Source: Tuwongella immobilis
Lineage (GTDB): Bacteria; Planctomycetota; Planctomycetia; Gemmatales; Gemmataceae
Reading direction: 5' to 3'
Assembly (NCBI RefSeq): GCF_901538355.1
Contig: NZ_LR593887.1
Span: 3,758,920 to 3,822,919 of the forward strand
DNA: 64,000 nucleotides
The position numbers and the translations under genes were made by a program. Under the pieces are notes generated by a model. It was not told the origin of the DNA. It saw nothing but the letters and a program-made list of their open reading frames with translations, and did no database searches. This document shows, one piece after another, positions 1-64,000 of this stretch. Each line of letters opens with the position of its first letter. Positions within the stretch are counted from its first letter, which is position 1.

Positions 1-269
1 TGCTGCAGCTGCGCCAAGGCATCCTGATAGCGCGCGAGTCGTTCCGTCTGTCGGATCGGCCCCACATCCCAATCCAGGCCCAACCATTCCAGATCGACCG
101 CAAGTGATGTCACCGATTCGGGTTTCACGCGCGGAGAATCGATATCCTCGATTCGTAGAATGATCGTCGAATTCTGAGTCCGCGCGGCCAGCCAAGTGAT
201 CAGAAACGTTCGCGCGTTGCCCAGATGTTGCGCCCCCGTCGGCGAGGGGGCCAAGCGGGTGACGGTCAT
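1..269 (-). CDS. gluQ: Glutamyl-Q tRNA(Asp) synthetase (5' part only)
   Basis: The N-terminal 89 or so residues of a class I Glu-type aminoacyl-tRNA synthetase are visible and the gene runs off the left edge. The start MTVTRLAPSPTGAQHLGNAR carries the class I HIGH signature as HLGN, followed by LRIEDID and a WLGLDWD segment. The short basic start and the RLAPSPTG...HLGNART pattern fit the GluQRS family, which glutamylates queuosine 34 of tRNA(Asp), better than full-length GluRS. The KMSKS part and the length, which would settle this, lie outside the window. The ATG overlaps the TGA of the upstream serine hydrolase gene (ATGA), so the two are translationally coupled. Confidence 0.78.
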   Translation of the reverse strand, partial: MTVTRLAPSPTGAQHLGNARTFLITWLAARTQNSTIILRIEDIDSPRVKPESVTSLAVDLEWLGLDWDVGPIRQTERLARYQDALAQLQ

Positions 270-1552
270 GGAGCCAGCCATTTGAGAAACTGATCGTCAT
301 TCGGCCATTGGGCATTCTTCAGCACCGCTCGTCCCAAAATGGGGTCGATGAGATCACCCAAAGCGTCCTGCTTGGCATTGACGCTGCCGTTGAGGAGAAC
401 CACCCAGACCCGGCCATCGTGCCAGCGGACCATCAGCGACGATGTGCCATCCAACCGCCCATTGTGCCAGATTGTGTTCGCGGTCGCTTCCTTGTTCGGA
501 CGCACCAGAAAGCCAAGCCCGTAATAGGTTACCGGCGATTTCGCCCCCTCTTTCGGAGCGATGCCGGTTGGTCGTTGCGTCAACTGATTAACGATCGACG
601 AATCCTTCAATACTCCCAATTTCGGATGATCGAACATCGAGATCACACGGGCCAAATCCGGGGCCGAGGCAATCCACCCGCCCACGGCATCCAGCGTCTC
701 TTGATTCCACGAACCATCCGGCGGCGCGCATTTTCCATCATCGAACAAACTCTGAAGCGATACTTCGGCTGGAAGGTAATACCGTGTCTCATCGGCGGGG
801 CGATCGGCAATTCGACTTCGGCCAATCTGCATCCGCGTAACTCCCAGCGGAGCAAGCACTTGCTGCTGGCAGTAGCGTTCGTAGGGCATCCCGCTGGCTT
901 GCTCGATCAGCCGTCCCAAAATGCTGTACCCAACATTGGAATACACATATTTCGTCCCCGGATCAAACGCCAGCGGTTTGCCCAAGGTGTAGCGCACAAT
1001 TTCCTGCGTGTTCGGCAGTCGCTCCAACTCCATCGCTTGGCGGATGCGGCGAGGGAGGAAGACGGGGTCGCCGGAGACGGCGCGATCCAGCCCCGCCGTA
1101 TGCTGCAACAATTGTCGAATCGTGATTTTCGGAATCCGCTCATCGAGCTTCGCATTGGACCGAAGATATGGCTGCAATTGCAGTTGTGGCAGCATTGGCT
1201 CGTCGAGTTTGAGTTTCCCCTGCTCTGCCAATTTCAAGACTGCGATGGCGGTGATTGGCTTGCTCACACTGGCGATTCGGAATCGCGTGTTGGGTTGGAC
1301 GAGCCGCTTGGTGTCACGATCGGCGAACCCGAAACCGCGTGCGTAAACCAGTTTGCCGTCTTTGGCAACCGCCACCGATGCACCCACCACGCCATGTTCG
1401 ATCATGAAATCGCGCATGGTGTCATCAAGGGACTGCGTCAGTGGATCGCTCGTTCCGGTCATCGGAATCGACGGCTTCGGCTCTTCGCCAATGGCCAGTC
1501 GCGTTTCCACCAGCAGCAGGGTCAGTGCCCCCAAAACAGCCCGGATCAGCAT
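266..1552 (-). CDS. Secreted serine hydrolase, beta-lactamase/class C family
   Basis: A 428-residue protein with a Sec signal peptide (about residues 1-22, MLIRAVLGALTLLLVETRLA) followed by a penicillin-binding/beta-lactamase class C fold. The SxxK nucleophile motif is in IASVSKPITAIAV (SVSK). The YxN motif is in KYVYSNVGYSILGRLIEQ. A C-terminal HNGRLDGTSS stretch occupies the place of the KTG/HxG box. Such planctomycete proteins are usually esterases or D-aminopeptidases rather than antibiotic-resistance enzymes; the substrate cannot be told from sequence. The start overlaps the end of the upstream unknown gene by 7 bases and its stop overlaps the GluQRS start, so it sits in the middle of a tightly packed operon. 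Confidence 0.88.
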   Translation of the reverse strand: MLIRAVLGALTLLLVETRLAIGEEPKPSIPMTGTSDPLTQSLDDTMRDFMIEHGVVGASVAVAKDGKLVYARGFGFADRDTKRLVQPNTRFRIASVSKPITAIAVLKLAEQGKLKLDEPMLPQLQLQPYLRSNAKLDERIPKITIRQLLQHTAGLDRAVSGDPVFLPRRIRQAMELERLPNTQEIVRYTLGKPLAFDPGTKYVYSNVGYSILGRLIEQASGMPYERYCQQQVLAPLGVTRMQIGRSRIADRPADETRYYLPAEVSLQSLFDDGKCAPPDGSWNQETLDAVGGWIASAPDLARVISMFDHPKLGVLKDSSIVNQLTQRPTGIAPKEGAKSPVTYYGLGFLVRPNKEATANTIWHNGRLDGTSSLMVRWHDGRVWVVLLNGSVNAKQDALGDLIDPILGRAVLKNAQWPNDDQFLKWLAP

Positions 1553-1908
1553 GCGTGATGCACCTCATGAAGGTAGCGAGTTTCCAATTCCACGATTCGG
1601 GCCAACTGATCCGAATCCAATGCGTCCGGGTTCACACCTTTCAGTTGGACCAGGATTGTCGCGTGGGCGTCATCCAAGCGAAGCCGGTAGCCGTTGAGCG
1701 GTGTGGTTTCCCAAGATTCGACCGAACATTCGACTGCTTCGCTTCCCGTGAGCGCGGCCACGGCGGACTCGAGCGATTCGGTCCATTCTCGAAGCAATTC
1801 CCAGGGACAATCGGCACGCAATTCCAATCGGGAGAATAGTTCGCGGCGTTGGACTTCCGCCCACGCAAATCGTTGGCACCAATCAGGTTCCATCGACAAA
1901 TTGGTCAT
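1546..1908 (-). CDS. Small protein of unknown function (120 aa)
   Basis: I do not recognise the family. The protein is acidic, soluble, without signal peptide or membrane segment, and begins MTNLSMEPDWCQRFAWAEVQ. It is mostly predicted helix with a central segment (residues about 55-90) that looks like beta strands. Reading-frame overlaps on both sides (26 bases with the permease gene upstream, 7 bases with the hydrolase gene downstream) and codon use like its neighbours support a real gene. A second ATG five codons in (MEPDW) is an alternative start. The operon gives no clear hint of role. Confidence 0.62.
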   Translation of the reverse strand: MTNLSMEPDWCQRFAWAEVQRRELFSRLELRADCPWELLREWTESLESAVAALTGSEAVECSVESWETTPLNGYRLRLDDAHATILVQLKGVNPDALDSDQLARIVELETRYLHEVHHAC

Positions 1909-3016
1909 CCAGCACCGATCCTTGCGTCAGAGGCTCGTCGGGGTTGGCCAGTAGAATGGCCAGAAACATCGTCTGAGGGATATTCGCCAGAATCGTCCGC
2001 ATGACAACCACCAACGGCACCGCCAAAATCATCCCGGGAATCCCCCACAGGCTTCCCCAAAATGCCAGCGAGAGAATCACCACCAATGGCGAAAGGTCTA
2101 ACCGCTTTCCGATCAACCAAGGCTCGACCACGATGCCGATGAATTGCTGCACTCCCGTGAGAATCAGGAGCAATGCCGCCGCATGCACCAAACTGCCAGT
2201 CTGCACCCAGTCGAGCAGCACCGGCAGCAGCACCGCGACGAAACTACCCAGGTATGGAATGAAATTGGCGACAAAGGTCAACACGCTCCAGAGAATCGTG
2301 AAATCGACATCGAAGATCCAAAGCGCCAGCCCGGTTAGGATCCCCGTCAACAGACTGACGAATGTTTTGACAGCGATGTAGCGAGCAATCGCCGAGTTGA
2401 TCGTCTTCACGATCGCAAGCACTTGCGAGGATCGCTGTCCGGTCAGTGCTCGAATGATTCGCTTCTCGAAGGTCGCCTGTTCCGCCAGCCAGAACATCAA
2501 GAAGACAAGAATCACGCCGAGCAACGACAGAATGCCGACCATGCTATCGAAGGTGGTCCCCAAAATTCGACCCACCATCTGATTGACGCGTTCCGGATCG
2601 CCAAAGAACGATTCCACACTTTTGCCGATGGCGTCGGGATTGGTTCCAGGCACGATTGTCGCCAACCACACCGCCTGAATCTGGAAGCGTTCCTCGTAGA
2701 TCGGCAAGCGTGTGCGAAAGTCGCGAACACTGCTCACCACCAGTTGCGTCACCATCAGAATGCTCAAGATGAGCACCAATGTCAGAATTCCATAGGCCCA
2801 GATGACCGGCACGCCACGTCGGGTTAACCACCGCCGCGCAGGGATGACGAGGTAGCCCAGGAAGACCGCGATAAACAGCGGTTGCAGAACGCTCGCAAAT
2901 TCGCGGAGCAAATAGACAATTAGCGAAAAAACAATCAGGCTATACGCCAGCATTTGGAGCCGTTGTCCAAAGTCCAGCACCGAAGAAGTCGAAGAATTTT
3001 CTGCCGATGCCGCCAT
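1883..3016 (-). CDS. AI-2E family transporter (UPF0118 permease)
   Basis: A polytopic inner-membrane protein with the usual AI-2E exporter layout. A hydrophobic N-terminal pair (LMLAYSLIVFSLIVYLLREF, then LFIAVFLGYLVIPARRWL) and a third helix (YGILTLVLILSILMVTQLVV) come first. A roughly 100-residue extracytoplasmic region follows, then a C-terminal cluster of five helices with the family signature VANFIPYLGSFVAVLLPVLL and a loop GIPGMILAVPLVVV. I chose the ATG at 3016 (377 aa, MAASAENS) because AGGA lies 9 bases upstream. An in-frame GTG at 3067 would add 17 residues but has no ribosome site. The substrate is not predictable; family members range from autoinducer-2 exporters to Na+/H+ antiporters. 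First gene of a four-gene overlapping unit. Confidence 0.86.
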   Translation of the reverse strand: MAASAENSSTSSVLDFGQRLQMLAYSLIVFSLIVYLLREFASVLQPLFIAVFLGYLVIPARRWLTRRGVPVIWAYGILTLVLILSILMVTQLVVSSVRDFRTRLPIYEERFQIQAVWLATIVPGTNPDAIGKSVESFFGDPERVNQMVGRILGTTFDSMVGILSLLGVILVFLMFWLAEQATFEKRIIRALTGQRSSQVLAIVKTINSAIARYIAVKTFVSLLTGILTGLALWIFDVDFTILWSVLTFVANFIPYLGSFVAVLLPVLLDWVQTGSLVHAAALLLILTGVQQFIGIVVEPWLIGKRLDLSPLVVILSLAFWGSLWGIPGMILAVPLVVVMRTILANIPQTMFLAILLANPDEPLTQGSVLDDQFVDGT

Positions 3017-3098
3017 TTCGTCCATTTCCTGGGTCAAGTCGCTCTTGAGTTCGAGGCGAATTGCCACTATGGTAATGCTTAGTAATGGTTTCGGGAAT

Positions 3099-3180
3099 GG
3101 CCAAGTGGCGGAATGGCAGACGCACTCGACTCAAAATCGAGCGCCCAAAAGGCGTGTGGGTTCGACTCCCACCTTGGCCA
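3099..3180 (+). tRNA. tRNA-Leu(CAA)
   Basis: An 82-base class II cloverleaf can be folded by hand. The acceptor stem is GGCCAAG paired with CUUGGCC, with discriminator A. The anticodon stem is CUCGA/UCGAG with loop CUCAAAA, so the anticodon is CAA, reading UUG. The long variable arm has the CGCC/GGCG stem typical of tRNA-Leu. The T arm is GUGGG/CCCAC with loop UUCGACU. The 3' CCA is not encoded. An intrinsic terminator follows within a few bases. Confidence 0.95.
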
Positions 3181-3185
3181 CTCAA

Positions 3186-3216
3186 ACACCCTGCGAGTTT
3201 CTCGCGGGGTGTTTTC
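3186..3216 (+). terminator. Terminator of tRNA-Leu
   Basis: Inverted repeat ACACCCTGCGAG/CTCGCGGGGTGT (12 pairs, one T-G wobble) with a 3-base loop, ending in GTTTT. It begins six bases after the tRNA 3' end, as expected for a monocistronic tRNA unit. Confidence 0.85.
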
Positions 3217-3262
3217 ATTTTCATCGGCATCCAACCAACGATGCACCTGTATCCAACAACAA

Positions 3263-3294
3263 CCCCCGCCGTGCGATGATTCACACGGCGGGGG
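3263..3294. terminator. Hairpin at the 3' end of the propeller/HEAT/cytochrome gene
   Basis: Perfect 11-base stem CCCCCGCCGTG/CACGGCGGGGG with a 10-base loop, 29 bases downstream of the minus-strand gene that stops at 3323. Neither side has a strong T run, so it may act as an mRNA 3'-end stabiliser as much as a terminator. Its ACCCCCG...CGGGGG form recurs elsewhere in the window. Confidence 0.6.
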
Positions 3295-3322
3295 CATTGC
3301 ATTTCAACGATCGTCTGATTAC

Positions 3323-6300
3323 TTACTTCCCGGTGACAATTGCCACTCGCGCGGGCGATCCCGGCGAATCGAGCAACTCCACCCGATACGGTGCCTGACG
3401 ATTCGAATCACTGCTCACCAGTGTAACCGTATGAACACCCACCGGCAGATCCACCGTGATGCGATCACTGACCGGAGTCGGCGTCGCTCCCACCCACAGG
3501 CGAAGTCCTTGCGGATTCGCAATCGCTAGCTCGAACTTTCCTGCAGTCGTCACATCAATTTGGAATCGGGCTAGCTTCAGGCGATTCAGACTCACCATCG
3601 GCAGTTCCCCGGAGACCATGCTGTACACCGCTTCGGTCGGCACTCCGCCGTTGGCCAGGAATTGCTCGAAGCTGCCGTCGCTTTTCGCCAGCAGTTTCTC
3701 CAACTCGGGCGATTCGGGGAATTGCTGCCACGATCGCACCAAGCGGGCCTTGGTCAAGGCATACGGGCCGAGTTTGCCCAATTCGGAGAGGAACCGCACC
3801 AGATCGACCAATTCCGCGCGAGTGAGCGTATCGACCAGCCCTTCCGGCATCAGCGATTTCCCATCCGCACGTTCTTCGATCAACTTAGTCGGGATGACTT
3901 GATCCTTGCCATCGGCCCCGCGAAGGATCAGTTCTCCGTTTGCTTCCCGAACCTTAATCCCCGTCACGACTTGGCCCGTTTCCAGACCAATCACATACGA
4001 GTTATACCCTTCCTTGATCGCCTTATTCGGCATCAGCAGCGATTCGACCAGATAATCGACCGGGGCACTCGCTCCAATGCTCGTCAGATCCGGTCCGACC
4101 TGCCCGCCTGCCCCACCAACTCCGTGGCACTTCAGGCATTGCTGTTCCGACTTGCGGAAAATCAACTCCCCACGGGCGGCATTCCCTTGCGATTGCACAT
4201 CGGCCAAGAATTGCTGCATTTCGCTGGGCGAAAGCGTCCGCGTCTTGGCATTCAGCGAACCGGACTTGCTGAATTCGGCAATCAACGCATCATCTGGACG
4301 ACCGGTGGCGCGAATCGCGCGAATCGCCAGTTTCGCCACATCCGGCGACACCGTCTTGCCTTCCAGAGCGGCTCGCAACTTTCCGGGTGCGGTTTTTCGG
4401 GTCGCAATCGCCGTAACCAGTTCGCTGATATCGAGTTTCGCCGTTGCGGGCTCTTGCAGGAAGGTCAACGCACTGGCCACGGCCGCCGCATCATCCACTT
4501 CCAAGTAGGCGATCAATGCTTGCTGACGAATCGCCGCATCCGCCGATTTCGCAAGGGTTTGCAGCGTTTCGAGCGTCGCCTTGCCACCGAGTGCGAGCAA
4601 GCCATCCAAAGCCGCCTGCCGAAGACTCGGCGAGGCCATCGCCGACGAAGCGATGCGCGCCAGCGGTTCCCGGGCCGCCTCGAGTTTCCAACGACCGGCC
4701 AAACGAACAGCCGCCACTCGGGTGGCATCGTTGTCGCTGGCTAGCAACTTGAGGACGGTCTCACGATCGCCGGTCGGCTCGACCTTCCGCACACGGGCCG
4801 CCTGTTCGAGCGCGGCCAAGAGCGGTGCTTGGCGTGCGGCTGGCGAGGCGAGCAGACGATCGTACACCAATCGCAACTCATTGGGGCCACCCAGGTTGGC
4901 GAGCATCCCCAGCACCGCAGCTTCGCTATCCGCCGACACTTTGCCCGCCTTCACCAACGCCACCAATGGCGGTACGACATCGTTTGACCCGGCGGCTTTC
5001 AGAGCGAACAGCAGATGCGACGAATTGCCGCCGAAGGTGATCTGCCCTTCGCGCAGTGCGGGCAGCCACTCATCGCGACGTTCCCATGCGGTTAACCACA
5101 GTGCATAGTCCAGGAAGCGATCGACCGGCTTATCCAACGCCAACATCGCCAGTTCGATTGCCCGAGGTTGCGGGATTCCGGCCAAAGCACGGACCGCTTC
5201 CAGACGGACGCGGGGGTGTTCATCGACAACGCGAGTCGCCAGCAGTTCCAACGCATTCGGCAGACGTTCGGACCATTGCGAGACGACCCGCGTGGCCGCT
5301 TCACGAATCCGCGGTTCGCCCGCTCGCAGCAATTGCTGCAACAGTTCCGGTTGGAGAATATCCAACGATTGATACATCCAAAGCGCTTCCAAGCGATGAT
5401 GCTCGACTTGCGCTCCCGTCGTCGGCAGCGCAGCCAGCCAGCGATCCAATTCCGGACGCACGGCATCCGCACCGCGTTCCTTCAGCACGCGCTTCGCTTG
5501 TTGGCGATTGTAGGCAATCGGCGATTTCAGTTGATCCAGCAATTCCGGCGTGCTCAACGCGGTGAAGTCGATCACCTTTTGCAGCGGCTTGCCCTTGTAG
5601 GTGATCCGCCAGATTCGACCGTGAGTCTTATCCCGACGCGGATCGCGGAAATCGACTTCGCCATGGTTGATAATCGGGTTGTACCAGTCGGCAATGTAAA
5701 TCGCCCCATCCGGTCCCACCTTGATATCCACGGGACGGAACGCCGGGTGATTCGACTTAATCAGTTCGACCTGTTCCCGCGAGGCGAACCCGGCCCCATC
5801 TTCCCGCAGCACGAATCGACAGACCCGATGTGCGCGAAAATCATTGGTCAGCAGGTTGCCTTGCCATTCATCCGGCATGTTGGCGCTGCTGATGGTTTCC
5901 AGGCCGCAATACTTCGGACTTCCCGGATTCAGCCCTTGCAGCGTTCGGGCCGCACCCACCGCCGTGACATAATAGGCACCCGGCAGCGCATAGTTGATCC
6001 CTTCGCCACCCGCGCCATCGGTCAGGAACGAAGTGCCGTAATGATCCCAGTGGTGGCCCCAACCATTGACCAACCCTCGCACGAACACCTCGATCCGACC
6101 CGTTTCAGGGCGATACATCCACACCCCGCCGCCGAGCAATCGACGTGGCCCGAAGGGAGTCTCCAGGTGCGAGTGAATGTAAATCGATTGATTGAAGTAG
6201 AGCTGACCGTCTTGTCCCCAACGGAACGTGTGAATGATGTGGTGCGTGTCTTCGGTGCCGAAGCCGGAGAGCATCACCTTGGTGCGATCGGCTTTCCCGT

Positions 6301-6736
6301 CGCCGTTGGTGTCGGCCATGTGCAGCAGTTCGGTCGAATTGGCAACATAGGCACCGCCGTCGCCCGGCTCCACGCCGGTCGGAATCAGCAGCCCATCGGC
6401 AAATACGGTCGTTTTGTCGGCTTTGCCATCGTGATTAGTATCCTCCAAAATGAGGATCTTATCCGTGGGCTGCTGTCCGGGCTTCACCTGCGGATAGACT
6501 TCGCTGGCGGCCACCCAGAGTCGCCCCTTGGGGTCGAAATTCATCTGAATCGGCTTGGCCAACATCGGGTCAGCGGCATAGAGGCTGACCTCGAATCCTT
6601 CCGGCACTTGGAACGTCTTGCGTTCGATTTCCGGATCGGGATCGGGGACGGTTGCATTTCGCTGGGCCGACGCCATCGGCACCAGCCACAACAATGAGAA
6701 GCCCACCAGAAGCGGGCGAAGGATAGCATAACGCAT
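3323..6736 (-). CDS. PVC-type membrane-bound dehydrogenase/HEAT-repeat/cytochrome c protein
   Basis: A secreted protein of 1137 residues with signal peptide MRYAILRPLLVGFSLLWL. Domain order: an N-terminal six-bladed propeller of the soluble glucose/sorbosone-dehydrogenase type (residues about 30-385; blades such as MNFDPKGRLWVAASE and DGAIYIADWYNP). HEAT-type helical repeats follow (about 390-820). Next is a class I cytochrome c with heme motif CLKCH at residue 867 and GPDLTSIG after it, then a short C-terminal beta domain. This architecture is abundant in planctomycetes and is thought to oxidise sugars or other polyols in the periplasm and pass electrons to the heme. The actual substrate is unknown. 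I chose the ATG at 6736; the upstream SGNH gene ends only 11 bases before it, so they form one transcript. Confidence 0.9.
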   Translation of the reverse strand: MRYAILRPLLVGFSLLWLVPMASAQRNATVPDPDPEIERKTFQVPEGFEVSLYAADPMLAKPIQMNFDPKGRLWVAASEVYPQVKPGQQPTDKILILEDTNHDGKADKTTVFADGLLIPTGVEPGDGGAYVANSTELLHMADTNGDGKADRTKVMLSGFGTEDTHHIIHTFRWGQDGQLYFNQSIYIHSHLETPFGPRRLLGGGVWMYRPETGRIEVFVRGLVNGWGHHWDHYGTSFLTDGAGGEGINYALPGAYYVTAVGAARTLQGLNPGSPKYCGLETISSANMPDEWQGNLLTNDFRAHRVCRFVLREDGAGFASREQVELIKSNHPAFRPVDIKVGPDGAIYIADWYNPIINHGEVDFRDPRRDKTHGRIWRITYKGKPLQKVIDFTALSTPELLDQLKSPIAYNRQQAKRVLKERGADAVRPELDRWLAALPTTGAQVEHHRLEALWMYQSLDILQPELLQQLLRAGEPRIREAATRVVSQWSERLPNALELLATRVVDEHPRVRLEAVRALAGIPQPRAIELAMLALDKPVDRFLDYALWLTAWERRDEWLPALREGQITFGGNSSHLLFALKAAGSNDVVPPLVALVKAGKVSADSEAAVLGMLANLGGPNELRLVYDRLLASPAARQAPLLAALEQAARVRKVEPTGDRETVLKLLASDNDATRVAAVRLAGRWKLEAAREPLARIASSAMASPSLRQAALDGLLALGGKATLETLQTLAKSADAAIRQQALIAYLEVDDAAAVASALTFLQEPATAKLDISELVTAIATRKTAPGKLRAALEGKTVSPDVAKLAIRAIRATGRPDDALIAEFSKSGSLNAKTRTLSPSEMQQFLADVQSQGNAARGELIFRKSEQQCLKCHGVGGAGGQVGPDLTSIGASAPVDYLVESLLMPNKAIKEGYNSYVIGLETGQVVTGIKVREANGELILRGADGKDQVIPTKLIEERADGKSLMPEGLVDTLTRAELVDLVRFLSELGKLGPYALTKARLVRSWQQFPESPELEKLLAKSDGSFEQFLANGGVPTEAVYSMVSGELPMVSLNRLKLARFQIDVTTAGKFELAIANPQGLRLWVGATPTPVSDRITVDLPVGVHTVTLVSSDSNRQAPYRVELLDSPGSPARVAIVTGK

Positions 6737-6747
6737 ATGTGACAATC

Positions 6748-7986
6748 TCAACGAGGGAGAGGAGCGGTCTGGGGTTCCATCACGAGGGTAACCGGCTTGG
6801 GGTGTCGCAATTCGGCGATTTGCTTTTCCGCCGCAGCGATCAGCGGATCAAATTGGGCGAGTTCCTTAAAATTTTGTCCCTGTTCATGCTTCCGGAATCC
6901 GTACAAGTACGTGTCGTTCTGCGGTCGCCACTTATTGAAGTAATGCTGATTCTTCAGCACGACTTGCTTGCGGACTTGTTCGGATTGCTCGAACATCGGT
7001 CCACGCGTGATGGTGACGCCCTTGGCGAGATCCGCAGCCGACACGGTCCCAAGATCCGCATTCCCGGCACGCAGTTGGAAGTTCCCTTCCCAACCGGTCG
7101 CGACGATCTTCCGCAACTCGTGGGGGGGATAGGCCGCATCTGGCAGCGTCGGCAGAAACGTCGGCAACGGCAACGTCGCATCGTGCAACTGGAGCGTGAC
7201 TTTCTTCCCGGCGGGTTCGGCAGTCGCGGTCACTCCCGACTGCTTCGCCACGGTGCCATCCGCATTCAGCGAAACCGACCACGGTTGATCCGACGCAAAC
7301 AGATCGGCGAACAGCGTTGCCGTGCGACGATACCCCGCCGCCGAGAGATGCAACCCGTTATCCGTGCGGTGGATGCGCTTCCATTCGGCGGGCATGGCAT
7401 CGATTCGCGGTTGAATGTCGATCGTCGGCAGGCCACGCTTCGCGGCAATGTCTCGAATCCGCTGACGATACACTTCCAAACGAGCGTTGGTGGCTTCGAC
7501 CGACGGTAGCGGTGCGGGCATCGACTCCGCCAACGGCGGGAGCATCAGCACCATGCGGGCTTTGGCGGGCGACAAATCGTTCAATAGTCGTTCGTATTGC
7601 TTCGCGAATCGTTCCAATCCCGAATTACCGGCATACGATTCGTTCAGCCCATAATTGAGGAGAATCACGGTCGGCTTTTCGGTGATCGTCTGTTCGACGA
7701 GTCGTTGATAGCCTTTTTCGGGGGGATCGAACCAGGCGCGGGCTTCGCCAAAGACGGTGTCACCCGACCAGCCCAAATTCCGAACGGTGAGATCGAGGTT
7801 GGGGTGTCGCAGCATCAGCGCGGTTTCCCAATACCCTTCGCGCTGTTCCCGTTCGATTAACGTCCCACCGACGAGGACGATGCGATCGCCACTGCGGAGG
7901 GAGACGGCAGGAGGCTCGGCGGCGATGCCAGGAGAGAATCGCCCGAATACCAGCCAGGCTGCCAAAAGGATTCCAAAACGCTTCAC
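6748..7986 (-). CDS. Secreted SGNH/GDSL-fold hydrolase with altered block I
   Basis: A protein of 412 residues. The GTG at 7986 is chosen because GGAGG stands seven bases upstream and it opens a clean signal peptide (VKRFGILLAAWLVFGRFSPG); a longer in-frame start at 8061 lacks a ribosome site. The SGNH fold is shown by block II (LGWSGDTVFG), block III (LLNYGLNESYAG) and block V (DNGLHLSAAGYRR, Asp and catalytic His). Block I reads IVLVGGTLIERE, so the GDS serine motif is GGT, a variant I associate with planctomycete carbohydrate-active SGNH proteins. An extra C-terminal domain of about 130 residues follows the hydrolase. It is transcribed just ahead of the propeller/cytochrome gene, which suggests a shared role in degrading complex carbon. 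Confidence 0.8.
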   Translation of the reverse strand: MKRFGILLAAWLVFGRFSPGIAAEPPAVSLRSGDRIVLVGGTLIEREQREGYWETALMLRHPNLDLTVRNLGWSGDTVFGEARAWFDPPEKGYQRLVEQTITEKPTVILLNYGLNESYAGNSGLERFAKQYERLLNDLSPAKARMVLMLPPLAESMPAPLPSVEATNARLEVYRQRIRDIAAKRGLPTIDIQPRIDAMPAEWKRIHRTDNGLHLSAAGYRRTATLFADLFASDQPWSVSLNADGTVAKQSGVTATAEPAGKKVTLQLHDATLPLPTFLPTLPDAAYPPHELRKIVATGWEGNFQLRAGNADLGTVSAADLAKGVTITRGPMFEQSEQVRKQVVLKNQHYFNKWRPQNDTYLYGFRKHEQGQNFKELAQFDPLIAAAEKQIAELRHPKPVTLVMEPQTAPLPR

Positions 7987-8096
7987 GATCAAGCCTCCGA
8001 GTCGAGGATCATCCGGCGAGAACGGTTCCAGGGTAACCGTTGAGTTTCGCCTGTCAATCACGCGACTCGGAGATTCTGGATTCCGCGGGGTGAGAA

Positions 8097-9188
8097 TTAC
8101 GGATTCGCCAGCTTGGCAATGTAGACCGAATCTTCATTCAGCGTAATCAAATGCTCGCCATCGGCAGTCAGCACGAATCCACCCAAATGATGCGGAAACT
8201 TCCAGGATTTCTGCACCGCTCCTTGCAGCGTCGCAAAGATAATCTCGTCGTCGTCCCGATTCTTAACCAAGGCAATCAGCTTGGTGCCATCCGGCGTGAA
8301 CCGCACTTGTCGCACATTGGGACGGGGCGCGCGAAAACTTCCCAATTCTTTGGGATGTTGCTCATCTGTCCGCCAAATGCGAATGAGACTATCGCCATAC
8401 GAACCCGAAGCCATGAGCCGACCATCGGACGAAAACGCAACCGAGGCTACCGGCTTTTCGTGCTTCAGCACATCCAGCGCTTCGGGTGGATCGGTCGCAA
8501 GATCCCACATGCGCAAGGTCAGGTCATCCGCACCGGAGCTGGCCAACACCGCAGAATCCGGTGTGAAGGCCAAATCGCGGACATATTTTTCATGCCCTTC
8601 CAACTTGGCACGCAATTTCGGCGGCATCGAGCTGGCATCCCACACGCGAATCAGCCCATCCGAGCCACCACTGACCAGTGTTTTGCCATCGGGTGCATAG
8701 GCGATCGTGTAAATGGGCCCACCCGTATGTGCTTCTTTGATGATCGCACGGCTGGCGATCGGTGTGGCGGCGACGCTCCAGAAATGCAAATTGCCTTCCG
8801 CATCGCCCATGGCCAAGATGTTGCCGCTGGGAGAGTATGCCGTGCAGACAATTTTCGACGGGAATCGCTTGGTGAGAATGACCGATTTCAGCGAGGGGAT
8901 GCCATACAGTTGCAGTTTGCCATTGGGAGCGGTCATGGCAATCTGTTTATTTTCGGGGTGGACCGCCAGCGTATCGATTCGCCCCTCGGCCGCACCGAGC
9001 ATGACGAACAACTCACTCGAAAGATCGCTTGATGGCTTCAGAGACGCGGGTAACTTCACATTGGCCAACGCCTCGAATCCCGTCGTGGCTTTGGTCCCTT
9101 TGTTTTGTCCGGAAGTGGTCGCGGGCAGCGCAATCATGGTCATGCCCAACAAACACCCCAACCCGAACATTCGCCGCCAATCACTCAT
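8097..9188 (-). CDS. Secreted WD40-repeat protein
   Basis: A 363-residue protein starting at the ATG at 9188 (AAAGGAAG ribosome site), with signal peptide MSDWRRMFGLGCLLGMTMIA. The rest is a seven-bladed WD40 propeller. Clear repeats include YAPDGKTLVSGGSDGLIRVW, FTPDSAVLASSGADDLTLRM(W) and FSSDGRLMASGSYGDSLIRI(W). It has no kinase or protease domain, so it is probably a stand-alone extracytoplasmic scaffold. It is co-directional with the next two minus-strand genes but has a 35-base gap to the SGNH open frame and could be on its own transcript. It diverges from the transglutaminase operon across about 250 bases that must hold both promoters. Confidence 0.87.
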   Translation of the reverse strand: MSDWRRMFGLGCLLGMTMIALPATTSGQNKGTKATTGFEALANVKLPASLKPSSDLSSELFVMLGAAEGRIDTLAVHPENKQIAMTAPNGKLQLYGIPSLKSVILTKRFPSKIVCTAYSPSGNILAMGDAEGNLHFWSVAATPIASRAIIKEAHTGGPIYTIAYAPDGKTLVSGGSDGLIRVWDASSMPPKLRAKLEGHEKYVRDLAFTPDSAVLASSGADDLTLRMWDLATDPPEALDVLKHEKPVASVAFSSDGRLMASGSYGDSLIRIWRTDEQHPKELGSFRAPRPNVRQVRFTPDGTKLIALVKNRDDDEIIFATLQGAVQKSWKFPHHLGGFVLTADGEHLITLNEDSVYIAKLANP

Positions 9189-9442
9189 CGATCTTCCTTT
9201 CGTTTGGAGGACATCACGACCCCACTTGCGTAGTATAGCGTCAATCTTCTGACGTTGTCGACGTTCGCCGTGTTCCGTCGGATTGCCAAGTTGGGTCAAT
9301 CCGATTCCACCGCCGGGAGACGATTCGTGGCAACTGTTTTGGAACAAACACTTTACAGAGTCCGAAAGTTTCGGTCGAATAGAGACAACGAGCGTTTCTC
9401 ACGCACGCTGCGCGATTGATGCTACCGACTTGAAGGATTGCT

Positions 9443-12400
9443 ATGCCGATTCGTGTCGCGATTCACCATAAAACGACGTATCATTACGACCGTCTCGTTG
9501 CGCTCTCCCCGCAAGTGATCCGGCTCCGTCCCGCTCCTCATACGCGGACGCCGATTGTCTCGTATTCGTTGAAACTACAACCAAACGGTCACTTCCTCAA
9601 TTGGCAACAAGACCCTTACGCGAATTATCTCGCCCGCGCGGTCTTCCCCAATAAAACGCGGATCTTCTCCGTGGAAGTGGATGTCGTCGCCGATATGGTG
9701 GCGTACAACCCGTTCGATTTCTTCCTGGATGATTACGCCGAGAACTTCCCGTTCCAATACGAGGAATCGCTCGCGCGTGAACTCGCCCCATATCTCGAAA
9801 CCGCGCCGCTCTCCCCGCGATTTGAGAAGCGGCTGGCCGAGATCAATCGCTCGCCGCGTCGCACGGTCATCTTCCTTTCCGATCTGAATGCCGCGCTCCA
9901 ACGCGAGATTCGCTATCTGATTCGGATGGAACCAGGGGTGCAGACCTGCGAAGAAACGCTCGAAAAAATGAGCGGCTCCTGTCGCGATTCCGCGTGGCTG
10001 CTGGTGCAGTTGCTGCGCCATAGTGGGTTGGCGGCCCGATTTGTCTCCGGCTACCTCGTGCAACTCGTCGCCGATCAAAAATCGTTGGATGGCCCCAGTG
10101 GTCCCGCCAACGACTTCACCGATTTGCACGCCTGGGCAGAAGTCTATCTGCCCGGTGCTGGCTGGGTGGGACTCGATCCGACCTCCGGTCTGTTCGCTGC
10201 CGAGGGTCACATCCCTCTCGCGGCCACGCCAGAACCGTCTTCTGCGGCCCCCATTTCAGGCGGCGTCGATGAATCCGAGGTCGAATTCACCTTCGAGATG
10301 AAAGTCACTCGGATTCACGAAGATCCCCGCGTGACCAAGCCGTACACCGACGAGCAATGGAATCAGATCACCGATTTGGGCCATCAGGTGGACCGCGATC
10401 TGAATGCCATGGATGTGCGATTGACCATGGGCGGCGAACCGACATTCGTCTCGATCGACGACATGGACGGGGCGGAATGGAACTCCGCGGCAATGGGTCC
10501 GCACAAGCGCAAACTCAGTCGCACCTTGTTGGACCGTCTCCGTGATCGCTTCGGCCCCGGCGGGTTGATCCACATCGGCCAGGGCAAGTGGTATCCCGGC
10601 GAATCGCTCCCCCGGTGGACGATGGCGGTCTACTGGCGACGCGACGGAAAGCCGCTCTGGTTTGATGATTCGCTTTTTGCCGATGATGCCAAAGATTATG
10701 GCTTTGGTTACGCCGAGGCGCAATTGTTCGCCCGCACGCTGGCAAAACGCTTGGGCGTGGATCCCGACTTTGCACGACCGGCCTATGAAGATCCCGTCTA
10801 CTTCCTTCAAAAAGAAGGACGATTACCGGTCAATGTCGATCCCACGGACAGCAAACTCGACGATGCCGAGGAACGCGAACGACTCCGCCGCGTCTTCCAA
10901 CGTGGGTTAGACAACCCTGTTGGCTTCGTCCTGCCGTTGCAACGCGGCACCGGGAAAAGTGGACCGGAATGGCAATCGGGGCTGTGGATGCTGCGGACGC
11001 GGCATCTGATTCTGATTCCCGGCGACTCACCGATTGGTCTGCGACTGCCGTTGCCCAGCCTGCCGTGGGTCTCGCCAGCCGAATATCCGTACCAATATGA
11101 GCAAGATCCCAGTGTTGTGCGTCCGGATCTGCCCGATCCTGCCCGGCAACGGCATCTCACCCCGGCGCAACCGATCGAATCCGCCGATCGCCTCGAACTC
11201 CGTCGCATGGAAGAAGAGCGATTGTTGGAATTGGGCAAATCCGCGCCGTGGGTGATTCGCACGGCCTTGACCGTCGATCCCCGCGAAGGGCGAATGCATA
11301 TCTTCCTGCCGCCGATTCAGGTGTTGGAAGATGCGCTCGATCTCATTACGGCGATTGAAGATACGGCCAGCGCCTTGCAAATGCCAGTGGTGATTGAAGG
11401 CTATCCGCTGCCGTTCGATCCGCGGGTGCAAGTCCTGAAAGTCACCCCCGATCCCGGCGTGATCGAAGTCAATATTCACCCTTCGGCCAATTGGGACGAA
11501 TTGGTCCAGAATACCGAAGGGCTGTACGAAGAGGCTCGCCTTTCCCGATTGGGCACCGAGAAATTCATGCTCGACGGTCGCCACTCCGGCACCGGCGGCG
11601 GCAATCACATGATTCTTGGAGCCGCCACGCCGCTGGAAAGCCCGTTTCTGCGGCGGCCGGATCTGCTCAAGAGCATGATTAACTATTGGCTGAATCACCC
11701 CTCGCTCTCGTATTTGTTCAGCGGTCTGTTCGTCGGCCCAACCAGCCAAGCGCCGCGAATCGACGAGACCCGCGCGGATTCGCTCTACGAGTTGGAAATC
11801 GCCAACGGGATGGTGCCCGAGGCGTACCAAGGCACGATTCCGCCGTGGCTGGTCGATCGCATCTTCCGCCATCTGTTGGTCGATGTGACCGGCAACACAC
11901 ACCGCGCGGAATTCTGCATCGACAAGCTCTATTCGCCCGATTCGGTCACCGGCCGGCTGGGGTTGGTGGAGTTCCGCGGATTCGAGATGCCGCCGCATGC
12001 TCGCATGAGCCTGACGCAGCAACTCCTTCTGCGGACATTGGTTGCGCGATTCTGGAAGACACCGTACCGCGAGAAGCCGATCCGTTGGGGCACCCAACTG
12101 CACGATCGATTCTTGTTGCCGTTCTTCGCGCATCAGGATTTTGTCACGGTCTTGCGAGAATTGGCCGAAGCGGGCTACCCGATCCATCCCGATTGGTTTG
12201 CGCCGCACTTTGAATTCCGCTTCCCGGTCATTGGTCGCGCCAATGTCGATGGAATCGAGTTGGAACTGCGCACGGCCATCGAACCATGGTACGTTCTCGG
12301 CGAAGAAGGGGCATCCAGCGGAACGGTTCGCTACGTCGATTCTTCGGTCGAACGGTTGCAAATCCGTGTCAACGGTCTGGTGGGGAATCGCTATGTGATT

Positions 12401-12775
12401 GCCTGCAACGGCCGACGGATTCCGTTGACCTCAACGGGGACGCATGGTGAATTTGTCGCCGGCGTGCGCTACCGCGCTTGGCAGCCGCCATCGTGCCTGC
12501 ATCCGACGATTCCGGTGCATGCGCCGCTGGTTTTTGATGTGATTGACGTTCATGCTCAGCGTGCGATTGGCGGGTGTACGTATTCGGTCTCGCATCCCGG
12601 CGGGATGAATTACGAGAAATTCCCGGTCAACTCGCTCGAAGCGGAATCGCGTCGGATCAACCGCTTCCATGCATATGGCCATACTCCTGGCCCCTGTCGG
12701 GTGCCTCCGGTGGATCGGAATTCGGAATATCCATTAACGCTGGATCTCCGCCGACCGATTGAAACCTGGAGCTGA
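9443..12775 (+). CDS. Transglutaminase-like protein with DUF2126 domain
   Basis: A protein of 1110 residues without signal peptide, so cytoplasmic. The N-terminal bacterial transglutaminase half (residues 1-250) contains the Cys-His-Asp triad: C180 in [11 protein letters not shown]229 in [10 protein letters not shown] and D245 in GLDPTSG. The C-terminal 800 residues match the DUF2126 (COG4196) extension, with conserved [20 protein letters not shown] and [12 protein letters not shown]-like ([16 protein letters not shown]) segments. Family members occur in operons with circularly permuted ATP-grasp and alpha-E proteins. They are predicted to cut or cross-link peptides made by the ligase. GAAGGA sits five bases before the ATG. 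First gene of a three-gene operon. Confidence 0.9.
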
Positions 12776-12810
12776 TCGCCGATCCCGATTGGCCGTGAGG
12801 GGGATTCCCA

Positions 12811-15567
12811 ATGGCAACACCGTCATCGGCTGCCGATTCGCCGACGCCGTCCAACGATCGCCCGAACTCTTCGGAGTCTCGGGAATCGTCGGAACTGGCG
12901 CCGGCTTCGCCACCGACATTATCACCGGAAGCCGCATTGCAGTCGCAGCAACTTCCCGGAATGGCCCAAGAACAGCAGTTGAGCGTGCCGCTTCCGCCGA
13001 GTGCGCCCCGCCCCGCCGCATCGCCCAAAACCCCCGTCACCCCGTGGGATTATTCGGCCCCGCACGGGTTCTTCGACGAAGTTCACGATGCCGCGGGTGC
13101 GCCCCGTCCCCACTGGCAACCCCTGCTCCAGGCACTGGATGCACTCGGGCCGGACGACTTCGCCAAACGCTGGGAAGAAGGTCTCCGCGTCCTCCAATCC
13201 AACGGCGTCACCTACAACGTCTACGGTGATCCAAATGGCATGGAACGCCCCTGGGCACTCGATCCGATTCCGCTGATGATCTCCGCAGCCGACTGGCGGA
13301 CGATTGAGCAAGCCGTCCAACAACGTGCGACGCTGTTGAATCTGATTCTTGCCGACCTGCTTGGCCCGCAAACGCTGATTCACGAACGCCTGTTGCCCCC
13401 CGAATTGGTGTTCGCCCATAGCGGATTCTTGCGTCCCTGCCATGGTCATGCGAATGCCCCATCGGTCTATTTGAACTTGTACGCCGCGGAAGTCGTGCGA
13501 TCCCCCGAAGGCCAATGGTGGATTATGGGCGACCGCACGCAATCGCCATCGGGTGCGGGTTACGCGCTTGAAAATCGGGTGGTGCTATCGCGGATGATGC
13601 CGGATGTCCTGCACGATTGCAGCGTGCGTGGCCTGGGAACGTATGTGCAAGACCTGCGGGAAATGCTCGTCAATCTCGCCCGCACCAATCGCGATAATCC
13701 GCGCATCGTGTTGTGGACGCCCGGTCCGTACAACGAAACCTACTTCGAGCATGCGTACCTCGCCCGGCATCTGGGCATCACCCTCGTCGAAGGCGGCGAT
13801 CTGACCGTCCGCGATAATGTTGTCTACCTGAAAACGCTCAGTGGATTGCTGCCCGTCGATGTGATTCTTCGACGGCTCGATGACAGTTTCTGCGATCCGC
13901 TTGAACTGCGCGGCGATTCCACACTGGGGATTCCCGGGTTGGTCCAAGCGATCCGTTCGGGACAGGTGATGGTCGCCAATGCGCTGGGCACTGGCCTGCT
14001 GGATACTCCGGCGATTATGGCGTTTCTGCCGATTCTGTGCCGACGATTGCTCGGCGAGGAACTCAAGATTCCGTCCGTGGCGACGTGGTGGTGTGGCCAT
14101 CAGCAGCCATTGCAATATGTGCTGGATCATCTCGATACCCTAGTCATCAAGCCAGCGTTCTCCAACACACGGAATCAATCGTTGTTCCCGGCTCGGATGT
14201 CTGCCGCCGAAAAAGCTGCGCTACGAGCGAAGATTCAAGCCCATCCGCACCAATGGGTTGCGCAAGAAACCGTGAAGCTGGCCACCTCGCCAATCTGGGA
14301 GCAATCGCATTTCGATGCACGGCATTGGATGCTTCGCGTGCATGCCGTGTCAAACCCGAATGGCTATCGCGTGATGGCCGGTGGGCTGACTCGCTTTTCG
14401 GCGATGCCGCAAACGCAAGAAGTGTCGATGCAGCGTGGCGGTGGCAGCAAAGATACCTGGGTGTTGGGCGATGCCCCGGTGATGCCGCCGATGCGCCCGC
14501 GCCGCGCGGCCCCGACTCGGCCCATCGATATCAATCGCTCCAGCTTTGATCTGCCAAGCCGCGTTGCCGACAATCTTTACTGGTTGGGTCGCTACATCGA
14601 GCGAGTGGAATCCGATGTGCGGATTCTTCGCGTGGCGTTGAACCGATTCGCCGAACAGTGGACCGACACACCGACTTCGTCGCTGAATGTCGTCCTCCAA
14701 ATGCTCATGCGATTGAATATCGTCCCCGATGACCTCCTTGCTCGACCGCATGAAGACAATCGGGACCGGATTCAACAAGAATTGCTCTCCGTGATTCTCG
14801 ATCCGAATCGGCCCGGCAATCTGCAAGACACGGTCAATCGGGTCTTTCGCATCGCTTGGCTCGTTCGAGATCGAATCTCGAAAGACGCCTGGAATGTGCT
14901 GAATCAATTGGATCAGGCGTTCGCGCAACCCGAACTGCTGGAATCACTTGAGGTGAGTTCCGCTATGGAACTTCTCGACCAAGCGATTGTCAATCTGATG
15001 GCATTCAGCGGTCTGGTTGCCGAGAGCATGACCCGCAGTCAGGGGTGGCGATTTTTGGATATCGGCCGGCGCATCGAATGGGCCATGCAAAAAACCGAGC
15101 GATTGTACGTTAGTCTGGTCGATGCCACCGATCAGGAACTCGACCAATTGCAATTGCTGCTGGAGTTGGGCGATTCGTCGATGACCTATCGGGCCCGCTA
15201 TTTGACGTTGCTTCAGACGGATTTGGTGCTGGATCTACTGCTCATCGACGAAGCCAATCCGCGATCGATCGGCTTCCAGTTGGCGCGGTTGCACGAGCAT
15301 ATTGAGAATCTGCCGTATCGTCCGGGTGATGCCCGACGGTCGCCGGAATCACGGCTCGCGCTCGATTCCCTGACAAAAATTCGCCTTGCGGATGTGGATG
15401 AACTGATCTGGACCGACGCGTCTGGACATCGCCCGCATCTGAATCGCTTGCTGGCCCGATTGCGAGCCAACTTGCCGAATCTTTCCGATGCGCTGACCGC
15501 CAGTTACCTCAGCTATGCCGTCCCGATTCGCTCATTGACGGCTACTTCGCCCGAGCCTGTGCCATGA
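12811..15567 (+). CDS. Circularly permuted ATP-grasp ligase fused to alpha-E domain
   Basis: A 918-residue fusion of two proteins that are often encoded separately (COG2308 and COG2307). Residues 1-75 are a Pro/Ser-rich, probably disordered leader. Residues about 100-560 are the circularly permuted type 2 ATP-grasp (DUF404/DUF407): FDEVHDAAGAPRPHW, VYLNLYAAEVVRSPEGQWWI, LVEGGDLTVRDN and LVIKPAF, the last resembling an ATP-grasp lysine strand. Residues about 575-905 are the all-helical alpha-E domain (DUF403), starting LPSRVADNLYWLGRYIERVE. Iyer and colleagues predicted such sets to be ATP-dependent peptide ligases (amide-bond formation). It lies 35 bases after the DUF2126 gene, and its stop overlaps the next start (ATGA). 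Confidence 0.9.
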   Translation: MATPSSAADSPTPSNDRPNSSESRESSELAPASPPTLSPEAALQSQQLPGMAQEQQLSVPLPPSAPRPAASPKTPVTPWDYSAPHGFFDEVHDAAGAPRPHWQPLLQALDALGPDDFAKRWEEGLRVLQSNGVTYNVYGDPNGMERPWALDPIPLMISAADWRTIEQAVQQRATLLNLILADLLGPQTLIHERLLPPELVFAHSGFLRPCHGHANAPSVYLNLYAAEVVRSPEGQWWIMGDRTQSPSGAGYALENRVVLSRMMPDVLHDCSVRGLGTYVQDLREMLVNLARTNRDNPRIVLWTPGPYNETYFEHAYLARHLGITLVEGGDLTVRDNVVYLKTLSGLLPVDVILRRLDDSFCDPLELRGDSTLGIPGLVQAIRSGQVMVANALGTGLLDTPAIMAFLPILCRRLLGEELKIPSVATWWCGHQQPLQYVLDHLDTLVIKPAFSNTRNQSLFPARMSAAEKAALRAKIQAHPHQWVAQETVKLATSPIWEQSHFDARHWMLRVHAVSNPNGYRVMAGGLTRFSAMPQTQEVSMQRGGGSKDTWVLGDAPVMPPMRPRRAAPTRPIDINRSSFDLPSRVADNLYWLGRYIERVESDVRILRVALNRFAEQWTDTPTSSLNVVLQMLMRLNIVPDDLLARPHEDNRDRIQQELLSVILDPNRPGNLQDTVNRVFRIAWLVRDRISKDAWNVLNQLDQAFAQPELLESLEVSSAMELLDQAIVNLMAFSGLVAESMTRSQGWRFLDIGRRIEWAMQKTERLYVSLVDATDQELDQLQLLLELGDSSMTYRARYLTLLQTDLVLDLLLIDEANPRSIGFQLARLHEHIENLPYRPGDARRSPESRLALDSLTKIRLADVDELIWTDASGHRPHLNRLLARLRANLPNLSDALTASYLSYAVPIRSLTATSPEPVP

Positions 15568-16448
15568 GATACATGATTCGCCATACGACGATCTATCGCT
15601 ATGCCGCACCGGTGGGGGGCTGTCACAATCTGGTCCATCTCACGCCACGAAACGATCGCAACCAGCGGCTATTGTTCTGCGATTTGTTAGTCACTCCGAT
15701 GCCGGAGACCGTGACCCGATTCACCGATTTTTTCGGGAACGATGTCACCTTCTTCAGCATCCACGAGCCGCACGATCAGCTGCAAGTGACGGCCTTGAGC
15801 CGAGTTGCGGTCGATCGCACGGATCGCGGTGACCTCTCCGCGTCGCTCCCCTGGGAACAAGTCACGCAATATGTGCGCAACGCGAACAGCCGCGAGGGGT
15901 TGGATGCGTTTCAATACCTGTACGATTCGCCGTTCGTCAAAGCGAATCCGTTATTGCTCGATTACACCCGCGAATCGTTCAAACCGGGGCGTGCGCTGTT
16001 GGCTGCCGTCTGGGACTTGAACCATCGCATTTTCAAAGACTTCAAATACAGTCCCATGACAACCACCTTGGCGACGCCGGTGGAAGAAGTGTTTCGTTCG
16101 CGTCGGGGCGTCTGTCAGGACTTTGCTCATCTGATGATTGCGTGCATGCGGTCGATTGGCATCGCCGCCCGCTATGTCAGTGGCTATCTGCGGACGACGC
16201 CCGCGAAGGATTCGCGTGGCAACCTTCTGATTGGCGCAGATGCATCTCATGCGTGGGTTTCGGTCTTTGATCCGCACCGCGGTTGGGTCGATTTCGACCC
16301 CACGAACGATCTGATGCCTTCCGATCAGCACATTACCTTGGGTTGGGGCCGCGATTACGATGATGTCAGCCCGATTAAGGGTGTGATTCTCGGCGGTGGC
16401 CAGCATCGATTGGAAGTGGGTGTTGAGGTGAAACCCGTCGAAGTCTGA
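15564..16448 (+). CDS. Transglutaminase family protein
   Basis: A cytoplasmic 294-residue protein of the COG1305 type: an N-terminal beta domain (residues 1-150) then the papain-like transglutaminase core. The catalytic triad is complete: C184 in RGVCQDFAHLM, H229 in ASHAWVSVF and D245 in WVDFDPTND. It begins with ATG overlapping the ligase stop and closes the operon. Together with the DUF2126 protein it gives two different transglutaminase-type enzymes per ligase. The accepted reading for such operons is peptide synthesis by ATP-grasp plus processing by the transglutaminases, but no product is known. Confidence 0.9.
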   Translation: MRYMIRHTTIYRYAAPVGGCHNLVHLTPRNDRNQRLLFCDLLVTPMPETVTRFTDFFGNDVTFFSIHEPHDQLQVTALSRVAVDRTDRGDLSASLPWEQVTQYVRNANSREGLDAFQYLYDSPFVKANPLLLDYTRESFKPGRALLAAVWDLNHRIFKDFKYSPMTTTLATPVEEVFRSRRGVCQDFAHLMIACMRSIGIAARYVSGYLRTTPAKDSRGNLLIGADASHAWVSVFDPHRGWVDFDPTNDLMPSDQHITLGWGRDYDDVSPIKGVILGGGQHRLEVGVEVKPVEV

Positions 16449-16473
16449 TCGCCCTGCCGCCAATCCGCCGCGC

Positions 16474-16507
16474 ATCCCGAGCGACTCGCTGGAGTTTCTC
16501 GGGATGT
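16474..16507 (+). terminator. Hairpin after the ATP-grasp/transglutaminase operon
   Basis: Stem CATCCCGAG/CTCGGGATG (9 pairs, 16-base loop) 26 bases after the operon's last stop codon, followed by TGTTCGTT rather than a solid T run. Probable operon end. Confidence 0.55.
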
Positions 16508-16628
16508 GTTCGTTGGGTAGCGGATTTTTTCGAGACCGAGACATTGTTCTTGACAGCCGCGAGAGATCGCATAGGATGTGAAAAGACTGAGACTGAATCT
16601 CAATCTGCCTACGGGAATGGGATCTGCA

Positions 16629-16865
16629 ATGAGTTGCTCACCTTCCGGCTGCTCGGGCTGCCAAGGCCCCTATTTGTGTCACTGCCTCAAAATTCATGAG
16701 TCGACCATCACCGATGCGGTGGTCACACTCGGACTACGCACCGTCCGGGAAATCTGCCAACAAACCGGCGCGGGGGGCGGCTGCATGGCCTGCCATCGCA
16801 AAATCGCCCGGGTGATTGAAGCGTGCTGCGCCACCCAATCACGGACATCGTTAGCCGTCGGCTGA
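16629..16865 (+). CDS. Bfd-like [2Fe-2S] ferredoxin
   Basis: A small protein (78 residues from the ATG at 16629, MSCSPSGCSG; a start at 16617 would add four). The bacterioferritin-associated ferredoxin cluster pattern is clear: C17-x-C19 (LCHCLKIHES), 32 residues, then C52-x2-C55 (GGGCMACHRKI), with the helical segment ITDAVVTLGLRTVREICQQT between. Bfd family proteins donate electrons to ferritin to release stored iron, or act in nitrite reductase and NifU-like proteins. Convergence with a bacterioferritin gene 100 bases downstream makes the iron-release role likely. Unusual: three further cysteines (C3, C8, C11) precede the domain. Confidence 0.8.
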   Translation: MSCSPSGCSGCQGPYLCHCLKIHESTITDAVVTLGLRTVREICQQTGAGGGCMACHRKIARVIEACCATQSRTSLAVG

Positions 16866-16893
16866 TTCCTGATTTCATTCAGCAAAAGAATAA

Positions 16894-16936
16894 CCCCCGA
16901 AACCCGCCTGCTTCAACAGCCAGGCGAATTCGGGGG
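16894..16936. terminator. Bidirectional terminator between bfd-like and bacterioferritin genes
   Basis: Composite hairpin with outer stem CCCCCGAA/TTCGGGGG and inner stem CGCCTG/CAGGCG in the 102-base convergent gap. The arms carry no long T run. It serves the ends of both genes. Confidence 0.65.
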
Positions 16937-16966
16937 GATGGTGCCGACTCCGAAGACCAAGTGGGA

Positions 16967-17452
16967 TCAATGCCCGCCTTCGTCTTCACCGATTTGCGTT
17001 TGCAGATAGTTCTGAATCCCGACCTTTTCGATCAAATCCAACTGCGTTTCCAGCCAATCGACGTGTTCTTCCGAATCGACCAGAATCGGGGCGATCAATT
17101 CGCGGGTTCCGTTATCCTTCAGATCCGAGCAAAGCTTGATGAGTTCGTTGTACTTGGCAACGCCGCTTCGCTCGAGGGCGAGATCATTGCGGAATTGTTC
17201 CGGCACATCCGAACCAACGCGGATGACATCGTAGCGGGCGATTTCGGGAACGCCTTCCAGGAACAGAATGCGATCGATCAGCTTTTCGGCGTGGCGCATT
17301 TCGCCCATCGATTCGGAATAGTGCTTGGCGGCCAGCCGATTCAGGCCCCAATTCTTGCACATCTTCGCTTGACAGAAATATTGATTAATGGCGGTCAACT
17401 CGATGGTCAACGCCCAGTTCAACCCGTCGATAATTTCGTCGTGGCCCTTCAT
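16967..17452 (-). CDS. bfr: Bacterioferritin
   Basis: A 161-residue ferritin-fold subunit (start at 17452, AAGGAG five bases upstream). Compared by eye with E. coli Bfr it keeps ferroxidase ligands E18, E51, H54, E94 and H130 and the heme-ligand methionine M52. Segments such as ELTAINQYF, EMRHAEKLIDRILFLEG and DWLETQLDLIEKVG are diagnostic. One difference stands out: the position of E. coli E127, three residues before H130, is serine (DSEEH). Bacterioferritin oxidises Fe(II) and stores it as a mineral in a 24-mer. The facing Bfd-like gene would supply electrons for release. No iron-responsive operator was recognised upstream. Confidence 0.92.
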   Translation of the reverse strand: MKGHDEIIDGLNWALTIELTAINQYFCQAKMCKNWGLNRLAAKHYSESMGEMRHAEKLIDRILFLEGVPEIARYDVIRVGSDVPEQFRNDLALERSGVAKYNELIKLCSDLKDNGTRELIAPILVDSEEHVDWLETQLDLIEKVGIQNYLQTQIGEDEGGH

Positions 17453-17722
17453 CGCAGCTCCTTGGTTCAAAATCGATTCCTACCGCTCAGCATAGGCCAG
17501 TTCCACTCTTCTGACGACCGAATTTCCAGCGATGCGATCACATCTCAGCAAGATTTAGGGAGTTTGCCAACAAGCATGCGATTGCATCTCAAACGCATTG
17601 CCCGCACGGAGGAAGCGTCGATTTTCGAGAAATTTTTGCTTGATCGGATTCTCACCGTGACCGACACTGAGCCTCACCGATTTCCATTCCCCGGAAGGCT
17701 CCGTGACAAAGGATCGATTCTC

Positions 17723-18490
17723 ATGACCCGTTCGACACTGCGTTGGACTTGGTTCGCTGGCCTGGCATTGGCCTGCTTCACCCTGAGCGGCACCAGCTTT
17801 GCCGACGATGCGCCCAAGAAAAAAGAGCCGCACTCCGCGATCAAGCCCGTGCCCCGCGATGGGAATTGGATGAAACGGCACGAAAAGTTCGTTTCGATCG
17901 CCGAAAAGGGTGGCGTTGAGTTGCTGTTTCTGGGCGATTCGATCACTGATGCCTGGGGCGGCGAAGGCCACGGCAACGGCCCCGGCGCGAAGATTTTCAC
18001 CGAAGAATTCCTGCCGATGAAGGCTGCGAATTTCGGCATCGGCGGCGATCGCACCCAGCATGTGTTGTGGCGGCTGCAAAATGGCGAGTTGAAGAACATT
18101 CAGCCGAAAGTCGTCATGCTGATGATCGGCACGAACAACTCGAACGGCAAAGACAACACGGCAGAAGAAATCGCCGATGGGGTCAAGCTGATCGTCGAAG
18201 AACTGAAGAAGAATTCCTCGAAGACGAAGGTGCTGCTGTTGGGGATCTTCCCGCGTGGTGCGAAGCCGAATCCGCAGCGTGAAAAGCTGGCCGCCGTGAA
18301 TGCGATCATCAGCAAGCTCGACGATGGCGGCAAGACGGTGAAGTATCTGGATATCGGCTCGAAGTTTCTGGAAGCGGATGGCACGCTGACCAAGGAAGTG
18401 ATGCCGGACTTCTTGCATCTGTCGCCCAAAGGCTACCGAATTTGGGCCGATGCCGTGAAGTCGGAAATCACCGCCCTGCTCGGCAAGTAA
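17723..18490 (+). CDS. Secreted GDSL/SGNH hydrolase (PAF-acetylhydrolase-like)
   Basis: A 255-residue exported protein: signal peptide MTRSTLRWTWFAGLALACFT with a cleavage site near SFADD. It is followed by a complete SGNH set: block I LFLGDSITDAW (Ser nucleophile), block II NFGIGGDRTQHVLW (Gly), block III MLMIGTNNSNG (Asn), and block V DFLHLSPKGY (Asp-His). It resembles planctomycete GDSL-like proteins of the PAF acetylhydrolase IB gamma type, probably acetyl-xylan or other carbohydrate esterases. The frame is open for 300 codons further upstream, but that stretch runs antisense through the bacterioferritin gene and is rejected. A stem-loop follows the stop. Confidence 0.9.
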   Translation: MTRSTLRWTWFAGLALACFTLSGTSFADDAPKKKEPHSAIKPVPRDGNWMKRHEKFVSIAEKGGVELLFLGDSITDAWGGEGHGNGPGAKIFTEEFLPMKAANFGIGGDRTQHVLWRLQNGELKNIQPKVVMLMIGTNNSNGKDNTAEEIADGVKLIVEELKKNSSKTKVLLLGIFPRGAKPNPQREKLAAVNAIISKLDDGGKTVKYLDIGSKFLEADGTLTKEVMPDFLHLSPKGYRIWADAVKSEITALLGK

Positions 18491-18510
18491 TCGCCAGTCG
18501 ATCCAAAACA

Positions 18511-18551
18511 CAAGCCAGGAATCGCCCGCGATTGGGCAGTTCCTGGCTTGC
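18511..18551. terminator. Terminator between SGNH hydrolase and V4R genes
   Basis: 11-base stem CAAGCCAGGAA/TTCCTGGCTTG with an 18-base loop in the 89-base convergent gap; followed on the plus strand by CTTGATTCTT. Confidence 0.65.
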
Positions 18552-18579
18552 TTGATTCTTGGGAGCGGAATCGGCCGAC

Positions 18580-19239
18580 TTAGGTGCGGGCGCGCTTGAG
18601 TTCGTCCAAAATTTGGTTGTAACTCGCCCCTTTTCCCTTCATTTCGCTGACTTTTTCGATGCGAGGCGACAGGCCGATCACAAAGCGATCCACCTCTGCG
18701 CCACATTGCTGACAATCGGTCTGCAGGCAATTGAGGTCTTCCCCGGAGAAGTGGGAAAACACTCCCCCGAGAATCCCGGCCAACAGCGATTCAACCGGCT
18801 CATTGGCGTCTGGCACCATCCCCGCATAGGGCGGATTCTCCACGGTGACAACAATCACGCCATGTTGAATCCACGCATAATCGATGGCGATTTTCCCCCA
18901 GCCGTGATGGCTGAATGCCTCCATCAGGCAGCTTTGGAAGAAAATCATCGGGGATTCCCGAAGCGGTTGGCCGTAAAACTCGGAGAGTTCCTTCTCCAAC
19001 CGTTTGGCGAACATCTTCCCCCAGTTGCGACCGCAACTGTGCAGCACCAGACTCGCCGCCGGGCCGCATTCTTGGACCATCGCCGTGCGCAACCCGGCGA
19101 GAAAATCGGTTGTCAGCGACACGATTCGCGTGCCGGACCGATTCCGCGATACTCCCCGACGTGGCTCGGTTTTGATGAACTGCTTTTCGGAAAAATAGTT
19201 CCCGCGTTGCAGGGCACCATCGACGGGTAAACCAGTCAT
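18580..19239 (-). CDS. V4R-domain protein with C-terminal cysteine motif
   Basis: A soluble 219-residue protein of the 4-vinyl-reductase (V4R) small-molecule-binding fold, related to BchJ and bacterial sensor domains. The second half shows the family ending: a helix (VESLLAGILGGVFSHFSG), then a strand with a cysteine cluster LNCLQTDCQQCGAEVDRFVI like the metal-binding cysteines of V4R. A short tail (VSEMKGKGASYNQILDELKR) follows. The start at 19239 has AAGGAA upstream; a GTG start nine codons earlier is less likely. It is the third gene of an operon, 23 bases after a phycobiliprotein-like gene and paired with a second V4R gene at the front. The ligand is unknown; V4R proteins bind porphyrin-like, hydrocarbon or bilin-type molecules. 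Confidence 0.72.
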   Translation of the reverse strand: MTGLPVDGALQRGNYFSEKQFIKTEPRRGVSRNRSGTRIVSLTTDFLAGLRTAMVQECGPAASLVLHSCGRNWGKMFAKRLEKELSEFYGQPLRESPMIFFQSCLMEAFSHHGWGKIAIDYAWIQHGVIVVTVENPPYAGMVPDANEPVESLLAGILGGVFSHFSGEDLNCLQTDCQQCGAEVDRFVIGLSPRIEKVSEMKGKGASYNQILDELKRART

Positions 19240-19262
19240 GATCTGTTCCTTTCTGGCAACGC

Positions 19263-19757
19263 TCACACTGGTTGCGGTTCGGGGATTCCGCCTAAAATTT
19301 CGATATTGATCGCCAAAAACGGCTCGATCAACGCATATTGATCCGGCGGCAAATTGGCTTTGATCGCATCCCGGACATACGTGTATGAATCGCGATTGAA
19401 TTGCGGAGTGAAATTCAGGCCGCTTAACATGCTGGCCATCCAGCCCAAAATTCGATCGGCCTGGAGATTGCGATCATCACAGATCATCGCCAAGACGGAA
19501 TATCGCAACACGAGGGCGAAATCCCGCAGGGTATGATGCACGCCGTTGTCGGGGCGATTTTGGAAGAATTCGGGGTATTTGCGGCGGACTTGTTCCAGCG
19601 CAGATCGCAATGCGGGTTCTTCAATCTGTTGGATTGCGGCGGCAACCTGCATTCGTTTGGGCAGCGAATCCGTGTAATCCAAGATCGCGCGGCGCTCCGC
19701 TTCGGTCAAGTAGCGTCCGGCACTTTCTTCGAGCATTTTGGAGATGGCGGGATTCAT
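19263..19757 (-). CDS. Phycobiliprotein-like globin-fold protein without the bilin cysteine
   Basis: A 164-residue all-helical protein. By eye it lines up over most of its length with allophycocyanin subunits: RYLTEAERRAILDYT at the helix A position, then TLRDFALVLRYSVLAMICDD, where allophycocyanin has CLRDMDYYLRL, and a final helical pair. The chromophore cysteine (Cys84-type) is replaced by T76, while the following Arg-Asp is kept. A non-photosynthetic planctomycete would not make phycobilisomes, so this is probably a repurposed, perhaps ligand-free or differently loaded member of the phycobilisome globin family. Good ribosome site (AAGGAAATCGCC before ATG). It lies between two V4R genes, 10 and 23 bases away, so the three are one operon. 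Confidence 0.62.
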   Translation of the reverse strand: MNPAISKMLEESAGRYLTEAERRAILDYTDSLPKRMQVAAAIQQIEEPALRSALEQVRRKYPEFFQNRPDNGVHHTLRDFALVLRYSVLAMICDDRNLQADRILGWMASMLSGLNFTPQFNRDSYTYVRDAIKANLPPDQYALIEPFLAINIEILGGIPEPQPV

Positions 19758-19767
19758 GGCGATTTCC

Positions 19768-20544
19768 TTAGACGGTGCTGAGCTTCTTCAAAATATCCTT
19801 CGAGGTCGCGCCTTCATTGCGCCAGAACGCGGCGGCATTGACCCGTTTCGCGGTCGAAATCAAAAACTTGCAATAATCTTCGCCCATGGAATAGCACTGG
19901 ATTTCGATTCCCGCCAATTCGCGTCGGGCTAACACGCTGAACACCGCGGCAAACATCCCCGCATAGAAATAGCAGACCACCTTGCCGACATCCCCGAGCG
20001 ATTGGGCCACCGCGGATTCGTACAGATCGATGAAGATCAATCCCTGCTTATGCTGGCGGAAATCGTATCGCCATGCGCCCCAGCCTTCGATCTGCAAGGG
20101 CCACCACCACGATTCCAGCATCATTCCCATCGACATCTTTTCGAACTGCACCAGGAATTCCGCTTGAACGCGTGGCACGAAGGATGCCATGTCTTCCAGG
20201 CCCCATTGATAGCCTGCTTTGTACATGATTTCGCCGGCAGCTTCGCCGACTTCTTCTTCCAGTCCCGCCAGTAAGCCGGTGATGAAGTCTTCCGACACGC
20301 GGACAACCCGCTGGCCGTAGACATTGCGAACAATACCCGCCTTCGGGTCATGTTCAAAAAACTTCTCATCGTAATAATAGTTGTGTCGTCGCCGAACATG
20401 CGTGGCAGCCGCCGGAATCCGATTCTGCAATGCGGTCTGGTTCGCCTCAGTCCGGAGAAACTTCAACACCGTCTGAAGCGTGCGCTGAACGGTTTCGGGT
20501 GGGGGGTTTTTCTTAGAATCAAGCAATGTCTGTTCAATCGTCAT
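19768..20544 (-). CDS. V4R-domain protein
   Basis: A soluble 258-residue protein. The N-terminal 80 residues are charged, with a tyrosine-rich RRRHNYYYDEKFFEHD stretch. The rest is a V4R fold: SEDFITGLLAGLEEEVGEAA, YKAGYQWGLEDMASF, then the typical closing VCYFYAGMFAAVFSVLARRE plus IEIQCYSMGEDYCKFLI with two cysteines. It shares the overall plan of the third gene of the operon, suggesting an old duplication or a heterodimer. It is followed after 10 bases by the phycobiliprotein-like gene. No signal peptide or membrane helix. In Synechocystis I recall V4R proteins within the slr0144-slr0152 photosystem II assembly operon, the nearest known precedent for such company. Confidence 0.72.
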   Translation of the reverse strand: MTIEQTLLDSKKNPPPETVQRTLQTVLKFLRTEANQTALQNRIPAAATHVRRRHNYYYDEKFFEHDPKAGIVRNVYGQRVVRVSEDFITGLLAGLEEEVGEAAGEIMYKAGYQWGLEDMASFVPRVQAEFLVQFEKMSMGMMLESWWWPLQIEGWGAWRYDFRQHKQGLIFIDLYESAVAQSLGDVGKVVCYFYAGMFAAVFSVLARRELAGIEIQCYSMGEDYCKFLISTAKRVNAAAFWRNEGATSKDILKKLSTV

Positions 20545-20905
20545 CGCAGCAAACCTACCGACACGAGTTCAGATTGGGCGAGGGTAAACGATTTAACCGA
20601 AACATCTCAGTACCGTTCACCGATTGTCAAGCAGTTGGCAGGGAGATGCAAGGATTTCCGGCGAATCACGGGAATCTGTTTGCTCAAGGAGTCCCATCAA
20701 TGTCCGGATATCGACTCCTGCCATAGCTGATAATTACGATTATAGCAAAACTTTATGGTGGGAGGCGAATCTTGCCGACAATTTTTTTTCGCAGGTTTGG
20801 CTTCCGAATCGCCGATGCAATTGGTATGACTCCCAATCCAACCGGAAGTCTCTCCTCGCGGTGATGTATCGTGAGTGTTTCATCACCTGGAATGGATTCC
20901 CGCCC
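20545..20905. other. 361-base divergent intergenic region
   Basis: Divergent gap between the V4R operon and the FHA gene, so it must hold both promoters. It is richer in A/T than its surroundings around 20735-20800. A TATAAT hexamer on the minus strand at 20738-20743 is a possible -10 box, but no matching -35 at the right distance is visible. No gene or RNA was recognised. Confidence 0.4.
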
Positions 20906-21340
20906 ATGAGTATGGCTTCGATTCTTGCCTTGCGTCCGCAGGCGGTGCCGCATGCCCTCCCCGCGGAATCGTTCCCGATTCTCCGCTTGCGATTGCTGCC
21001 CAGCGGTCTGATGCTCGTCTGTGCCCGCTCGCATATGGTGCTGGGCCGACACAGCAGTGCGGATATTCGGATTCCCATGCCGGATATCTCGCGGCGTCAT
21101 TGTCGGTTCGATCTCACGCCGGCGGGCTGGCGGGTGATTGACTTAAGCTCGCTCAACGGTGTGATTCTCAACGATCGCATCGTCAGCGACGCGCTGCTCC
21201 GCCCCAATGATCGACTCCGCATTGGCAACGCAGTCATGGATGTGGAACTGCCCGAATTCCAATGGCCGGAAATGCACTCGGAACATTTCGCAACCGATTC
21301 GGAAATCATCCGCAGCATCGCCGCATCACTGCCCGAATGA
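20906..21340 (+). CDS. FHA-domain protein
   Basis: A short cytoplasmic protein (144 residues from the ATG at 20906, MSMASILALRP) that is essentially one forkhead-associated domain. It has the phosphothreonine-binding signature: GRHSSAD, then DISRRHCRFD (the Ser-x-x-His loop) and LSSLNGVILN (the SxNG loop). FHA domains bind phosphothreonine peptides, so it is a plausible reader for Ser/Thr kinases such as the one at 27628, though nothing links them directly. The frame is open to 20624, but no ribosome site supports an earlier start. The following gene begins 72 bases on. Confidence 0.85.
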   Translation: MSMASILALRPQAVPHALPAESFPILRLRLLPSGLMLVCARSHMVLGRHSSADIRIPMPDISRRHCRFDLTPAGWRVIDLSSLNGVILNDRIVSDALLRPNDRLRIGNAVMDVELPEFQWPEMHSEHFATDSEIIRSIAASLPE

Positions 21341-21411
21341 CCGGCCCACGCGCTCGCAGAATCGCCACGACTCGCCCTGCCGAATGGCACATCACCCTGT
21401 AGAATAGCGGC

Positions 21412-22287
21412 ATGGCGACCGCACAGCGATTAGAACGTGAAGAATACATCGAGCAAGCCTATTTTTTCCGCGCCTTCCGAGAACGGTTGGCGGAAAATCT
21501 ATCGGCGCAAGAAATTCTCACGCGCGTGCATGAAGAAATTCTCACCATCACGCGACTGCCGATGGCCATTCAATTCCTGGCCACCGAGATGAAACACGCG
21601 GGGTTACTCGGCCCGGCATTGGCACGACTAGGCCACTATTTCACGCCGTTTCAGGCGTTTCTCATTAGCCAAGCCGAAGACGAGCGGATGCGCTTCACGC
21701 TGCCAATCGCGTTGAATGTGTTGGAACGCGAAGCCAAATACAAAGCGGAACAGCCAACCCCCGCGGGATTGTTCGTTTACCATCTGGAAACCATCAGCCG
21801 AAATCGACTCGGGTACGATGAAGGAATTCAAGCCATCGGGGGCGATCCGCTCTTTGACGACGATTGGCGGGAATATCTCGACTTAGTCCGACGACAGATC
21901 GGGACCATCGATTTTGCCGACTTGGTCTATTTTCGCTCGGAATTCTTCGTGCAGGAACGGCGACGCATGGACCCCGCCTTCGAGCCACGCGAAGTCCCCC
22001 TTTTTGCCGAAAAAGAAGGGAAAATCGCCAAGGCATCCCGAGGGCGCGATCCGTTATTTCTCTTCAGCGCTTTGCAACGACAACTCGCCTATCCCGAAGT
22101 TCCTCGCCCGGCGACACGCGATGATACTGCGGTGAAATTGAGTCAATTCGAATTAAAAATTCGCGAACTGGAAAATCGCGTGAAATTGCTCGAAGGCGAA
22201 ATGCGAGAGAATGTGGATCTCTCCCAATTCGGGAAGCCGGATGTGTTGAAAGACCCGCCAAACTGGAAACAGTTTGATGATGAATAA
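21412..22287 (+). CDS. Conserved-looking protein of unknown function (291 aa)
   Basis: I do not recognise the family. The protein is soluble, charged and largely helical. Residues 1-110 form a helical bundle (REEYIEQAYFFRAFRERLAE, then FLATEMKHAGLLGPALARLG). Residues 140-200 contain the pattern PLFDDDWREYLDLVRRQIGT. A C-terminal heptad stretch (LSQFELKIRELENRVKLLEG) looks like a short coiled coil, as in proteins that oligomerise. No signal peptide. It follows the FHA gene by 72 bases in the same direction and may share its transcript. Confidence 0.65.
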   Translation: MATAQRLEREEYIEQAYFFRAFRERLAENLSAQEILTRVHEEILTITRLPMAIQFLATEMKHAGLLGPALARLGHYFTPFQAFLISQAEDERMRFTLPIALNVLEREAKYKAEQPTPAGLFVYHLETISRNRLGYDEGIQAIGGDPLFDDDWREYLDLVRRQIGTIDFADLVYFRSEFFVQERRRMDPAFEPREVPLFAEKEGKIAKASRGRDPLFLFSALQRQLAYPEVPRPATRDDTAVKLSQFELKIRELENRVKLLEGEMRENVDLSQFGKPDVLKDPPNWKQFDDE

Positions 22288-22415
22288 TACCGGGCAAGCG
22301 AAATCCATGGATCCAGGTTCGGGGCATCCTTCGCCCAGGCAAACTACCGGATCGCAAGTGAGTGCATCAAGTTGGTAAAGCTGATGGATCTCGCCGCCCG
22401 AGTTTCAAGGATCGC

Positions 22416-22640
22416 TCACGCAGACGGTCGAACAGCCGCGCGGAACGCCATCAATACTTCATGCAAATCTTCGTTAATTAAAACTTCGTCATCCAAGAAG
22501 TCTTTCAGCCAGATGAAATGCTGTCGTTCGGCCATTGCGACCAGCGGCAACAAATCTCCCAGTCGAATATGCACACTGGGTTCGGGTGCCAAGGTGTCAT
22601 TCTCATCGTCCGGAGCATAAACCCGTAGCTGCGGTGCCAT
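22416..22640 (-). CDS. Small acidic protein of unknown function (74 aa)
   Basis: The protein starts MAPQLRVYAPDDENDTLAPE and is acidic, soluble and unrecognised. It is accepted because GGGAGG stands seven bases before the ATG and the composition resembles neighbouring genes. It lies alone between a convergent unknown gene and the divergent gpsA. Confidence 0.5.
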   Translation of the reverse strand: MAPQLRVYAPDDENDTLAPEPSVHIRLGDLLPLVAMAERQHFIWLKDFLDDEVLINEDLHEVLMAFRAAVRPSA

Positions 22641-22872
22641 TGTCCAACCTCCCTGCCGTCAATCGAACGAAATCGTCCGATCGACCCGCGTGATCCCGAT
22701 TCATGCCAAGCATCAATCGGCAACTGGCTGCTTCGTTCGTCGATTATCATCGGCGAATCGACCGGGATTCGTTGAGGGATTTTTCCAGAGATCTGCCGCG
22801 GCTTCCCCGTGCCTGATAAACTATGCCAAGATGGCAAAGCCACGCGATTGGATCGAGACAAAGGGACCAGAT

Positions 22873-23874
22873 ATGGCATGCACAGTCGCAGTCTTGGGAG
22901 ATGGAGCATGGGGAACGGCGATGGCATTGCTCTTGGCCGCGCGTCCCTCGGTGCAGGTGCGATTGTGGAGCGCATTTGAAGAGAACCACCGCATCCTTCG
23001 CGAAACGCGGGAGAATCAACGCTTTCTGCCCGGCGTGATGCTTCCCGATCGCGTGGAACTCACCACGCAAGAAGCCGCCGCCACCGACGGGGCCGACCTG
23101 TGGATTACCGCAATTCCCACAATCCACCTGCGTTCCACGATTCGCCGCTTTGCTGCATTTGCGACGCCGCAGACGGCCGTGCTCAGCCTGACCAAGGGAA
23201 TCGAAGCGGAGACATTTCTGCGACCCAGCGAGATTCTCTCCGAAATTCTCGGCACCGATCGGCTCGCCGTTCTCAGCGGTCCCAGCCACGCCGAGGAAGT
23301 CGCCCGTGGCATGCCAACATCCGTCGCGGTCTCCGCCCAGGAAGCCGGGCTCGCGGAGTGGATCCAATCGCTGCTCTCCTCCGAGCGGTTCCGAATCTAC
23401 ACCAATTCCGATCGCATTGGTGTGGAATTGGCCGGTGCGCTGAAAAACGTCATCGGCATCGCCGCCGGAATCTCCGATGGTCTCGGCTATGGCGACAATG
23501 CGAAATCGGCACTATTGACGCGCGGTCTGACCGAAATGACCCGGTTCAGCACGCATTATGGTGCGCAATCGGAAACCTTTCACGGGCTTGCCGGGATGGG
23601 CGACCTGATTACGACCTGCTTCAGCCGCCACGGTCGCAACCGCTGGCTGGGCGAGCAGTTGGGACGGGGTCTGTCGCTGGATGCGATCCTGGCATCGACG
23701 CGCTTGGCCGTGGAAGGCGTCAACACCTGCCGCAGTGTTCACGATCGCTGCCGCAATGACGGACTGGAAATGCCGATCACTTCCGAAGTGTATCGCGTGC
23801 TGTTCGAGGGGAAAACCCCGCGCCAGGCCGTCACCGATCTGATGCACCGATTGCCGCGCGCCGAACAGATCTAA
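22873..23874 (+). CDS. gpsA: Glycerol-3-phosphate dehydrogenase [NAD(P)+]
   Basis: A 333-residue cytoplasmic enzyme reducing dihydroxyacetone phosphate to sn-glycerol 3-phosphate for phospholipid synthesis. Evidence: Rossmann start VAVLGDGAWGTAMALLLAA, then LSLTKGIEAETF with a conserved lysine, LSGPSHAEEVARGMPTSVAV, and the C-terminal catalytic block NVIGIAAGISDGLGYGDNAK followed by GLAGMGDLITTCFSRHGRNR. Length fits the family (about 330). Start at 22873 (MACTVAVLG) because it places the Rossmann strand at the N-terminus; the open frame extends upstream to 22690 without a ribosome site. The DUF1802 gene follows within 26 bases. Confidence 0.95.
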   Translation: MACTVAVLGDGAWGTAMALLLAARPSVQVRLWSAFEENHRILRETRENQRFLPGVMLPDRVELTTQEAAATDGADLWITAIPTIHLRSTIRRFAAFATPQTAVLSLTKGIEAETFLRPSEILSEILGTDRLAVLSGPSHAEEVARGMPTSVAVSAQEAGLAEWIQSLLSSERFRIYTNSDRIGVELAGALKNVIGIAAGISDGLGYGDNAKSALLTRGLTEMTRFSTHYGAQSETFHGLAGMGDLITTCFSRHGRNRWLGEQLGRGLSLDAILASTRLAVEGVNTCRSVHDRCRNDGLEMPITSEVYRVLFEGKTPRQAVTDLMHRLPRAEQI

Positions 23875-23900
23875 CTCGATTTCCCCTGCGGAGGACCGTG

Positions 23901-24473
23901 ATGCTGAACATGGCTTGCAAGGAATGGGCCATTATTTGCGATGCCCTTGGAAGTGGCGAGCAAATCCTCATCCTCCGCAAAGGGGGAATCGCCGAAGCGG
24001 ATGATGGCCCGTTTCGTGCCGAACACGAGCGATTCTGGCTCTATCCAACCTTCGTGCATCAACAAGAGACCGGCGTTGTCCCGGAAGCACTCCCGCGACT
24101 GCACGAATTGATCGCCGCACGGCCCCCTGCACACGAAATTCATCTGCAACAGTTCGCCGAGGTGAAATTCGTCCAAGAATTGCGGAATTTCGACACCGTC
24201 ACCCGCTTGTCTCGCTGGCATCGCTGGAGCGAATCGGCCCTACAAACTCGATTTCAATATCGCATGCCGGGACTGGTGTTGTTGGCACTGCGCATCTACC
24301 GCATTCCGCAACCGCATATCATTCCAGTTCGGCCAGAATACGATGGCTGCAAATCGTGGGTGCCCCTTGCGGAATCGCTTTCCACGGAACACGCCACTCC
24401 GGTATTGGCCGATGATGCGTTCGAACAACAACTGGCCACGATCATTCTCGCGGCCCAATCGACGAATCGCTGA
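23901..24473 (+). CDS. DUF1802 family protein
   Basis: A cytoplasmic 190-residue protein matching DUF1802: N-terminal MACKEWAIICDALGSGEQIL, then LRKGGIAE and FWLYPTFVHQQ. Biochemical role unknown in all members I know of. Start at 23901: GGAGG is six bases upstream and the adjacent GTG at 23898 is too close. It follows gpsA by 26 bases, so is probably co-transcribed. Confidence 0.75.
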   Translation: MLNMACKEWAIICDALGSGEQILILRKGGIAEADDGPFRAEHERFWLYPTFVHQQETGVVPEALPRLHELIAARPPAHEIHLQQFAEVKFVQELRNFDTVTRLSRWHRWSESALQTRFQYRMPGLVLLALRIYRIPQPHIIPVRPEYDGCKSWVPLAESLSTEHATPVLADDAFEQQLATIILAAQSTNR

Positions 24474-24664
24474 TCGCATGCCAGTCGGAACCATCAGGGG
24501 TCGATCGCTTCGGCCCCATTCCGCCAGCCGACATTGTCATTGGCACAATTCCCGTCTCTACGACCTTTTCCCCACGGATTGTAATGATTGTCTCATGTCC
24601 GGGTTTGCAAAGGACACGGGGACGCACGGAGCCCCCCTCCCGATACCGAATCGGAGAATCGAGG

Positions 24665-25285
24665 ATGCACATTCGCCATTTCTGTTGGGTCGTCATCGCA
24701 ATTCTCGTCGTGATGATTCCGAGCGAACGACGTTTGTTTGGCGCACCGCCCTTCCCGGCGGCTCCGATTCCGAAACTGTCGTTTGATGCCACCGCCAACG
24801 CTCCCATTCAATCCACCGATTGGAACTCGAATCGCGTTACGGTGTTGGTATTTCTGAGCCTCGATTGTCCGGTTGCCAATCGCTATGCGCCGGAATATCG
24901 ACGGCTAAGCGAACGATATCACCAACGCGGCGTTCGGTTCATTGGGGTGCATTGCGAACCGGATACCACCCGCGAACAAGCCGCGAAGCATGCCGATGAA
25001 TATCGGATTCCGTTCCCCGTGATTCTGGATCCGCACGGTGCGCTCATTCGGGCCACTGGTGCGGAAGTGGTTTCCGAAGTGGTTGTGCTTCGGGGGGATC
25101 GAACGATCGCCTATCGGGGTCGGCTCGATGACCGATATACGCTCGATGGCAAATCGCGCGAAAATCCACGGATGCGCGACTTAGTGCAGACTTTGGATGC
25201 TTTACTGGCCGACAAATCGCCGCCGGTCGCGCATCAACCCGCTTTTGGCTGCCCACTCCCACAGCCTCGTTCCCAATCGAAGTAA
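24665..25285 (+). CDS. Secreted redoxin (AhpC/TSA-type thioredoxin fold)
   Basis: A 206-residue exported protein (signal segment MHIRHFCWVVIAILVVMIPS). The core is a peroxiredoxin/thioredoxin fold: VTVLVFLSLDCPVANRYAPE carries a single active-site-position cysteine, followed by GVRFIGVHCEPDTT and a cis-proline region (AEVVSEVVVLRGD). The second Cys of a CxxC is absent, as in many planctomycete redoxin-domain proteins next to cytochromes. It is encoded 32 bases upstream of the cytochrome c/copper-monooxygenase gene. That pairing is common in the phylum, as I recall, and implies periplasmic redox work together. Confidence 0.82.
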   Translation: MHIRHFCWVVIAILVVMIPSERRLFGAPPFPAAPIPKLSFDATANAPIQSTDWNSNRVTVLVFLSLDCPVANRYAPEYRRLSERYHQRGVRFIGVHCEPDTTREQAAKHADEYRIPFPVILDPHGALIRATGAEVVSEVVVLRGDRTIAYRGRLDDRYTLDGKSRENPRMRDLVQTLDALLADKSPPVAHQPAFGCPLPQPRSQSK

Positions 25286-25317
25286 GTCCCAATCTCAATC
25301 CGCTTCTGGAGTTCGCC

Positions 25318-26844
25318 ATGCGAGCCGTTCTTGCCCTGTTGGGTGTCTGCTTCTCGGCAAGTTCCATCCTTGCCAATCAGCCGCCGACATTCACCAAAGA
25401 TGTGGCACCGATTTTGTGGAATCACTGCGCCTCCTGTCACCGTCCCGGCGAAATCGGACCATTTCCGCTGCTGACGTATCAAGATGCCGCCAAGCGAGCG
25501 AAGTTCCTGGTCGATGTGACCGAATCACGACGCATGCCCCCTTGGAAACCGGCCCCTGGTCACGGGAAATTTCAAGACGAGCGACGCCTAGGCGATGCCG
25601 AACTCGCGACGCTCGCGAAATGGGCACAAGCCGGCGCTCCGGAAGGCGATGCCAAGGATTTGCCGAAAATGCCGTCGTTTCCCGAAGGTTGGCAATTGGG
25701 CACCCCCGATTTGATCCTGAAGATGCCCGAATCGTTCACCGTTCCGGCGGAGGGGCGAGATCTTTTGCAGTGCTTCGTGATCCCCATGGGATTACAGAAA
25801 GATCAAATGGTGGCCGCGTGGGAATTTCGGCCTGGCAACCGCAAAGTGGTGCATCATGCGATTCTCTACACCGATCACACCGGCCAAGCTCGACTGCGTG
25901 ATCGGCTCGATCCCAAGCCGGGCTATCAAAGTTTCGGCGGGCCGGGAATCCTGCCCAGTGGTGGACTCGGTGGTTGGGCTCCGGGAAGCACGCCGCGATT
26001 TCTCCCGGATGGCACCGGAAAATTCCTTCGCAACGGCTCGGATCTCGTGCTGCAAATCCACTACCACCCCAACGGAAAGGAAGAAATCGATCAATCGCAG
26101 GTCGGCATCTATTTCGTGAAGAAGCCGGTCAAGACGATTGTCGGCGGTATCGCTCTCCGCTCGCGCAACATTCTGATTCCGCCCGGCAAGGCCGACTACA
26201 CCATCCGCACGGAATCCGATCCGCTACCCGCAGATGCCTACGCAATCGGGATTGCCCCGCACATGCACTACATCGGCAAGAGCGTGAAAGTGACCGCGCA
26301 CAAACCCGATGGCTCGGAAGAATCGCTGCTGTGGATCCCCGAATGGGATTTCAACTGGCAGGGTGCCTATGCGTATGAAAAGCCGGTGAAGTTGCCCAAA
26401 GGGACGGTCGTGAAATTGGAGGCGATCTACGATAATTCCGAGAATAATCCATTCAACCCCAGTCACCCGCCCAAATTGGTCAAATGGGGTGAGCAAACCA
26501 CGGATGAAATGTGCTTGCTGGGGATTCCGATCATCACCGATAGCACCGCAGACTTGCGAAAAATCATGAGCATGTCGTCGAATCGGTTAGCCTCCGTGCT
26601 GATGGGTGCCCCGAATCAAGAGACGCTGGATCGAATCCAGTCGGAATCGGGCGCCTCGCACGCTAACTCGGCAACCCCGCCAGCGGGAATGCCGATCCCA
26701 GAACGATTTCAGCGACTCTTCAAGCGATACGACAAGAACAATGACGGCCGCTTGAGCACCGAAGAAATCGATGCGATGCCCGAAGTGCTCCGAAATCGGA
26801 TCAAACAACGGCTGGAAAATCCCGCGACCGAAAAGCCGAACTGA
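25318..26844 (+). CDS. Cytochrome c / type II copper monooxygenase-like / EF-hand fusion
   Basis: A 508-residue exported protein (signal peptide MRAVLALLGVCFSASSILAN). Residues 25-110: cytochrome c with C37ASC40H41 and a likely axial Met in RRMPPWKP (M73). Residues 120-410: a fold like peptidylglycine alpha-hydroxylating monooxygenase with all copper ligands in order. These are H179-H180 (VVHHAILY), H248 (LQIHYHP), H315-x-H317 (APHMHYIGKSV) and the methionine of DEMC (M398). Residues about 470-490: one EF-hand (DKNNDGRLSTEE). A heme built into the same chain could deliver electrons to the copper sites, replacing ascorbate. The substrate is unknown. Strong intrinsic terminator after the stop. 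Confidence 0.85.
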   Translation: MRAVLALLGVCFSASSILANQPPTFTKDVAPILWNHCASCHRPGEIGPFPLLTYQDAAKRAKFLVDVTESRRMPPWKPAPGHGKFQDERRLGDAELATLAKWAQAGAPEGDAKDLPKMPSFPEGWQLGTPDLILKMPESFTVPAEGRDLLQCFVIPMGLQKDQMVAAWEFRPGNRKVVHHAILYTDHTGQARLRDRLDPKPGYQSFGGPGILPSGGLGGWAPGSTPRFLPDGTGKFLRNGSDLVLQIHYHPNGKEEIDQSQVGIYFVKKPVKTIVGGIALRSRNILIPPGKADYTIRTESDPLPADAYAIGIAPHMHYIGKSVKVTAHKPDGSEESLLWIPEWDFNWQGAYAYEKPVKLPKGTVVKLEAIYDNSENNPFNPSHPPKLVKWGEQTTDEMCLLGIPIITDSTADLRKIMSMSSNRLASVLMGAPNQETLDRIQSESGASHANSATPPAGMPIPERFQRLFKRYDKNNDGRLSTEEIDAMPEVLRNRIKQRLENPATEKPN

Positions 26845-26864
26845 TCTTTTCCGGGAACGAACAA

Positions 26865-26906
26865 CCCCCGCGATTCGTCGTCAAGAGACGAATCGCGGGG
26901 GCTTTT
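26865..26906 (+). terminator. Strong intrinsic terminator
   Basis: Perfect 15-base stem CCCCCGCGATTCGTC/GACGAATCGCGGGGG with a 7-base loop followed by CTTTTT. It closes the redoxin/cytochrome transcript and faces the 3' end of the small DUF1328 gene. Confidence 0.92.
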
Positions 26907-26931
26907 TGATGCCATGGCATCACGTCATAAC

Positions 26932-27105
26932 TCACAGTTCCGCCGAAGGACCGCGTTTCCCCAAAATAAACGACACCACATAGAGAATCACAAACGCCAA
27001 GAACAGAACGCGGGCAATCCACGTTGCTTCCCCGGCGATTCCGGAGAATCCTAACAACCCGGCAATCACCGCAACCACCAAGAACACTAACGAATAACGC
27101 AACAT
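26932..27105 (-). CDS. DUF1328 small membrane protein (57 aa)
   Basis: A 57-residue hydrophobic protein starting MLRYSLVFLVVAVIAGLLGF and continuing with a second membrane segment (ARVLFLAFVILYVVSFILG), then KRGPSAEL. This is the DUF1328 (UPF0391) pattern, including the central GIAGEATWIARVLF. The family is widespread in bacteria and of unknown role, sometimes stress-induced. GGAGG lies six bases before the ATG. Two transmembrane helices predict an inner-membrane location. Confidence 0.88.
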   Translation of the reverse strand: MLRYSLVFLVVAVIAGLLGFSGIAGEATWIARVLFLAFVILYVVSFILGKRGPSAEL

Positions 27106-27627
27106 GGTGAGCCTCCAGAACCGTGATATTCACATACGGTTTAAGCCGAATTCACGAATTTTCCTCGCTCACGGTAGGGTGGTAACCAAGCGTTCGACTC
27201 CATTGGCGAACCGCCTGGTTTGGGGCGACACCCACCACCCGTGGCCGTCGGACGTCCATCATTTTACCGATGCCCACCGGACCACCGCAGCAAATTGAGT
27301 CGTTTCCCAGCTAAATTCGGCATCTTTTTCTCGATTGGACACTTCCGCAGATCGATCGACTCCCGCATCGTTCGAGAACCGATCCACTGAACGCCCCTCA
27401 GCACCGCGCGAATTCTGGCCCGCGCTTTCTTTGTGAGAACTGAAATCCGATCTATGAGAATAATTTCATTTTCTCAATCGGGATTTTGATGTGAACTCCC
27501 GACTATTTTTGGGAGTTTCCCTGACAGCATGTCAGGGTTCCATGGGCTAAGTTAATTCAAAATCGAACTCCGATTTCCGGGGTGAACTGGTGGCTCGCAC
27601 CGCCAATTACTCCAGGGGGATAAATTC
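27106..27627. other. 522-base divergent region with paired hairpins
   Basis: Non-coding gap between the DUF1328 gene and the Ser/Thr kinase gene, A/T-rich compared with the genome around 27440-27560. It holds two adjacent stem-loops. The first is AACTCCC/GGGAGTT (27494-27517, 10-base loop). The second is CCCTGACA/TGTCAGGG (27519-27537, 3-base loop). Both are about 90 bases before the kinase start. No promoter hexamers could be assigned with confidence. Confidence 0.55.
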
Positions 27628-29199
27628 ATGCCGCGAACGAAAATATTAATTGAGACGCTATCGCGGCTTCCGGAACTGACGACTCCAATTTTGGAATCGG
27701 CTCGACGATGGTGGCAATCCGAGGGTGAACCGGGCGAGGAATTTCTGACATTTTTAATTCGTCGGGGTGTGATTTCTGAAGCCGCTCCCATTATGTTAGA
27801 AATGGCTGAAGACGGCATTATTCAGAGCATCGATCCTCGGCGTTTAATCACATATAATGGGATCGACCAGTTGATCGATCGCTCGGAGCAGTTTCCGCCG
27901 CCAATCTCTGCGCTGCCGCCTGCACCGCCAACTCCCCCAGTGGCCCCGGCTCCAACTCCGGCTCCAAGCCAGCGACCGACCCAGTCCGAACGAATCACGG
28001 AACCTGCGTCAAGTCCACCGGTTCTGCCGTCTGCAAGCTCGGAATCGACAATTCCAGTTCGATCAGTCGATGAGGTATCGCAACCGGATCTACGCCAGAC
28101 ACCGCCGATCGGGAGCACCCAACCTGCAAAATCCGACCAATCACCGACCGCGATCGGTTCCACACTGGGCCGATGCCTGTTACTGGAAAAAGTCGGAGAA
28201 GGCGGCGCGGGTTCGGTCTATCGCGCATTGCATCGGACGTTAAATATCCCGGTTGCCGTGAAGGTATTTCGGCGATCGGTGATGGAATCTGGACCCGATA
28301 CCTTTAATCAATTTCGTGCCGAGGCACGATTATTAGCGCAACTGAATCACCCAAATGTGGTCCGGGTGTGGGATTTTGAAGACGATCCGCAATATCCCTT
28401 CCTGGTATTAGAATTCGTCGAAGGACTCACACTCGCGGAATTAATCGCGCATAGCGGCCGCGTGCAGCCCGAGCCGTGTGTTGCGCTGATGATTCAAGTC
28501 TGCATGGGGTTAAAAGCCGCTCAACAACTGGGCATCGTTCACCGCGATGTGAAGCCGGCGAACGTCCTCATCACCCGCCAAGGCGATGCGAAATTGGCGG
28601 ATTTGGGGTTGGCGGTCGTGGTGGCGGGCAAACTCGCGGGCGATCCGCAACTCGGGCCATCGGGCGGACTGGCCGGAACCGCCGCATACATGTCGCCCGA
28701 ACAGGCGCTGGGATCGCAAACCGTCGATCATCGTTCGGATATCTATGCACTCGGTGCCACGTTCTATCACGCCATCACTGGCGAGATGCCGTTCACGGGC
28801 AAACGAACGACCGAATTGCTGATGAAGCAAGTCAATGAAACCCCGCGTGCCCCGCATGTGGTGGTGCCGGAACTGGATCCGATGGTGACCGACATCATCA
28901 TGAAGATGATGGCCAAAGATCCGAACGAACGATTCGCCAATTACGACGAACTGATTGCCAAGTTACAGGAACTCCGCACACGTATCGCGCAAGGCGGGCT
29001 GTTTCCGCCCGCGCAGCAGCCGCCGAGTTTCGCCCGACAAAGTATCTCGTCGTACCCCGGCATTAGCAAAACGGTCTCCGATAGTGAAAGTCGCTCGGCA
29101 GGCAGTTCGATGTGGAAGGCCATCCGCCGCACCTTCTCCCGCAAAAAGCCGGATGATTCTGGTGGCGGCGACACCGATAGCTCGATGAGCGGTCGATAG
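27628..29199 (+). CDS. Cytoplasmic Ser/Thr protein kinase with N-terminal helical domain
   Basis: A 523-residue Hanks-type kinase. Residues 1-85 form a helical domain (RWWQSEGEPGEEFLTFLIRR). Residues 88-175 are a Pro/Ser-rich linker. The kinase domain (183-450) has glycine loop GEGGAGSV (190-197), VAVKVF lysine K212, catalytic HRDVKPAN (H305, D307, N312), DLG instead of DFG (325-327) and SPE (356-358). All essential residues are present, so it should be active. The C-terminal 70 residues are Ser-rich and basic. No transmembrane helix, unlike PknB. Start confirmed by AGGGGGA eight bases upstream. It heads a cluster with a roadblock-like protein, a kinase-like/phosphoesterase fusion and a coiled-coil membrane protein. 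Confidence 0.93.
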   Translation: MPRTKILIETLSRLPELTTPILESARRWWQSEGEPGEEFLTFLIRRGVISEAAPIMLEMAEDGIIQSIDPRRLITYNGIDQLIDRSEQFPPPISALPPAPPTPPVAPAPTPAPSQRPTQSERITEPASSPPVLPSASSESTIPVRSVDEVSQPDLRQTPPIGSTQPAKSDQSPTAIGSTLGRCLLLEKVGEGGAGSVYRALHRTLNIPVAVKVFRRSVMESGPDTFNQFRAEARLLAQLNHPNVVRVWDFEDDPQYPFLVLEFVEGLTLAELIAHSGRVQPEPCVALMIQVCMGLKAAQQLGIVHRDVKPANVLITRQGDAKLADLGLAVVVAGKLAGDPQLGPSGGLAGTAAYMSPEQALGSQTVDHRSDIYALGATFYHAITGEMPFTGKRTTELLMKQVNETPRAPHVVVPELDPMVTDIIMKMMAKDPNERFANYDELIAKLQELRTRIAQGGLFPPAQQPPSFARQSISSYPGISKTVSDSESRSAGSSMWKAIRRTFSRKKPDDSGGGDTDSSMSGR

Positions 29200-29240
29200 T
29201 CCGCACCGAATCCAAACGAGCGGATCAACGAAATTCCCTT

Positions 29241-29338
29241 TCGCCTAGGGTCTCAGGCGACTGTCAGCCTGCAATTCGCGAGTGCAGCGACAGCGAGCCC
29301 ATCTCGCGTAGCAAACCAATCACGGGATGGTGATTGGT
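29241..29338 (+). promoter_or_regulatory. Triple stem-loop leader before the roadblock gene
   Basis: Three stem-loops in the 153-base spacer. The first is TCGCCT/AGGCGA (29241-29260). The second is a two-part stem CTGTC..CTGCA/TGCAG..GACAG (29261-29293). The third is a perfect 9-base stem ACCAATCAC/GTGATTGGT with a 6-base loop (29315-29338), ending two bases before the AGGAGAAG ribosome site. The last could regulate translation or protect a processed mRNA end. There is no T run, so termination is unlikely. Confidence 0.5.
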
Positions 29339-29352
29339 CGAGGAGAAGTGAC

Positions 29353-29757
29353 ATGGCCCGTAATCTGAACGACAGTTGCCGAGCGATTCTGGATGACGTT
29401 CCCGACGCCATGGGTTGCGGGATCGTGGATCTCAGCACTGGGATGCTCCTGGGCGCACATCACATCGTGCCGTACTTCACGCAAGCGTACCTGGACGCGG
29501 TTGCCGCCGCCGCCGTGGACATGTATCGCGGAAAGAACGTCAAGCGCATCGAAGACCTGCTGAGCAAGGCTCGTGGCAAGCCGGTCAAAGATTCGTTCGA
29601 AGAAATCTTCATCTCGACTCCGCAAACCTTCCACTTCATGAAGATTATCAAAGAAAAGCAATCGGTGCTGGTGCTGATTACCCGCAAGACCACCAATCAA
29701 GGGATGGGTTGGGCTGCGGTGCGGAACGCCGTCACCGACGTGGCTTCGATCATGTGA
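29353..29757 (+). CDS. Roadblock/LC7-like protein
   Basis: A 134-residue cytoplasmic alpha/beta protein. The order helix-strand-strand-helix-strand-strand fits the roadblock/LC7 fold: AILDDVPDAMGCGIVDLSTG, MLLGAHHIVPYF, helix LDAVAAAAVDMYRG, then EEIFISTPQTFHFMKII and SVLVLITRKTTNQGMGWAAV. Roadblock proteins are dimeric scaffolds that usually regulate Ras-like GTPases such as MglA, but no GTPase is encoded nearby. Here the neighbours are a Ser/Thr kinase and a phosphoesterase fusion, so it may bridge or sense within that signalling set. Strong ribosome site AGGAGAAG. Confidence 0.62.
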   Translation: MARNLNDSCRAILDDVPDAMGCGIVDLSTGMLLGAHHIVPYFTQAYLDAVAAAAVDMYRGKNVKRIEDLLSKARGKPVKDSFEEIFISTPQTFHFMKIIKEKQSVLVLITRKTTNQGMGWAAVRNAVTDVASIM

Positions 29758-29851
29758 CCCTCGCCGGGGTTGCGCTCGGTCCAGACTGCTCTTGCCTCCC
29801 GCTGTCTTGGTCGAATCTTACGATTGTCTTTGCGATTCAGACAGCGATTCC

Positions 29852-29914
29852 ACTGCTCGAGTTTGCACCACAACCCGAGCAGTCCGCTACTTCCGATTGG
29901 GCCATGCCCCAATC
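29852..29914 (+). promoter_or_regulatory. Paired hairpins before the kinase-like/phosphoesterase gene
   Basis: ACTGCTCG/CGAGCAGT (29852-29883, 16-base loop) followed by GATTGGG/CCCAATC (29895-29914, 6-base loop), the latter ending just before GGGTGAGATG and the start codon at 29931. Arrangement similar to the spacer before the roadblock gene. Confidence 0.4.
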
Positions 29915-29930
29915 TGGGTGAGATGTCCTC

Positions 29931-31697
29931 ATGGCACGAAAGCCCGGTGTTTGGTTTCCGGTACCCAAATCCGTCGATTCGATCGAATGGCTCGGTCCCG
30001 GTCTCCCGATTCCGAACGATCAGTTGATGGGGTGGCTATGCGATCCACTCGGGGAAGAACTTCGCCATAAAGTGGGCGTCACCGGTGCGCGAGACGGCTC
30101 CGCGAAGTTGACGACCCGATTGCTGCAAATCCATGGCTGGTTTTTTAAGACCGACCATGCCAAGGCCGGCCCGGAATTGGCACCCATTCATTCCTCCTGG
30201 ATGCGGCAGGTTGAATTGGCGAGTCGAACTCCGTTTTGGCATCCGCAAAAGAGCTGGTTTCTGATTGTCGCCGATCCGTTGGTTTGGCCCGTGAGTATCA
30301 GCCCGGTGTTGCGAACGCTCCGCGAGCACACGGATATTGATCACCGGTTTGAATTGTTTGCCCGCATGATTGGATGGAGTTTGGAGATCTCGCGGGATCT
30401 TCAAATTGGGCTAGATGTGAATCCGTCGAATTTCGGAACCGAAGGCGATTCCGATCGACTGGTATACCTGGATGATGAAACCTATCCACCGTTGCAACTT
30501 CGCGATGTTGCCGAAGCGATTTCGGCACGAATTCCCGAAGAACCAACGGTTTCGACTCCGCATTGGCAACTGTGGGGCAAACGGCTGCAATCGGTTTTTC
30601 AGCCGTTTTGCACGGGGATTGATGAATGGTTGGAGCTGATTACCGGCATTCGAGATTATCCACTCACCGACCGCTTCATCCCCGCACGCGAATCCGTTTT
30701 GGGTGGGTTGTTGCAGGGGCATCCACGGTTGGATCGCTCGATGCGTGGTGGCAGTATCACAATCGAAATACGGCATCCGGTCGTCCCCGTAGCTCCGATT
30801 CCGCCACCGATTGCGAATCCGCCCGCAGCCGCGCAACCGATGCCGCCCGAATCGATTTCGCGCAATCCGGCTCCGATTGTGCCTGTGCCTGCGATCGAAC
30901 TCCCCTCTCCCGTGGAAGTTCCGCCCTGGGTGCCGCCACTGCCGCCACAAGGCGGATTGACCTGTGTATTTGCCGATGTCCACGGAAATCTCCCAGCATT
31001 GGAAGCGGTGTTAAGCTATGCCGAAGAATTGGGAGTCGATGAGTACCTATTCCTCGGGGATGTGGTGGGGTATGGCCCTTTCCCGAACGAGTGTATTCGA
31101 CGATTGCAAGGACTTCCGCGATTGACGGCGATTCGGGGAAATCATGACCATTTTGCAAGTCAGCCGGAATTTCGCGGGGAGGATTTTAACCGTGTGGCCC
31201 GGGAAGCCTTGCGGTGGACACGCGATGTTTTGGGCGCTGCAGAACGGGAGTGGCTTGCCAATCTTCCGGTGGAAGCGGGCATCGGAAATTGGCGGGCGTA
31301 TCATGGTGCCCCTTATTGTCCGGATCGATTTTCTGCATATGTCTATGAGCCGACGTATCGTGACAATCTGAACCGATTGGAACAGATGGGGGTCCAGGTG
31401 TGTTTTTATGGGCATACGCATGTGCCATTCATTCATCGCCGCTCGAGTTTTGGCGATGAGAAACTCACCCCCGACCCGATGCGATTATTTCGTCCGGGTG
31501 AGACGCTATTGATTAACCCCGGATCGGTGGGTCAACCGCGAGATGGTGACTCGCGGGCGGCGATTTTGATCTGGGATCGACGCACGGATTGGGTTCGATT
31601 TCACCGCATTGATTATCCGTTGGAGTCGATGATCTCCGCGAATCGCGCCGCTGGGCTTCCGGATGATTTGTCGGCACGGTTAGAAATTGGCCGCTGA
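29931..31697 (+). CDS. Kinase-like fold fused to calcineurin-like metallophosphoesterase
   Basis: A 588-residue soluble protein. Residues 340-585 are a metallophosphoesterase of the MJ0936/YfcE type with all metal motifs: FADVHGN (D349, H351), LGDVVGYG (D377), RGNHDHF (N404, H405), YHGAP (H458) and YGHTH (H495, H497). Residues 275-340 are a Pro-rich linker. Residues about 30-270 match no domain I know by sequence. They contain GLDVNPSNFG (160-169), shaped like a kinase catalytic loop D-x4-N, then LVYLDDETYP, like the Asp of an aminoglycoside-phosphotransferase-type DFG/DxE, and an upstream GWFFKTD lysine. I infer a kinase-fold module, active or not. Kinase and phosphatase in one chain would suggest a reversible phosphorylation switch. 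Confidence 0.75.
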   Translation: MARKPGVWFPVPKSVDSIEWLGPGLPIPNDQLMGWLCDPLGEELRHKVGVTGARDGSAKLTTRLLQIHGWFFKTDHAKAGPELAPIHSSWMRQVELASRTPFWHPQKSWFLIVADPLVWPVSISPVLRTLREHTDIDHRFELFARMIGWSLEISRDLQIGLDVNPSNFGTEGDSDRLVYLDDETYPPLQLRDVAEAISARIPEEPTVSTPHWQLWGKRLQSVFQPFCTGIDEWLELITGIRDYPLTDRFIPARESVLGGLLQGHPRLDRSMRGGSITIEIRHPVVPVAPIPPPIANPPAAAQPMPPESISRNPAPIVPVPAIELPSPVEVPPWVPPLPPQGGLTCVFADVHGNLPALEAVLSYAEELGVDEYLFLGDVVGYGPFPNECIRRLQGLPRLTAIRGNHDHFASQPEFRGEDFNRVAREALRWTRDVLGAAEREWLANLPVEAGIGNWRAYHGAPYCPDRFSAYVYEPTYRDNLNRLEQMGVQVCFYGHTHVPFIHRRSSFGDEKLTPDPMRLFRPGETLLINPGSVGQPRDGDSRAAILIWDRRTDWVRFHRIDYPLESMISANRAAGLPDDLSARLEIGR

Positions 31698-31731
31698 TGG
31701 TGGACGCAACGCTCTGCAACGAGGAATCCGA

Positions 31732-33987
31732 ATGTCCAACACTGCCCCCCCCCGCCGCTCGGCCGCAGCGACTTGGCTGCCCAGTCTCGAAGCCATCGGG
31801 TTGTTCGGCGTCGGTGCTGCGCTCTGGTCTTTGGGCGCATTTGCTTCTGCAATCGGCCTGATCGGGTTTGGATTGCTCGCGGGATTACTCGCGCTGCGGA
31901 TCTGGGACGCCTATTCCAGCGACCGAAATCAACGCGACTCCCAAGCGGCGGCCAAGCAACTCGAGGTGCTAAAACGCGACGCCGAATCGGCGATCAAGCA
32001 GCGCGTCGAACTCCTGCAACATCTCGAAGCCGCAGAAAGCCAGATCCGCAATCACGGAGAAGAACTGCACCAAGTTCGGATGGGCTTGCAAGCGAAAATC
32101 TCCGAATTAACACAATCGGCGACCAAAGAAAAGCGCCGCGCGGATCGATCCGAGCAAGAACTCGCCGCTCGAGAAGCCGAATTCGTGGAATCGAAACGGC
32201 GACTGACCGTGCTCGAAAATCAAGAGCAACAATCGCTGCAACGCCTGAGCGAAGCCCAAAGCAACGCCGATCGCTTGCGACAACGCATCTGCGAGTTGGA
32301 AGATTCGCATAGCGAACGCAATGCCGAATGGGAATCGCAACAGGAATCGCTGAATCGACGGATTCAAGATCTGACGACGCAACTGGACCAACGAGAAATT
32401 GAGCGGGACCGATTGGATGGCCGATTCCAAACCTTGCAAAGTCAGCTCGAACTCTCACAATCCGCGTTGAGCCGCGCCGAAGAGTACATCCAGGAGTTGT
32501 TGCGGCAGCAACGCGAAGCCGAGGAAGAACAGGCGGGCACCGAAGCACGGTTTCAACAATTGCGGCAACAACTGATCGAGCGCGGCACTGGCCAGACGGA
32601 ACTCGAAGCCCAAGTCGAACAGTTGCAGCGTGAATTGGCCGAACTGACCGAACAGAAAACCGATGCCGAGTCGCGGGTGGCCGACCTTCGGGAGCAACTC
32701 GCCGCATTTCGGGAATCGCAATTCTCGCGGGTGGAGGATCTCCGCGAAACGCACGCCCAACAAATCGAACGAATCCGGGCTTCGCAGCAAGAAGAATTGG
32801 AAACGCTCCGCAGCGAACATGCCGAGATGCTCGCAACCCTCGAACGCGAGCAATCGATCCGCTGGGTGGCGGAACAAAACCGCGCTCAGCAAGCCGAGAC
32901 CCGCGCTGAACAGCTGGAAACGGAACTCGAACAGGTCAAACGGGATTGGATCACCGCCCAAAATCAACGCGACCAACTGGAACGCGAGAAAGCCCGGACA
33001 ACCGAACTCCGAACGAATATCGAATCGTTTCGTCAGGAAAATCAGCGGTTGCAAGCCTTGCTCGATGCCTCGTTGTCACTCGAAACCAGTGCCTCGGCCC
33101 GCGAGTCGGCCCGCGCAGAAGAGTTGGAAGCCAAAGTCGCCCAGCTGCAAGCGCAACTCGAAGCCATGGAACAACAAGCGTTGTCTCGCAGTCGAGAAAC
33201 CGCCGATTCCGAATTCGAACACGAATCGACCAAGTCTCAACTGATTCAGCTCGAGGTCAGCCTGGGAAATACCCAATCCCGCCTGGCGGAATTGGCTCAG
33301 GAACGCGACCAGTTGCAATCACGTCTCCTGCCGTTGCAGCAGACGCATCAGGTCACGTTGGACGAACTGGCGACCTTGCGTGCCGAGTTGGAATCGCACC
33401 GCGAAAGCCTTGCCCGTGCGGAACAGGCACTGGCGAGCGCCAGTCTCCAATCGGGTGAGCAATCGGCATTGCAATCTCGGCTTGCCCAGTTGGAACAGGA
33501 ACACGCACAACTCCAAGCGGAACGAACTCGTCGGGAAGCGGAAAGCCAGGCGTTTGCAGAACAATTGGCATCGGTGCAGCAGGAGCGGGTGCAACTCGCC
33601 AGCCAACTGCAAAGCATGCAGCAATCGCTGGAATCCGCCCGCACGCAATGCGAACGCTTAGAATCGCAGATTCAAACGATGCATCGCGATTTCGCGGACG
33701 AGCGGGAACGTCAGTCCGCCGCACACGATCTGCGTCCGCTGCAAGATCGAATTCGGGAATTGGAAAGCGAGATCGCCAATCGCGATGCGGAAATGGTGTG
33801 GATTCGCAAAGAATTGGTCGATGCAGGCTGGGAAACCAAGCGACTGGCGACCGAACTCGAAGCCGCTCGGCAATCGCTTGCAGAAGCGGAAACCGCGAAA
33901 GTGACTGCGGCCCTCGAATCGGGCGTACCCTCCGAATCGTCCCAGCCGGAGCATTCGGCGAGTTCGGACTCCGCTGGCGGAGCCTGA
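31732..33987 (+). CDS. Membrane-anchored long coiled-coil protein
   Basis: A 751-residue protein with a short N-terminus, two adjacent hydrophobic segments (residues about 20-58, [20 protein letters not shown]) and then almost unbroken heptad-rich Gln/Glu/Arg sequence from about 65 to 725, read by eye as coiled coil (LQRQLEEL-like repeats). The tail is Ser/Glu-rich. The long rod is most likely cytoplasmic. Such proteins act as spacers, scaffolds or polar organisers. It starts 34 bases after the phosphoesterase fusion, so it belongs to the same transcript, and may anchor the soluble signalling proteins at the membrane. The composition makes remote homology assignments unreliable. Confidence 0.8.
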
Positions 33988-34020
33988 TTCCAACAGGGTG
34001 ATTTATCGGGCATCCACGAG

Positions 34021-34059
34021 GCATTTCTCGGAGAACAATCCGAGAAATGCTCGTTTTTT
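34021..34059 (+). terminator. Strong terminator closing the kinase/coiled-coil cluster
   Basis: Perfect 12-base stem GCATTTCTCGGA/TCCGAGAAATGC, 6-base loop, followed by TCGTTTTTT. It separates the coiled-coil gene from the sensor kinase gene starting at 34136. Confidence 0.93.
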
Positions 34060-34135
34060 CCGGTGGATGCGGACTAAAAATGAAGCAGTTTGGCCACGCG
34101 TCGGGAACGGGTCGAGAGCCAAGGAACAGCCGGAC

Positions 34136-36355
34136 ATGAACGAACCGATTGCTCCGGAAGTCGCTCTCGCGGAGGCGTACAACTCCGTCCTTGTGATCGA
34201 CGATGATCCGCAAATCCAATCGCTGCTTCGCTTTGCCATGGAGCAGGATGGACACCCATGCCTGACCACGGATAGCGCCGAAACCGCACTGACCTGGTTG
34301 GCATATCGCACCTTCGGGGTGGTCATCGTCGATCTGTCTCTTCCGGGGTTGGGCGGGTTGGAATTCCTCGCCGAGTTGTCGAAACTCGAAATCGATACCA
34401 TTCCAATTGTCATCACGGCAAGCACGGATGTTGATTCGGTCATTCAAGCCACGCGACTGGGTGCGATCAATTATCTGAACAAACCGATCAAACTCGAACT
34501 GTTGCGACGGGTGGTGGATTTGGGCCTGGAGATGGGTCGCAATCGCCGCTCGGAACGTGCGTTTCGACAACTCCAGCAAGAACGCGCCGCTCTGTTCGAT
34601 GCTAGTCCCGATGCGATTCTGATTGTCGATGCCCAGGAAATCTGCGTTCACGCCAACGCATCCAGCGAACGCCTGTTTTCCTGCACGCGGAATGCGATTA
34701 TCGGGAAACGACTCGGATCAAATCTGGGTGATCCCGTGGCCATCGCCTTGCGAAAACTGGTGAAATTGGCATGCGAATCCTCCATGCAGCGACCTCAGCG
34801 ACTTCTGCCGATCGGCGATGAGACGATTGTCTCGGTGATTGCCGCTCCGATTGGTTCGGAAAGCGCGTCCAACCGGCGAGTCGTATTGATTCTGCGCGAA
34901 ATCACGCAAGAAATCCGAAGTCAGCAGCGCATTCAATCCACACGGGATTTTTACCAATCGGCGTTGGATGCGCTCACCTCAGAAATCGCGATTTTGGACT
35001 CAACGGGCACGATCATTGCAGTGAATGCGGCCTGGCGTGACTTTGGCAGCGAGCATCAACTTTCGCTGCCCAACCACGGAATTGGCAGCAATTACTTGAC
35101 CGCCTGCATGGGGACCGCAGAGGGCCGCGAAATTGCCGCGGGCATTCGTGCGGTAGCGTCGGGAAATCAGTCGGTGTTTATTCGTCAGTACCCCTGCCCG
35201 CGTCCGCATCGCGTCGATTGGTTCATGATTCGTGTGACTCGATTCGGTGACACGGGAGAACCATTCATCGTGGTGGCCCATCAAGATGTGACCGATCGCG
35301 TGGAAGTCGAACAAGAGATGCGAGTGCGGGACACGCACAAACAGGCGATTTTGAACACCGCTGTGGATGCCATTATCACGATTTGTGATCGCGGAATTAT
35401 CGAATCGTATAATCGAGCATGTCAGACGATCTTTGGCTATTCATCGGATGAGGTGATTGGTCAGAATGTGTCGCTGCTGATGGACGATCCGTATCGGCAA
35501 GAGCATGATGAATACCTGCGTCATTATCTGAAAACGGGCGAAAAACGAGTGATTGGGTTCCGTCGTGAAGTGCGCGGGCGACGGAAAGATGGATCGGTTT
35601 TGCCGCTGGAATTGGCGGTGAGCGAAGTTTGGCTGGCCGGGCAACGCAAATTCGTCGGGATTCTGCGTGACATCTCGGAACTCAAGCGCGTCGAAGGCAT
35701 TCGAACGCGGCTGTTGCGAGAATTGCTGACCGCGCAGGAAGATGAACGGCGTCGAGTGGCCCGTGAATTGCACGATGGCATTGGCCAAAGTTTGGTTTCG
35801 TTGAAATTCGGGCTGCAAGCGATTTCGCAGGCGAAAACGATCCAAGAAATCATCGACCGTGCCAGCCGATTGAGCCAACTGGCCGCCGAGGGTTTGGAAG
35901 AAGTCCGGCGAATGGCCCAGGGATTACGCCCCAGTGTGTTGGATGATTTGGGGTTATCCGCCGCCATCGAGCGATTGTTGGGGAATTTCACGAAGGTCCA
36001 CGGGATTCGCAGCGAATTTGTGGCCCCGGATGACGCCCCGATGGCACGGCTTCCGGTCGAGGTGGAGACGACGGTGTATCGCATTGTTCAAGAAGCCTTG
36101 AGCAATATCGCCAAACACGCGAATGCACGCTCGGTGGATGTGGTGTTGGAAACCTCGTCGCGGCTGGTTCGAGCGGTCATCGTCGATGATGGGATTGGCT
36201 TTGTCGGTACTCAATCCCCGCAGGCGAGCGGCGGATTGGGATTGTCGGGCATGCGGGAGCGGGCCGCGCTCCTGGGCGGAACCGTGATTGTGGAATCCAT
36301 CCCGGAACATGGAACCACAATCGTCGTGGAAATCCCTTTGAGTCGAGAACGATGA
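34136..36355 (+). CDS. Receiver-PAS-HisKA_3 sensor histidine kinase
   Basis: A 739-residue soluble kinase. Residues 15-130 are a receiver domain (phosphoacceptor D66 in IVDLSLPG, K116 in YLNKP). Three PAS domains follow: about 145-260, 272-395 and 400-520, the last ending [13 protein letters not shown]. Then comes a HisKA_3 dimerisation helix with H546 in [19 protein letters not shown], and a NarL-type HATPase ([18 protein letters not shown]). The frame is open back to 33998 but crosses a terminator, so the ATG at 34136 is used. Its stop overlaps the start of the LuxR-type regulator, its obvious partner. No membrane segment, so the stimulus is cytoplasmic or arrives by phosphorylation of the receiver. 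Confidence 0.92.
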
Positions 36356-37011
36356 TGTCGAAAACCACGGTGGTGATTGCCGACGATCACGCGATTCTGC
36401 GCGATGGATTGCGGACGCTGTTCCAGGCACACGCGGACTTGGAAGTGGTCGGCGAGGCGGCAGACAGCAACAGCGTTGTGCAAGTGGTGCGCGAGTCTCG
36501 CCCGCAGGTTCTTTGCTTGGACTTGTCGATGCCCGGCGGCACCGGCGTTCGCACCATTGAACGAGTCCGTGCAGAATCGCCCTCCACGCGCATTCTCATT
36601 CTCACCATGCACAACGATCCCGCGTATCTGCGTGTGTCGCTTGCCGCGGGTGCCAAGGGGTTTATGCTGAAATCGACGCCGGTAAACGAGCTAATTGACG
36701 CCATTCGCAAAGTCGCTTCGGGCGAACGGGTGATTGATCCGGCTTTACCAGAACGCGGAACGAATCTCCTCCCGGCGATTAGCGCGAACGATCCGCTGGC
36801 CACGCTCAGCCGACGCGAACGCGAAGTGCTAGATCTGCTGGCCCAGGGGCACACCCATCAGGAAATCGCGGAAAAACTCTTTGTGAGCGTCAAGACTGTG
36901 GAAACCTATCGCGCGCGGCTGCGTGAAAAGACAGGACTCAAAACCCGCGCGGATTACGTCCGATTTGGCCGAGACACGCCACCGAACCAAGATATTCCCG
37001 AGGAAAACTGA
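36352..37011 (+). CDS. NarL/LuxR-family response regulator
   Basis: A 219-residue two-domain regulator. The receiver (1-125) has acidic pair D11-D12, phosphoacceptor D57 in [10 protein letters not shown] and K108-type lysine in KGFMLKSTP. The LuxR-type helix-turn-helix (about 150-210) reads [20 protein letters not shown] then [17 protein letters not shown]. The start overlaps the sensor kinase stop by four bases, so they form a two-component pair. A second ATG one codon later is possible. Targets are not evident; the outer-membrane-like gene downstream at 37265 is a candidate. Confidence 0.95.
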
Positions 37012-37264
37012 GCTATACAGGATGCAATCGGCCCCACGATTTCCGGGGGATTTTCCGTCCGATGCCGAAAATTCTGTTCGGAATCCGAGTCGTTACAATT
37101 TCCCCAACTGGAGCAATTCCGAACACCGATGAATCCGGTGGGCCGACTGTGGCAAATACGGCATTTCTCCCCTGATTCTTAGTATCCAACTCAAATCGGG
37201 AACCGATGAGTGACCCAGACTCGCACACGTTCCAGGCGATCGTCACTCACCGGAGAAGGATTTC

Positions 37265-38296
37265 ATGAAATCGCGTTCTTTACTCGCCGGCTTCACCTTA
37301 GGACTCGTAAGCTGGTTGGGGAATTCGGCAATCGCTCAAGAGATTCCCAGCAGCGCTCCCACTGCTGCCGAGACGATTCTGGTCCCTGGTTCCGGACCGA
37401 TCGCCCCCAGCATGCCCAGCGTCGTTTACGAATCCGGCACGCCGTACACGATTCAATCGGAATTGAACGGGACATCGACCGATCGCTCGATCTTCCAAAG
37501 CGATCACGCGTTCGATGGCTTTATCACTCCCATCAGCAACCCGGTTCTATCGAAAGACCCGCGAGCGAACACGTTCTTGCGTGGGTTGTTCATTTGGAAT
37601 CAGATTCCGAACAATCACCCGTTGGCCGGAAATGCGCAAATTTATGCCGTGCAAGCGAACTTGGCGATTACCGAACGGTTCAGCTTGCTGGCCGAAAAAG
37701 ATGGCTACGCCGTGATCGATGCCAAGAACGGTTCGACGACCACCGAAGGCTGGTTGAGCCTGAACTTCGGCTTCAAGTACGCCCTGATCCGCGATGTGGA
37801 AAATCAATTCCTGTTCACCGTCGGTAGCACCATCGAAGTCCCGACTGGGGCACAAGATGTGCTGCAAAATGATCACAGTGGCATCACCACCGTGTTCGCA
37901 ACCGTCGGTAAGGAATTCGGCGACGGCTTCCACTTCCTGAACACGACCGGCTACCAGTTTGGGTTTGATTCCAAGCAAACCAGCAATTTCTTCTACAGCA
38001 GCTTCCACTTGGACAAGCAAGTCGCCAAGTATTTCTATCCGTTGATCGAAATGAACTGGTTCGGCTACACCGGGGGTGGGGACAACGGCCTGCCGCTGGC
38101 GATCGGTGAAGGCGATGGCTTGCTGAACTTCGGCACGACCGGCATGGGCGGCCAAAACTATCTGTTCGGAGCGGTCGGCCTGCGAGTGGTCCCCGCTCAA
38201 GCGCTGCAAGCCGGTATCGCGTATGAGTTTCCGCTCAGCGACCAAAAGGGCTTGCTGCAAAATCGCCTGACCTGCGACTTGATCATCCGCTATTGA
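37265..38296 (+). CDS. Predicted outer-membrane beta-barrel protein
   Basis: A 343-residue exported protein. Signal peptide MKSRSLLAGFTLGLVSWLGN with cleavage near AIAQE. The mature part alternates polar and aromatic residues in strand-like segments (FSLLAEKDGYAVIDAK, GWLSLNFGFKYALI, FHFLNTTGYQFGFD, AGIAYEFPLSD) and ends with an aromatic residue (IIRY), like outer-membrane barrels. I do not recognise a named family. A role as a porin or channel is inference. Strong ribosome site (AGAAGGA). Alone on its transcript. Confidence 0.7.
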   Translation: MKSRSLLAGFTLGLVSWLGNSAIAQEIPSSAPTAAETILVPGSGPIAPSMPSVVYESGTPYTIQSELNGTSTDRSIFQSDHAFDGFITPISNPVLSKDPRANTFLRGLFIWNQIPNNHPLAGNAQIYAVQANLAITERFSLLAEKDGYAVIDAKNGSTTTEGWLSLNFGFKYALIRDVENQFLFTVGSTIEVPTGAQDVLQNDHSGITTVFATVGKEFGDGFHFLNTTGYQFGFDSKQTSNFFYSSFHLDKQVAKYFYPLIEMNWFGYTGGGDNGLPLAIGEGDGLLNFGTTGMGGQNYLFGAVGLRVVPAQALQAGIAYEFPLSDQKGLLQNRLTCDLIIRY

Positions 38297-38321
38297 TCGC
38301 CGACAGGTCGCCTGGACGGGG

Positions 38322-39542
38322 TTACTTCGGTCCGGCCGCGAGTAACTCCGCCAGGGATGGCCAGATGGGGAACGGGTCTTCCCACTCCATCCAACTCGGC
38401 GGTCCGTAGCGCATCTCGTCATCGGTTAGCAAACAGGCATTCAGCTCCTCGGTAAGCCGCTGGGGCTGAATGTCTTTGCCGATAAACACCAATTCCTGCC
38501 GACAATCGCCGACGCGTGGGTCCCAAATCTTGGCCAGCGATTCGGCGAACTCCGGCGATTGTGGTCGATCTTCCGGCGGAATGACTGCCCACCAGACGCC
38601 GCCGACATCCAGCCGCGCCACCCGACTCGCTTGCGACCAGACACCAATGCGCTCAACCCGCGTGGCCAGCCAGAAAAATCCCTTGCTGCGCAACACCCCC
38701 GGCCACCCGGCATGGAGACGATTCCAGAATCGCATCGGATGGAACGGCCGACGGGCGCGATAGACAAATGATTGAATGCCAAATTCGTCGGATTCGGATG
38801 CCACTTCGCCGCGTGCGCGGGCTTTCCAACCCGGCATGCTAACGGCACGCTCGAAATCGAATCGGCCCGTATTCAGGATTTTCTCCGGCGGAATCGCGCC
38901 GTTGCTCATGCGAAGAATTCGGGCATACGGATTCAACGTGCGCAGCAACGTCTCCAAGCGATCAATCTTCGCGGTCGCTACCAAATCGACTTTGCTGATG
39001 AGCAAGACGTCTGCGAATTCGACTTGTTCGATGAGGAGATCGGCAACCGTCCGGGCATCCTCCGTGCTGGCGACTTGGCCGCGTGCCTTCAGATCTTCGG
39101 CAAGTTCGTAATCGGGGAGAAAGTTCACACCATCGACCACGGTGACAAGCGTGTCCAATCGTGCGATTTCGGATAACGGTTTCCCATCGCCGATTCCCAA
39201 CGTGAACGTCTCGGCAACGGGCATCGGTTCGGAAATTCCCGTCGATTCGATCAGAAGATAGTCGAATCGCCCCTCGGCAGCCAATTTGCTCACTTCTAGC
39301 AATAAATCTTCGCGCAGCGTGCAACAGATGCAGCCATTGGAGAGTTCGACCAGCCGTTCTTCGGTGCGGCTCAGCGATGTGCCTGCGGCCACCAATTGGG
39401 CGTCGATGTTGACTTGCGACATGTCATTGACGATGACCGCGACGCGCAACCCGGCTCGATTGTTGAGAACATGCTGCAAGACCGTCGTTTTGCCGGCACC
39501 CAGGAATCCGGAGAGCACGGTGACAGGAAGCGTTTTCGGCAT
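38322..39542 (-). CDS. CobW/COG0523-family GTPase (metal chaperone-like)
   Basis: A 406-residue P-loop GTPase: Walker A GFLGAGKTT near the N-terminus, the metal-binding C-x-C-C motif in SNGCICCTLRED, ESTGISEPMP (switch), then a CobW C-terminal domain (QSFVYRARRPFHPMRFW). COG0523 proteins insert or allocate Zn, Co or Fe; the metal partner is not identifiable here. The start at 39542 (MPKTLPVTVLSG) is preferred to one at 39599 because family members begin directly with the P-loop strand. The ThuA gene lies upstream in the same direction with about 80 bases between. Confidence 0.92.
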   Translation of the reverse strand: MPKTLPVTVLSGFLGAGKTTVLQHVLNNRAGLRVAVIVNDMSQVNIDAQLVAAGTSLSRTEERLVELSNGCICCTLREDLLLEVSKLAAEGRFDYLLIESTGISEPMPVAETFTLGIGDGKPLSEIARLDTLVTVVDGVNFLPDYELAEDLKARGQVASTEDARTVADLLIEQVEFADVLLISKVDLVATAKIDRLETLLRTLNPYARILRMSNGAIPPEKILNTGRFDFERAVSMPGWKARARGEVASESDEFGIQSFVYRARRPFHPMRFWNRLHAGWPGVLRSKGFFWLATRVERIGVWSQASRVARLDVGGVWWAVIPPEDRPQSPEFAESLAKIWDPRVGDCRQELVFIGKDIQPQRLTEELNACLLTDDEMRYGPPSWMEWEDPFPIWPSLAELLAAGPK

Positions 39543-39623
39543 CGTCAAAATCAGCTCCTCCCGAGATGCTCGGGAGTGCGTTTCCCCCGAGCAGCCCATT
39601 CCACATTCCGAAATCGAGTCCGA

Positions 39624-40526
39624 TTATTTTCGTTGGCCCTTGGGGTCGAGATTCTTTTGCATGTCTTCGGCGGTTACCGTCGAGACAACGCCCGTCGCTG
39701 GCACTTCGACCTTGGTAATCCACAACAGCGCGTTCAGCACCACCTTGCGGAAATCGTCATTCTTCCAATTGGCATGGAAGTGACCGCCGGTGAAGCCGAC
39801 ACCGCGACCGCCATCGGGACGCTCGGTGGCCCACATCAGATGTTCGGGCCGTCCTTTGGCTGCCTGAATGTGCGCATACGGTCCACGGGGATAAACGTAA
39901 GGGCCATCGCGTGTTGCATCCGTGGGCGAGGCGGTGAGAATCGGCGTCACGCCGGTCATTTCCGGGCGAAACCGCATATTGAAGTACCATTCATCGTGAA
40001 TGGCGAACGGCTTGACGCCGCGGGTAATCGGATGCTCGGGCAGATTCTTGAATTCGGCCTTCCACATCGGATTGCACGACCACTCGTGTTCGTAACATCC
40101 GCCAATCCAGCTTCGGAAGATGTCGCCCGGTTTGCCCTTCGGAACTTCGACCGCGAAATGCAGGCAAAACAAACCGACGCCCTTTTCGAGCAACTTGCCG
40201 ATGCGTTCGCTGCGGGCCCCTTGAATGAGCGGATGCCCGCCGCCGCCATCGGAGTAGACCAGAATTCCATCGGCGGAGTCGAGAATCGAATCATCCTTGG
40301 GATAGCCATTGAGCACGAACGACACATCCAAACCGGGGAAACCAGTCAAACACTTGTGGAATAGTTGCACCCCGGCGTTATGCTCATGCGCCCCAGGCCC
40401 GTGACTGGGGGTGCCGGCGATCAGAACCAATTTCTTGGGCCGATCGGCGTTGGCAACGGTCGAAGCGGGAGCCACCAGCGGCAGCGCCGTTGCGGCGGCC
40501 AGAAATTCGCGGCGAGACAAATTCAT
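39624..40526 (-). CDS. ThuA-domain protein with Tat signal
   Basis: A 300-residue protein exported by the Tat route (SRREFLAAATALPLVAPAS). It contains a ThuA trehalose-utilisation-type fold related to class I glutamine amidotransferases: LVLIAGTPSHGPGAHEHNAG, DGILVYSDGGGGHPL, GLFCLHFAVEVP, HPITRGVKPFAIHDEWYFN and GFTGGHFHANW. In planctomycetes such proteins are abundant and linked to sugar or polysaccharide breakdown; the reaction is not established. Start at 40526 with AAAGGAAG upstream. Confidence 0.88.
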   Translation of the reverse strand: MNLSRREFLAAATALPLVAPASTVANADRPKKLVLIAGTPSHGPGAHEHNAGVQLFHKCLTGFPGLDVSFVLNGYPKDDSILDSADGILVYSDGGGGHPLIQGARSERIGKLLEKGVGLFCLHFAVEVPKGKPGDIFRSWIGGCYEHEWSCNPMWKAEFKNLPEHPITRGVKPFAIHDEWYFNMRFRPEMTGVTPILTASPTDATRDGPYVYPRGPYAHIQAAKGRPEHLMWATERPDGGRGVGFTGGHFHANWKNDDFRKVVLNALLWITKVEVPATGVVSTVTAEDMQKNLDPKGQRK

Positions 40527-40860
40527 CGACCACTTCCTTTCGAGCAAGTCCGAACCCAGCAGTTGGTCCGCACAAACTGCGTGGGGAGTACCGCTATTGT
40601 CTGGGCGAGTTTCGATTCTGAATAGAGGGAAAATCGCCTGGACGCCAATTCCGCTGTCCAAAACGCCGCTGGAATTCAGGCGTGACCCGAATTTGCCGCA
40701 TGCACTCGGCAATCTGTCAGATACAATCTGTCACCGTGCGGACACCTTGATGTAGCACACAGAAGAATTTCAAGAAAATGATTCCGTCTTCACAGACTTT
40801 TTTCATTTTTGCAAAAGATTGGTTACACTGCATAAATACAAGTCTGCCAATGATGCCGGG
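40527..40860. other. 334-base divergent region
   Basis: Gap between the ThuA gene and the methyltransferase gene; it must hold both promoters. The plus-strand side is A/T-rich and contains TTGCAA (40809-40814), 17 bases, then ATAAAT (40832-40837), a reasonable sigma70-type match 24 bases before the chosen ATG. No other element was recognised. Confidence 0.4.
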
Positions 40861-42150
40861 ATGATGTCTATGGAACGCACCTCTTGGTCGATGGATGCGC
40901 TGCGCGATTGCATTATTGAATCGCTGGCTCATCCGGATTTTCGCCGCGCGAGCTTCGCCGGGGTCCAACGTGGGCTCCCGTCGGAGTGGAAGCGGGTCTC
41001 CGTCCGTCCGCTTGAACTGCGTGGCGTCTATCACCTGCAATTTAGCTATTTCGATGGGCGGAAGACCCTGGTGCGCAACGGCACACCGGAAGAAATTGGG
41101 CCATGGGTGGAAGAACTGTTACGCGTTCGCTTTGCCGGGGTTCATCTTTCGGGTGCCGATGAAATTGACATTCGCACCTCGAAGCGCGGCAAAGTCACCG
41201 TGCATCGCAGTCCTCCCCATGCCAAAGCGGTCCCCGTGCGACTCACCCATAATCGGATTAAAGAAGTGCCTCTCCCCGAAGGACGGGCCGATTCCGTTCT
41301 CAAAGTGATGGGCATTCTCACCCAGGATGGGCACGTTCGCCCCACGATGCGACCGAAATTCACCCAAATCAATGAATTTCTCAAGCATTTGCTGGTCGTC
41401 ATCGAGGATGCGCAACTGAATCGGTTGGGTCGCCCGATCGAGATCCTCGACTGCGGCTGTGGGTCGAGTTATCTAACGATTGCGACACATCACTATTTGA
41501 ACGATGTCCTCAATCTGCCGGCAACCGTGCTGGGGGTAGACATCAACGAAGAAGTCATCCGCAAAAGCACCGAACGAGCCAAACGCCTCGGCAGCGATGG
41601 ACTGGGATTTGCCTGCGAGACAATTGGCGAAGTCCAACAGAAAGCCGATGTGGTGCTGGCGCTCCATGCCTGCGATACGGCAACCGATGATGCCCTCGCG
41701 CAAGCCATTCGCGCCGATGCCAAACTGGTGATGAGCGTCCCCTGCTGCCATCACGATCTGAATCGGCGCATCAAGGCCGACGGGGATGCCTCCCCCTTGC
41801 GGGGAATTCTGCGCTACGGAATTCTCCGCGAGCGCATGGCCGATCTTGCAACCGATGGATTGCGCGCTGCCGCCCTTCGGGTGATGGGCTACCGAACCGA
41901 TGTCGTCGAATTCGTCAGCCCCGAGCATACCGCGCGCAACCTGCTGATTCGCGCCGTCAAGGTCGGCCCGGTCGGCGATAGCAGCAGCGTGCGGGAATAT
42001 CTCGAACTACGGCAATTCTGGCAGGTGACGCCATACTTGGAACGGGTATTCGGCGATCGCTTCCTGCAACTGATCGGAGCCACCGGAGCGCCGCCGACGG
42101 CCCTTGCCTACCCGACTGCCGTGCAAGCATCGGTACAACCGGAAGGTTGA
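40861..42150 (+). CDS. Class I SAM-dependent methyltransferase (Methyltransf_32-like)
   Basis: A 429-residue cytoplasmic protein. The N-terminal 170 residues are of unknown fold with YFDGRKTLVRNGTPEEIGPW. The C-terminal half is a Rossmann methyltransferase with motif I ILDCGCGSSYLTIATHHYL, motif II VLGVDINEEVI, and VVLALHACDTATDDALAQAI followed by VMSVPCCHHDLN. The LHACDT...PCCHH pattern is that of Methyltransf_32 proteins (METTL25/GSTCD relatives). The target is unknown. Several clustered ATGs (40861, 40864, 40870) leave the exact start uncertain by three codons. Confidence 0.85.
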   Translation: MMSMERTSWSMDALRDCIIESLAHPDFRRASFAGVQRGLPSEWKRVSVRPLELRGVYHLQFSYFDGRKTLVRNGTPEEIGPWVEELLRVRFAGVHLSGADEIDIRTSKRGKVTVHRSPPHAKAVPVRLTHNRIKEVPLPEGRADSVLKVMGILTQDGHVRPTMRPKFTQINEFLKHLLVVIEDAQLNRLGRPIEILDCGCGSSYLTIATHHYLNDVLNLPATVLGVDINEEVIRKSTERAKRLGSDGLGFACETIGEVQQKADVVLALHACDTATDDALAQAIRADAKLVMSVPCCHHDLNRRIKADGDASPLRGILRYGILRERMADLATDGLRAAALRVMGYRTDVVEFVSPEHTARNLLIRAVKVGPVGDSSSVREYLELRQFWQVTPYLERVFGDRFLQLIGATGAPPTALAYPTAVQASVQPEG

Positions 42151-42254
42151 ACGGTGGAAGTAGTACGGGATTTGGCATTTGTGCTTGCATCAACCGAAGC
42201 ATGCGAGTCTGATCGGTTCGACACAATTGATTCACCTGACTTCGGATCCCACAC

Positions 42255-43193
42255 ATGCGACGTCGCACCGGATTTACCCTGATTGAATTGCTCGTGGTGA
42301 TTGCCGTTGTCGCAATCCTGATCGGACTGCTTCTGCCTGCGGTCCAAAAAGTTCGGGAAAGCGCGGCACGCATGCAATGCCAAAATAATCTGAAGCAACT
42401 CGGATTGGCATTGCATGGCTTTCATGGGATTCACGAAGTATTCCCCGCGTCGGGATGGACCACCTCGGGGATCGGGAATCCGAATGGGAAGTATGTTGGC
42501 TGGCGTCCGTTGACGCTGCCGTTTATCGAGCAAGAAAATCTACAACGATTGTACAAATTCGAATTCAATTGGTGGGAAGACACGAATCCGACTGCCGCAG
42601 GTGTGCCCGTGAAGACGTATGTTTGTCCCAGCGTGGGCAATCGAATCGCTGTCACCTCCGCCGTGGCCAAGCCACCTCGCCCGGCAATGACCTTCCCGGT
42701 GCCGCTTGCCCCGACCGATTACGAAGCGATCATGGGCGTGCAAAACACGGTCAACCCCGCGATCTACACCTCGGCGAACAATCGCTCGGCGATGTTCCGC
42801 AACTCGCGGATCTCGATTTCCGGAATCACGGATGGCACCTCCACCACCCTGCTCCTGGTGGAATGCGCGGCCCGACCGATGCTGCTTCGGAATCGAACGA
42901 TGGTGCCCGATGTGCGAAACGACCAAGGACAAGGCTGGGCCGACAGCGAAGGTCCGTTTAGTTTCGATGGTAGCGACGCGGCGGGCATTCCATATGAAGG
43001 AATCGCCGCCCCGGACAACGCTCGCTCCATGAATGCGACCAATCTCAACGAGCCGTACAGTTTCCACGGCAACGGTTGCAATGTGCTGTTCGCCGATGGA
43101 CACGTTCGATTTCTGAACGAATCGCTGCCCGCACGCACATTCGCCGCACTCGTGACCCGAGCCGCTGGCGAAGTGATTTCGGATATCGAATGA
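42255..43193 (+). CDS. DUF1559 protein with prepilin-type N-terminus
   Basis: A 312-residue protein. The N-terminus [20 protein letters not shown] is a type IV pilin/pseudopilin leader, with cleavage expected before Phe. The body is the planctomycete-specific DUF1559 (SBP_bac_10) domain: [20 protein letters not shown] near the start and [15 protein letters not shown] near the end. Dozens of paralogues per genome are typical of the phylum, and their assembly state is unknown. No accompanying small lipoprotein gene, unlike the second copy at 48833. Confidence 0.95.
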
Positions 43194-43366
43194 CTCCCGT
43201 TCGAGATTCTGTGGCGCTCCGTTGAAGCACGATGCGGATGTGCTAGAATGAGGATAGGATAATCTCGACTGTGCCCACCATCGCGGTAATTCGCAAACCG
43301 ATTTCAACGAGATCATCCGCCCCCAAGTGATTCCCTCCCCGCAGCCTGGATGGGTGGAGTCTGCCC

Positions 43367-45649
43367 ATGAAAATCCGTTGGACACTCGTGTTGGGATGCT
43401 TTGTCATCACCGCTTCGCTCCGCGCAGAAAGTCCGGGCGCGGAGTTATACAAGTCCCAATGCGCGCGATGTCATGGCCCACAAGGTCAAGGCGTTGCGAA
43501 AAAGTATTCGCAACCACTCGCGGGCGAATTATCCATCGCACAATTGTCGGAAGTTGTTCGCAAGACAATGCCCGAGGATAATCCGGAATCGCTCACGCCA
43601 GAACAATCGACTGCGATTGCCGCGTTTATGTATGATTCGTTCTATTCTCCGATTGCACGCGAACGCACCCGCCCCGCTCGAATCGATCTGACGCGATTGA
43701 CCGTGAATCAATATCGCCACTCCGTCAGCGACATTCTCGGGAGCTTTCGATTCAACACCAATCGCTGGCAGGACGGTGGCAAAGGGCTGAAAGGCGAATA
43801 TTTCGCCGATCGCGGCTATCGCAATCGTCAAGTGGAACGGACTGATCCAACGATTCAATTCGATTTCGGAACGAATCCCCCCACAGAAGGCAAATATCCC
43901 AGCCCGGAATATTCGGTTCGTTGGTCCGGTAGTCTGCTCGCGCCGGAATCGGGGGAATACACGTTTATCGTCAAAAGTGACCAAGCGGTATTGCTTTACA
44001 TCAATGGCAACGAACCGTTGGTCGATGCGCGGGTGCGTTCGGGAAATCAAACCGAATATGTCGTGTCGCTCATGCTCACCGGCGGTCGTGTCGTGCCGAT
44101 TCGCTTGGAGTTTAGCAAAGCACTCCAAGGCGTCAAAGATAAAGCACCCAAACCGACACCCGCGTTTGTGTCGCTCAACTGGAAGCCACCCCACGGCCAA
44201 ATCGAACCGATTCCGACCCGATTCTTGTCCCCGGTTTCCGTTCCCGATCAGCATGCCGTTACGATCGCATTTCCGCCAGACGATCAATCCATGGGTTGGG
44301 AACGCGGCAGTTCCGTATCCAAGGAATGGGACGCGGCCACCAGCGAAGCCGCACTCGAAGCCGCCAAAGCGATCATCCAACAATTCAATCGCATCTCGGG
44401 AGTGGATGCCCGCGCTCCGAAACCGAACCAACTGCAACAGGCCAAACAGTTTGCGGGGAAATTCGTCGAACGGGCCTTTCGACAACCGCTCACTCCCGAC
44501 CAACGTGCCTTGTACATTGATCGCCAATTCCAACTCGCTGGCGACGATCTAACCCTAGCGATGCAACGGGTTGTTCTGCTGACACTGAAGTCGCCGCGAT
44601 TCCTATTTCGGGAAACCGCCGAGAGCGCAGACGCCTACGCGACGGCATCCCGACTGTCGTTCGCGCTGTGGGATTCCATTCCCGATCAGGAATTGCTGAA
44701 CGCGGCCGCTCAAGGACGCCTGAAGACGATTGCCGACACGCGTAAACAAGCCGAGCGAATGCTGCAAGATCCCCGCGCAGCGGTGAAGATGCGGCGATTT
44801 CTGATGCACTGGCTGCGATTGGATCAAGAACGAGAATTGGTGAAAAATCCCAAATTGTTCCCCGAATTTGAGCCGATTCTGCCCGACCTGAAAACATCCT
44901 TGGAATTATTCCTGGATGAGATTGTCTGGTCGGATCGTTCCGATTTTCGACAACTGCTTCTCTCGGATTCGGTTTACCTAAACGGTCGCCTGGCCAAGGT
45001 TTACGGCGTGAATCTCCCGGCCGATGCCCCGTTTCAGAAAGTGCAGCTTGATGTCGGCAAGCGCTCCGGGGTACTGACGCATCCCTATTTGCTGAGTAGC
45101 TTTGCGTATTCGGAGCATTCCTCGCCGATTCATCGGGGCGTGTTCCTGGCCAAGGGGATTCTCGGCACCGGATTGAAGCCGCCCCAAGATGCGTTTAGCC
45201 CGCTGGCGGCATCCGCTCACCCGAATCTGAATACCCGCGAACGAGTCTTGCTGCAAACCAAGGGTGCGAATTGTCAAACGTGCCATAGTGTGATTAATCC
45301 ACTCGGATTTGCCCTGGAATCGTTCGACGCGATCGGGAAATATCGTCAATTGGACAATCAAAAACCGATCGATGCTCGCGGCGAATACATCACCCGTTCC
45401 GGCACAATCCAGAAGTTCACTGGCGCGGTGGAGTTGGCCAAATTCTTGGCCAATAGCCCCGAGGTCAGTGAATCGTTCACCCGACAATTGTTCCACCACC
45501 TGATTCAGCAACCAATCCGTGCGTATGGTGCGAATCGCACGGAAGAATATCGTGCCTTCTGGGAACAGAACGGGTACAATATTCGCCGATTGATGATTGA
45601 GATTGCCGCAACCGCGGCGTTGCCCCGAATGGAATCCCGCCAACGATAA
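43367..45649 (+). CDS. DUF1592-type cytochrome c protein with PA14 domain
   Basis: A 760-residue exported protein (signal peptide MKIRWTLVLGCFVITASLRA). Domain order: cytochrome c (QCARCHGPQGQG, CxxCH at about 28-32), DUF1587 (RIDLTRLTVNQYRHSVSDIL), a PA14 carbohydrate-binding domain (about 145-265; YSVRWSGSLLAPESGEYTFI), then DUF1595, DUF1592, DUF1588 (SSPIHRGVFLAKGILGTGLK, second heme-like CQTCH) and DUF1585 at the C-terminus. It pairs with a DUF1552 gene 43 bases downstream; the two are nearly always neighbours in planctomycetes. They are thought to act in periplasmic oxidation of carbon compounds, unproven. Confidence 0.93.
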   Translation: MKIRWTLVLGCFVITASLRAESPGAELYKSQCARCHGPQGQGVAKKYSQPLAGELSIAQLSEVVRKTMPEDNPESLTPEQSTAIAAFMYDSFYSPIARERTRPARIDLTRLTVNQYRHSVSDILGSFRFNTNRWQDGGKGLKGEYFADRGYRNRQVERTDPTIQFDFGTNPPTEGKYPSPEYSVRWSGSLLAPESGEYTFIVKSDQAVLLYINGNEPLVDARVRSGNQTEYVVSLMLTGGRVVPIRLEFSKALQGVKDKAPKPTPAFVSLNWKPPHGQIEPIPTRFLSPVSVPDQHAVTIAFPPDDQSMGWERGSSVSKEWDAATSEAALEAAKAIIQQFNRISGVDARAPKPNQLQQAKQFAGKFVERAFRQPLTPDQRALYIDRQFQLAGDDLTLAMQRVVLLTLKSPRFLFRETAESADAYATASRLSFALWDSIPDQELLNAAAQGRLKTIADTRKQAERMLQDPRAAVKMRRFLMHWLRLDQERELVKNPKLFPEFEPILPDLKTSLELFLDEIVWSDRSDFRQLLLSDSVYLNGRLAKVYGVNLPADAPFQKVQLDVGKRSGVLTHPYLLSSFAYSEHSSPIHRGVFLAKGILGTGLKPPQDAFSPLAASAHPNLNTRERVLLQTKGANCQTCHSVINPLGFALESFDAIGKYRQLDNQKPIDARGEYITRSGTIQKFTGAVELAKFLANSPEVSESFTRQLFHHLIQQPIRAYGANRTEEYRAFWEQNGYNIRRLMIEIAATAALPRMESRQR

Positions 45650-45692
45650 CCCCCAGGATTGCACTCCCACCGCCTCGACCGGAGAATGACTC

Positions 45693-47012
45693 ATGATGCC
45701 CGTTTCTCGTCGTGATTTTATCCGCAGCCTGGGTGTCAGCTCGGCTACCTTGCCGTTTGTCCTGAATCTGCCGAGCCTTGCGTTCGCCAACCAAACGAAG
45801 CGCAAGCAACGGCTACTGATCCTGTTCAGCCCCAACGGCACCGTGGTGAATCAATTCTGGCCGGACCAGGTCGGGAAAGATTTCCAACTCAAAGCAATCA
45901 CCAAACCGTTGGAACGATTCCGCGATCAGATGCTGTTCCTGCACGGCGTGCATGATCGGGTTCGCGGCGATGGCGATGCTCACATGCGGGGCATTGGTTG
46001 CCTTCTCACCGGTATCGAATTGTTCCCTGGCAATATCCAAGGCGGTTCGGATACGCCTGCAGGTTGGTCGTCGGGGCATTCGATTGACCAAGAAATCAAG
46101 AATTTTCTGCAAAAAGATCCGGCCACGCGCACCCGATTCGGTAGTCTGGAATTCGGCGTGATGGTTCCCGAACGTGCGGACACCTGGACGCGGATGGTCT
46201 ATGCCGGTCCGAACAAGCCAATCGCACCGATCGATAATCCGTACCAGATGTTCAACAAATTGTACGGTCGCACGAAAGACAACCAAATTTTGGCGAGTGT
46301 GCTGGATGATCTCACGGCCGATCTGAAGAAAGTCTCGGGCGCGGTCAGCCAAGAAGATCGTCGATTGCTTGATGAGCATGCGACGCTCGTTCGTGAGATG
46401 GAAGTGGAACTGAAGCAGTCGAGTCAATCGGGTGCACTCAATCACCCGGTGCCGCAACTCGAAGCGGGCATTAAGGAAGAAGCGGCGAATCTGCCCAAAC
46501 TCAGCAAGATGCAGCTGGATTTGATTGTCAACAGCTTCCTGGGCGATTTCACTCGGGTGGCGACACTGCAATACACCAATTCGGTTGGAAACGTGCCGAT
46601 GCGGTGGCTCGGTGTCGATGAAGGCCACCACGAACTGTCGCACGAACCGGACAGCAATGAAAAAGCGCAAGAAAAGTTGGTGAAAATCAACACTTGGTAC
46701 TGCGAGCAAATCGCCTACTTGTGCAAACGTCTGGCCGACACTCCCGAACCGGGCAGCACTGGCAGCATGTTGGATCACACGACGATTCTGTGGACCAACG
46801 AATTGGGCAAAGGAAACTCACACACGCTCAACAACATCCCATGGATGATGGTCGGCGGTGGGTTGAACTTCAAGATGGGGCGAAGCTTGAAGTATAACAA
46901 TGTCGCTCACAACCGATTGCTGATTAGCCTCGCGCATGCGTTTGGCCATCATATCGAGCAGTTCGGCAAGCCCGACTTCAGCAGTGGCGGCCCGCTGAAC
47001 GATCTGACCTGA
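45693..47012 (+). CDS. DUF1552 protein with Tat signal
   Basis: A 439-residue protein with twin-arginine signal ([20 protein letters not shown]). The DUF1552 body is an alkaline-phosphatase/sulfatase-superfamily-like fold: [39 protein letters not shown], and [14 protein letters not shown] near the C-terminus. Partner of the DUF1592 cytochrome just upstream; exported folded, possibly with a cofactor. ATG at 45693 or the next codon. Convergent with an ArsR gene 22 bases away. Confidence 0.93.
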
Positions 47013-47034
47013 TCGATTGTCGAAAGCGCATCCA

Positions 47035-47460
47035 TCAGCCAATCGATGGTGGTGAATTCACCGCAATCGGTTGGCTGGTTTGCGTTTGCGATTCCGCTGC
47101 CGAATCCGAGCACGTCGGCGGACACGGGACTGCTCCCGCTTCGCCCGGCATCATCAACACGCAGCAGCCAAGATCCAACGCTTGCTTGGGAATGCCGGCG
47201 GCGATCACTTCTTCCAGGATTCCTGGCGCGAGGCGGTAATGCACGAATCGACCGCGCTTTTGATGTCGAACGATCTTCGCTTTTTTCAAAATATCCAAAT
47301 GATGCGATAAATTGACCGGAATCATTTCGAGTTCCGACGCAATCTCGCTCACACAACGCGAACCACGACTCAGCACCCGCACGATCCGAAGTCGTTCAGG
47401 CGAAGCCAGCGCGGCCAATAATTCAGCACAACGGCGCGGTTGAATCGGATCGTTGGGCAT
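47035..47460 (-). CDS. ArsR-family transcriptional regulator with Cys-rich tail
   Basis: A 141-residue winged-helix repressor: LLAALASPERLRIVRVLSRG, CVSEIASELEMIPVNLSHHL (recognition helix region) and IVRHQKRGRFVHYRLAPGI (wing). Cysteines C11, C36, C99-C100 (DLGCCVLMM) and C113/C117 (PCPPTC) could bind a metal or sense redox state, but they do not match the ArsR ELCVCDL motif, so the effector is uncertain. No metal-transport gene is nearby; the regulated promoter may be its own. Nothing is recognised in the next 197 bases upstream. Confidence 0.85.
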   Translation of the reverse strand: MPNDPIQPRRCAELLAALASPERLRIVRVLSRGSRCVSEIASELEMIPVNLSHHLDILKKAKIVRHQKRGRFVHYRLAPGILEEVIAAGIPKQALDLGCCVLMMPGEAGAVPCPPTCSDSAAESQTQTSQPIAVNSPPSIG

Positions 47461-47657
47461 GGATTTACCTCCGTGCCGATGCCGCGAAAGGGGTTTGCGA
47501 CATTATAACGCATCCTGAAAAGTCTCCAACCCCGCCGCTTTCTTCCGATTGACAAAACCAGGGCGGTCGGGACTGGAAACGAATCAAGTCGCTGACTTCG
47601 ACAGCTCGAAGACAGCGACTCGACGATGGTCAGTGGCTTGCGATCACCCGCAATCCA

Positions 47658-47831
47658 TTACATTCCCGGGCGACGATTGCCCCGCTCACGCGAATGTTGT
47701 TCTTTGCCTTGTTTCATCGCTTCTTTGATCTGATCGTCGGTCAGTTTCGGCTGGACTGGATCCGAACCCCCGGAACAGCCGAGACTTGCGAGCAAGCAGA
47801 CCAGCAGCAATCCCACGCACGTGCGTTTCAC
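47658..47831 (-). CDS. Small lipoprotein downstream of DUF1559 gene (57 aa)
   Basis: A GTG-initiated 57-residue protein: signal peptide VKRTCVGLLLVCLLASLG with lipobox SLGC at residue 19, then GGSDPVQPKLTDDQIKEAMK and a basic tail ending RRPGM. GGAG is eight bases before GTG. It lies 15 bases after the DUF1559 gene. Small lipoproteins in this place are, as I recall, usual in planctomycetes, implying a functional pair. Location: lipid-anchored in the periplasm. Confidence 0.75.
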   Translation of the reverse strand: MKRTCVGLLLVCLLASLGCSGGSDPVQPKLTDDQIKEAMKQGKEQHSRERGNRRPGM

Positions 47832-47846
47832 AATCCCGTCTCCGAA

Positions 47847-48833
47847 TCACTGATCGTTGATGACTTCCCCACCCGAACGACTGCCCATCCCCATCCACGC
47901 GTCGGGATTGATGGTGTCACGCACAAACCGCACGCTTCCGTCCACCATGCAGGTGTTGGCCCCACCGGTATGGTAACTGCTGGCCGGCACGACGATCGCC
48001 CAGAAATCGCCGGAGGGCACCCAACACGGGCTATTGGGCGGCAACAGGTGGTTGTACCAGATCCGCCATGGGGTGCCTTCCACATACGGATAGCCCTTGT
48101 ATCGCCAGGTCGATGACCAAGGAATGGCAGCAGTATTCCAGTTTTGAGCGAGAAACTCCGCGCGAGCGGCTTGCAATTGCGGGATCGAAAGCGATTGATA
48201 CGGTTGCGAGGTCGTCCCTTCGAAACAATCGGCGAAGCGATTTCGGCCGTTGTTGTTATATACACCGCACGCAACTTCGGCATACAGAGCCGTGTTGCTG
48301 GTCCCATCCGAGATCGTCTCGATCCGGCGACCGGTGTTCCTCAGATCGTCAAACATTCCATCCTTGCCACTGCGATCGTACCAAATTCCGCAGTTCCCGT
48401 GATAGCTCGACCACCCCATCGGCGAGCCATTGCCCATCGCATTGGGATCAGACGGGCACATCATGATCTTGATGCGATTGCCCGCCACCGTGACATTATT
48501 CGCCGATGCGTACCAGGGATTATTGAAATCGTAATTCTTGGCGATATTGTCCTGCTCGATGTACGGCAGCAATCGCGTCAAATCGGAATTCCCGTACGCA
48601 ACTCCATCGGCCCACGCACCATCGGGAAATTTCATATTCGCCGATTGAAAGTTATGGGCGGCCAATCCCAACTGCTTCAAGTTGTTTTGGCAGGTACTGC
48701 GTGCTGCCGCTTCCCGCACTTTTTGCACGGCGGGGAGCAACAATCCAATCAAAATCGCAATAATGGCAATGACCACCAGCAATTCAATCAACGTGAATGC
48801 GGTGGTTCTCTTCGAAGAATCCAATCGCGGCAT
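47847..48833 (-). CDS. DUF1559 protein with prepilin-type N-terminus (second copy)
   Basis: A 328-residue protein. The start at 48833 (GGAGG six bases before) gives [20 protein letters not shown], a prepilin leader. It is followed by the DUF1559 body: [20 protein letters not shown], then a C-terminal [20 protein letters not shown]. It is distinctly diverged from the copy at 42255 but has the same plan. It is followed by the small lipoprotein gene. Confidence 0.94.
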
Positions 48834-49203
48834 GGAAGATCCTCCTACACATCGGGCAAACCTCATCCGGTCAACCGGCGAAGTTCGTGCCCACACGGGA
48901 GAGGGAACGAAAGAAAAAATGAAACGTCATCCGTTGTGTCTACCAGCTGTATGCCGACACCACAGATGGAGGGAGATTGGTTGTAGCCTAACCAATTCTT
49001 CACAAACGGTCCACTGAAATTTCACAGAATGATACCGAGAATGATTGCGATCGAAACCGATTATGACACAAATCGCCACCAAAGACCGATTAAATGCATG
49101 AATAAATCGACATATCACCACTCCAAAAAAAATGAAACTGGGGAAGGCAATCGTCCTCCCCAGTTTCTTGGGATATCACAGCGAATCCGACGGTATTTTC
49201 AGG
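48834..49203. other. 370-base A/T-rich intergenic region
   Basis: Upstream region of the second DUF1559 gene and downstream region of the PQQ-propeller gene. The part 48990-49130 is unusually A/T-rich, as expected for a promoter. It also holds the minus-strand terminator described at 49124-49167. No gene was recognised. Confidence 0.4.
49124..49167 (-). terminator. Intrinsic terminator of the PQQ-propeller gene
   Basis: Stem GAAACTGGGGA/TCCCCAGTTTC (11 pairs, plus-strand 49134-49144 and 49157-49167). On the minus strand it is followed by ATTTTTTTT (plus-strand A run 49125-49132). It lies 37 bases beyond the stop of the gene ending at 49204. Confidence 0.92.
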
Positions 49204-50520
49204 TTATTCAAAGCAATACAGCGACGATTCTCCCCGGAGGATCAATTGATTACCGACGATTACTGGAGAGGCATCGATCGTTTCATCCAAGGAATTCTTG
49301 CGCAGAATTTCGAGCGAATCCGCGACCTTGAGAACGTAGACATTCCCCTCCCGGTCGGGGTAGTAAATCCGATTCGCAGCCACAGCAGGCGAGGCATAGA
49401 ACGTACTATTTCCGGGCAGTCGTTCCCGGTCGACAATTACTTTGCCGGTCTTGGCATCCAGAATCGTGAACTGATTCGTGTTCGCTTGTGTAAAATACAA
49501 TTTACCATCGGCGTAAACAGGTGACGGCACATACGGCGTACCACGATCGTATCGCCATTGGAGTTGCGCATCGGTCAATTCGCCACGAGCCGCGAGCGAC
49601 ACCGCCACCGCAGCGGCGCCACGATACCCACTCATCACAAACACCGTCCCGTCTTCCACAATCGGCGACGGAATCGCGTTGGTGGTCATCCCCCCGACAC
49701 TCCACAGCACCTTCCCATTCGCAAGGTCGTAGCTACGTACGCGAGTTGTGCCATTGAGGATCACCTGGGTCACGCCGTCATGCGTCACCACCAGCGGCGT
49801 ATTCCACGACGTTTTTTCCGGTCGATCCGCCTTCCACCGCGTTGTTCCACTGGCAGCATCCAGACAGTACAATGCCGAATCGGCCTCCTGATCCCAATTG
49901 AGCAGCAGCGCATCCCCGGCCAAAACCGGCGTCACCGCTTCCCCCCACCCCAACCGGGTGGTCATCAGCCCCAGGTCACGCTTCCAGAGCAATTCCCCGT
50001 CGAGCGAATACGCATAAATTCCCCGCGATCCAAACGAGACGTAAAGTCGCTTCCCATCAGTCGTTGGGGACCCAGCCGCATACGAATGGGTGGGATGCGT
50101 TCCTTCGTGCGGAACGGCTTCGGTCGCGGTCCGCCGCCAGCGTTCTTTCCCCGTCGCACGATCATAACAGAGCACAACAAATTCGTACAAACGATTGGGC
50201 GGTGTCGTCTTTTGCTCGACCTTGCGGGTCACTTTCGGGAACTGCTCAGGAGTTGGCTTGCGATCACTCGCGATGGCTGTCACCACAAAAATCGAGTTCC
50301 CCCAGACAATCGGCGTAGCACTTCCCTTGCCTGGCACGGGAACTTTCCATTTCAGGTTCGTCTTTTCATCGAACTGAATTGGCGGATTCGCATTCACTGC
50401 GTGTCCATTCCCGAGCGGGCCACGCCAACTGGGCCACGCGGGCACCGGATTGTCGGAGTCGGCCAACAGCGGCATGGCAACCAGCCCCAGAATCAAGGCT
50501 GCCCAGATTCGTTGTCTCAT
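49204..50520 (-). CDS. Secreted PQQ-like beta-propeller protein
   Basis: A 438-residue protein: signal peptide MRQRIWAALILGLVAMPLLA, then WPSWRGPLGNGHAV, the typical start of planctomycete PQQ-binding-like (outer membrane protein assembly factor BamB-type) propellers. Repeated blades include GKRLYVSFGSRGIYAYSLDG, VWDLATD-like TRVRSYDLANGKVLWSVGG and GKLYFTQANTNQFTILDAKT. Probably a PQQ-like structural propeller without cofactor. Monocistronic, ended by the terminator at 49124. Confidence 0.9.
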   Translation of the reverse strand: MRQRIWAALILGLVAMPLLADSDNPVPAWPSWRGPLGNGHAVNANPPIQFDEKTNLKWKVPVPGKGSATPIVWGNSIFVVTAIASDRKPTPEQFPKVTRKVEQKTTPPNRLYEFVVLCYDRATGKERWRRTATEAVPHEGTHPTHSYAAGSPTTDGKRLYVSFGSRGIYAYSLDGELLWKRDLGLMTTRLGWGEAVTPVLAGDALLLNWDQEADSALYCLDAASGTTRWKADRPEKTSWNTPLVVTHDGVTQVILNGTTRVRSYDLANGKVLWSVGGMTTNAIPSPIVEDGTVFVMSGYRGAAAVAVSLAARGELTDAQLQWRYDRGTPYVPSPVYADGKLYFTQANTNQFTILDAKTGKVIVDRERLPGNSTFYASPAVAANRIYYPDREGNVYVLKVADSLEILRKNSLDETIDASPVIVGNQLILRGESSLYCFE

Positions 50521-50725
50521 CTTCGCTCCCGGAATCGACTTGTGAGTGAGGTAACGGAACTATCCCTTCGATGGTTTCCTGCGTAACCGTATTCATTGGG
50601 TGGGGTTTTCTTTGTCAGAACCGACATTGTCGAATTCGGGACTATCGGCGTCGGGATCGGTCGCATACACTGCAGTTGAGCCGGGACGATCAGCCGGATT
50701 GACGATCATTTCTGGAGGCTTTCGC

Positions 50726-51742
50726 ATGTCTACCCCATCACCGGATCGCCGCGAATTTCTGAAGTGGGTCGGCGCTGCCAGCGTTGGTGCCCCGCTGTTG
50801 GGCGCTGGCACCAGCATCGCCGCCCCGACGCCCACGAGCACCGCCGAAACCGCCGTCAAGGCATTGTACGATAGCCTGACCGATGCCCAACGCGCGAAAA
50901 TCGCCTTCGATTGGAACCACAAAGATCCCAATCGCGGCCTCTTGCGCACCTTTGTATCGAACAATTGGCAGATCACGCCGTTTCGGGTGAAGTCGGATTT
51001 CTACACCGCCAAGCAGCAGGCCATTATCCACGACATCTTCAAAGGTCTGATTAACCCGGAGTGGTACTCCAAATTCATGAAGCAGTTGAAGGATGATTCC
51101 GGTGGGAAACCGTGGGGTGCCGAGCAATCGATTGCGATTTTTGGCAAACCGGGGGATGCTCAATTTGAATTTGTGCTGACCGGCCGACATCAAACCTTAC
51201 GGGCCGACGGAAATACCGAAGCGCATGTCGCATTTGGTGGACCAATTTTCTACGGCCACGCGGCGGAAAACTTCAACGAAGCGAAGGACCACCCCGGGAA
51301 CGTCTTCTGGGAACAGGCCAAGTTGGCCAATGGCGTCTACCAATTGCTCGATGACAAGCAGCGCAAGCGCGCGTTGCTACCGGAAAGCCCGGATGAATCC
51401 GAAGTCGCATTCCAAGGGAAATCGAAGCCGATTGCCGGACTGCCGGTCGGCGAGCTTTCGGGCGATGTCAAGAAGGCGATGCAGAAAGTCCTGGCAGCGC
51501 TGATCGAGCCGTTCCGTGCCGAAGACCGCGACGAAGCGATGGCCGCGCTGACCAAACAAGGCGGACTCGATGCCACGCGATTGTCATTCTTCGCCGATGA
51601 GGACATTGGCGACGATCAAGTCTGGGACAACTGGCGGCTCGAAGGGCCGTCGTTTGTGTGGTATTACCGTGGCTCGCCGCACGTTCACGTTTGGGTCAAC
51701 GTGGCGGATGATGACTCGGTGAAGTTGAACGCCCGTGGATGA
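50726..51742 (+). CDS. DUF3500 protein with Tat signal
   Basis: A 338-residue protein: twin-arginine signal DRREFLKWVGAASVGAPLLG, then a DUF3500 body (IAFDWNHKDPNRGLLRTFVS; AIFGKPGDAQFEFVLTGRHQ; GPSFVWYYRGSPHVHVWVNV). The C-terminal HVHVW could hold metal, but the family's reaction is unknown. TGGAGG seven bases before the ATG. It is followed by two more exported unknowns at 51792 and 52955, in the same direction with gaps of 49 and 83 bases. Confidence 0.82.
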   Translation: MSTPSPDRREFLKWVGAASVGAPLLGAGTSIAAPTPTSTAETAVKALYDSLTDAQRAKIAFDWNHKDPNRGLLRTFVSNNWQITPFRVKSDFYTAKQQAIIHDIFKGLINPEWYSKFMKQLKDDSGGKPWGAEQSIAIFGKPGDAQFEFVLTGRHQTLRADGNTEAHVAFGGPIFYGHAAENFNEAKDHPGNVFWEQAKLANGVYQLLDDKQRKRALLPESPDESEVAFQGKSKPIAGLPVGELSGDVKKAMQKVLAALIEPFRAEDRDEAMAALTKQGGLDATRLSFFADEDIGDDQVWDNWRLEGPSFVWYYRGSPHVHVWVNVADDDSVKLNARG

Positions 51743-51791
51743 TGCCCAAATGGGCTGACGATCGACTGATTCCAACGAGGGAGACCACTGC

Positions 51792-52871
51792 ATGACTCGA
51801 TCGATGTTCCGCCGATTCACGACTGCCTGCTTGGCAGCCATTACGCTGATCGCCGGTGGACTCACGGCCAACGCCGCCGAACCCACCCAAGGCAAACTCG
51901 AACTCAAGTCCGTTGGCCCGTTGGCCTTCGGTCCGAAAGGCACGCTGTTTATCGGCGATCCGCAAGCCGGCGCGATCTTCGCACTGGAAACCGGCGATGT
52001 CGCCGCTCAACCCATCAAGCCGGTGAATCTGGCGAATTTGGGTGAAAAGCTGGCGGCTCTGCTCGGGGTGAAAGCCACCGATGTGCAAGTGAACGACTTG
52101 GTGGTCAACCCGGCAGCGAATCGGGTTTACCTGTCGGTCAGCCGAGGCAAAGGCCCGACCGCATTGCCGGTGTTGTTCAAGTTGACCAACGACGGCGAAC
52201 TGGCGGAAGTCGCTTTGGATTCGGTGACGTATTCCAAGGTCGAATTGCCGAAAGTCGTCGCCGGTAACAAGCGACAAGAAGCCATCACCGGTCTGAAGTT
52301 CTCCGGTGGGAAGCTGTATGTCGCCGGGTTGTCCAACGAAGAATTCGCTTCGACGCTGCGCTCGATCGCGTATCCGTTCGATGGCAAACTGACCGCAAGC
52401 GGAATTCAAATCTATCATGGTGCACACGGGAAATACGAAACCGCTTCGCCAGTGCGAACCTTCGCCCCGGTCGAAATCAACGGCCAAGCTCACATTTTGG
52501 CCGCGTATACCTGCACCCCGCTGGTCAAGATTCCGGTTGATGAACTGAAGGAAGGCGCGAAGGTCAAGGGTACCACCGTCGCCGAATTGGGCAACCGCAA
52601 TCGCCCGCTGGACATTGTTACCTATGCCAAAGATGGCAAGAACTTCGCACTGATGGCCAACAGCGCTCGCGGTGTGATGAAGGTTGACCTGGAAAATCTC
52701 GACAAGGTCGAAGCGATTGTGAGCCGCGTGAGTGGTACGGCGGGCCTAAGCTACGCCACGCTCGACTCGCTGAAGGGTGTGGAGCAACTGGATCGCTTGG
52801 GCACCGGGCACGCCGTGTTGCTGGTCCGCACGCCCAGCACGGTGAGCATCCAAACCATCGAATTGCCGTAA
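51792..52871 (+). CDS. Exported beta-propeller-like protein of unknown function
   Basis: A 359-residue protein with signal peptide MTRSMFRRFTTACLAAITLI. The mature part has propeller-like repeats (LAFGPKGTLFIGDPQAGAIF; NDLVVNPAANRVYLSVSRGK; VRTFAPVEINGQAHILAAYT). I do not recognise a specific family. Good ribosome site (GAGGGAG). Its position after the DUF3500 gene suggests a joint periplasmic role. Confidence 0.72.
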   Translation: MTRSMFRRFTTACLAAITLIAGGLTANAAEPTQGKLELKSVGPLAFGPKGTLFIGDPQAGAIFALETGDVAAQPIKPVNLANLGEKLAALLGVKATDVQVNDLVVNPAANRVYLSVSRGKGPTALPVLFKLTNDGELAEVALDSVTYSKVELPKVVAGNKRQEAITGLKFSGGKLYVAGLSNEEFASTLRSIAYPFDGKLTASGIQIYHGAHGKYETASPVRTFAPVEINGQAHILAAYTCTPLVKIPVDELKEGAKVKGTTVAELGNRNRPLDIVTYAKDGKNFALMANSARGVMKVDLENLDKVEAIVSRVSGTAGLSYATLDSLKGVEQLDRLGTGHAVLLVRTPSTVSIQTIELP

Positions 52872-52954
52872 TTCTTGGTGCTGTTTCTGCCCACAACGGT
52901 CGATTGGCTGGTCCGATCGGCCGTTGTTCGTTTCTTCACCAGGAGACTCTCACC

Positions 52955-54094
52955 ATGATTCGTCTTGCCTTGTTTGTGGGGCTGACACTCGCACTCGCAC
53001 TCGGCGATGGGGGATTCGCCCCGACATCGGCCCCGCAATCGGCTCACGCGGCGGACTCCACCCCGGCATCATTGCGCTGGGATGCCCAATTCGGCCGCAT
53101 TTGGGTGGAAGGATTGTCTGCCGCTGAGTTGGACACACTGGCGAAATCGGAATCGGCACGCAAACGCCTTCGCGTCGCCGTTGAAGGGGCGGATTCACCG
53201 ATTCTGGGTAAGTGGGAAGTCACCGCCAAAGCGCTGACGTTTGTCCCGCGGTTTCCGTTGGCGGCGGGTGTGGATTACGTGGCGAGCTATCGCTTTGCGG
53301 ATGCCAAAACGCCGGAACTCTCGCAACGCATCCGCATTCCGCATCCCGATTCGCCCCGTGTAAGCGTGACGGCGATTTACCCCACCGCCGAGAAATTACC
53401 CGAAAATCTGCTGAAATTTTATCTGCACTTCTCCTCACCGGTCAAACGTGGGGAAGTTTATTCGCGTCTGAAGATTCTCGATTCGGCTGGCAAACCCATC
53501 GATTTGCCATTTCTGGAATTGGACGAGGAATTGTGGGACCGCGACGGGGTTCGACTCACGGTATTGATCGATCCGGGTCGAATTAAGCGCGGCTTGAAAC
53601 CGCGAGAGGATGTTGGGCCGGTGTTCGAGGCTGGCAATGAATACACGCTGGTGCTGGATGCGAATTGGCCGGATCTCACGGATCGACCGCTGGTTGCGGG
53701 GGTTCGCAAATCGATCCGCATTGTCGAACCGGACATGCAGAAACCGAACCCGGCGTTGTGGCGGGTCTTTGCTCCGGAATCGAGCGAATCGCCGTTGGAA
53801 CTTGCGTTTCCGGAATCGCTCGATCAGGCATTGGCCGAGCGGGCCATCTGGGTTGCCGACGCCAACGGCCAACGCGTGGAGGGGAGCATCACCTTGAGCC
53901 GCCAGGAAACCCGCTGGCGATTCATGCCCAAATCTCCATGGAAAGCCGGAAAATACGAAATCCGAATCGATCCGGAATTGGAAGATCTCGCCGGGAATCG
54001 CCCCGATCGACTCTTCGACGCCGACACGAGCGAAACCAAACCCGAAGAGACCACCTGGAAACGGAGTTTCCAAGTGGCCCCTGTCGGGAAATGA
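52955..54094 (+). CDS. Exported protein of unknown function with Ig-like domains
   Basis: A 379-residue protein with signal peptide MIRLALFVGLTLALALGDGG. Beta-rich: residues about 40-130 resemble a bacterial Ig-like domain (WEVTAKALTFVPRFPLAAGV; DYVASYRF), then a second similar region (NEYTLVLDANWPDLTDRPLV) and a third (WRFMPKSPWKAGKYEIRIDP). No catalytic motif. AGGAG 10 bases before the ATG; a frame extension to 52904 lacks a ribosome site. Third gene of the DUF3500 set. Confidence 0.7.
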   Translation: MIRLALFVGLTLALALGDGGFAPTSAPQSAHAADSTPASLRWDAQFGRIWVEGLSAAELDTLAKSESARKRLRVAVEGADSPILGKWEVTAKALTFVPRFPLAAGVDYVASYRFADAKTPELSQRIRIPHPDSPRVSVTAIYPTAEKLPENLLKFYLHFSSPVKRGEVYSRLKILDSAGKPIDLPFLELDEELWDRDGVRLTVLIDPGRIKRGLKPREDVGPVFEAGNEYTLVLDANWPDLTDRPLVAGVRKSIRIVEPDMQKPNPALWRVFAPESSESPLELAFPESLDQALAERAIWVADANGQRVEGSITLSRQETRWRFMPKSPWKAGKYEIRIDPELEDLAGNRPDRLFDADTSETKPEETTWKRSFQVAPVGK

Positions 54095-54124
54095 TTCGCG
54101 ACGGTGCCTGCCGAGACAATACCA

Positions 54125-54964
54125 TTATCGATCGAGCAAGCGAACGCGGATTTCCGTCAACAGTTCTTCGGGTGGTGTCTGGGCGGGATCGTTGAAGTAA
54201 ATCTCGATGCACGCCTCATCGGCCAACTCGTACTCGGTCGTCGGAACCCACCCGCCGACCAGTGCGAGGTACGATTCCTGGAGCGTATCATACGGCCCGC
54301 GATGCAGCAATTTCGCATATCGCCCGGCTGGAATGATGCCGCTTTGGACGGGTGCGCCGGGTGCGGGTTGGAACGTGCTTCCCAGACAAGCATCGAACCG
54401 CAATCGCTCGACCGGGCAAATTTCCGGATCGTCCCAGCAGATTCCCAACACGGTATCCAGCGGTTGAATGCCTTGGGAAACAGCCCACCCGAACAACTGC
54501 GGGAAGGTCGTGCCGCTCTGTTCGTAGGGGCCGATGTGCCGCATCTTCACCACAGGGATCGCCTCGAATCGTTCGATGGTGACTCCATCGGGGCGGTCGA
54601 TGGGATCAAACCCGCGGCCGGACTCGTTTCGATATGCCGAAGGTGGAACGCCGAAATGATCGCGGAATGCGCGGGTGAACGCTTCGTGGGAGTTATAGCC
54701 GGATTGGAACGCCAGATCGGTGACGCTGGCCTGGGTATCGCGGAGTCGTTTCGCGGCGCGTTCTAGGCGGAGTCGTCGGGTGTACCCCGCGATCGATTCC
54801 CCCGTGACGCCGCGGAAGATGCGATGAAAATGGAACGGTGAAACATGCGCGAGTTTGGCCAACTCCATCGGCTCAAGCGCATCATCCAAATGGGATTCGA
54901 TCCATCCGGTGACGGTGGAGACTTTTTGTTGGTAGATGATCGAGATCGATTGGGCAACTGCCAT
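54125..54964 (-). CDS. AraC-family regulator with GyrI-like ligand-binding domain
   Basis: A 279-residue regulator starting at the ATG at 54964 (GGGAG eight bases upstream). Two AraC helix-turn-helix motifs occupy residues 15-110 (MELAKLAHVSPFHFHRIFRG; VTDLAFQSGYNSHEAFTRAF). The C-terminal 150 residues form a GyrI/BmrR-like small-molecule domain (VTIERFEAIPVVKMRHIGPY; GRYAKLLHRGPYDTLQESYL), as in Rob-type regulators. Such proteins sense drugs or other hydrophobic compounds. It is isolated between a convergent unknown gene and the hybrid kinase gene, whose promoter lies far upstream; no efflux pump is nearby. Confidence 0.92.
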   Translation of the reverse strand: MAVAQSISIIYQQKVSTVTGWIESHLDDALEPMELAKLAHVSPFHFHRIFRGVTGESIAGYTRRLRLERAAKRLRDTQASVTDLAFQSGYNSHEAFTRAFRDHFGVPPSAYRNESGRGFDPIDRPDGVTIERFEAIPVVKMRHIGPYEQSGTTFPQLFGWAVSQGIQPLDTVLGICWDDPEICPVERLRFDACLGSTFQPAPGAPVQSGIIPAGRYAKLLHRGPYDTLQESYLALVGGWVPTTEYELADEACIEIYFNDPAQTPPEELLTEIRVRLLDR

Positions 54965-55064
54965 GGGAACGACTCCCGTCGCTCGAATCGAGATTCCGAG
55001 TGACCCACTGCTCCGAGCAATGGTCGAGAAGACGCAACGGACTCGATTCGCAACTGGGCTTACT

Positions 55065-58000
55065 TTACCCCGGCGAATTCGACCTCGCTTGATTTTGCGT
55101 GCGGTCTTCCGAGGATAATTCGTTACGAGACAATAACGATTGTACAAACTGGATGAGCGCCTGCGGCGAATACGGTTTCTGCAGAAACGGCACCTGGTCT
55201 TGCTCGATTCCGTGTCGCAAAACGGTGTCCTGCGTGTACCCGGAGAGAAAACCGATTCGGAGGTCCGGAAAGCATTCCTGCAAGCGCAACGCCACTTCTC
55301 GGCCGCCCATTTCGGGCATAATCACATCGCAAAGGACGGCCGCGGGGCGTTCGCCGTTCGACCGGCAGAGCGCCAATGCCTCTTTCCCCGAGGCAGCGGT
55401 GACAACTCGGTAGCCATGCCGCTGCAGGATGTTGCTTCCCAGAATTCGTACCGGCTCATCATCTTCGACCAAGAGAATCAGCGCGGTGGATGGCCGCTCC
55501 ACTTTCGAGAGCACCATCGGCAACATCGGCATGTCTGCATCGAGCACCACCGGCCAGTAAATCGAGAATGTCGTCCCCTGCCCAACTTTCGACTCGACGA
55601 GAATCTCACCGTTGGCCTGACGCACAAAGCCGTAGACCATGGCCAGCCCCAAGCCGGTCCCCTTGCCTGGTGCTTTCGTCGTGAAAAAGGGCTCGAAAAT
55701 TCGAGATTGCACTTCCGGCGACATGCCAGAGCCGTTGTCCCGGACTTGGAGTTGGAAATACAATCCGGGCGATAACGCGGTCGGTCGCTGGGGAGAATCG
55801 CTCTCCCATTCGATCATCCCCGTTTCGATTGACAGAACGCCTCCTGCCTGCATTGCATCGCGGGCGTTCACCACCAAATTGAGGATCATCTGCTCGAATT
55901 GGCTGACATCGCCTCGAATGCGTGCAATCGAAGTTCCCAGTGGAGTGCGGAGTTGGATCTGCTCCCCGACCAGACGCCGCAACATGGTCAGCATGTCGGC
56001 GATCACGGAATTGGGATCAAACACCACCACCTTGACCATCTGCTGGCGACTGAAGGCGAGCAACTTTTGGGTCAACGCCGCGCCACGCATCCCGGATTGC
56101 TGGATTTCCCGGGCCAACGCAAACGCGGGATGATTCGGTTCGAGCATATCCAGCAGCAATTCCGCACAGCCATTCACCACCGTCAGCAAATTGTTGAAAT
56201 CGTGCGCGACACCGCCCGCCAATTGCCCAATGGCTTCCAATTTTTGCGACTGGCGGACCTGCGATTCCAAGCGCTGTCGTTGCGATATATCGCGACTACA
56301 GACCAACACCGTCGCCACCCCGGACTGATCCCGATACAGGGTATGCACGCTTTCCACGGAGACATCATCACCATTGGCACGCCGAAACCGGAGTTCCAGC
56401 CGCACCGTCTTCCCGCCAAGTGCCTGTCCAACCGCCGCCAGCAGCGCGGCGTGATCGTCCGAATGAACCCACTCCAGCATCGATCGTCCCAGCAATTCTG
56501 CGGGACGAAACCCCAACAGCCGCTCACAAGATGGACTAATGTAGAGGACTTCACCCGTTTCATCGACCCGATACACCATATCTTCGATGGTATCCGCAAG
56601 GAGTCGATAGCGTTCGTGGGCCTGTTGAAGTGCCAGTTCGGCTTCTTTCCGCTGGGTGGTATCTTGAATCACCCCCGTGAGTCGCACCAACGTGCCATCC
56701 GCATTCGCGTGATACCGCCCACTGCTCACACACCAACGAATGCGACCATCGGGGAGAAGAATGCGATACTCGATCTGTAACCGCCGCCGTTCGATCCGTG
56801 AAGATTCCATTTCCTTGAAGACCCGCGGCTGATCCTCGGGATGGACCCGTGAGAACCAGTGCTCAAACGATAACGACGATGACATTTCCAAGGGATAATC
56901 GAACAACTCGAAATGTGCGCGGGACCAAAATACCGTGTTGGTCACGATATCCCAATCGAACATCCCCATGCGACCCGAGTCGAGCGCGAGTTGAAGCCGT
57001 TCCTCGCTGGCCCGGAGCGCGCGATCGGTATCATGCTGCCGCGTGACATCCTGAACCGTCCCCGCAAGGCGAATCGGCACTCCTGCTTCGGTTTCGATGT
57101 ACCCTAAAATCGAAATCCATCGCTGATTCCCTCGGGCCGTTCGAAAGCGATACTCGCCACGAACCAAGGTGCCTTTGTTCAATGCCTGGGAAAAATCCTG
57201 TTGAATCTTCGCCCGGTCTTCGGCCGAAAACGCCGACAACACTCGCTCAACAGTCAACTCAATATTCGATGGGTATTCGTAGAGTTGATACATCTGCTCG
57301 GTTAATTCCAGTCGTTGGAATCGCAGATCGTAACTCCACCCCCCCACTTGGGCCAATCGCCCCGTTGCGTTGAGCAATTCGCGACTGCGGATCAGTTCCG
57401 TTTCCTGTTGTTTTCTCCCACGGATATCGCGGTCAATGCCCAGAATCGCCGTCCGACCTTCCCAACGAATCAACCGGGCGCGAATTTCCATCGGCACAAT
57501 GGAACCATTCTTGGCACGGTGTTCCGCCTCGAATTGGATCAGGTTGCCTTGCAGCATCTGCTCCAGTCGGTCGTTGGCCTGATGGTAGGTTCCAGGCGTG
57601 TCCAGTTTCGACAGTGGCGTCCCAATCAACTCATCGGGATGGTAGCCATGCGTTTGTTGCACGGCCGAGTTCACATACAGAATGCGAAATGGCACATCGG
57701 TATCGAACGGATCGAGAATGAAAATCGGGTCGGGCATCGTCTCGGCCAACATGCGGAACTTGGCTTCACTCTCGCAAAGTGCCGTTTGAGCTTGTTTTTG
57801 CTGCGTGACATTTCGGAACACCACCACCCAATAATCGGGCGATCCAGACGAATTCCCCACCGGCGTCACTTGCACATCGGCCCAGAAGCAATCGCCGGTT
57901 TTTCGCAACATCCGCAGTTCGAGACGAGCCGGCCCCGCTTCGGAAATGGCCCGCTGCCAGGCCGAACGGTGCGGTGAATCGAACGCCTCGCTGGCCATGA

Positions 58001-59792
58001 AATCGAGCGGTTTTCCTTCGACTTCGGAGCGTTCGTAACCCGTTTCTTGCAGAAATGCCGAGTTGACCGATTCCACGATCGGCAGATGCGGCGATCCCAG
58101 CACGGGTCGCAACACCAAAACCATCTCACGCACGCTTTCAACAATCGACTGCAACAATCGCAACTGCCCCGGCCAACACTGTCCGATTGACGCAGCGGGA
58201 ACCGAACCAGCGGATCGCACGGCAACCGGGTTGGCGTTGATGGAGCCCAGTCGGGAGCGCAATTCCAACCATTTGCCGCGCACCGAATCGCGAAGCACCC
58301 GGAGTTCGCGATTCGTCCAACTTCGCGAGCGATGGCGACGAGTTTCGACCCAGCATTCCGGAACTCGTCCCGGCTCCGCGGGTTGCCGTTGCGAATGCTG
58401 GATTCGGTCAGGGGGAGGGTCACCCGCCCAGGTGATCGTGATTGGTTCCTCACCACGAAACCACATCAGCCAACCGGGCTCATGATTCGCGATCGACACC
58501 GCGAGCAATCCAGACGCGATCGATTCAATCCCCTGCCACTGGGAATCGAGCGATGATAAACAATCGCTCACATGAACCGGCTCGCCTCGCAACGAAAGCC
58601 AATTTCCCAACGCGACGATGGTTTCAATGCCCGGAGTGCGTCCCCAGGTGCAATATCCACTCGAATCGATCGCCGCAAATCCTGTGGCAGAAACCAAATT
58701 CAAGAGCGAATCGCCAATCGTTCCCACCACATCCGAACAGGAACGTGGAGGATCATTCGGCCACAACAGTGGGGCAAACAACTGATCGGTAATCGACAGA
58801 TGCGATTGATATTCCTGGGCATCAAAGATCTCGGCTTGAAGCGCAACCAATTCGGCAAATGATGCGATCTTCTGCCGGGCGGTCCAATCGGGAAGCCATG
58901 GCCGATCATGGTGCGCTTCCACCAGCCCCCAGAGCTGCCCATCTCGGATGATCGACGCCACAAGCGTCGCCTGAACGCCCAACTTTCGGAAATAGCGAAC
59001 ATAGAATGGCGAGGGCGATCGACTCACCACCAGACTGAGATCCAAGGTCACGCCTGCAACGGCATCGGTTGGTGTCTGCAAGGGAATCGCGGGTGCATCA
59101 ATATCTTCAATGATTCGCTCGCGAGCGCGGATCATCAGCGTTACAGCCTGTTCGGGAATCTCGGCACCGGAAAAATGATATCCAAACCACGATTCGAGAG
59201 GAATCGCGACCGACTCAGCGATCACCGATCGATTCCGATTGAGATCAAACCGAGAGATCAGCAACCGACTGCAACCGACCTGTTCCCGCAGTCGATTGAC
59301 CACCGCATCGCAATAAGACTCAATCGATCGACTGGTCATCCCCACTTTCCCAGCGGTTCGCAACCAATCGAGCATTTCCCCAGCCGTTTGAGTCGACGGT
59401 TTCCCATCCCCGGAATGCCTCTCGCGATTGGCTTCCAGGACGTACAACTCTCCAACGCGATGAATTCGAGCGGAGACGAATTCGCCATTGGGCAGTTGAA
59501 GTTGGCCCAATGGCACGATTTCGGTGGATGTCATCGGCGGGAGTTGGTGCCGAATTCGCTCGCAAAATTCGGATGGGAGACAATCGGAAATCGTCAGCCG
59601 TCGATCAATCGGGAAAGAAATTTGCAGCCATTCCGCCGCGTTCTCGCTCCAATACCGCAATTCTTCCGCGCGATTCCAGGCAAGAAGCATTCCAAATGGT
59701 TGGATACAACCGGGCAAATGCAACAATTCGCGTGCGGTTTCCCCTGCGGAAAAGTGCTGGGGATTGTGCGAACCGCCGGATTCCGAATTCAT
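55065..59792 (-). CDS. Phytochrome-like hybrid histidine kinase with degenerate chromophore pocket
   Basis: A soluble 1575-residue kinase. Domain order: phytochrome PAS_2 (about 20-125), GAF (about 155-325), PHY (about 330-500), five PAS domains (about 560-1180), HisKA with H in [11 protein letters not shown], HATPase ([27 protein letters not shown]) and a C-terminal receiver ([17 protein letters not shown]). The photosensory part aligns with bacteriophytochromes ([40 protein letters not shown]). The Cys before the PAS signature is Thr, the DIP Asp is Glu and the chromophore His260 is Tyr; one pair of histidines (AHH) remains. Start at 59792 (GGGAG six bases upstream); 59828 adds 12 residues. 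Kinase and receiver look active. Confidence 0.9.
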
Positions 59793-60025
59793 CGAAGGCT
59801 CCCACTCTTCGCAATCCGCGCGGATCATTCATCCGGAGGGGAATCGGTCCCAGGTTCCCACTCCGCGGAACCATCCCGCACGTATCGTAACTCGGATTGC
59901 AATTGAATCAATCAAAATCGATCTCAAGATTGAATGTTTGTTTCGCCGGAATTTCCCTGGTATTCTCGACGCAACTGTTGGCTTGTCTCCAACTGGAAAC
60001 GACCGTCCCCACACGGAACATCAGT

Positions 60026-62404
60026 ATGGCGAATCCACTGACTGCCGATCAACTCTCCCGCTTGGATGCGTATTGGCGGGCAGCCAATTATTTGTCGGTT
60101 GGGCAAATTTATTTGTATCAGAATCCGTTGTTAAAACAACCACTCTCATTGGAACATATCAAGCCCCGACTGCTCGGGCATTGGGGCACCACGCCGGGCC
60201 TCAATTTCATTTACGTTCACCTCAATCGAATCATCACGAATCGCAACGAAAACGTCATTTACATCACCGGCCCCGGACATGGCGGGCCGGGTTTGGTGGC
60301 GAATGTCTACCTCGAAGGCACGTATTCCGAGGTCTATCCCGAAGTCTCACAAGACGAAACCGGGATGAATAAACTATTCAAACAATTTTCGTTCCCGGGA
60401 GGAATTCCTAGCCATGTGGCACCCGAAACTCCGGGAAGCATCCACGAAGGGGGCGAACTGGGCTACGCGCTGTCGCATGCTTACGGCGCGGCGTTCGACA
60501 ATCCCGATCTGGTGGTCGCCTGCGTGATCGGTGATGGCGAAGCGGAAACGGGTCCACTTGCGACGAGTTGGCATTCCAATAAGTTCCTGAATCCGGCGGT
60601 TGATGGCGCTGTGCTGCCGATTTTGCATCTGAATGGCTACAAAATTGCGGGGCCGACAATCCTCGCACGCATCCCGCATGACGAGCTGCGGGCACTGATG
60701 ATCGGGTATGGATATGAGCCGTTTTTTGTCGAAGGTGACGACCCGCAGAAGCTGCATCAAATCATGGCCGCCACCCTGGACACCGTGTTCGACCGAATTC
60801 GCTCGATTCAACGCGATGCTCGGGAAAATGGCTACCGGGAACGCCCGCGATGGCCGATGATTGTGCTGCGCACGCCAAAAGGTTGGACCGGTCCTGAGCA
60901 AGTCGATGGCAAACAGACGGAAGGCTCGTTCCGATCGCACCAAGTTCCCATGGGTGCGATGAGCCACCCCGGCCACGTCGAAATTCTCGAACAATGGCTG
61001 AAAAGCTATCGCCCGGAGGAGTTATTCGACGAATCCGGTCGGCTGCGGCCCGAACTCGCCGAATTGGCCCCGAAGGGCGAGCGGCGAATGAGCGCCAATC
61101 CGCATGCCAACGGCGGACTGTTGCTGCAACCGCTGGCCATGCCCGACTTCCGACAATATGCCGTTGCGGTCACCAAACCCGGCCAACTTGAAGCCGAGGC
61201 AACCCGCGTGCAAGGGCTGATGATTCGGGACATTATCCAGAACAATCCGCGCAATTTCCGGGTATTCAGCCCCGATGAAACCGCGTCCAACCGCTGGAAT
61301 CCGGTCTTCGAGGTCACCGACCGCTGTTCGACTGCGGAAATTCTCCCCACCGACGAGCATCTCTCCCCCACCGGGCGCGTCATGGAAATGCTCAGCGAGC
61401 ATCAATGCGAAGGCTGGCTGGAAGGCTATTTACTCACCGGACGACATGGATTCTTTTCCTGCTACGAGGCATTTATCCATATCATTGACTCCATGTTTAA
61501 CCAACATGCAAAATGGTTAAAGGTGGTGAATCATATTCCCTGGCGGCCACCGATCGCATCGTTAAATTACTTGTTATCCTCTCACGTCTGGCGGCAGGAT
61601 CATAACGGATTTAGCCATCAAGATCCGGGATTTATCGATCATGTCGTCAATAAGAAAGCGGAAGTGATTCGCGTTTATCTTCCGCCGGATGCCAATACGT
61701 TACTCTCGGTGACCGATCACTGTTTGCGAAGCCGAAATTATGTGAATGTGATCGTGGCCGGTAAGCAGCCGGCGCTTCAATGGCTCGACATGCCTGCAGC
61801 CATTGAGCATTGCCGACAAGGGATCAGCATTTGGGATTGGGCCAGCAATGCGGGCGATTCGCCGGATATCGTCCTCGCATGTGCGGGGGACATCGCCACG
61901 CTTGAGATGCTGGCCGCGGTCGAGATTCTCTGGCGGGAACTCCCGCAAATCAAGATCCGCCTGATTAACGTCGTGGATCTCATGAAATTGCAGCCAACTC
62001 GGGAACATCCTCACGGATTAAGTGATGATGAATTTGATGCACTCTTCACACCGGATCGCCCGATTCTGTTCGCATTTCATGGCTATCCCTGGTTGATTCA
62101 TCGACTCACCTATCGTCGAAACAATCACCGAAATCTCCATGTGCGCGGCTATAAGGAAGAAGGAACCACCACGACGCCCTTTGATATGGTCGTCCTCAAC
62201 GATATGGATCGATTTCACCTGGCCCAAGATGCGATTCGCTGGATCGGGACACTCGGCGAAGCAGGCGAAGCGGTGAAGGCGAAACTGCAAGCCAAACTCG
62301 CGGAGCACCAAACGTATATTCGGGAATATGGCATCGATCTGCCCGAAATTCGCAATTGGAAATGGTCCGGTTGGGACGCGATTCGTGCGGAGAAACCAGA
62401 ATGA
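60026..62404 (+). CDS. xfp: Xylulose-5-phosphate/fructose-6-phosphate phosphoketolase
   Basis: A thiamine-diphosphate enzyme of 792 residues, the normal family length. It splits xylulose 5-P or fructose 6-P with phosphate into acetyl phosphate plus glyceraldehyde 3-P or erythrose 4-P. Family segments: [60 protein letters not shown], thiamine motif [16 protein letters not shown], and [21 protein letters not shown] chose the ATG at 60026 ([17 protein letters not shown]), at the homologous position. Its stop overlaps the ackA start (ATGA), so acetyl phosphate goes straight to acetate kinase. Divergent from the large kinase gene with about 230 bases between. Confidence 0.95.
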
Positions 62405-63582
62405 CCGCGATTCTTACCATCAATAGCGGCTCATCCAGTCTGAAATTTGCCGAATTTCAGATTGGTCCGCCCCTGCACCGCTCCTGGCACGGGCAAATCT
62501 CTCGAATCGGTCAGGGGAACGGGCAGATTCGGATCACGACGGAAACTGGCGACATCGTGACCGAAGAGTCGCACTCATTTGACCGGCAAGCCGATGCGTT
62601 GACTTGGCTCTTCCAGTGGTGGAAAACACACACCGGGATGGACGCGCCCGCCGCAATCGGTCATCGTGTGGTGCATGGTGGCACGCAGTTTACGGAACCG
62701 GAACGGGTAAGCCCGGATTTTCTGCAGGCATTGAAGACGCTCCAACCGTTGGCCCCGGATCATCTCCCACCAGAAATCCGGGCCATGGAGCTGATCGAAG
62801 AGCAGCTTCCGAATGTTCCGCAGATCGCTTGTTTCGATACCGCGTTCCATCGCAGCATTCCCCCTGTCGCGCAACGCTTGCCACTGTTGCGGACACTCGC
62901 CAAGGGAAATTTGCGTCGGTACGGATTTCATGGGCTGTCGTATGCCTATTTGCTGCAACAACTTCGGGAATTGGAACCGGAACTCGTCGCCGGTCGGTGG
63001 ATCTTCTGCCACCTGGGCAACGGCTCCAGTCTGGCGGCGGTGAAGGCTGGGCAATGCGTGGAAACCACCATGGGGATGACGCCGCTGGGTGGCCTGATGA
63101 TGGGCAGCCGCCCCGGCGAGATTGATCCAGGCGTGATCCTGCATTTGCTGCGAAGCGAACCTCTGGATCCCGATGGGCTGGCCGAGATTTTGCAGCATCA
63201 TTCCGGGCTGAAAGGGGTCTCAGGCATCAGTTCGGATATGGCCGAATTACTCGCGCTCGAAGCGACCGAAGCCCATGCTGCGGAAGCAGTTGCGTTGTTC
63301 GTGTACACGGCAAAGAAAGCGATTGGGGCACTCGCGGCCGTGCTTGACGGCATTGATGGCATCGTCTTCACCGGCGGAATTGGCGAGAATTCGCCAATCA
63401 TTCGGGAGCGAATTTTGGACGGCCTTGCCTACTTGGGTGTGATGCTGGATGCGACTCGGAATCATGGCCAAGCTGCGGTGCTGTCACCCGAAGGCCATCG
63501 CCCGGTGATTCGGCGGATCGTCGCCAACGAGGAAGCCATCATCGCCCAGCAAACCGCCGAGAAATTGGGACTGATCAGCTAA
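62401..63582 (+). CDS. ackA: Acetate kinase
   Basis: A 393-residue ASKHA-fold enzyme: N-terminal [16 protein letters not shown], adenine/phosphate motifs [50 protein letters not shown] and [19 protein letters not shown]. It converts acetyl phosphate and ADP to acetate and ATP. Translationally coupled to xfp, forming a two-step route that yields ATP from pentose or fructose phosphates without glycolysis. Length and motifs are fully typical. Confidence 0.97.
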
Positions 63583-63588
63583 CGGAAA

Positions 63589-63627
63589 GTCGCCCTCACT
63601 CGAATCGGATCCGCGAGTGAGGGCGAC
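63589..63627. terminator. Hairpin between ackA and sulfatase genes
   Basis: 14-base perfect stem GTCGCCCTCACTCG/CGAGTGAGGGCGAC with an 11-base loop, six bases after the ackA stop, in the convergent gap. No T run follows on the plus strand. Confidence 0.65.
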
Positions 63628-63666
63628 CGTTGGATGGTCGATTCTGAAAGGTGGCAAGGCGGGCGA

Positions 63667-64000
63667 TTATTTGCCTTCACGGACCCACTTCAAATTCATC
63701 TCGATATTGCGTTCGAGAATTTCTCGGTGCTTCGGGCCGGACTCCCGGCGATACACATCCATATCCGATTGATACCGTGACGGCGATTCGGGCTTGACGC
63801 CTTGATCGCCGGATTCGCGTTCCCAATCGCTGAGCAATTTCCGCATCGCCTGCAACTGCGCAGCGGATTTCGGATCGTCGGCCAAATTCGTGAGTTCTTC
63901 GGGATCGGCTTGCAAATCGTACAATTCTTCGCGCGGGCGAGTCGGTGCAAACAGCAATCGTTCGGTCAGTTCCGGCAGTTGGTTGGCCGCATGGAGTTCG
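63667..64000 (-). CDS. Sulfatase (C-terminal part only)
   Basis: The last 110 residues of a gene entering from the right edge. REELYDLQADPEELTNLADD is the hallmark C-terminal signature of arylsulfatase-type enzymes, followed by a helical tail rich in Arg/Glu ending WVREGK. The active-site formylglycine motif is outside the window. Planctomycetes carry many such exported sulfatases for degrading sulfated polysaccharides. Confidence 0.85.
   Translation of the reverse strand, partial: ELHAANQLPELTERLLFAPTRPREELYDLQADPEELTNLADDPKSAAQLQAMRKLLSDWERESGDQGVKPESPSRYQSDMDVYRRESGPKHREILERNIEMNLKWVREGK

What the first reader, a model, noticed from the sequence alone, without database searches (positions are those of the whole stretch)
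18580..20544. Operon of two V4R-domain proteins flanking a phycobiliprotein-like protein
A non-photosynthetic planctomycete carries a V4R / phycobilisome-globin-like / V4R operon with 10 and 23 base gaps. V4R folds bind tetrapyrrole-like or hydrophobic ligands and phycobiliproteins bind bilins, so the trio looks like a small tetrapyrrole- or ligand-handling complex. The only partial precedent I recall is V4R proteins in the Synechocystis slr0144-slr0152 operon for photosystem II assembly. Function outside photosynthesis is undescribed as far as I know.
Basis: partly seen in the sequence, partly recalled or inferred. Interest (0 to 1): 0.65.

Follow-up and report, generated by a model that had tools for sequence, protein, structure and literature searches.

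The report
Bilin-globin and V4R gene trio
This non-photosynthetic planctomycete carries a relative of the light-harvesting phycobiliproteins between two V4R proteins, a gene set already described in 2023 as the bilin-associated source of cyanobacterial phycobiliproteins; here it is split from its partner genes, and the wider family turns out to travel with a protein kinase, which hints at signalling.

Summary
On the minus strand lie V4R (20544-19768), a phycobilisome-type globin (19757-19263) and V4R (start most likely 19239, to 18580), with gaps of 10 and 23 bases; all three pass Pfam's curated cut-offs. The novelty claim does not hold. This is the V4R-A / BBAG / V4R-B core of the pre-PcyA gene cluster of Rockwell, Martin and Lagarias (PNAS 2023, PMC10151467), reported in heterotrophs including Planctomycetes, with bilin-binding globins. 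Synechocystis slr0144-slr0149 is the same cluster, globin included. In this genome the cluster is broken up: kinase-heme oxygenase-ferredoxin at 4.80 Mb, bilin reductase at 79 kb, a second cluster at 1.09 Mb. Not seen in that paper's main text: V4R-A carries three invariant cysteines with the spacing of MsvR's redox cysteines; a Ser/Thr kinase gene directly follows V4R-B in many planctomycete, myxobacterial and cyanobacterial loci; and in Gemmataceae the cluster ferredoxin also occurs fused to a kinase. The window globin lacks the covalent bilin cysteine (TLRD for CXRD) but keeps R and D. Best reading: a bilin-binding, redox-linked module that regulates a kinase. Membership is near certain; the signalling role is inferred.

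The parts
19768..20544 (-). V4R-A protein, 258 aa, first gene of the trio
   Evidence: PF02830 E=5.9e-15; groups with L046 and L057, whose loci carry heme oxygenase, bilin reductase and ferredoxin; invariant Cys191, Cys217, Cys225
19263..19757 (-). Phycobiliprotein-like globin (BBAG), 164 aa; TLRD at the place of the bilin-binding CXRD motif
   Evidence: PF00502 E=1.8e-17; AlphaFold pLDDT 93 and PDB phycobiliprotein matches; motif alignment
18580..19239 (-). V4R-B protein, 219 aa from ATG (an upstream GTG at 19266 would give 228 aa)
   Evidence: PF02830 E=5.5e-10; ribosome-binding-like AGAAAGGA before the ATG

Best explanation
The trio is the displaced right half of an ancestral cluster of the form kinase - bilin reductase - heme oxygenase - ferredoxin - V4R-A - globin - V4R-B - kinase. 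Proposed working: heme oxygenase and bilin reductase, encoded elsewhere in the genome, make a bilin; the globin holds it without a covalent bond; V4R-A, with an MsvR-like cysteine triad, and V4R-B form a complex with the globin and register ligand or redox state; the readout is a Ser/Thr kinase and the [2Fe-2S] ferredoxin it acts with. Shown here by sequence: homology, gene order, co-occurrence, loss of the cysteine, the cysteine spacing, the kinase linkage and the ferredoxin-kinase fusion. Shown in the literature for relatives: bilin binding by BBAGs, and loss of ferredoxin 5 phosphorylation in the Synechocystis spkG mutant. Inferred: complex formation, non-covalent binding by this protein, and regulation of the kinase.
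For: Homology and order. Window V4R-A groups with L046 and L057 (SH-aLRT 80), both linked to heme oxygenase, bilin reductase, ferredoxin and a ferredoxin-kinase fusion. Own genome: kinase-HO-ferredoxin row at 4.80 Mb, bilin reductase at 79 kb; the 907-aa kinase also resembles the upstream kinases of L048, L050 and L052 in an N-terminal stretch. Co-occurrence in 95 family genomes: globin with V4R 19/19, with HO 17/19 (p=6e-11), bilin reductase only in globin genomes, 7/7 (p=5e-6). Kinase as the next same-strand gene after V4R-B: 17 of 24 non-Pseudanabaena cyanobacterial loci, 8 of 11 myxobacterial and other loci, 7 of 12 type I planctomycete loci, against 32-45 kinases per genome in six of seven cyanobacteria checked. 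Ferredoxin-kinase fusion confirmed by Pfam in L057 and seen by similarity in seven further Gemmataceae loci. Cysteines 191/217/225 in all 84 V4R-A rows apart from one gap, spaced 26 and 8 as are MsvR C206/C232/C240. SpkG and ferredoxin 5: PMC11863333; Fdx5 = slr0148: PMC7363133.
Against: No kinase adjoins the window trio itself. The next-gene kinase is missing from type II Gemmataceae loci, Pirellulales and Pseudanabaena-type loci, though type II loci often carry the fused kinase nearby. Kinases are abundant in Gemmataceae (94 or more in this genome), so single neighbours mean little there. SpkG's kinase activity has not been shown directly. The globin lacks the covalent cysteine, so it might bind another ligand or none. 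V4R cysteines could be structural. The V4R-A model was poor (pLDDT 52), so its pocket was not examined.
Confidence: 0.45

Rival explanations
1. A bilin carrier or store: the globin and V4R proteins take biliverdin from heme oxygenase and pass it to the bilin reductase or to the phytochromes, with no signalling of their own.
For: Heme oxygenase in 17 of 19 globin genomes; bilin reductase adjacent in many type I and Pirellulales clusters; two phytochrome genes in this genome.
Against: Does not explain the kinase next to V4R-B in three phyla or the ferredoxin-kinase fusion. Twelve of the 19 globin genomes have no detected bilin reductase.
Confidence: 0.25
2. An assembly or repair factor for a membrane redox complex, as proposed for slr0144-slr0152 and photosystem II, in which the globin is a scaffold and ligand binding is secondary.
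For: Published involvement of the Synechocystis operon in photosystem II stabilisation (PMC13326532); non-catalytic look of all three proteins; covalent cysteine lost.
Against: No photosystem in this organism is expected; Rockwell et al. note that the photosystem effects may come from slr0150-slr0152 rather than the core genes.
Confidence: 0.15
3. The trio has lost its bilin role and binds another hydrophobic or tetrapyrrole ligand such as heme, so the bilin genes now serve only the second cluster and the phytochromes.
For: TLRD instead of CXRD; bilin genes are no longer adjacent to the trio; the genome has a second, type II cluster.
Against: R and D of the motif are kept, and the same cysteine is absent from most family members that still sit beside heme oxygenase and bilin reductase.
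Confidence: 0.15

Closest known systems
Pre-PcyA-associated cluster with BBAG-1 (Rockwell et al. 2023, PMC10151467)
   Same: Two V4R proteins with a phycobiliprotein-like globin, and heme oxygenase, bilin reductase and Fe-S protein in the genome; pre-1 reported in Planctomycetes among others.
   Different: Partner genes are dispersed to other places in this chromosome; the globin has TLRD rather than the CXRD of the BBAG-1/-3 proteins tested in that work.
Synechocystis slr0144-slr0152 operon (V4R Slr0144 and Slr0147, ferredoxin 5 Slr0148, globin Slr0149, kinase SpkG Slr0152)
   Same: Homologous V4R pair, globin and ferredoxin, and a kinase in the operon.
   Different: Phototroph; no bilin genes in the operon; studied in connection with photosystem II.
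Light-harvesting phycobiliproteins (allophycocyanin, phycocyanin)
   Same: Globin fold and PF00502; R and D of the CXRD motif.
   Different: No covalent bilin cysteine at that position, about 14-20% identity to the best PDB matches, V4R partners, no phycobilisome expected.
MsvR redox regulators of methanogens
   Same: V4R domain with three cysteines at the same spacing (26 and 8).
   Different: V4R-A has no DNA-binding match and scores 39.9 bits against a 220-bit MsvR cut-off.

Membership tests
BBAG / pre-PcyA-associated cluster | Phycobiliprotein-related globin | tested here: met
   PF00502 E=1.8e-17; PDB fold matches
BBAG / pre-PcyA-associated cluster | Two V4R proteins, one of each clade, with the globin | tested here: met
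   PF02830 in both; V4R-A and V4R-B relatives recur with the globin. The published clade A/B tree was not repeated
BBAG / pre-PcyA-associated cluster | Heme oxygenase, Fe-S protein and bilin reductase typically in the same cluster | tested here: not met
   All three are in the genome but at other places. The paper reports pre-1 cases with distant genes, so this is not a strict requirement, and the nearest relatives L046 and L057 have them adjacent; it does not exclude membership
BBAG / pre-PcyA-associated cluster | Bilin binding by the globin | not testable with these tools
   Shown in PMC10151467 for other members only
Covalent phycobiliproteins | Cysteine of the CXRD motif | tested here: not met
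   Threonine in TLRD; aligned by profile to allophycocyanin beta-18 CLRD
Covalent phycobiliproteins | R and D of the motif | tested here: met
   R78 and D79, invariant in alignment A2
MsvR-type redox V4R proteins | Three V4R cysteines with MsvR spacing | tested here: met
   C191/C217/C225 against C206/C232/C240
MsvR-type redox V4R proteins | Full-length MsvR match and DNA-binding domain | tested here: not met
   39.9 bits against a cut-off of 220; only V4R found by Pfam

The most novel reading that the evidence does not exclude
The V4R-globin-V4R set is an ancient bilin- and redox-responsive regulator of a Ser/Thr kinase and ferredoxin, found from heterotrophic planctomycetes and myxobacteria to cyanobacteria, and the photosystem role of slr0144-slr0152 is a later use of it. 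The window version works with a non-covalently held bilin.
Probability: 0.3. Interest if true: 0.72.

Novelty: new member of a known kind. Interest (0 to 1): 0.42.

Why it matters
The function of these globins is stated to be unknown (PMC10151467), although they belong to the group from which phycobiliproteins are thought to have arisen. The kinase linkage, the ferredoxin-kinase fusion and the MsvR-like cysteine triad give a concrete, testable lead towards that function, and tie it to a biochemical observation in Synechocystis (SpkG-dependent phosphorylation of ferredoxin 5). The cysteine-free globins also bear on how covalent bilin binding evolved.

Tried and rejected
Rejected: that the Phycobilisome match is spurious (fold and profile agree); that the trio was taken recently from cyanobacteria (it groups with Gemmataceae relatives, and cyanobacterial V4R-A forms a separate supported group); that the FHA-domain neighbour at 20624-21340 belongs to the set (only one weakly similar protein near another cluster); that the next gene 21412-22287 belongs to it (no relative near other clusters). 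Supplements of PMC10151467 could not be read, so whether the kinase link or the cysteine losses are tabulated there is unknown. Binomial values treat related loci as independent and rest on assumed gene and kinase counts, so they overstate significance and are not relied on.

Full report
WHAT IS THERE. The window carries three minus-strand genes: V4R-A 20544-19768, globin 19757-19263 and V4R-B 19239-18580. Their gaps are 10 and 23 bases when the V4R-B start is the ATG at 19239, which has an AGAAAGGA stretch in front of it. Pfam gives V4R (5.9e-15 and 5.5e-10) and Phycobilisome (1.8e-17), all above the curated cut-offs. A profile of the globin with 11 relatives finds allophycocyanins in the PDB (best E 9.7e-12). 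The globin model has mean pLDDT 93, and its best Foldseek matches are allophycocyanin and phycocyanin chains, TM 0.70-0.82 among the top 50.

WHAT IS KNOWN. The arrangement was described in 2023 by Rockwell, Martin and Lagarias (PMC10151467). They report clusters of an Fe-S protein, two V4R proteins of two clades, a bilin biosynthesis-associated globin (BBAG) and often heme oxygenase, linked to pre-PcyA bilin reductases in heterotrophs; pre-1 is listed from Planctomycetes among others. They show that BBAGs bind bilins, name slr0144-slr0149 as the related cyanobacterial cluster with slr0149 as its globin, and state that the function is unknown. They say some, not all, BBAGs have the CXRD motif, and that pre-1 genes can lie apart. 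The finding is therefore a member of a published kind.

THE GENOME. G000 is one 6.69 Mb contig. Its family is Gemmataceae by inference: contigs of family members match records so named (for example G395:C23 and CALDUY010000023, both 180,860 bases). It holds four V4R stretches and three PF00502 stretches. Besides the window trio there is a second cluster at 1.09 Mb with ferredoxin, V4R-A, V4R-B and two globins, followed by a PAS histidine kinase whose ORF overlaps that of the last globin. One bilin reductase lies at 79 kb. One heme oxygenase lies at 4.80 Mb, in a row kinase (907 aa) - heme oxygenase - ferredoxin with the genes a few bases apart or overlapping. Two phytochrome genes are present.

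DISTRIBUTION. PF00502 occurs in 5 of 392 sampled Planctomycetota genomes and 19 of 95 genomes of the family. Those 19 are exactly the genomes with V4R over its cut-off. Seventeen of 19 have heme oxygenase against 8 of 76 others, and all seven bilin reductase genomes are among the 19; Fisher p 2e-20, 6e-11 and 5e-6. These counts are not corrected for relatedness. Two layouts exist in Gemmataceae. Type I has the order V4R-A / globin / V4R-B, usually with heme oxygenase and ferredoxin and often bilin reductase. Type II has ferredoxin / V4R-A / V4R-B / two globins and usually heme oxygenase, without bilin reductase. The window trio has type I order, and its V4R-A groups with L046 and L057 (SH-aLRT 80, quick tree); type II V4R-A is a separate supported group (99). 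Hence the reading that the window trio is a displaced half of a type I cluster. A scan of named genomes gave 269 relatives, of which 80 were kept, from Planctomycetota, Myxococcota, Sericytochromatia, Bradymonadaceae and cyanobacteria, with V4R-A / globin / V4R-B in the same order in most.

THE BILIN SITE. The window globin reads T-L-R-D where phycobiliproteins read C-X-R-D. In the Gemmataceae set only L047 keeps the cysteine (CARD). Across all 158 aligned rows, duplicates included, nine have cysteine there. R and D are invariant in the 12-row type I alignment. Covalent attachment at this site is thus excluded by sequence; non-covalent binding is an inference.

THE REDOX AND KINASE LINK. V4R-A has cysteines 191, 217 and 225 in every one of 84 rows, apart from one gap in a truncated sequence. 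Their spacing, 26 and 8, is that of C206, C232 and C240 of MsvR, whose mutation alters redox-dependent DNA binding (PMC3729527). V4R-A is not an MsvR (39.9 bits against 220). A Ser/Thr kinase is the next same-strand gene after V4R-B in 17 of 24 non-Pseudanabaena cyanobacterial loci, 8 of 11 myxobacterial and other loci, and 7 of 12 type I planctomycete loci, but in none of 12 type II, 8 Pirellulales and 14 Pseudanabaena-type loci. Six of seven cyanobacterial genomes checked have 32-45 kinases and one has about 95, so one in the next position is rarely expected by chance. In Gemmataceae a ferredoxin domain of the cluster type is fused to a kinase (Pfam on L057; similarity in L046, L049, L062, L063, L064, L066 and L067). 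In Synechocystis the last gene of the operon is SpkG, and in its mutant ferredoxin 5, the cluster's own ferredoxin, is no longer phosphorylated; direct kinase activity of SpkG is unproven (PMC11863333, PMC7363133). Rockwell et al. set the downstream genes aside for want of evidence that they are conserved. The present data supply such evidence for a kinase, though not that the kinases are orthologous.

VERDICT. Observation confirmed; family identity near certain and already published; mechanism open. The most likely working is a bilin- and redox-responsive module acting on a kinase and ferredoxin, at about 0.45, against a bilin carrier (0.25), an assembly factor (0.15) and a changed ligand (0.15).

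Noticed in passing
window 55065-59828 (-): Phytochrome-type hybrid histidine kinase (PAS_2, GAF, PHY, PAS repeats, HATPase, receiver). Its N-terminus reads [16 protein letters not shown], whereas the genome's other phytochrome at 6.59 Mb (L161) reads CAREAIHLPGAIQPHG, so the usual biliverdin cysteine seems lost here as in the globin.
   Followed up: partly
window 20624-21340 (+): FHA-domain protein divergently placed next to the trio; FHA domains read phosphothreonine, but it is not a recurrent neighbour.
   Followed up: partly
L089 11025-13406 and equivalents in L088, L090, L093, L095, L096, L097, L100: Pirellulales clusters have a downstream protein of about 800 aa with an N-terminal phycobilisome-type globin and some 630 residues without a Pfam match, conserved in all eight loci.
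   Followed up: partly
L010 6368-8728 (-): Receiver-PAS-histidine kinase-receiver gene directly after the second globin cluster of this genome, its ORF overlapping that of the last globin.
   Followed up: partly
L114 11859-14780; L139 8285-9679: Globin domains in the C-terminal part of longer ORFs (973 and 464 aa) in non-photosynthetic bacteria; the extra parts have no clear Pfam match.
   Followed up: no
window 16578-16865 (+) and 16967-17470 (-): BFD-like [2Fe-2S] protein and a ferritin-family protein close to the trio; possible iron link, probably coincidental.
   Followed up: no

Follow-up and report, generated by a model that had tools for sequence, protein, structure and literature searches.

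What does a roadblock protein do in a bacterial gene cluster that also encodes a protein kinase and a phosphoesterase but no small GTPase? Bacterial roadblock proteins are chiefly known as small-GTPase partners. The question is raised by a planctomycete (Gemmataceae) cluster from Tuwongella immobilis, which lies within the 64-kb stretch of DNA that was analysed as a whole (hereafter the window). As first annotated, the cluster consists of four collinear genes, and all four open reading frames are present on the + strand (Table 1).

Table 1. Features of the cluster, with positions counted from the first nucleotide of the window unless residues are stated.
Feature	Position	Strand	Remarks
Upstream hairpin, terminator-like	26865-26901	+	15 pairs, T-rich tail
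Gene 1, Ser/Thr protein kinase (predicted), 523 aa	27628-29199	+
Gene 2, Roadblock/LC7-fold protein (RB2a; predicted), 134 aa	29353-29757	+
Gene 3, KMPE, 588 aa	29931-31697	+	kinase-like N-terminal domain and metallophosphoesterase (predicted)
KMPE N-terminal kinase-like domain	29931-30746	+	invariant K73, D162, N167, D181
KMPE linker	residues 273-338		low model confidence
KMPE C-terminal metallophosphoesterase (predicted)	30954-31694	+
Gene 4, coiled-coil protein, 751 aa	31732-33987	+	hydrophobic stretch near N terminus
Cluster-ending hairpin, intrinsic terminator-like	34020-34051	+	13 pairs, then T run

The genes are separated, in the order 1-2-3-4, by spacers of 153, 173 and 34 nt, the first two of which leave space enough for separate promoters. 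A single strong terminator had been proposed at the end of the cluster, and the hairpin found there (-32.4 kcal/mol, z -6.1) agrees with this proposal. A terminator scan also lists further, weaker hits on the + strand within genes 3 and 4. Because the scan total (14) is no different from the shuffled mean (14.6), only the two long stems listed in Table 1 carry weight.

Gene 1 matches PF00069 (E 1.7e-49 in the Pfam/NCBIfam search). The matching kinase domain (residues 186-437) contains the motifs VAVKV, HRDVKPAN and ADLG and is preceded by an N-terminal region and a proline-rich linker. By its PF00069 match and its catalytic K, HRD and DFG-type motifs, the protein is a predicted Hanks-type Ser/Thr kinase, in keeping with the initial annotation. 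Residues 1-182 have matches in 7 of 59 genomes, the Tuwongella host genome being among the seven.

Gene 2 had been described as roadblock-like, a description that its structural model upholds. Neither Pfam nor NCBIfam provided a match up to E 1, PF03259 (Roadblock/LC7) included, and the top PDB match by profile is MglC (E 4e-4). The AlphaFold model (pLDDT 94.6) predicts the alpha-beta-beta-alpha-beta-beta-beta-alpha arrangement of a Roadblock fold, and the best PDB matches that Foldseek assigned to it, including 3kye (E 3.4e-8), MglB and MglC, are all Roadblock/MglB/MglC structures. The gene 2 family also aligns with the RB1 roadblock family (hhalign E 9e-7). A weak tail-fibre match was seen in PHROGs.

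The protein encoded by gene 3, KMPE, appears to be an undescribed two-domain enzyme whose N-terminal domain is itself undescribed. Residues 345-546 match PF12850 (E 1.7e-18), and D349, H351, D377, N404, H405, H458, H495 and H497 are identical in 44 of 44 aligned proteins. These metal-binding D, H and N residues, together with the PF12850/PF00149 assignment, mark the C-terminal domain as a predicted calcineurin-like metallophosphoesterase. The four invariant N-terminal residues, likewise identical in 44 of 44, form a K...D-x4-N...D pattern with a kinase-like residue order, and the order of elements in the predicted structure fits a protein-kinase-like fold. The column of the alphaC glutamate holds E in 36 of 44 proteins and A in the window protein. 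Sequence and profile comparisons link the N-terminal domain to neither kinases nor any other family (hhalign probability 0.2%), and a structure search with whole KMPE, filled by matches to the phosphoesterase domain, has no kinase chain among the matches listed, a result that says little about the N-terminal domain. PHROGs searches with KMPE gave phosphatase-type matches, and one genome (G019) has a phosphoesterase fragment only.

Structural comparison of the phosphoesterase domain introduces an alternative. Its best match is 3rqz (Z 33.5). It is also near the asymmetric Ap4A hydrolase SapH (Z 27), whereas the protein phosphatases PP5, calcineurin and PP2A score lower (Z 16-17). KMPE could accordingly be a nucleotide or second-messenger enzyme under the control of the roadblock dimer, in which the C-terminal domain would cleave Ap4A or another dinucleotide while a small molecule would be bound or phosphorylated by the N-terminal domain. 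The nearness to SapH and the lack of a sequence link between the N-terminal domain and protein kinases speak for such an enzyme. The title of the best match, 3rqz, however, names no function, and the kinase and DSP phosphatase neighbourhoods described below, together with the fusion of both enzymes to roadblock domains, favour protein phosphorylation. We consider the nucleotide enzyme unlikely, though a serious contender.

The open reading frame of gene 4 is listed from a TTG at 31687, with the ATG at 31732 the likelier start. A single hydrophobic stretch lies near the N terminus (the best 19-residue window begins at residue 37) and gives way to a proline-poor coil rich in E, Q, A, L and R. 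A myxobacterial coiled coil, a CC23 protein, shows no significant similarity to it by BLAST (best E 2.2), and the record of the one further Gemmataceae locus of the kinase type breaks off within gene 3. The earlier inclusion of the coiled coil in the module therefore finds no backing in these comparisons. The cluster was also considered as an anti-phage cassette and rejected as such: in PADLOC, gene 1 matched only models of kinase domains and gene 4 only models of coiled-coil ATPases, and genes 2 and 3 matched none.

Inspection of related loci indicates which of the genes belong together. The 80 loci fetched, chosen as the best among 117 confirmed ones, contain the second Gemmataceae record, which was also used in query building. 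In this set, the gene 3 family, to which the window protein is homologous along its entire length, lies within 3 kb of the gene 2 family at 71 loci (not at the other 9), and a GTPase lies equally near to RB2 at 45. The gene 2 roadblock family thus appears to be tied more closely to KMPE than to the GTPase, and by sequence the two proteins form the conserved core. In proteobacteria, roadblock and KMPE are part of the Group 3 MglA operon, and the GTPase-bearing kind occurs in named cultured hosts (Methylovulum, Marinobacter, Marinobacterium and Solimonas). The window groups apart from these, in a clade that also holds Myxococcota, Gemmatimonadota and a single gammaproteobacterial MAG. The KMPE tree places the window protein in a clade of 8 (support 100), and the GTPase-bearing kind forms one side of a branch in the roadblock tree (support 100). 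Gene order is conserved in part: a second Gemmataceae genome has the same kinase-roadblock-gene 3 order, and a third genome, a MAG, keeps kinase-roadblock with gene 3 divergent. The recurrence seen in these genomes concerns genes 1 to 3.

Could the partner GTPase of gene 2 simply be encoded elsewhere? Such a classical MglB-like regulator would agree with the match of the gene 2 fold to MglB, with relatives of the roadblock that adjoin an MglA-like GTPase, and with two loci (L071 and L121) that have no GTPase within 3 kb of the roadblock but a strong match elsewhere in the genome. The window, however, contains no MglA-like GTPase, and among the 58 of 61 host-genome candidates that were scored, none matches the GTPase profile at E <= 0.01, the PF00071 (Ras-family) matches in this genome being confined to the inside of frames of 444-1275 aa. 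Strong GTPase-profile matches were found in 0 of 10 genomes of the GTPase-less kind versus 9 of 10 others. We regard a distant GTPase as highly improbable and, with no candidate from the profile and PF00071 searches, reject the idea that the roadblock works with a GTPase encoded elsewhere in the host genome. The initial annotation had noted that no partner GTPase is present here, and the whole-genome search extends that statement. F3, the receiver-like/winged-helix-like protein of Group 3 MglA systems, likewise has no match in the window.

What GTPase-less loci encode in its place is a Ser/Thr kinase, a response regulator or a fusion of an ABC ATPase with a DSP phosphatase. A kinase or DSP phosphatase lies within 5 kb at 7 of 11 GTPase-less loci versus 0 of 69 others, a difference confounded by taxonomy and partly by the construction of the kinase profile. 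A DSP phosphatase directly precedes RB2b-RB2a-KMPE at four loci (L060, L064, L066 and L068), a kinase fragment lies upstream of RB2 at another (L078), and a receiver-roadblock fusion is encoded at L059. The sister Roadblock subfamily provides one kinase-Roadblock fusion (L139) and one DSP phosphatase-Roadblock fusion (L138), as well as kinases beside RB2b (L138 and L163). Two loci with a sister-subfamily roadblock (L006 and L137) have no kinase, phosphatase or GTPase nearby; L137 is a distant roadblock from a viral collection and has no KMPE nearby either. By sequence, the window clade thus lacks the small GTPase of the Group 3 MglA relatives, and its core occurs together with Ser/Thr kinases, with DSP phosphatases or with receiver domains.

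These counts also bear on whether roadblock and KMPE alone make up the unit, with kinase and coiled coil as neighbours that have nothing to do with it. The host genome has 109 kinase-like places, 153 nt separate the kinase from the roadblock, and a kinase is found within 5 kb in 4 of 12 GTPase-less RB2a records (the window and 11 of the 80 loci) and absent in 8. Orthology is also not strict, in that an unlinked kinase of genome G005 matches gene 1 better (51%) than does the roadblock-adjacent one, which ranks second there (40%). Because of this ranking and the number of kinase-like places, the kinase-roadblock pairing could be partly due to chance. Three genomes (the window, G005 and L063) nevertheless have a same-strand kinase immediately upstream of RB2, and the fusion and RB2b-adjacent kinases of the sister subfamily point the same way. 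We consider unrelated neighbours quite unlikely.

Our preferred reading, to which we give roughly even credence, is that the cluster represents a widespread regulatory module built on a roadblock, in a form that does without the GTPase, with roadblock and KMPE as the core, the kinase as input and KMPE as output. The roadblock would dimerise, offer a platform for docking and act as an allosteric switch, the input given elsewhere by the GTPase would come from the upstream Ser/Thr kinase, and KMPE would act as the output enzyme, one domain adding a phosphoryl group and the other removing one. Anchoring of the complex at the membrane may fall to the coiled coil. We infer phosphorylation, complex formation and the substrate. 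The initial proposal of a writer, scaffold and eraser is strengthened, though not demonstrated, by related roadblocks that lie beside or are fused to a Ser/Thr kinase or DSP phosphatase. More tentatively, roadblock dimers may be GTPase-independent scaffolds or switches for bacterial kinase/phosphatase pairs, a functional counterpart of the eukaryotic MP1-p14/MEK scaffold, with KMPE a new family of atypical kinases that carry a phosphoesterase of their own and an overlooked output of proteobacterial Group 3 MglA systems too.

Related clusters suggest that roadblock proteins organise phosphorylation enzymes also without a GTPase switch. In one clade, kinases, DSP phosphatases and receivers seem to replace the GTPase, some of them fused to the roadblock, and this clade provides a defined set of genomes for asking what a roadblock does without one. 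Group 3 MglA systems, in turn, gain in KMPE a candidate for their output enzyme.

A search of the open-licence literature (titles and abstract openings; subscription journals and supplements lie outside its scope) returned no description of a roadblock with a KMPE-type phosphoesterase or with bacterial Ser/Thr kinases. The set of genes had been thought to match no described system, but its GTPase-bearing relative, the Group 3 MglA system, is already published. The main text of that study describes Group 3 systems, from gene neighbourhoods only, as a GTPase with one or two MglB homologues, and names no phosphoesterase (Wuichet and Sogaard-Andersen, 2014; PMC4316618). Gene 2 is of the same subfamily as these MglB-like roadblock proteins, and its proteobacterial relatives, like those of gene 3, share the layout given there with a Ras-like GTPase and an unknown protein of 350 aa. 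The window differs in lacking the GTPase, RB1 and the 350-aa protein and in having a Ser/Thr kinase and a coiled coil. The actinobacterial conservons (CvnA-D), as presented in the same main text, combine a histidine kinase, CvnC and a GTPase (PMC4316618). They resemble the window in encoding a roadblock with a kinase, but the window kinase is of the Ser/Thr type and has no GTPase beside it. The Myxococcus MglA/MglB/MglC polarity system shares the Roadblock fold with gene 2, MglC being best by profile and MglB among the best by structure, and differs in its MglA-type GTPase, of which none was found in the window's host genome. To our knowledge, KMPE is no part of that system. LAMTOR, a further roadblock assembly, also binds Rag GTPases. 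Its LAMTOR2/3 (p14-MP1) roadblock pair is described as binding MEK1 and promoting ERK1 activation (PMC10175929). We compare this kinase scaffold with the cluster as an analogy of working only and claim no common origin of the assemblies. The 3rqz-type and SapH-type metallophosphoesterases, finally, resemble the C-terminal domain of KMPE; their entries comprise about 240-260 residues without a second domain of that size, whereas KMPE adds a fused N-terminal kinase-like domain.

All four open reading frames of the cluster were recovered in an ORF scan of the window, whose genome is a single 6.69 Mb contig, so the gene set described in the initial annotation is real. The genes encode a Ser/Thr kinase, a roadblock protein (subfamily RB2a), a two-domain protein (KMPE) and a coiled-coil protein, and their spacers of 153, 173 and 34 nt make a single transcript plausible. 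Because a terminator intervenes, the histidine kinase/NarL-type regulator pair at 34136-37011 is treated as a putative unit apart from the roadblock cluster. The coiled-coil gene has no relative at the corresponding loci that could be examined.

Gene 2 has no match in Pfam or NCBIfam. Its AlphaFold2 model (pLDDT 94.6, built on 54 aligned sequences) resembles the Roadblock structure 3kye (E 3.4e-8) as well as MglB and MglC in a structure search, matches that bear out its earlier assignment, and the family profile finds MglC in the PDB at E 4e-4. Gene 2 is thus, as judged from its predicted structure, a Roadblock protein. Elsewhere in this genome, outside the window, a 119-aa roadblock-like protein stands isolated as a second member (L151:7762-8121; contig 1, ~745770-746108), with E 2e-4 to roadblock profile A5 and no GTPase evident beside it.

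KMPE represents a two-domain enzyme family. Forty-four full-length sequences including the window's, out of ~70 found, align across both domains, with 24-48% identity to the window protein. The C-terminal domain, a metallophosphoesterase, matches PF12850 and in structure comparisons scores Z 33.5 with 3rqz and Z 27 with the Ap4A hydrolase SapH, and Z 16-17 with PP5, calcineurin and PP2A. The main rival to a protein-phosphorylation role, that KMPE is a nucleotide-directed enzyme under roadblock regulation, is consistent with the SapH match; the kinases and phosphatases found beside related roadblocks are consistent with phosphorylation.

Sequence and profile searches with the KMPE N-terminal domain gave no convincing Pfam family and no PDB sequence match. 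K73, D162, N167 and D181 are invariant (44/44). In the model, K73 lies in a strand ahead of a long helix, the loop after a further long helix holds D162 and N167, and D181 comes past a strand pair, an order that agrees with the motif order typical of protein-kinase-like domains. The alphaC glutamate column holds E in 36 of 44 sequences and A in the window protein. Comparison with Hanks kinases by hhalign gave a probability of 0.2%, in a short alignment that brings D162 and N167 close to the aspartate of HRD and the next asparagine and pairs D181 with the DFG-type aspartate. We refer to this domain as kinase-like rather than as a kinase. At individual loci, KMPE is spread over several frames in Candidatus Competibacter phosphatis (L136:10456-12015), as if broken or mis-sequenced; a conserved 237-aa protein without a clear Pfam family (F18) lies between roadblock and KMPE in Methylococcales (L085, L088, L101, L133); and a 520-aa protein whose match to PilZ is marginal (E 0.2) adjoins KMPE in L065, L067, L080, L083, L092, L097, L111 and L112.

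A scan of a species-genome collection confirmed 117 roadblock relatives. The best 80 loci are mostly from Gammaproteobacteria, with others from Myxococcota, Gemmatimonadota, Zetaproteobacteria, one Phycisphaerales MAG and one MAG labelled Cyanobacteria. Among these 80, KMPE lies within 3 kb of the roadblock in at least 71 (47 on the same strand, 24 on the opposite), a 350-aa protein (F3) in at least 48, a 180-aa GTPase in at least 45 and a second roadblock (RB1) in at least 36, the counts being lower bounds because contig ends cut some loci. In the PDB, the GTPase profile retrieves Sec4/Rab proteins, at best with E 2e-13, as well as MglA at E 1e-9, and the RB1 profile retrieves known Roadblock structures. 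Methylovulum loci carry an extra GTPase and RB1-like pair on the opposite strand adjoining the main operon (L102:6554-7619, L115:3557-4782), alongside which up to seven copies of this GTPase family per genome were seen.

The window belongs to a clade lacking this GTPase. In the KMPE tree it shares a branch of SH-aLRT 100 with seven other sequences, which come from Myxococcota, Gemmatimonadota and a single gammaproteobacterial MAG, and in the roadblock tree a branch with support 100 sets the 32 rows from GTPase-bearing-type loci apart from the rest. Run on 20 whole genomes, the GTPase profile gave a strong match in none of ten GTPase-less genomes (three gave E 1e-5 to 1e-8), several of the ten being draft MAGs, so that the overall pattern counts and single absences are weak; nine of ten others matched at E <= 1e-50. 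The tenth, Marinobacterium weihaiense, gave no match, yet its locus retains F3, roadblock and KMPE. A GTPase encoded elsewhere in the window genome was considered and rejected, and the earlier claim of no partner GTPase holds genome-wide: searching it with the GTPase profile yielded no match at E <= 0.01 (58/61 candidates scored), and Ras-family matches were confined to long frames. The sole RB1 profile match in this genome was the window's roadblock (E 0.22).

Features flanking the cluster, and gene order at GTPase-less roadblock loci and at loci of sister subfamily RB2b (DSP, phosphatase domain; RB2b, sister roadblock subfamily)
Locus	Feature or gene order	Position	Strand	Remark
Window	Terminator-like hairpin	26865-26901		Upstream of cluster
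Window	Ser/Thr kinase-roadblock-KMPE
Window	Terminator-like hairpin	34020-34051		Closes cluster; folding z -6.1
Window	Receiver-PAS-HisKA_3 histidine kinase	34136-36355	+	Just 3' of terminator
Window	NarL-type response regulator	36352-37011	+	Next to histidine kinase
L005 = L057 (Gemmataceae MAG G005)	Kinase-roadblock-roadblock-KMPE			Contig stops within KMPE
L063	Kinase-roadblock, KMPE			KMPE divergent
L078	Kinase fragment, receiver-like gene, roadblock, KMPE			Fragment at contig edge
L060, L064, L066, L068	ABC ATPase-DSP phosphatase fusion, RB2b, RB2a, KMPE
L059, L061	Histidine-kinase-like ORF, small RB1-like protein, coiled coil, receiver-roadblock fusion, KMPE			Receiver Pfam-confirmed in L059; other histidine-kinase/receiver readings in L058, L061 group by eye
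L058	Small protein, coiled coil, roadblock fusion only			Ends cut
L062	Roadblock-KMPE			Clear partner not seen
L163 (another Gemmataceae genome)	Kinase and ABC-DSP fusion close to roadblock			RB2b
L138 (other Planctomycetota)	Roadblock-kinase-ABC-[DSP fused to roadblock]-roadblock-kinase			RB2b
L139 (another planctomycete)	Ser/Thr kinase-roadblock fusion, 555-aa single ORF	7507-9174		RB2b; further kinase ORF immediately upstream
L140 (other Planctomycetota)	ABC-DSP adjoining roadblock			RB2b

Kinases are rarer in Gammaproteobacteria. A kinase or DSP lies within 5 kb at 7 of 11 GTPase-less loci versus 0 of 69 others (Fisher 1e-7), a contrast that is confounded by this taxonomy and that uses a kinase profile built partly from two of the three kinase loci counted. 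Neither enzyme occurs near the RB2b roadblocks of L006 and L137; the latter is an IMG/VR 119-kb contig classed as viral, in which GTPase and KMPE are also absent from the 10 kb covered. The roadblock-adjacent kinases of the window and G005 are candidate orthologues only, because the G005 protein (with HQD in place of the commoner HRD) is the second-best match there (40%) to the window kinase, behind an unlinked kinase (51%), and kinase-like places number 109 in the window genome.

Within Gemmataceae the module is rare and its distribution patchy: the roadblock occurs in 3 of 95 genomes and the KMPE N-terminal domain in two, both also with the roadblock. An early roadblock profile (A1) matched 4 of 392 Planctomycetota genomes. 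This spread, together with close relatives in other phyla, suggests horizontal transfer.

The initial annotation proposed a reversible phosphorylation module on a roadblock scaffold. This reading is partly supported, in that the link between roadblock, kinase and phosphatase is strengthened by independent loci; for the physical contacts, substrate and direction of signalling we infer the following. A roadblock dimer, as the fold family suggests, would most likely be docking platform and switch, with the upstream Ser/Thr kinase as its input and KMPE as output, its kinase-like and phosphoesterase domains opposing each other; the coiled coil might be a membrane tether.

Group 3 MglA systems, described as almost exclusive to beta/gamma-proteobacteria, combine an MglA homologue and one or two MglB homologues with an unknown protein whose ends are receiver-like and winged-helix-like (PMC4316618). 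The words phosphoesterase and phosphatase do not occur in the main text of that paper. The F3-GTPase-RB1-RB2 order agrees with these systems, the two being equated from layout and description rather than from the paper's sequence table. The Tuwongella cluster is best explained as a form of roadblock regulatory module, closest to the Group 3 MglA systems.
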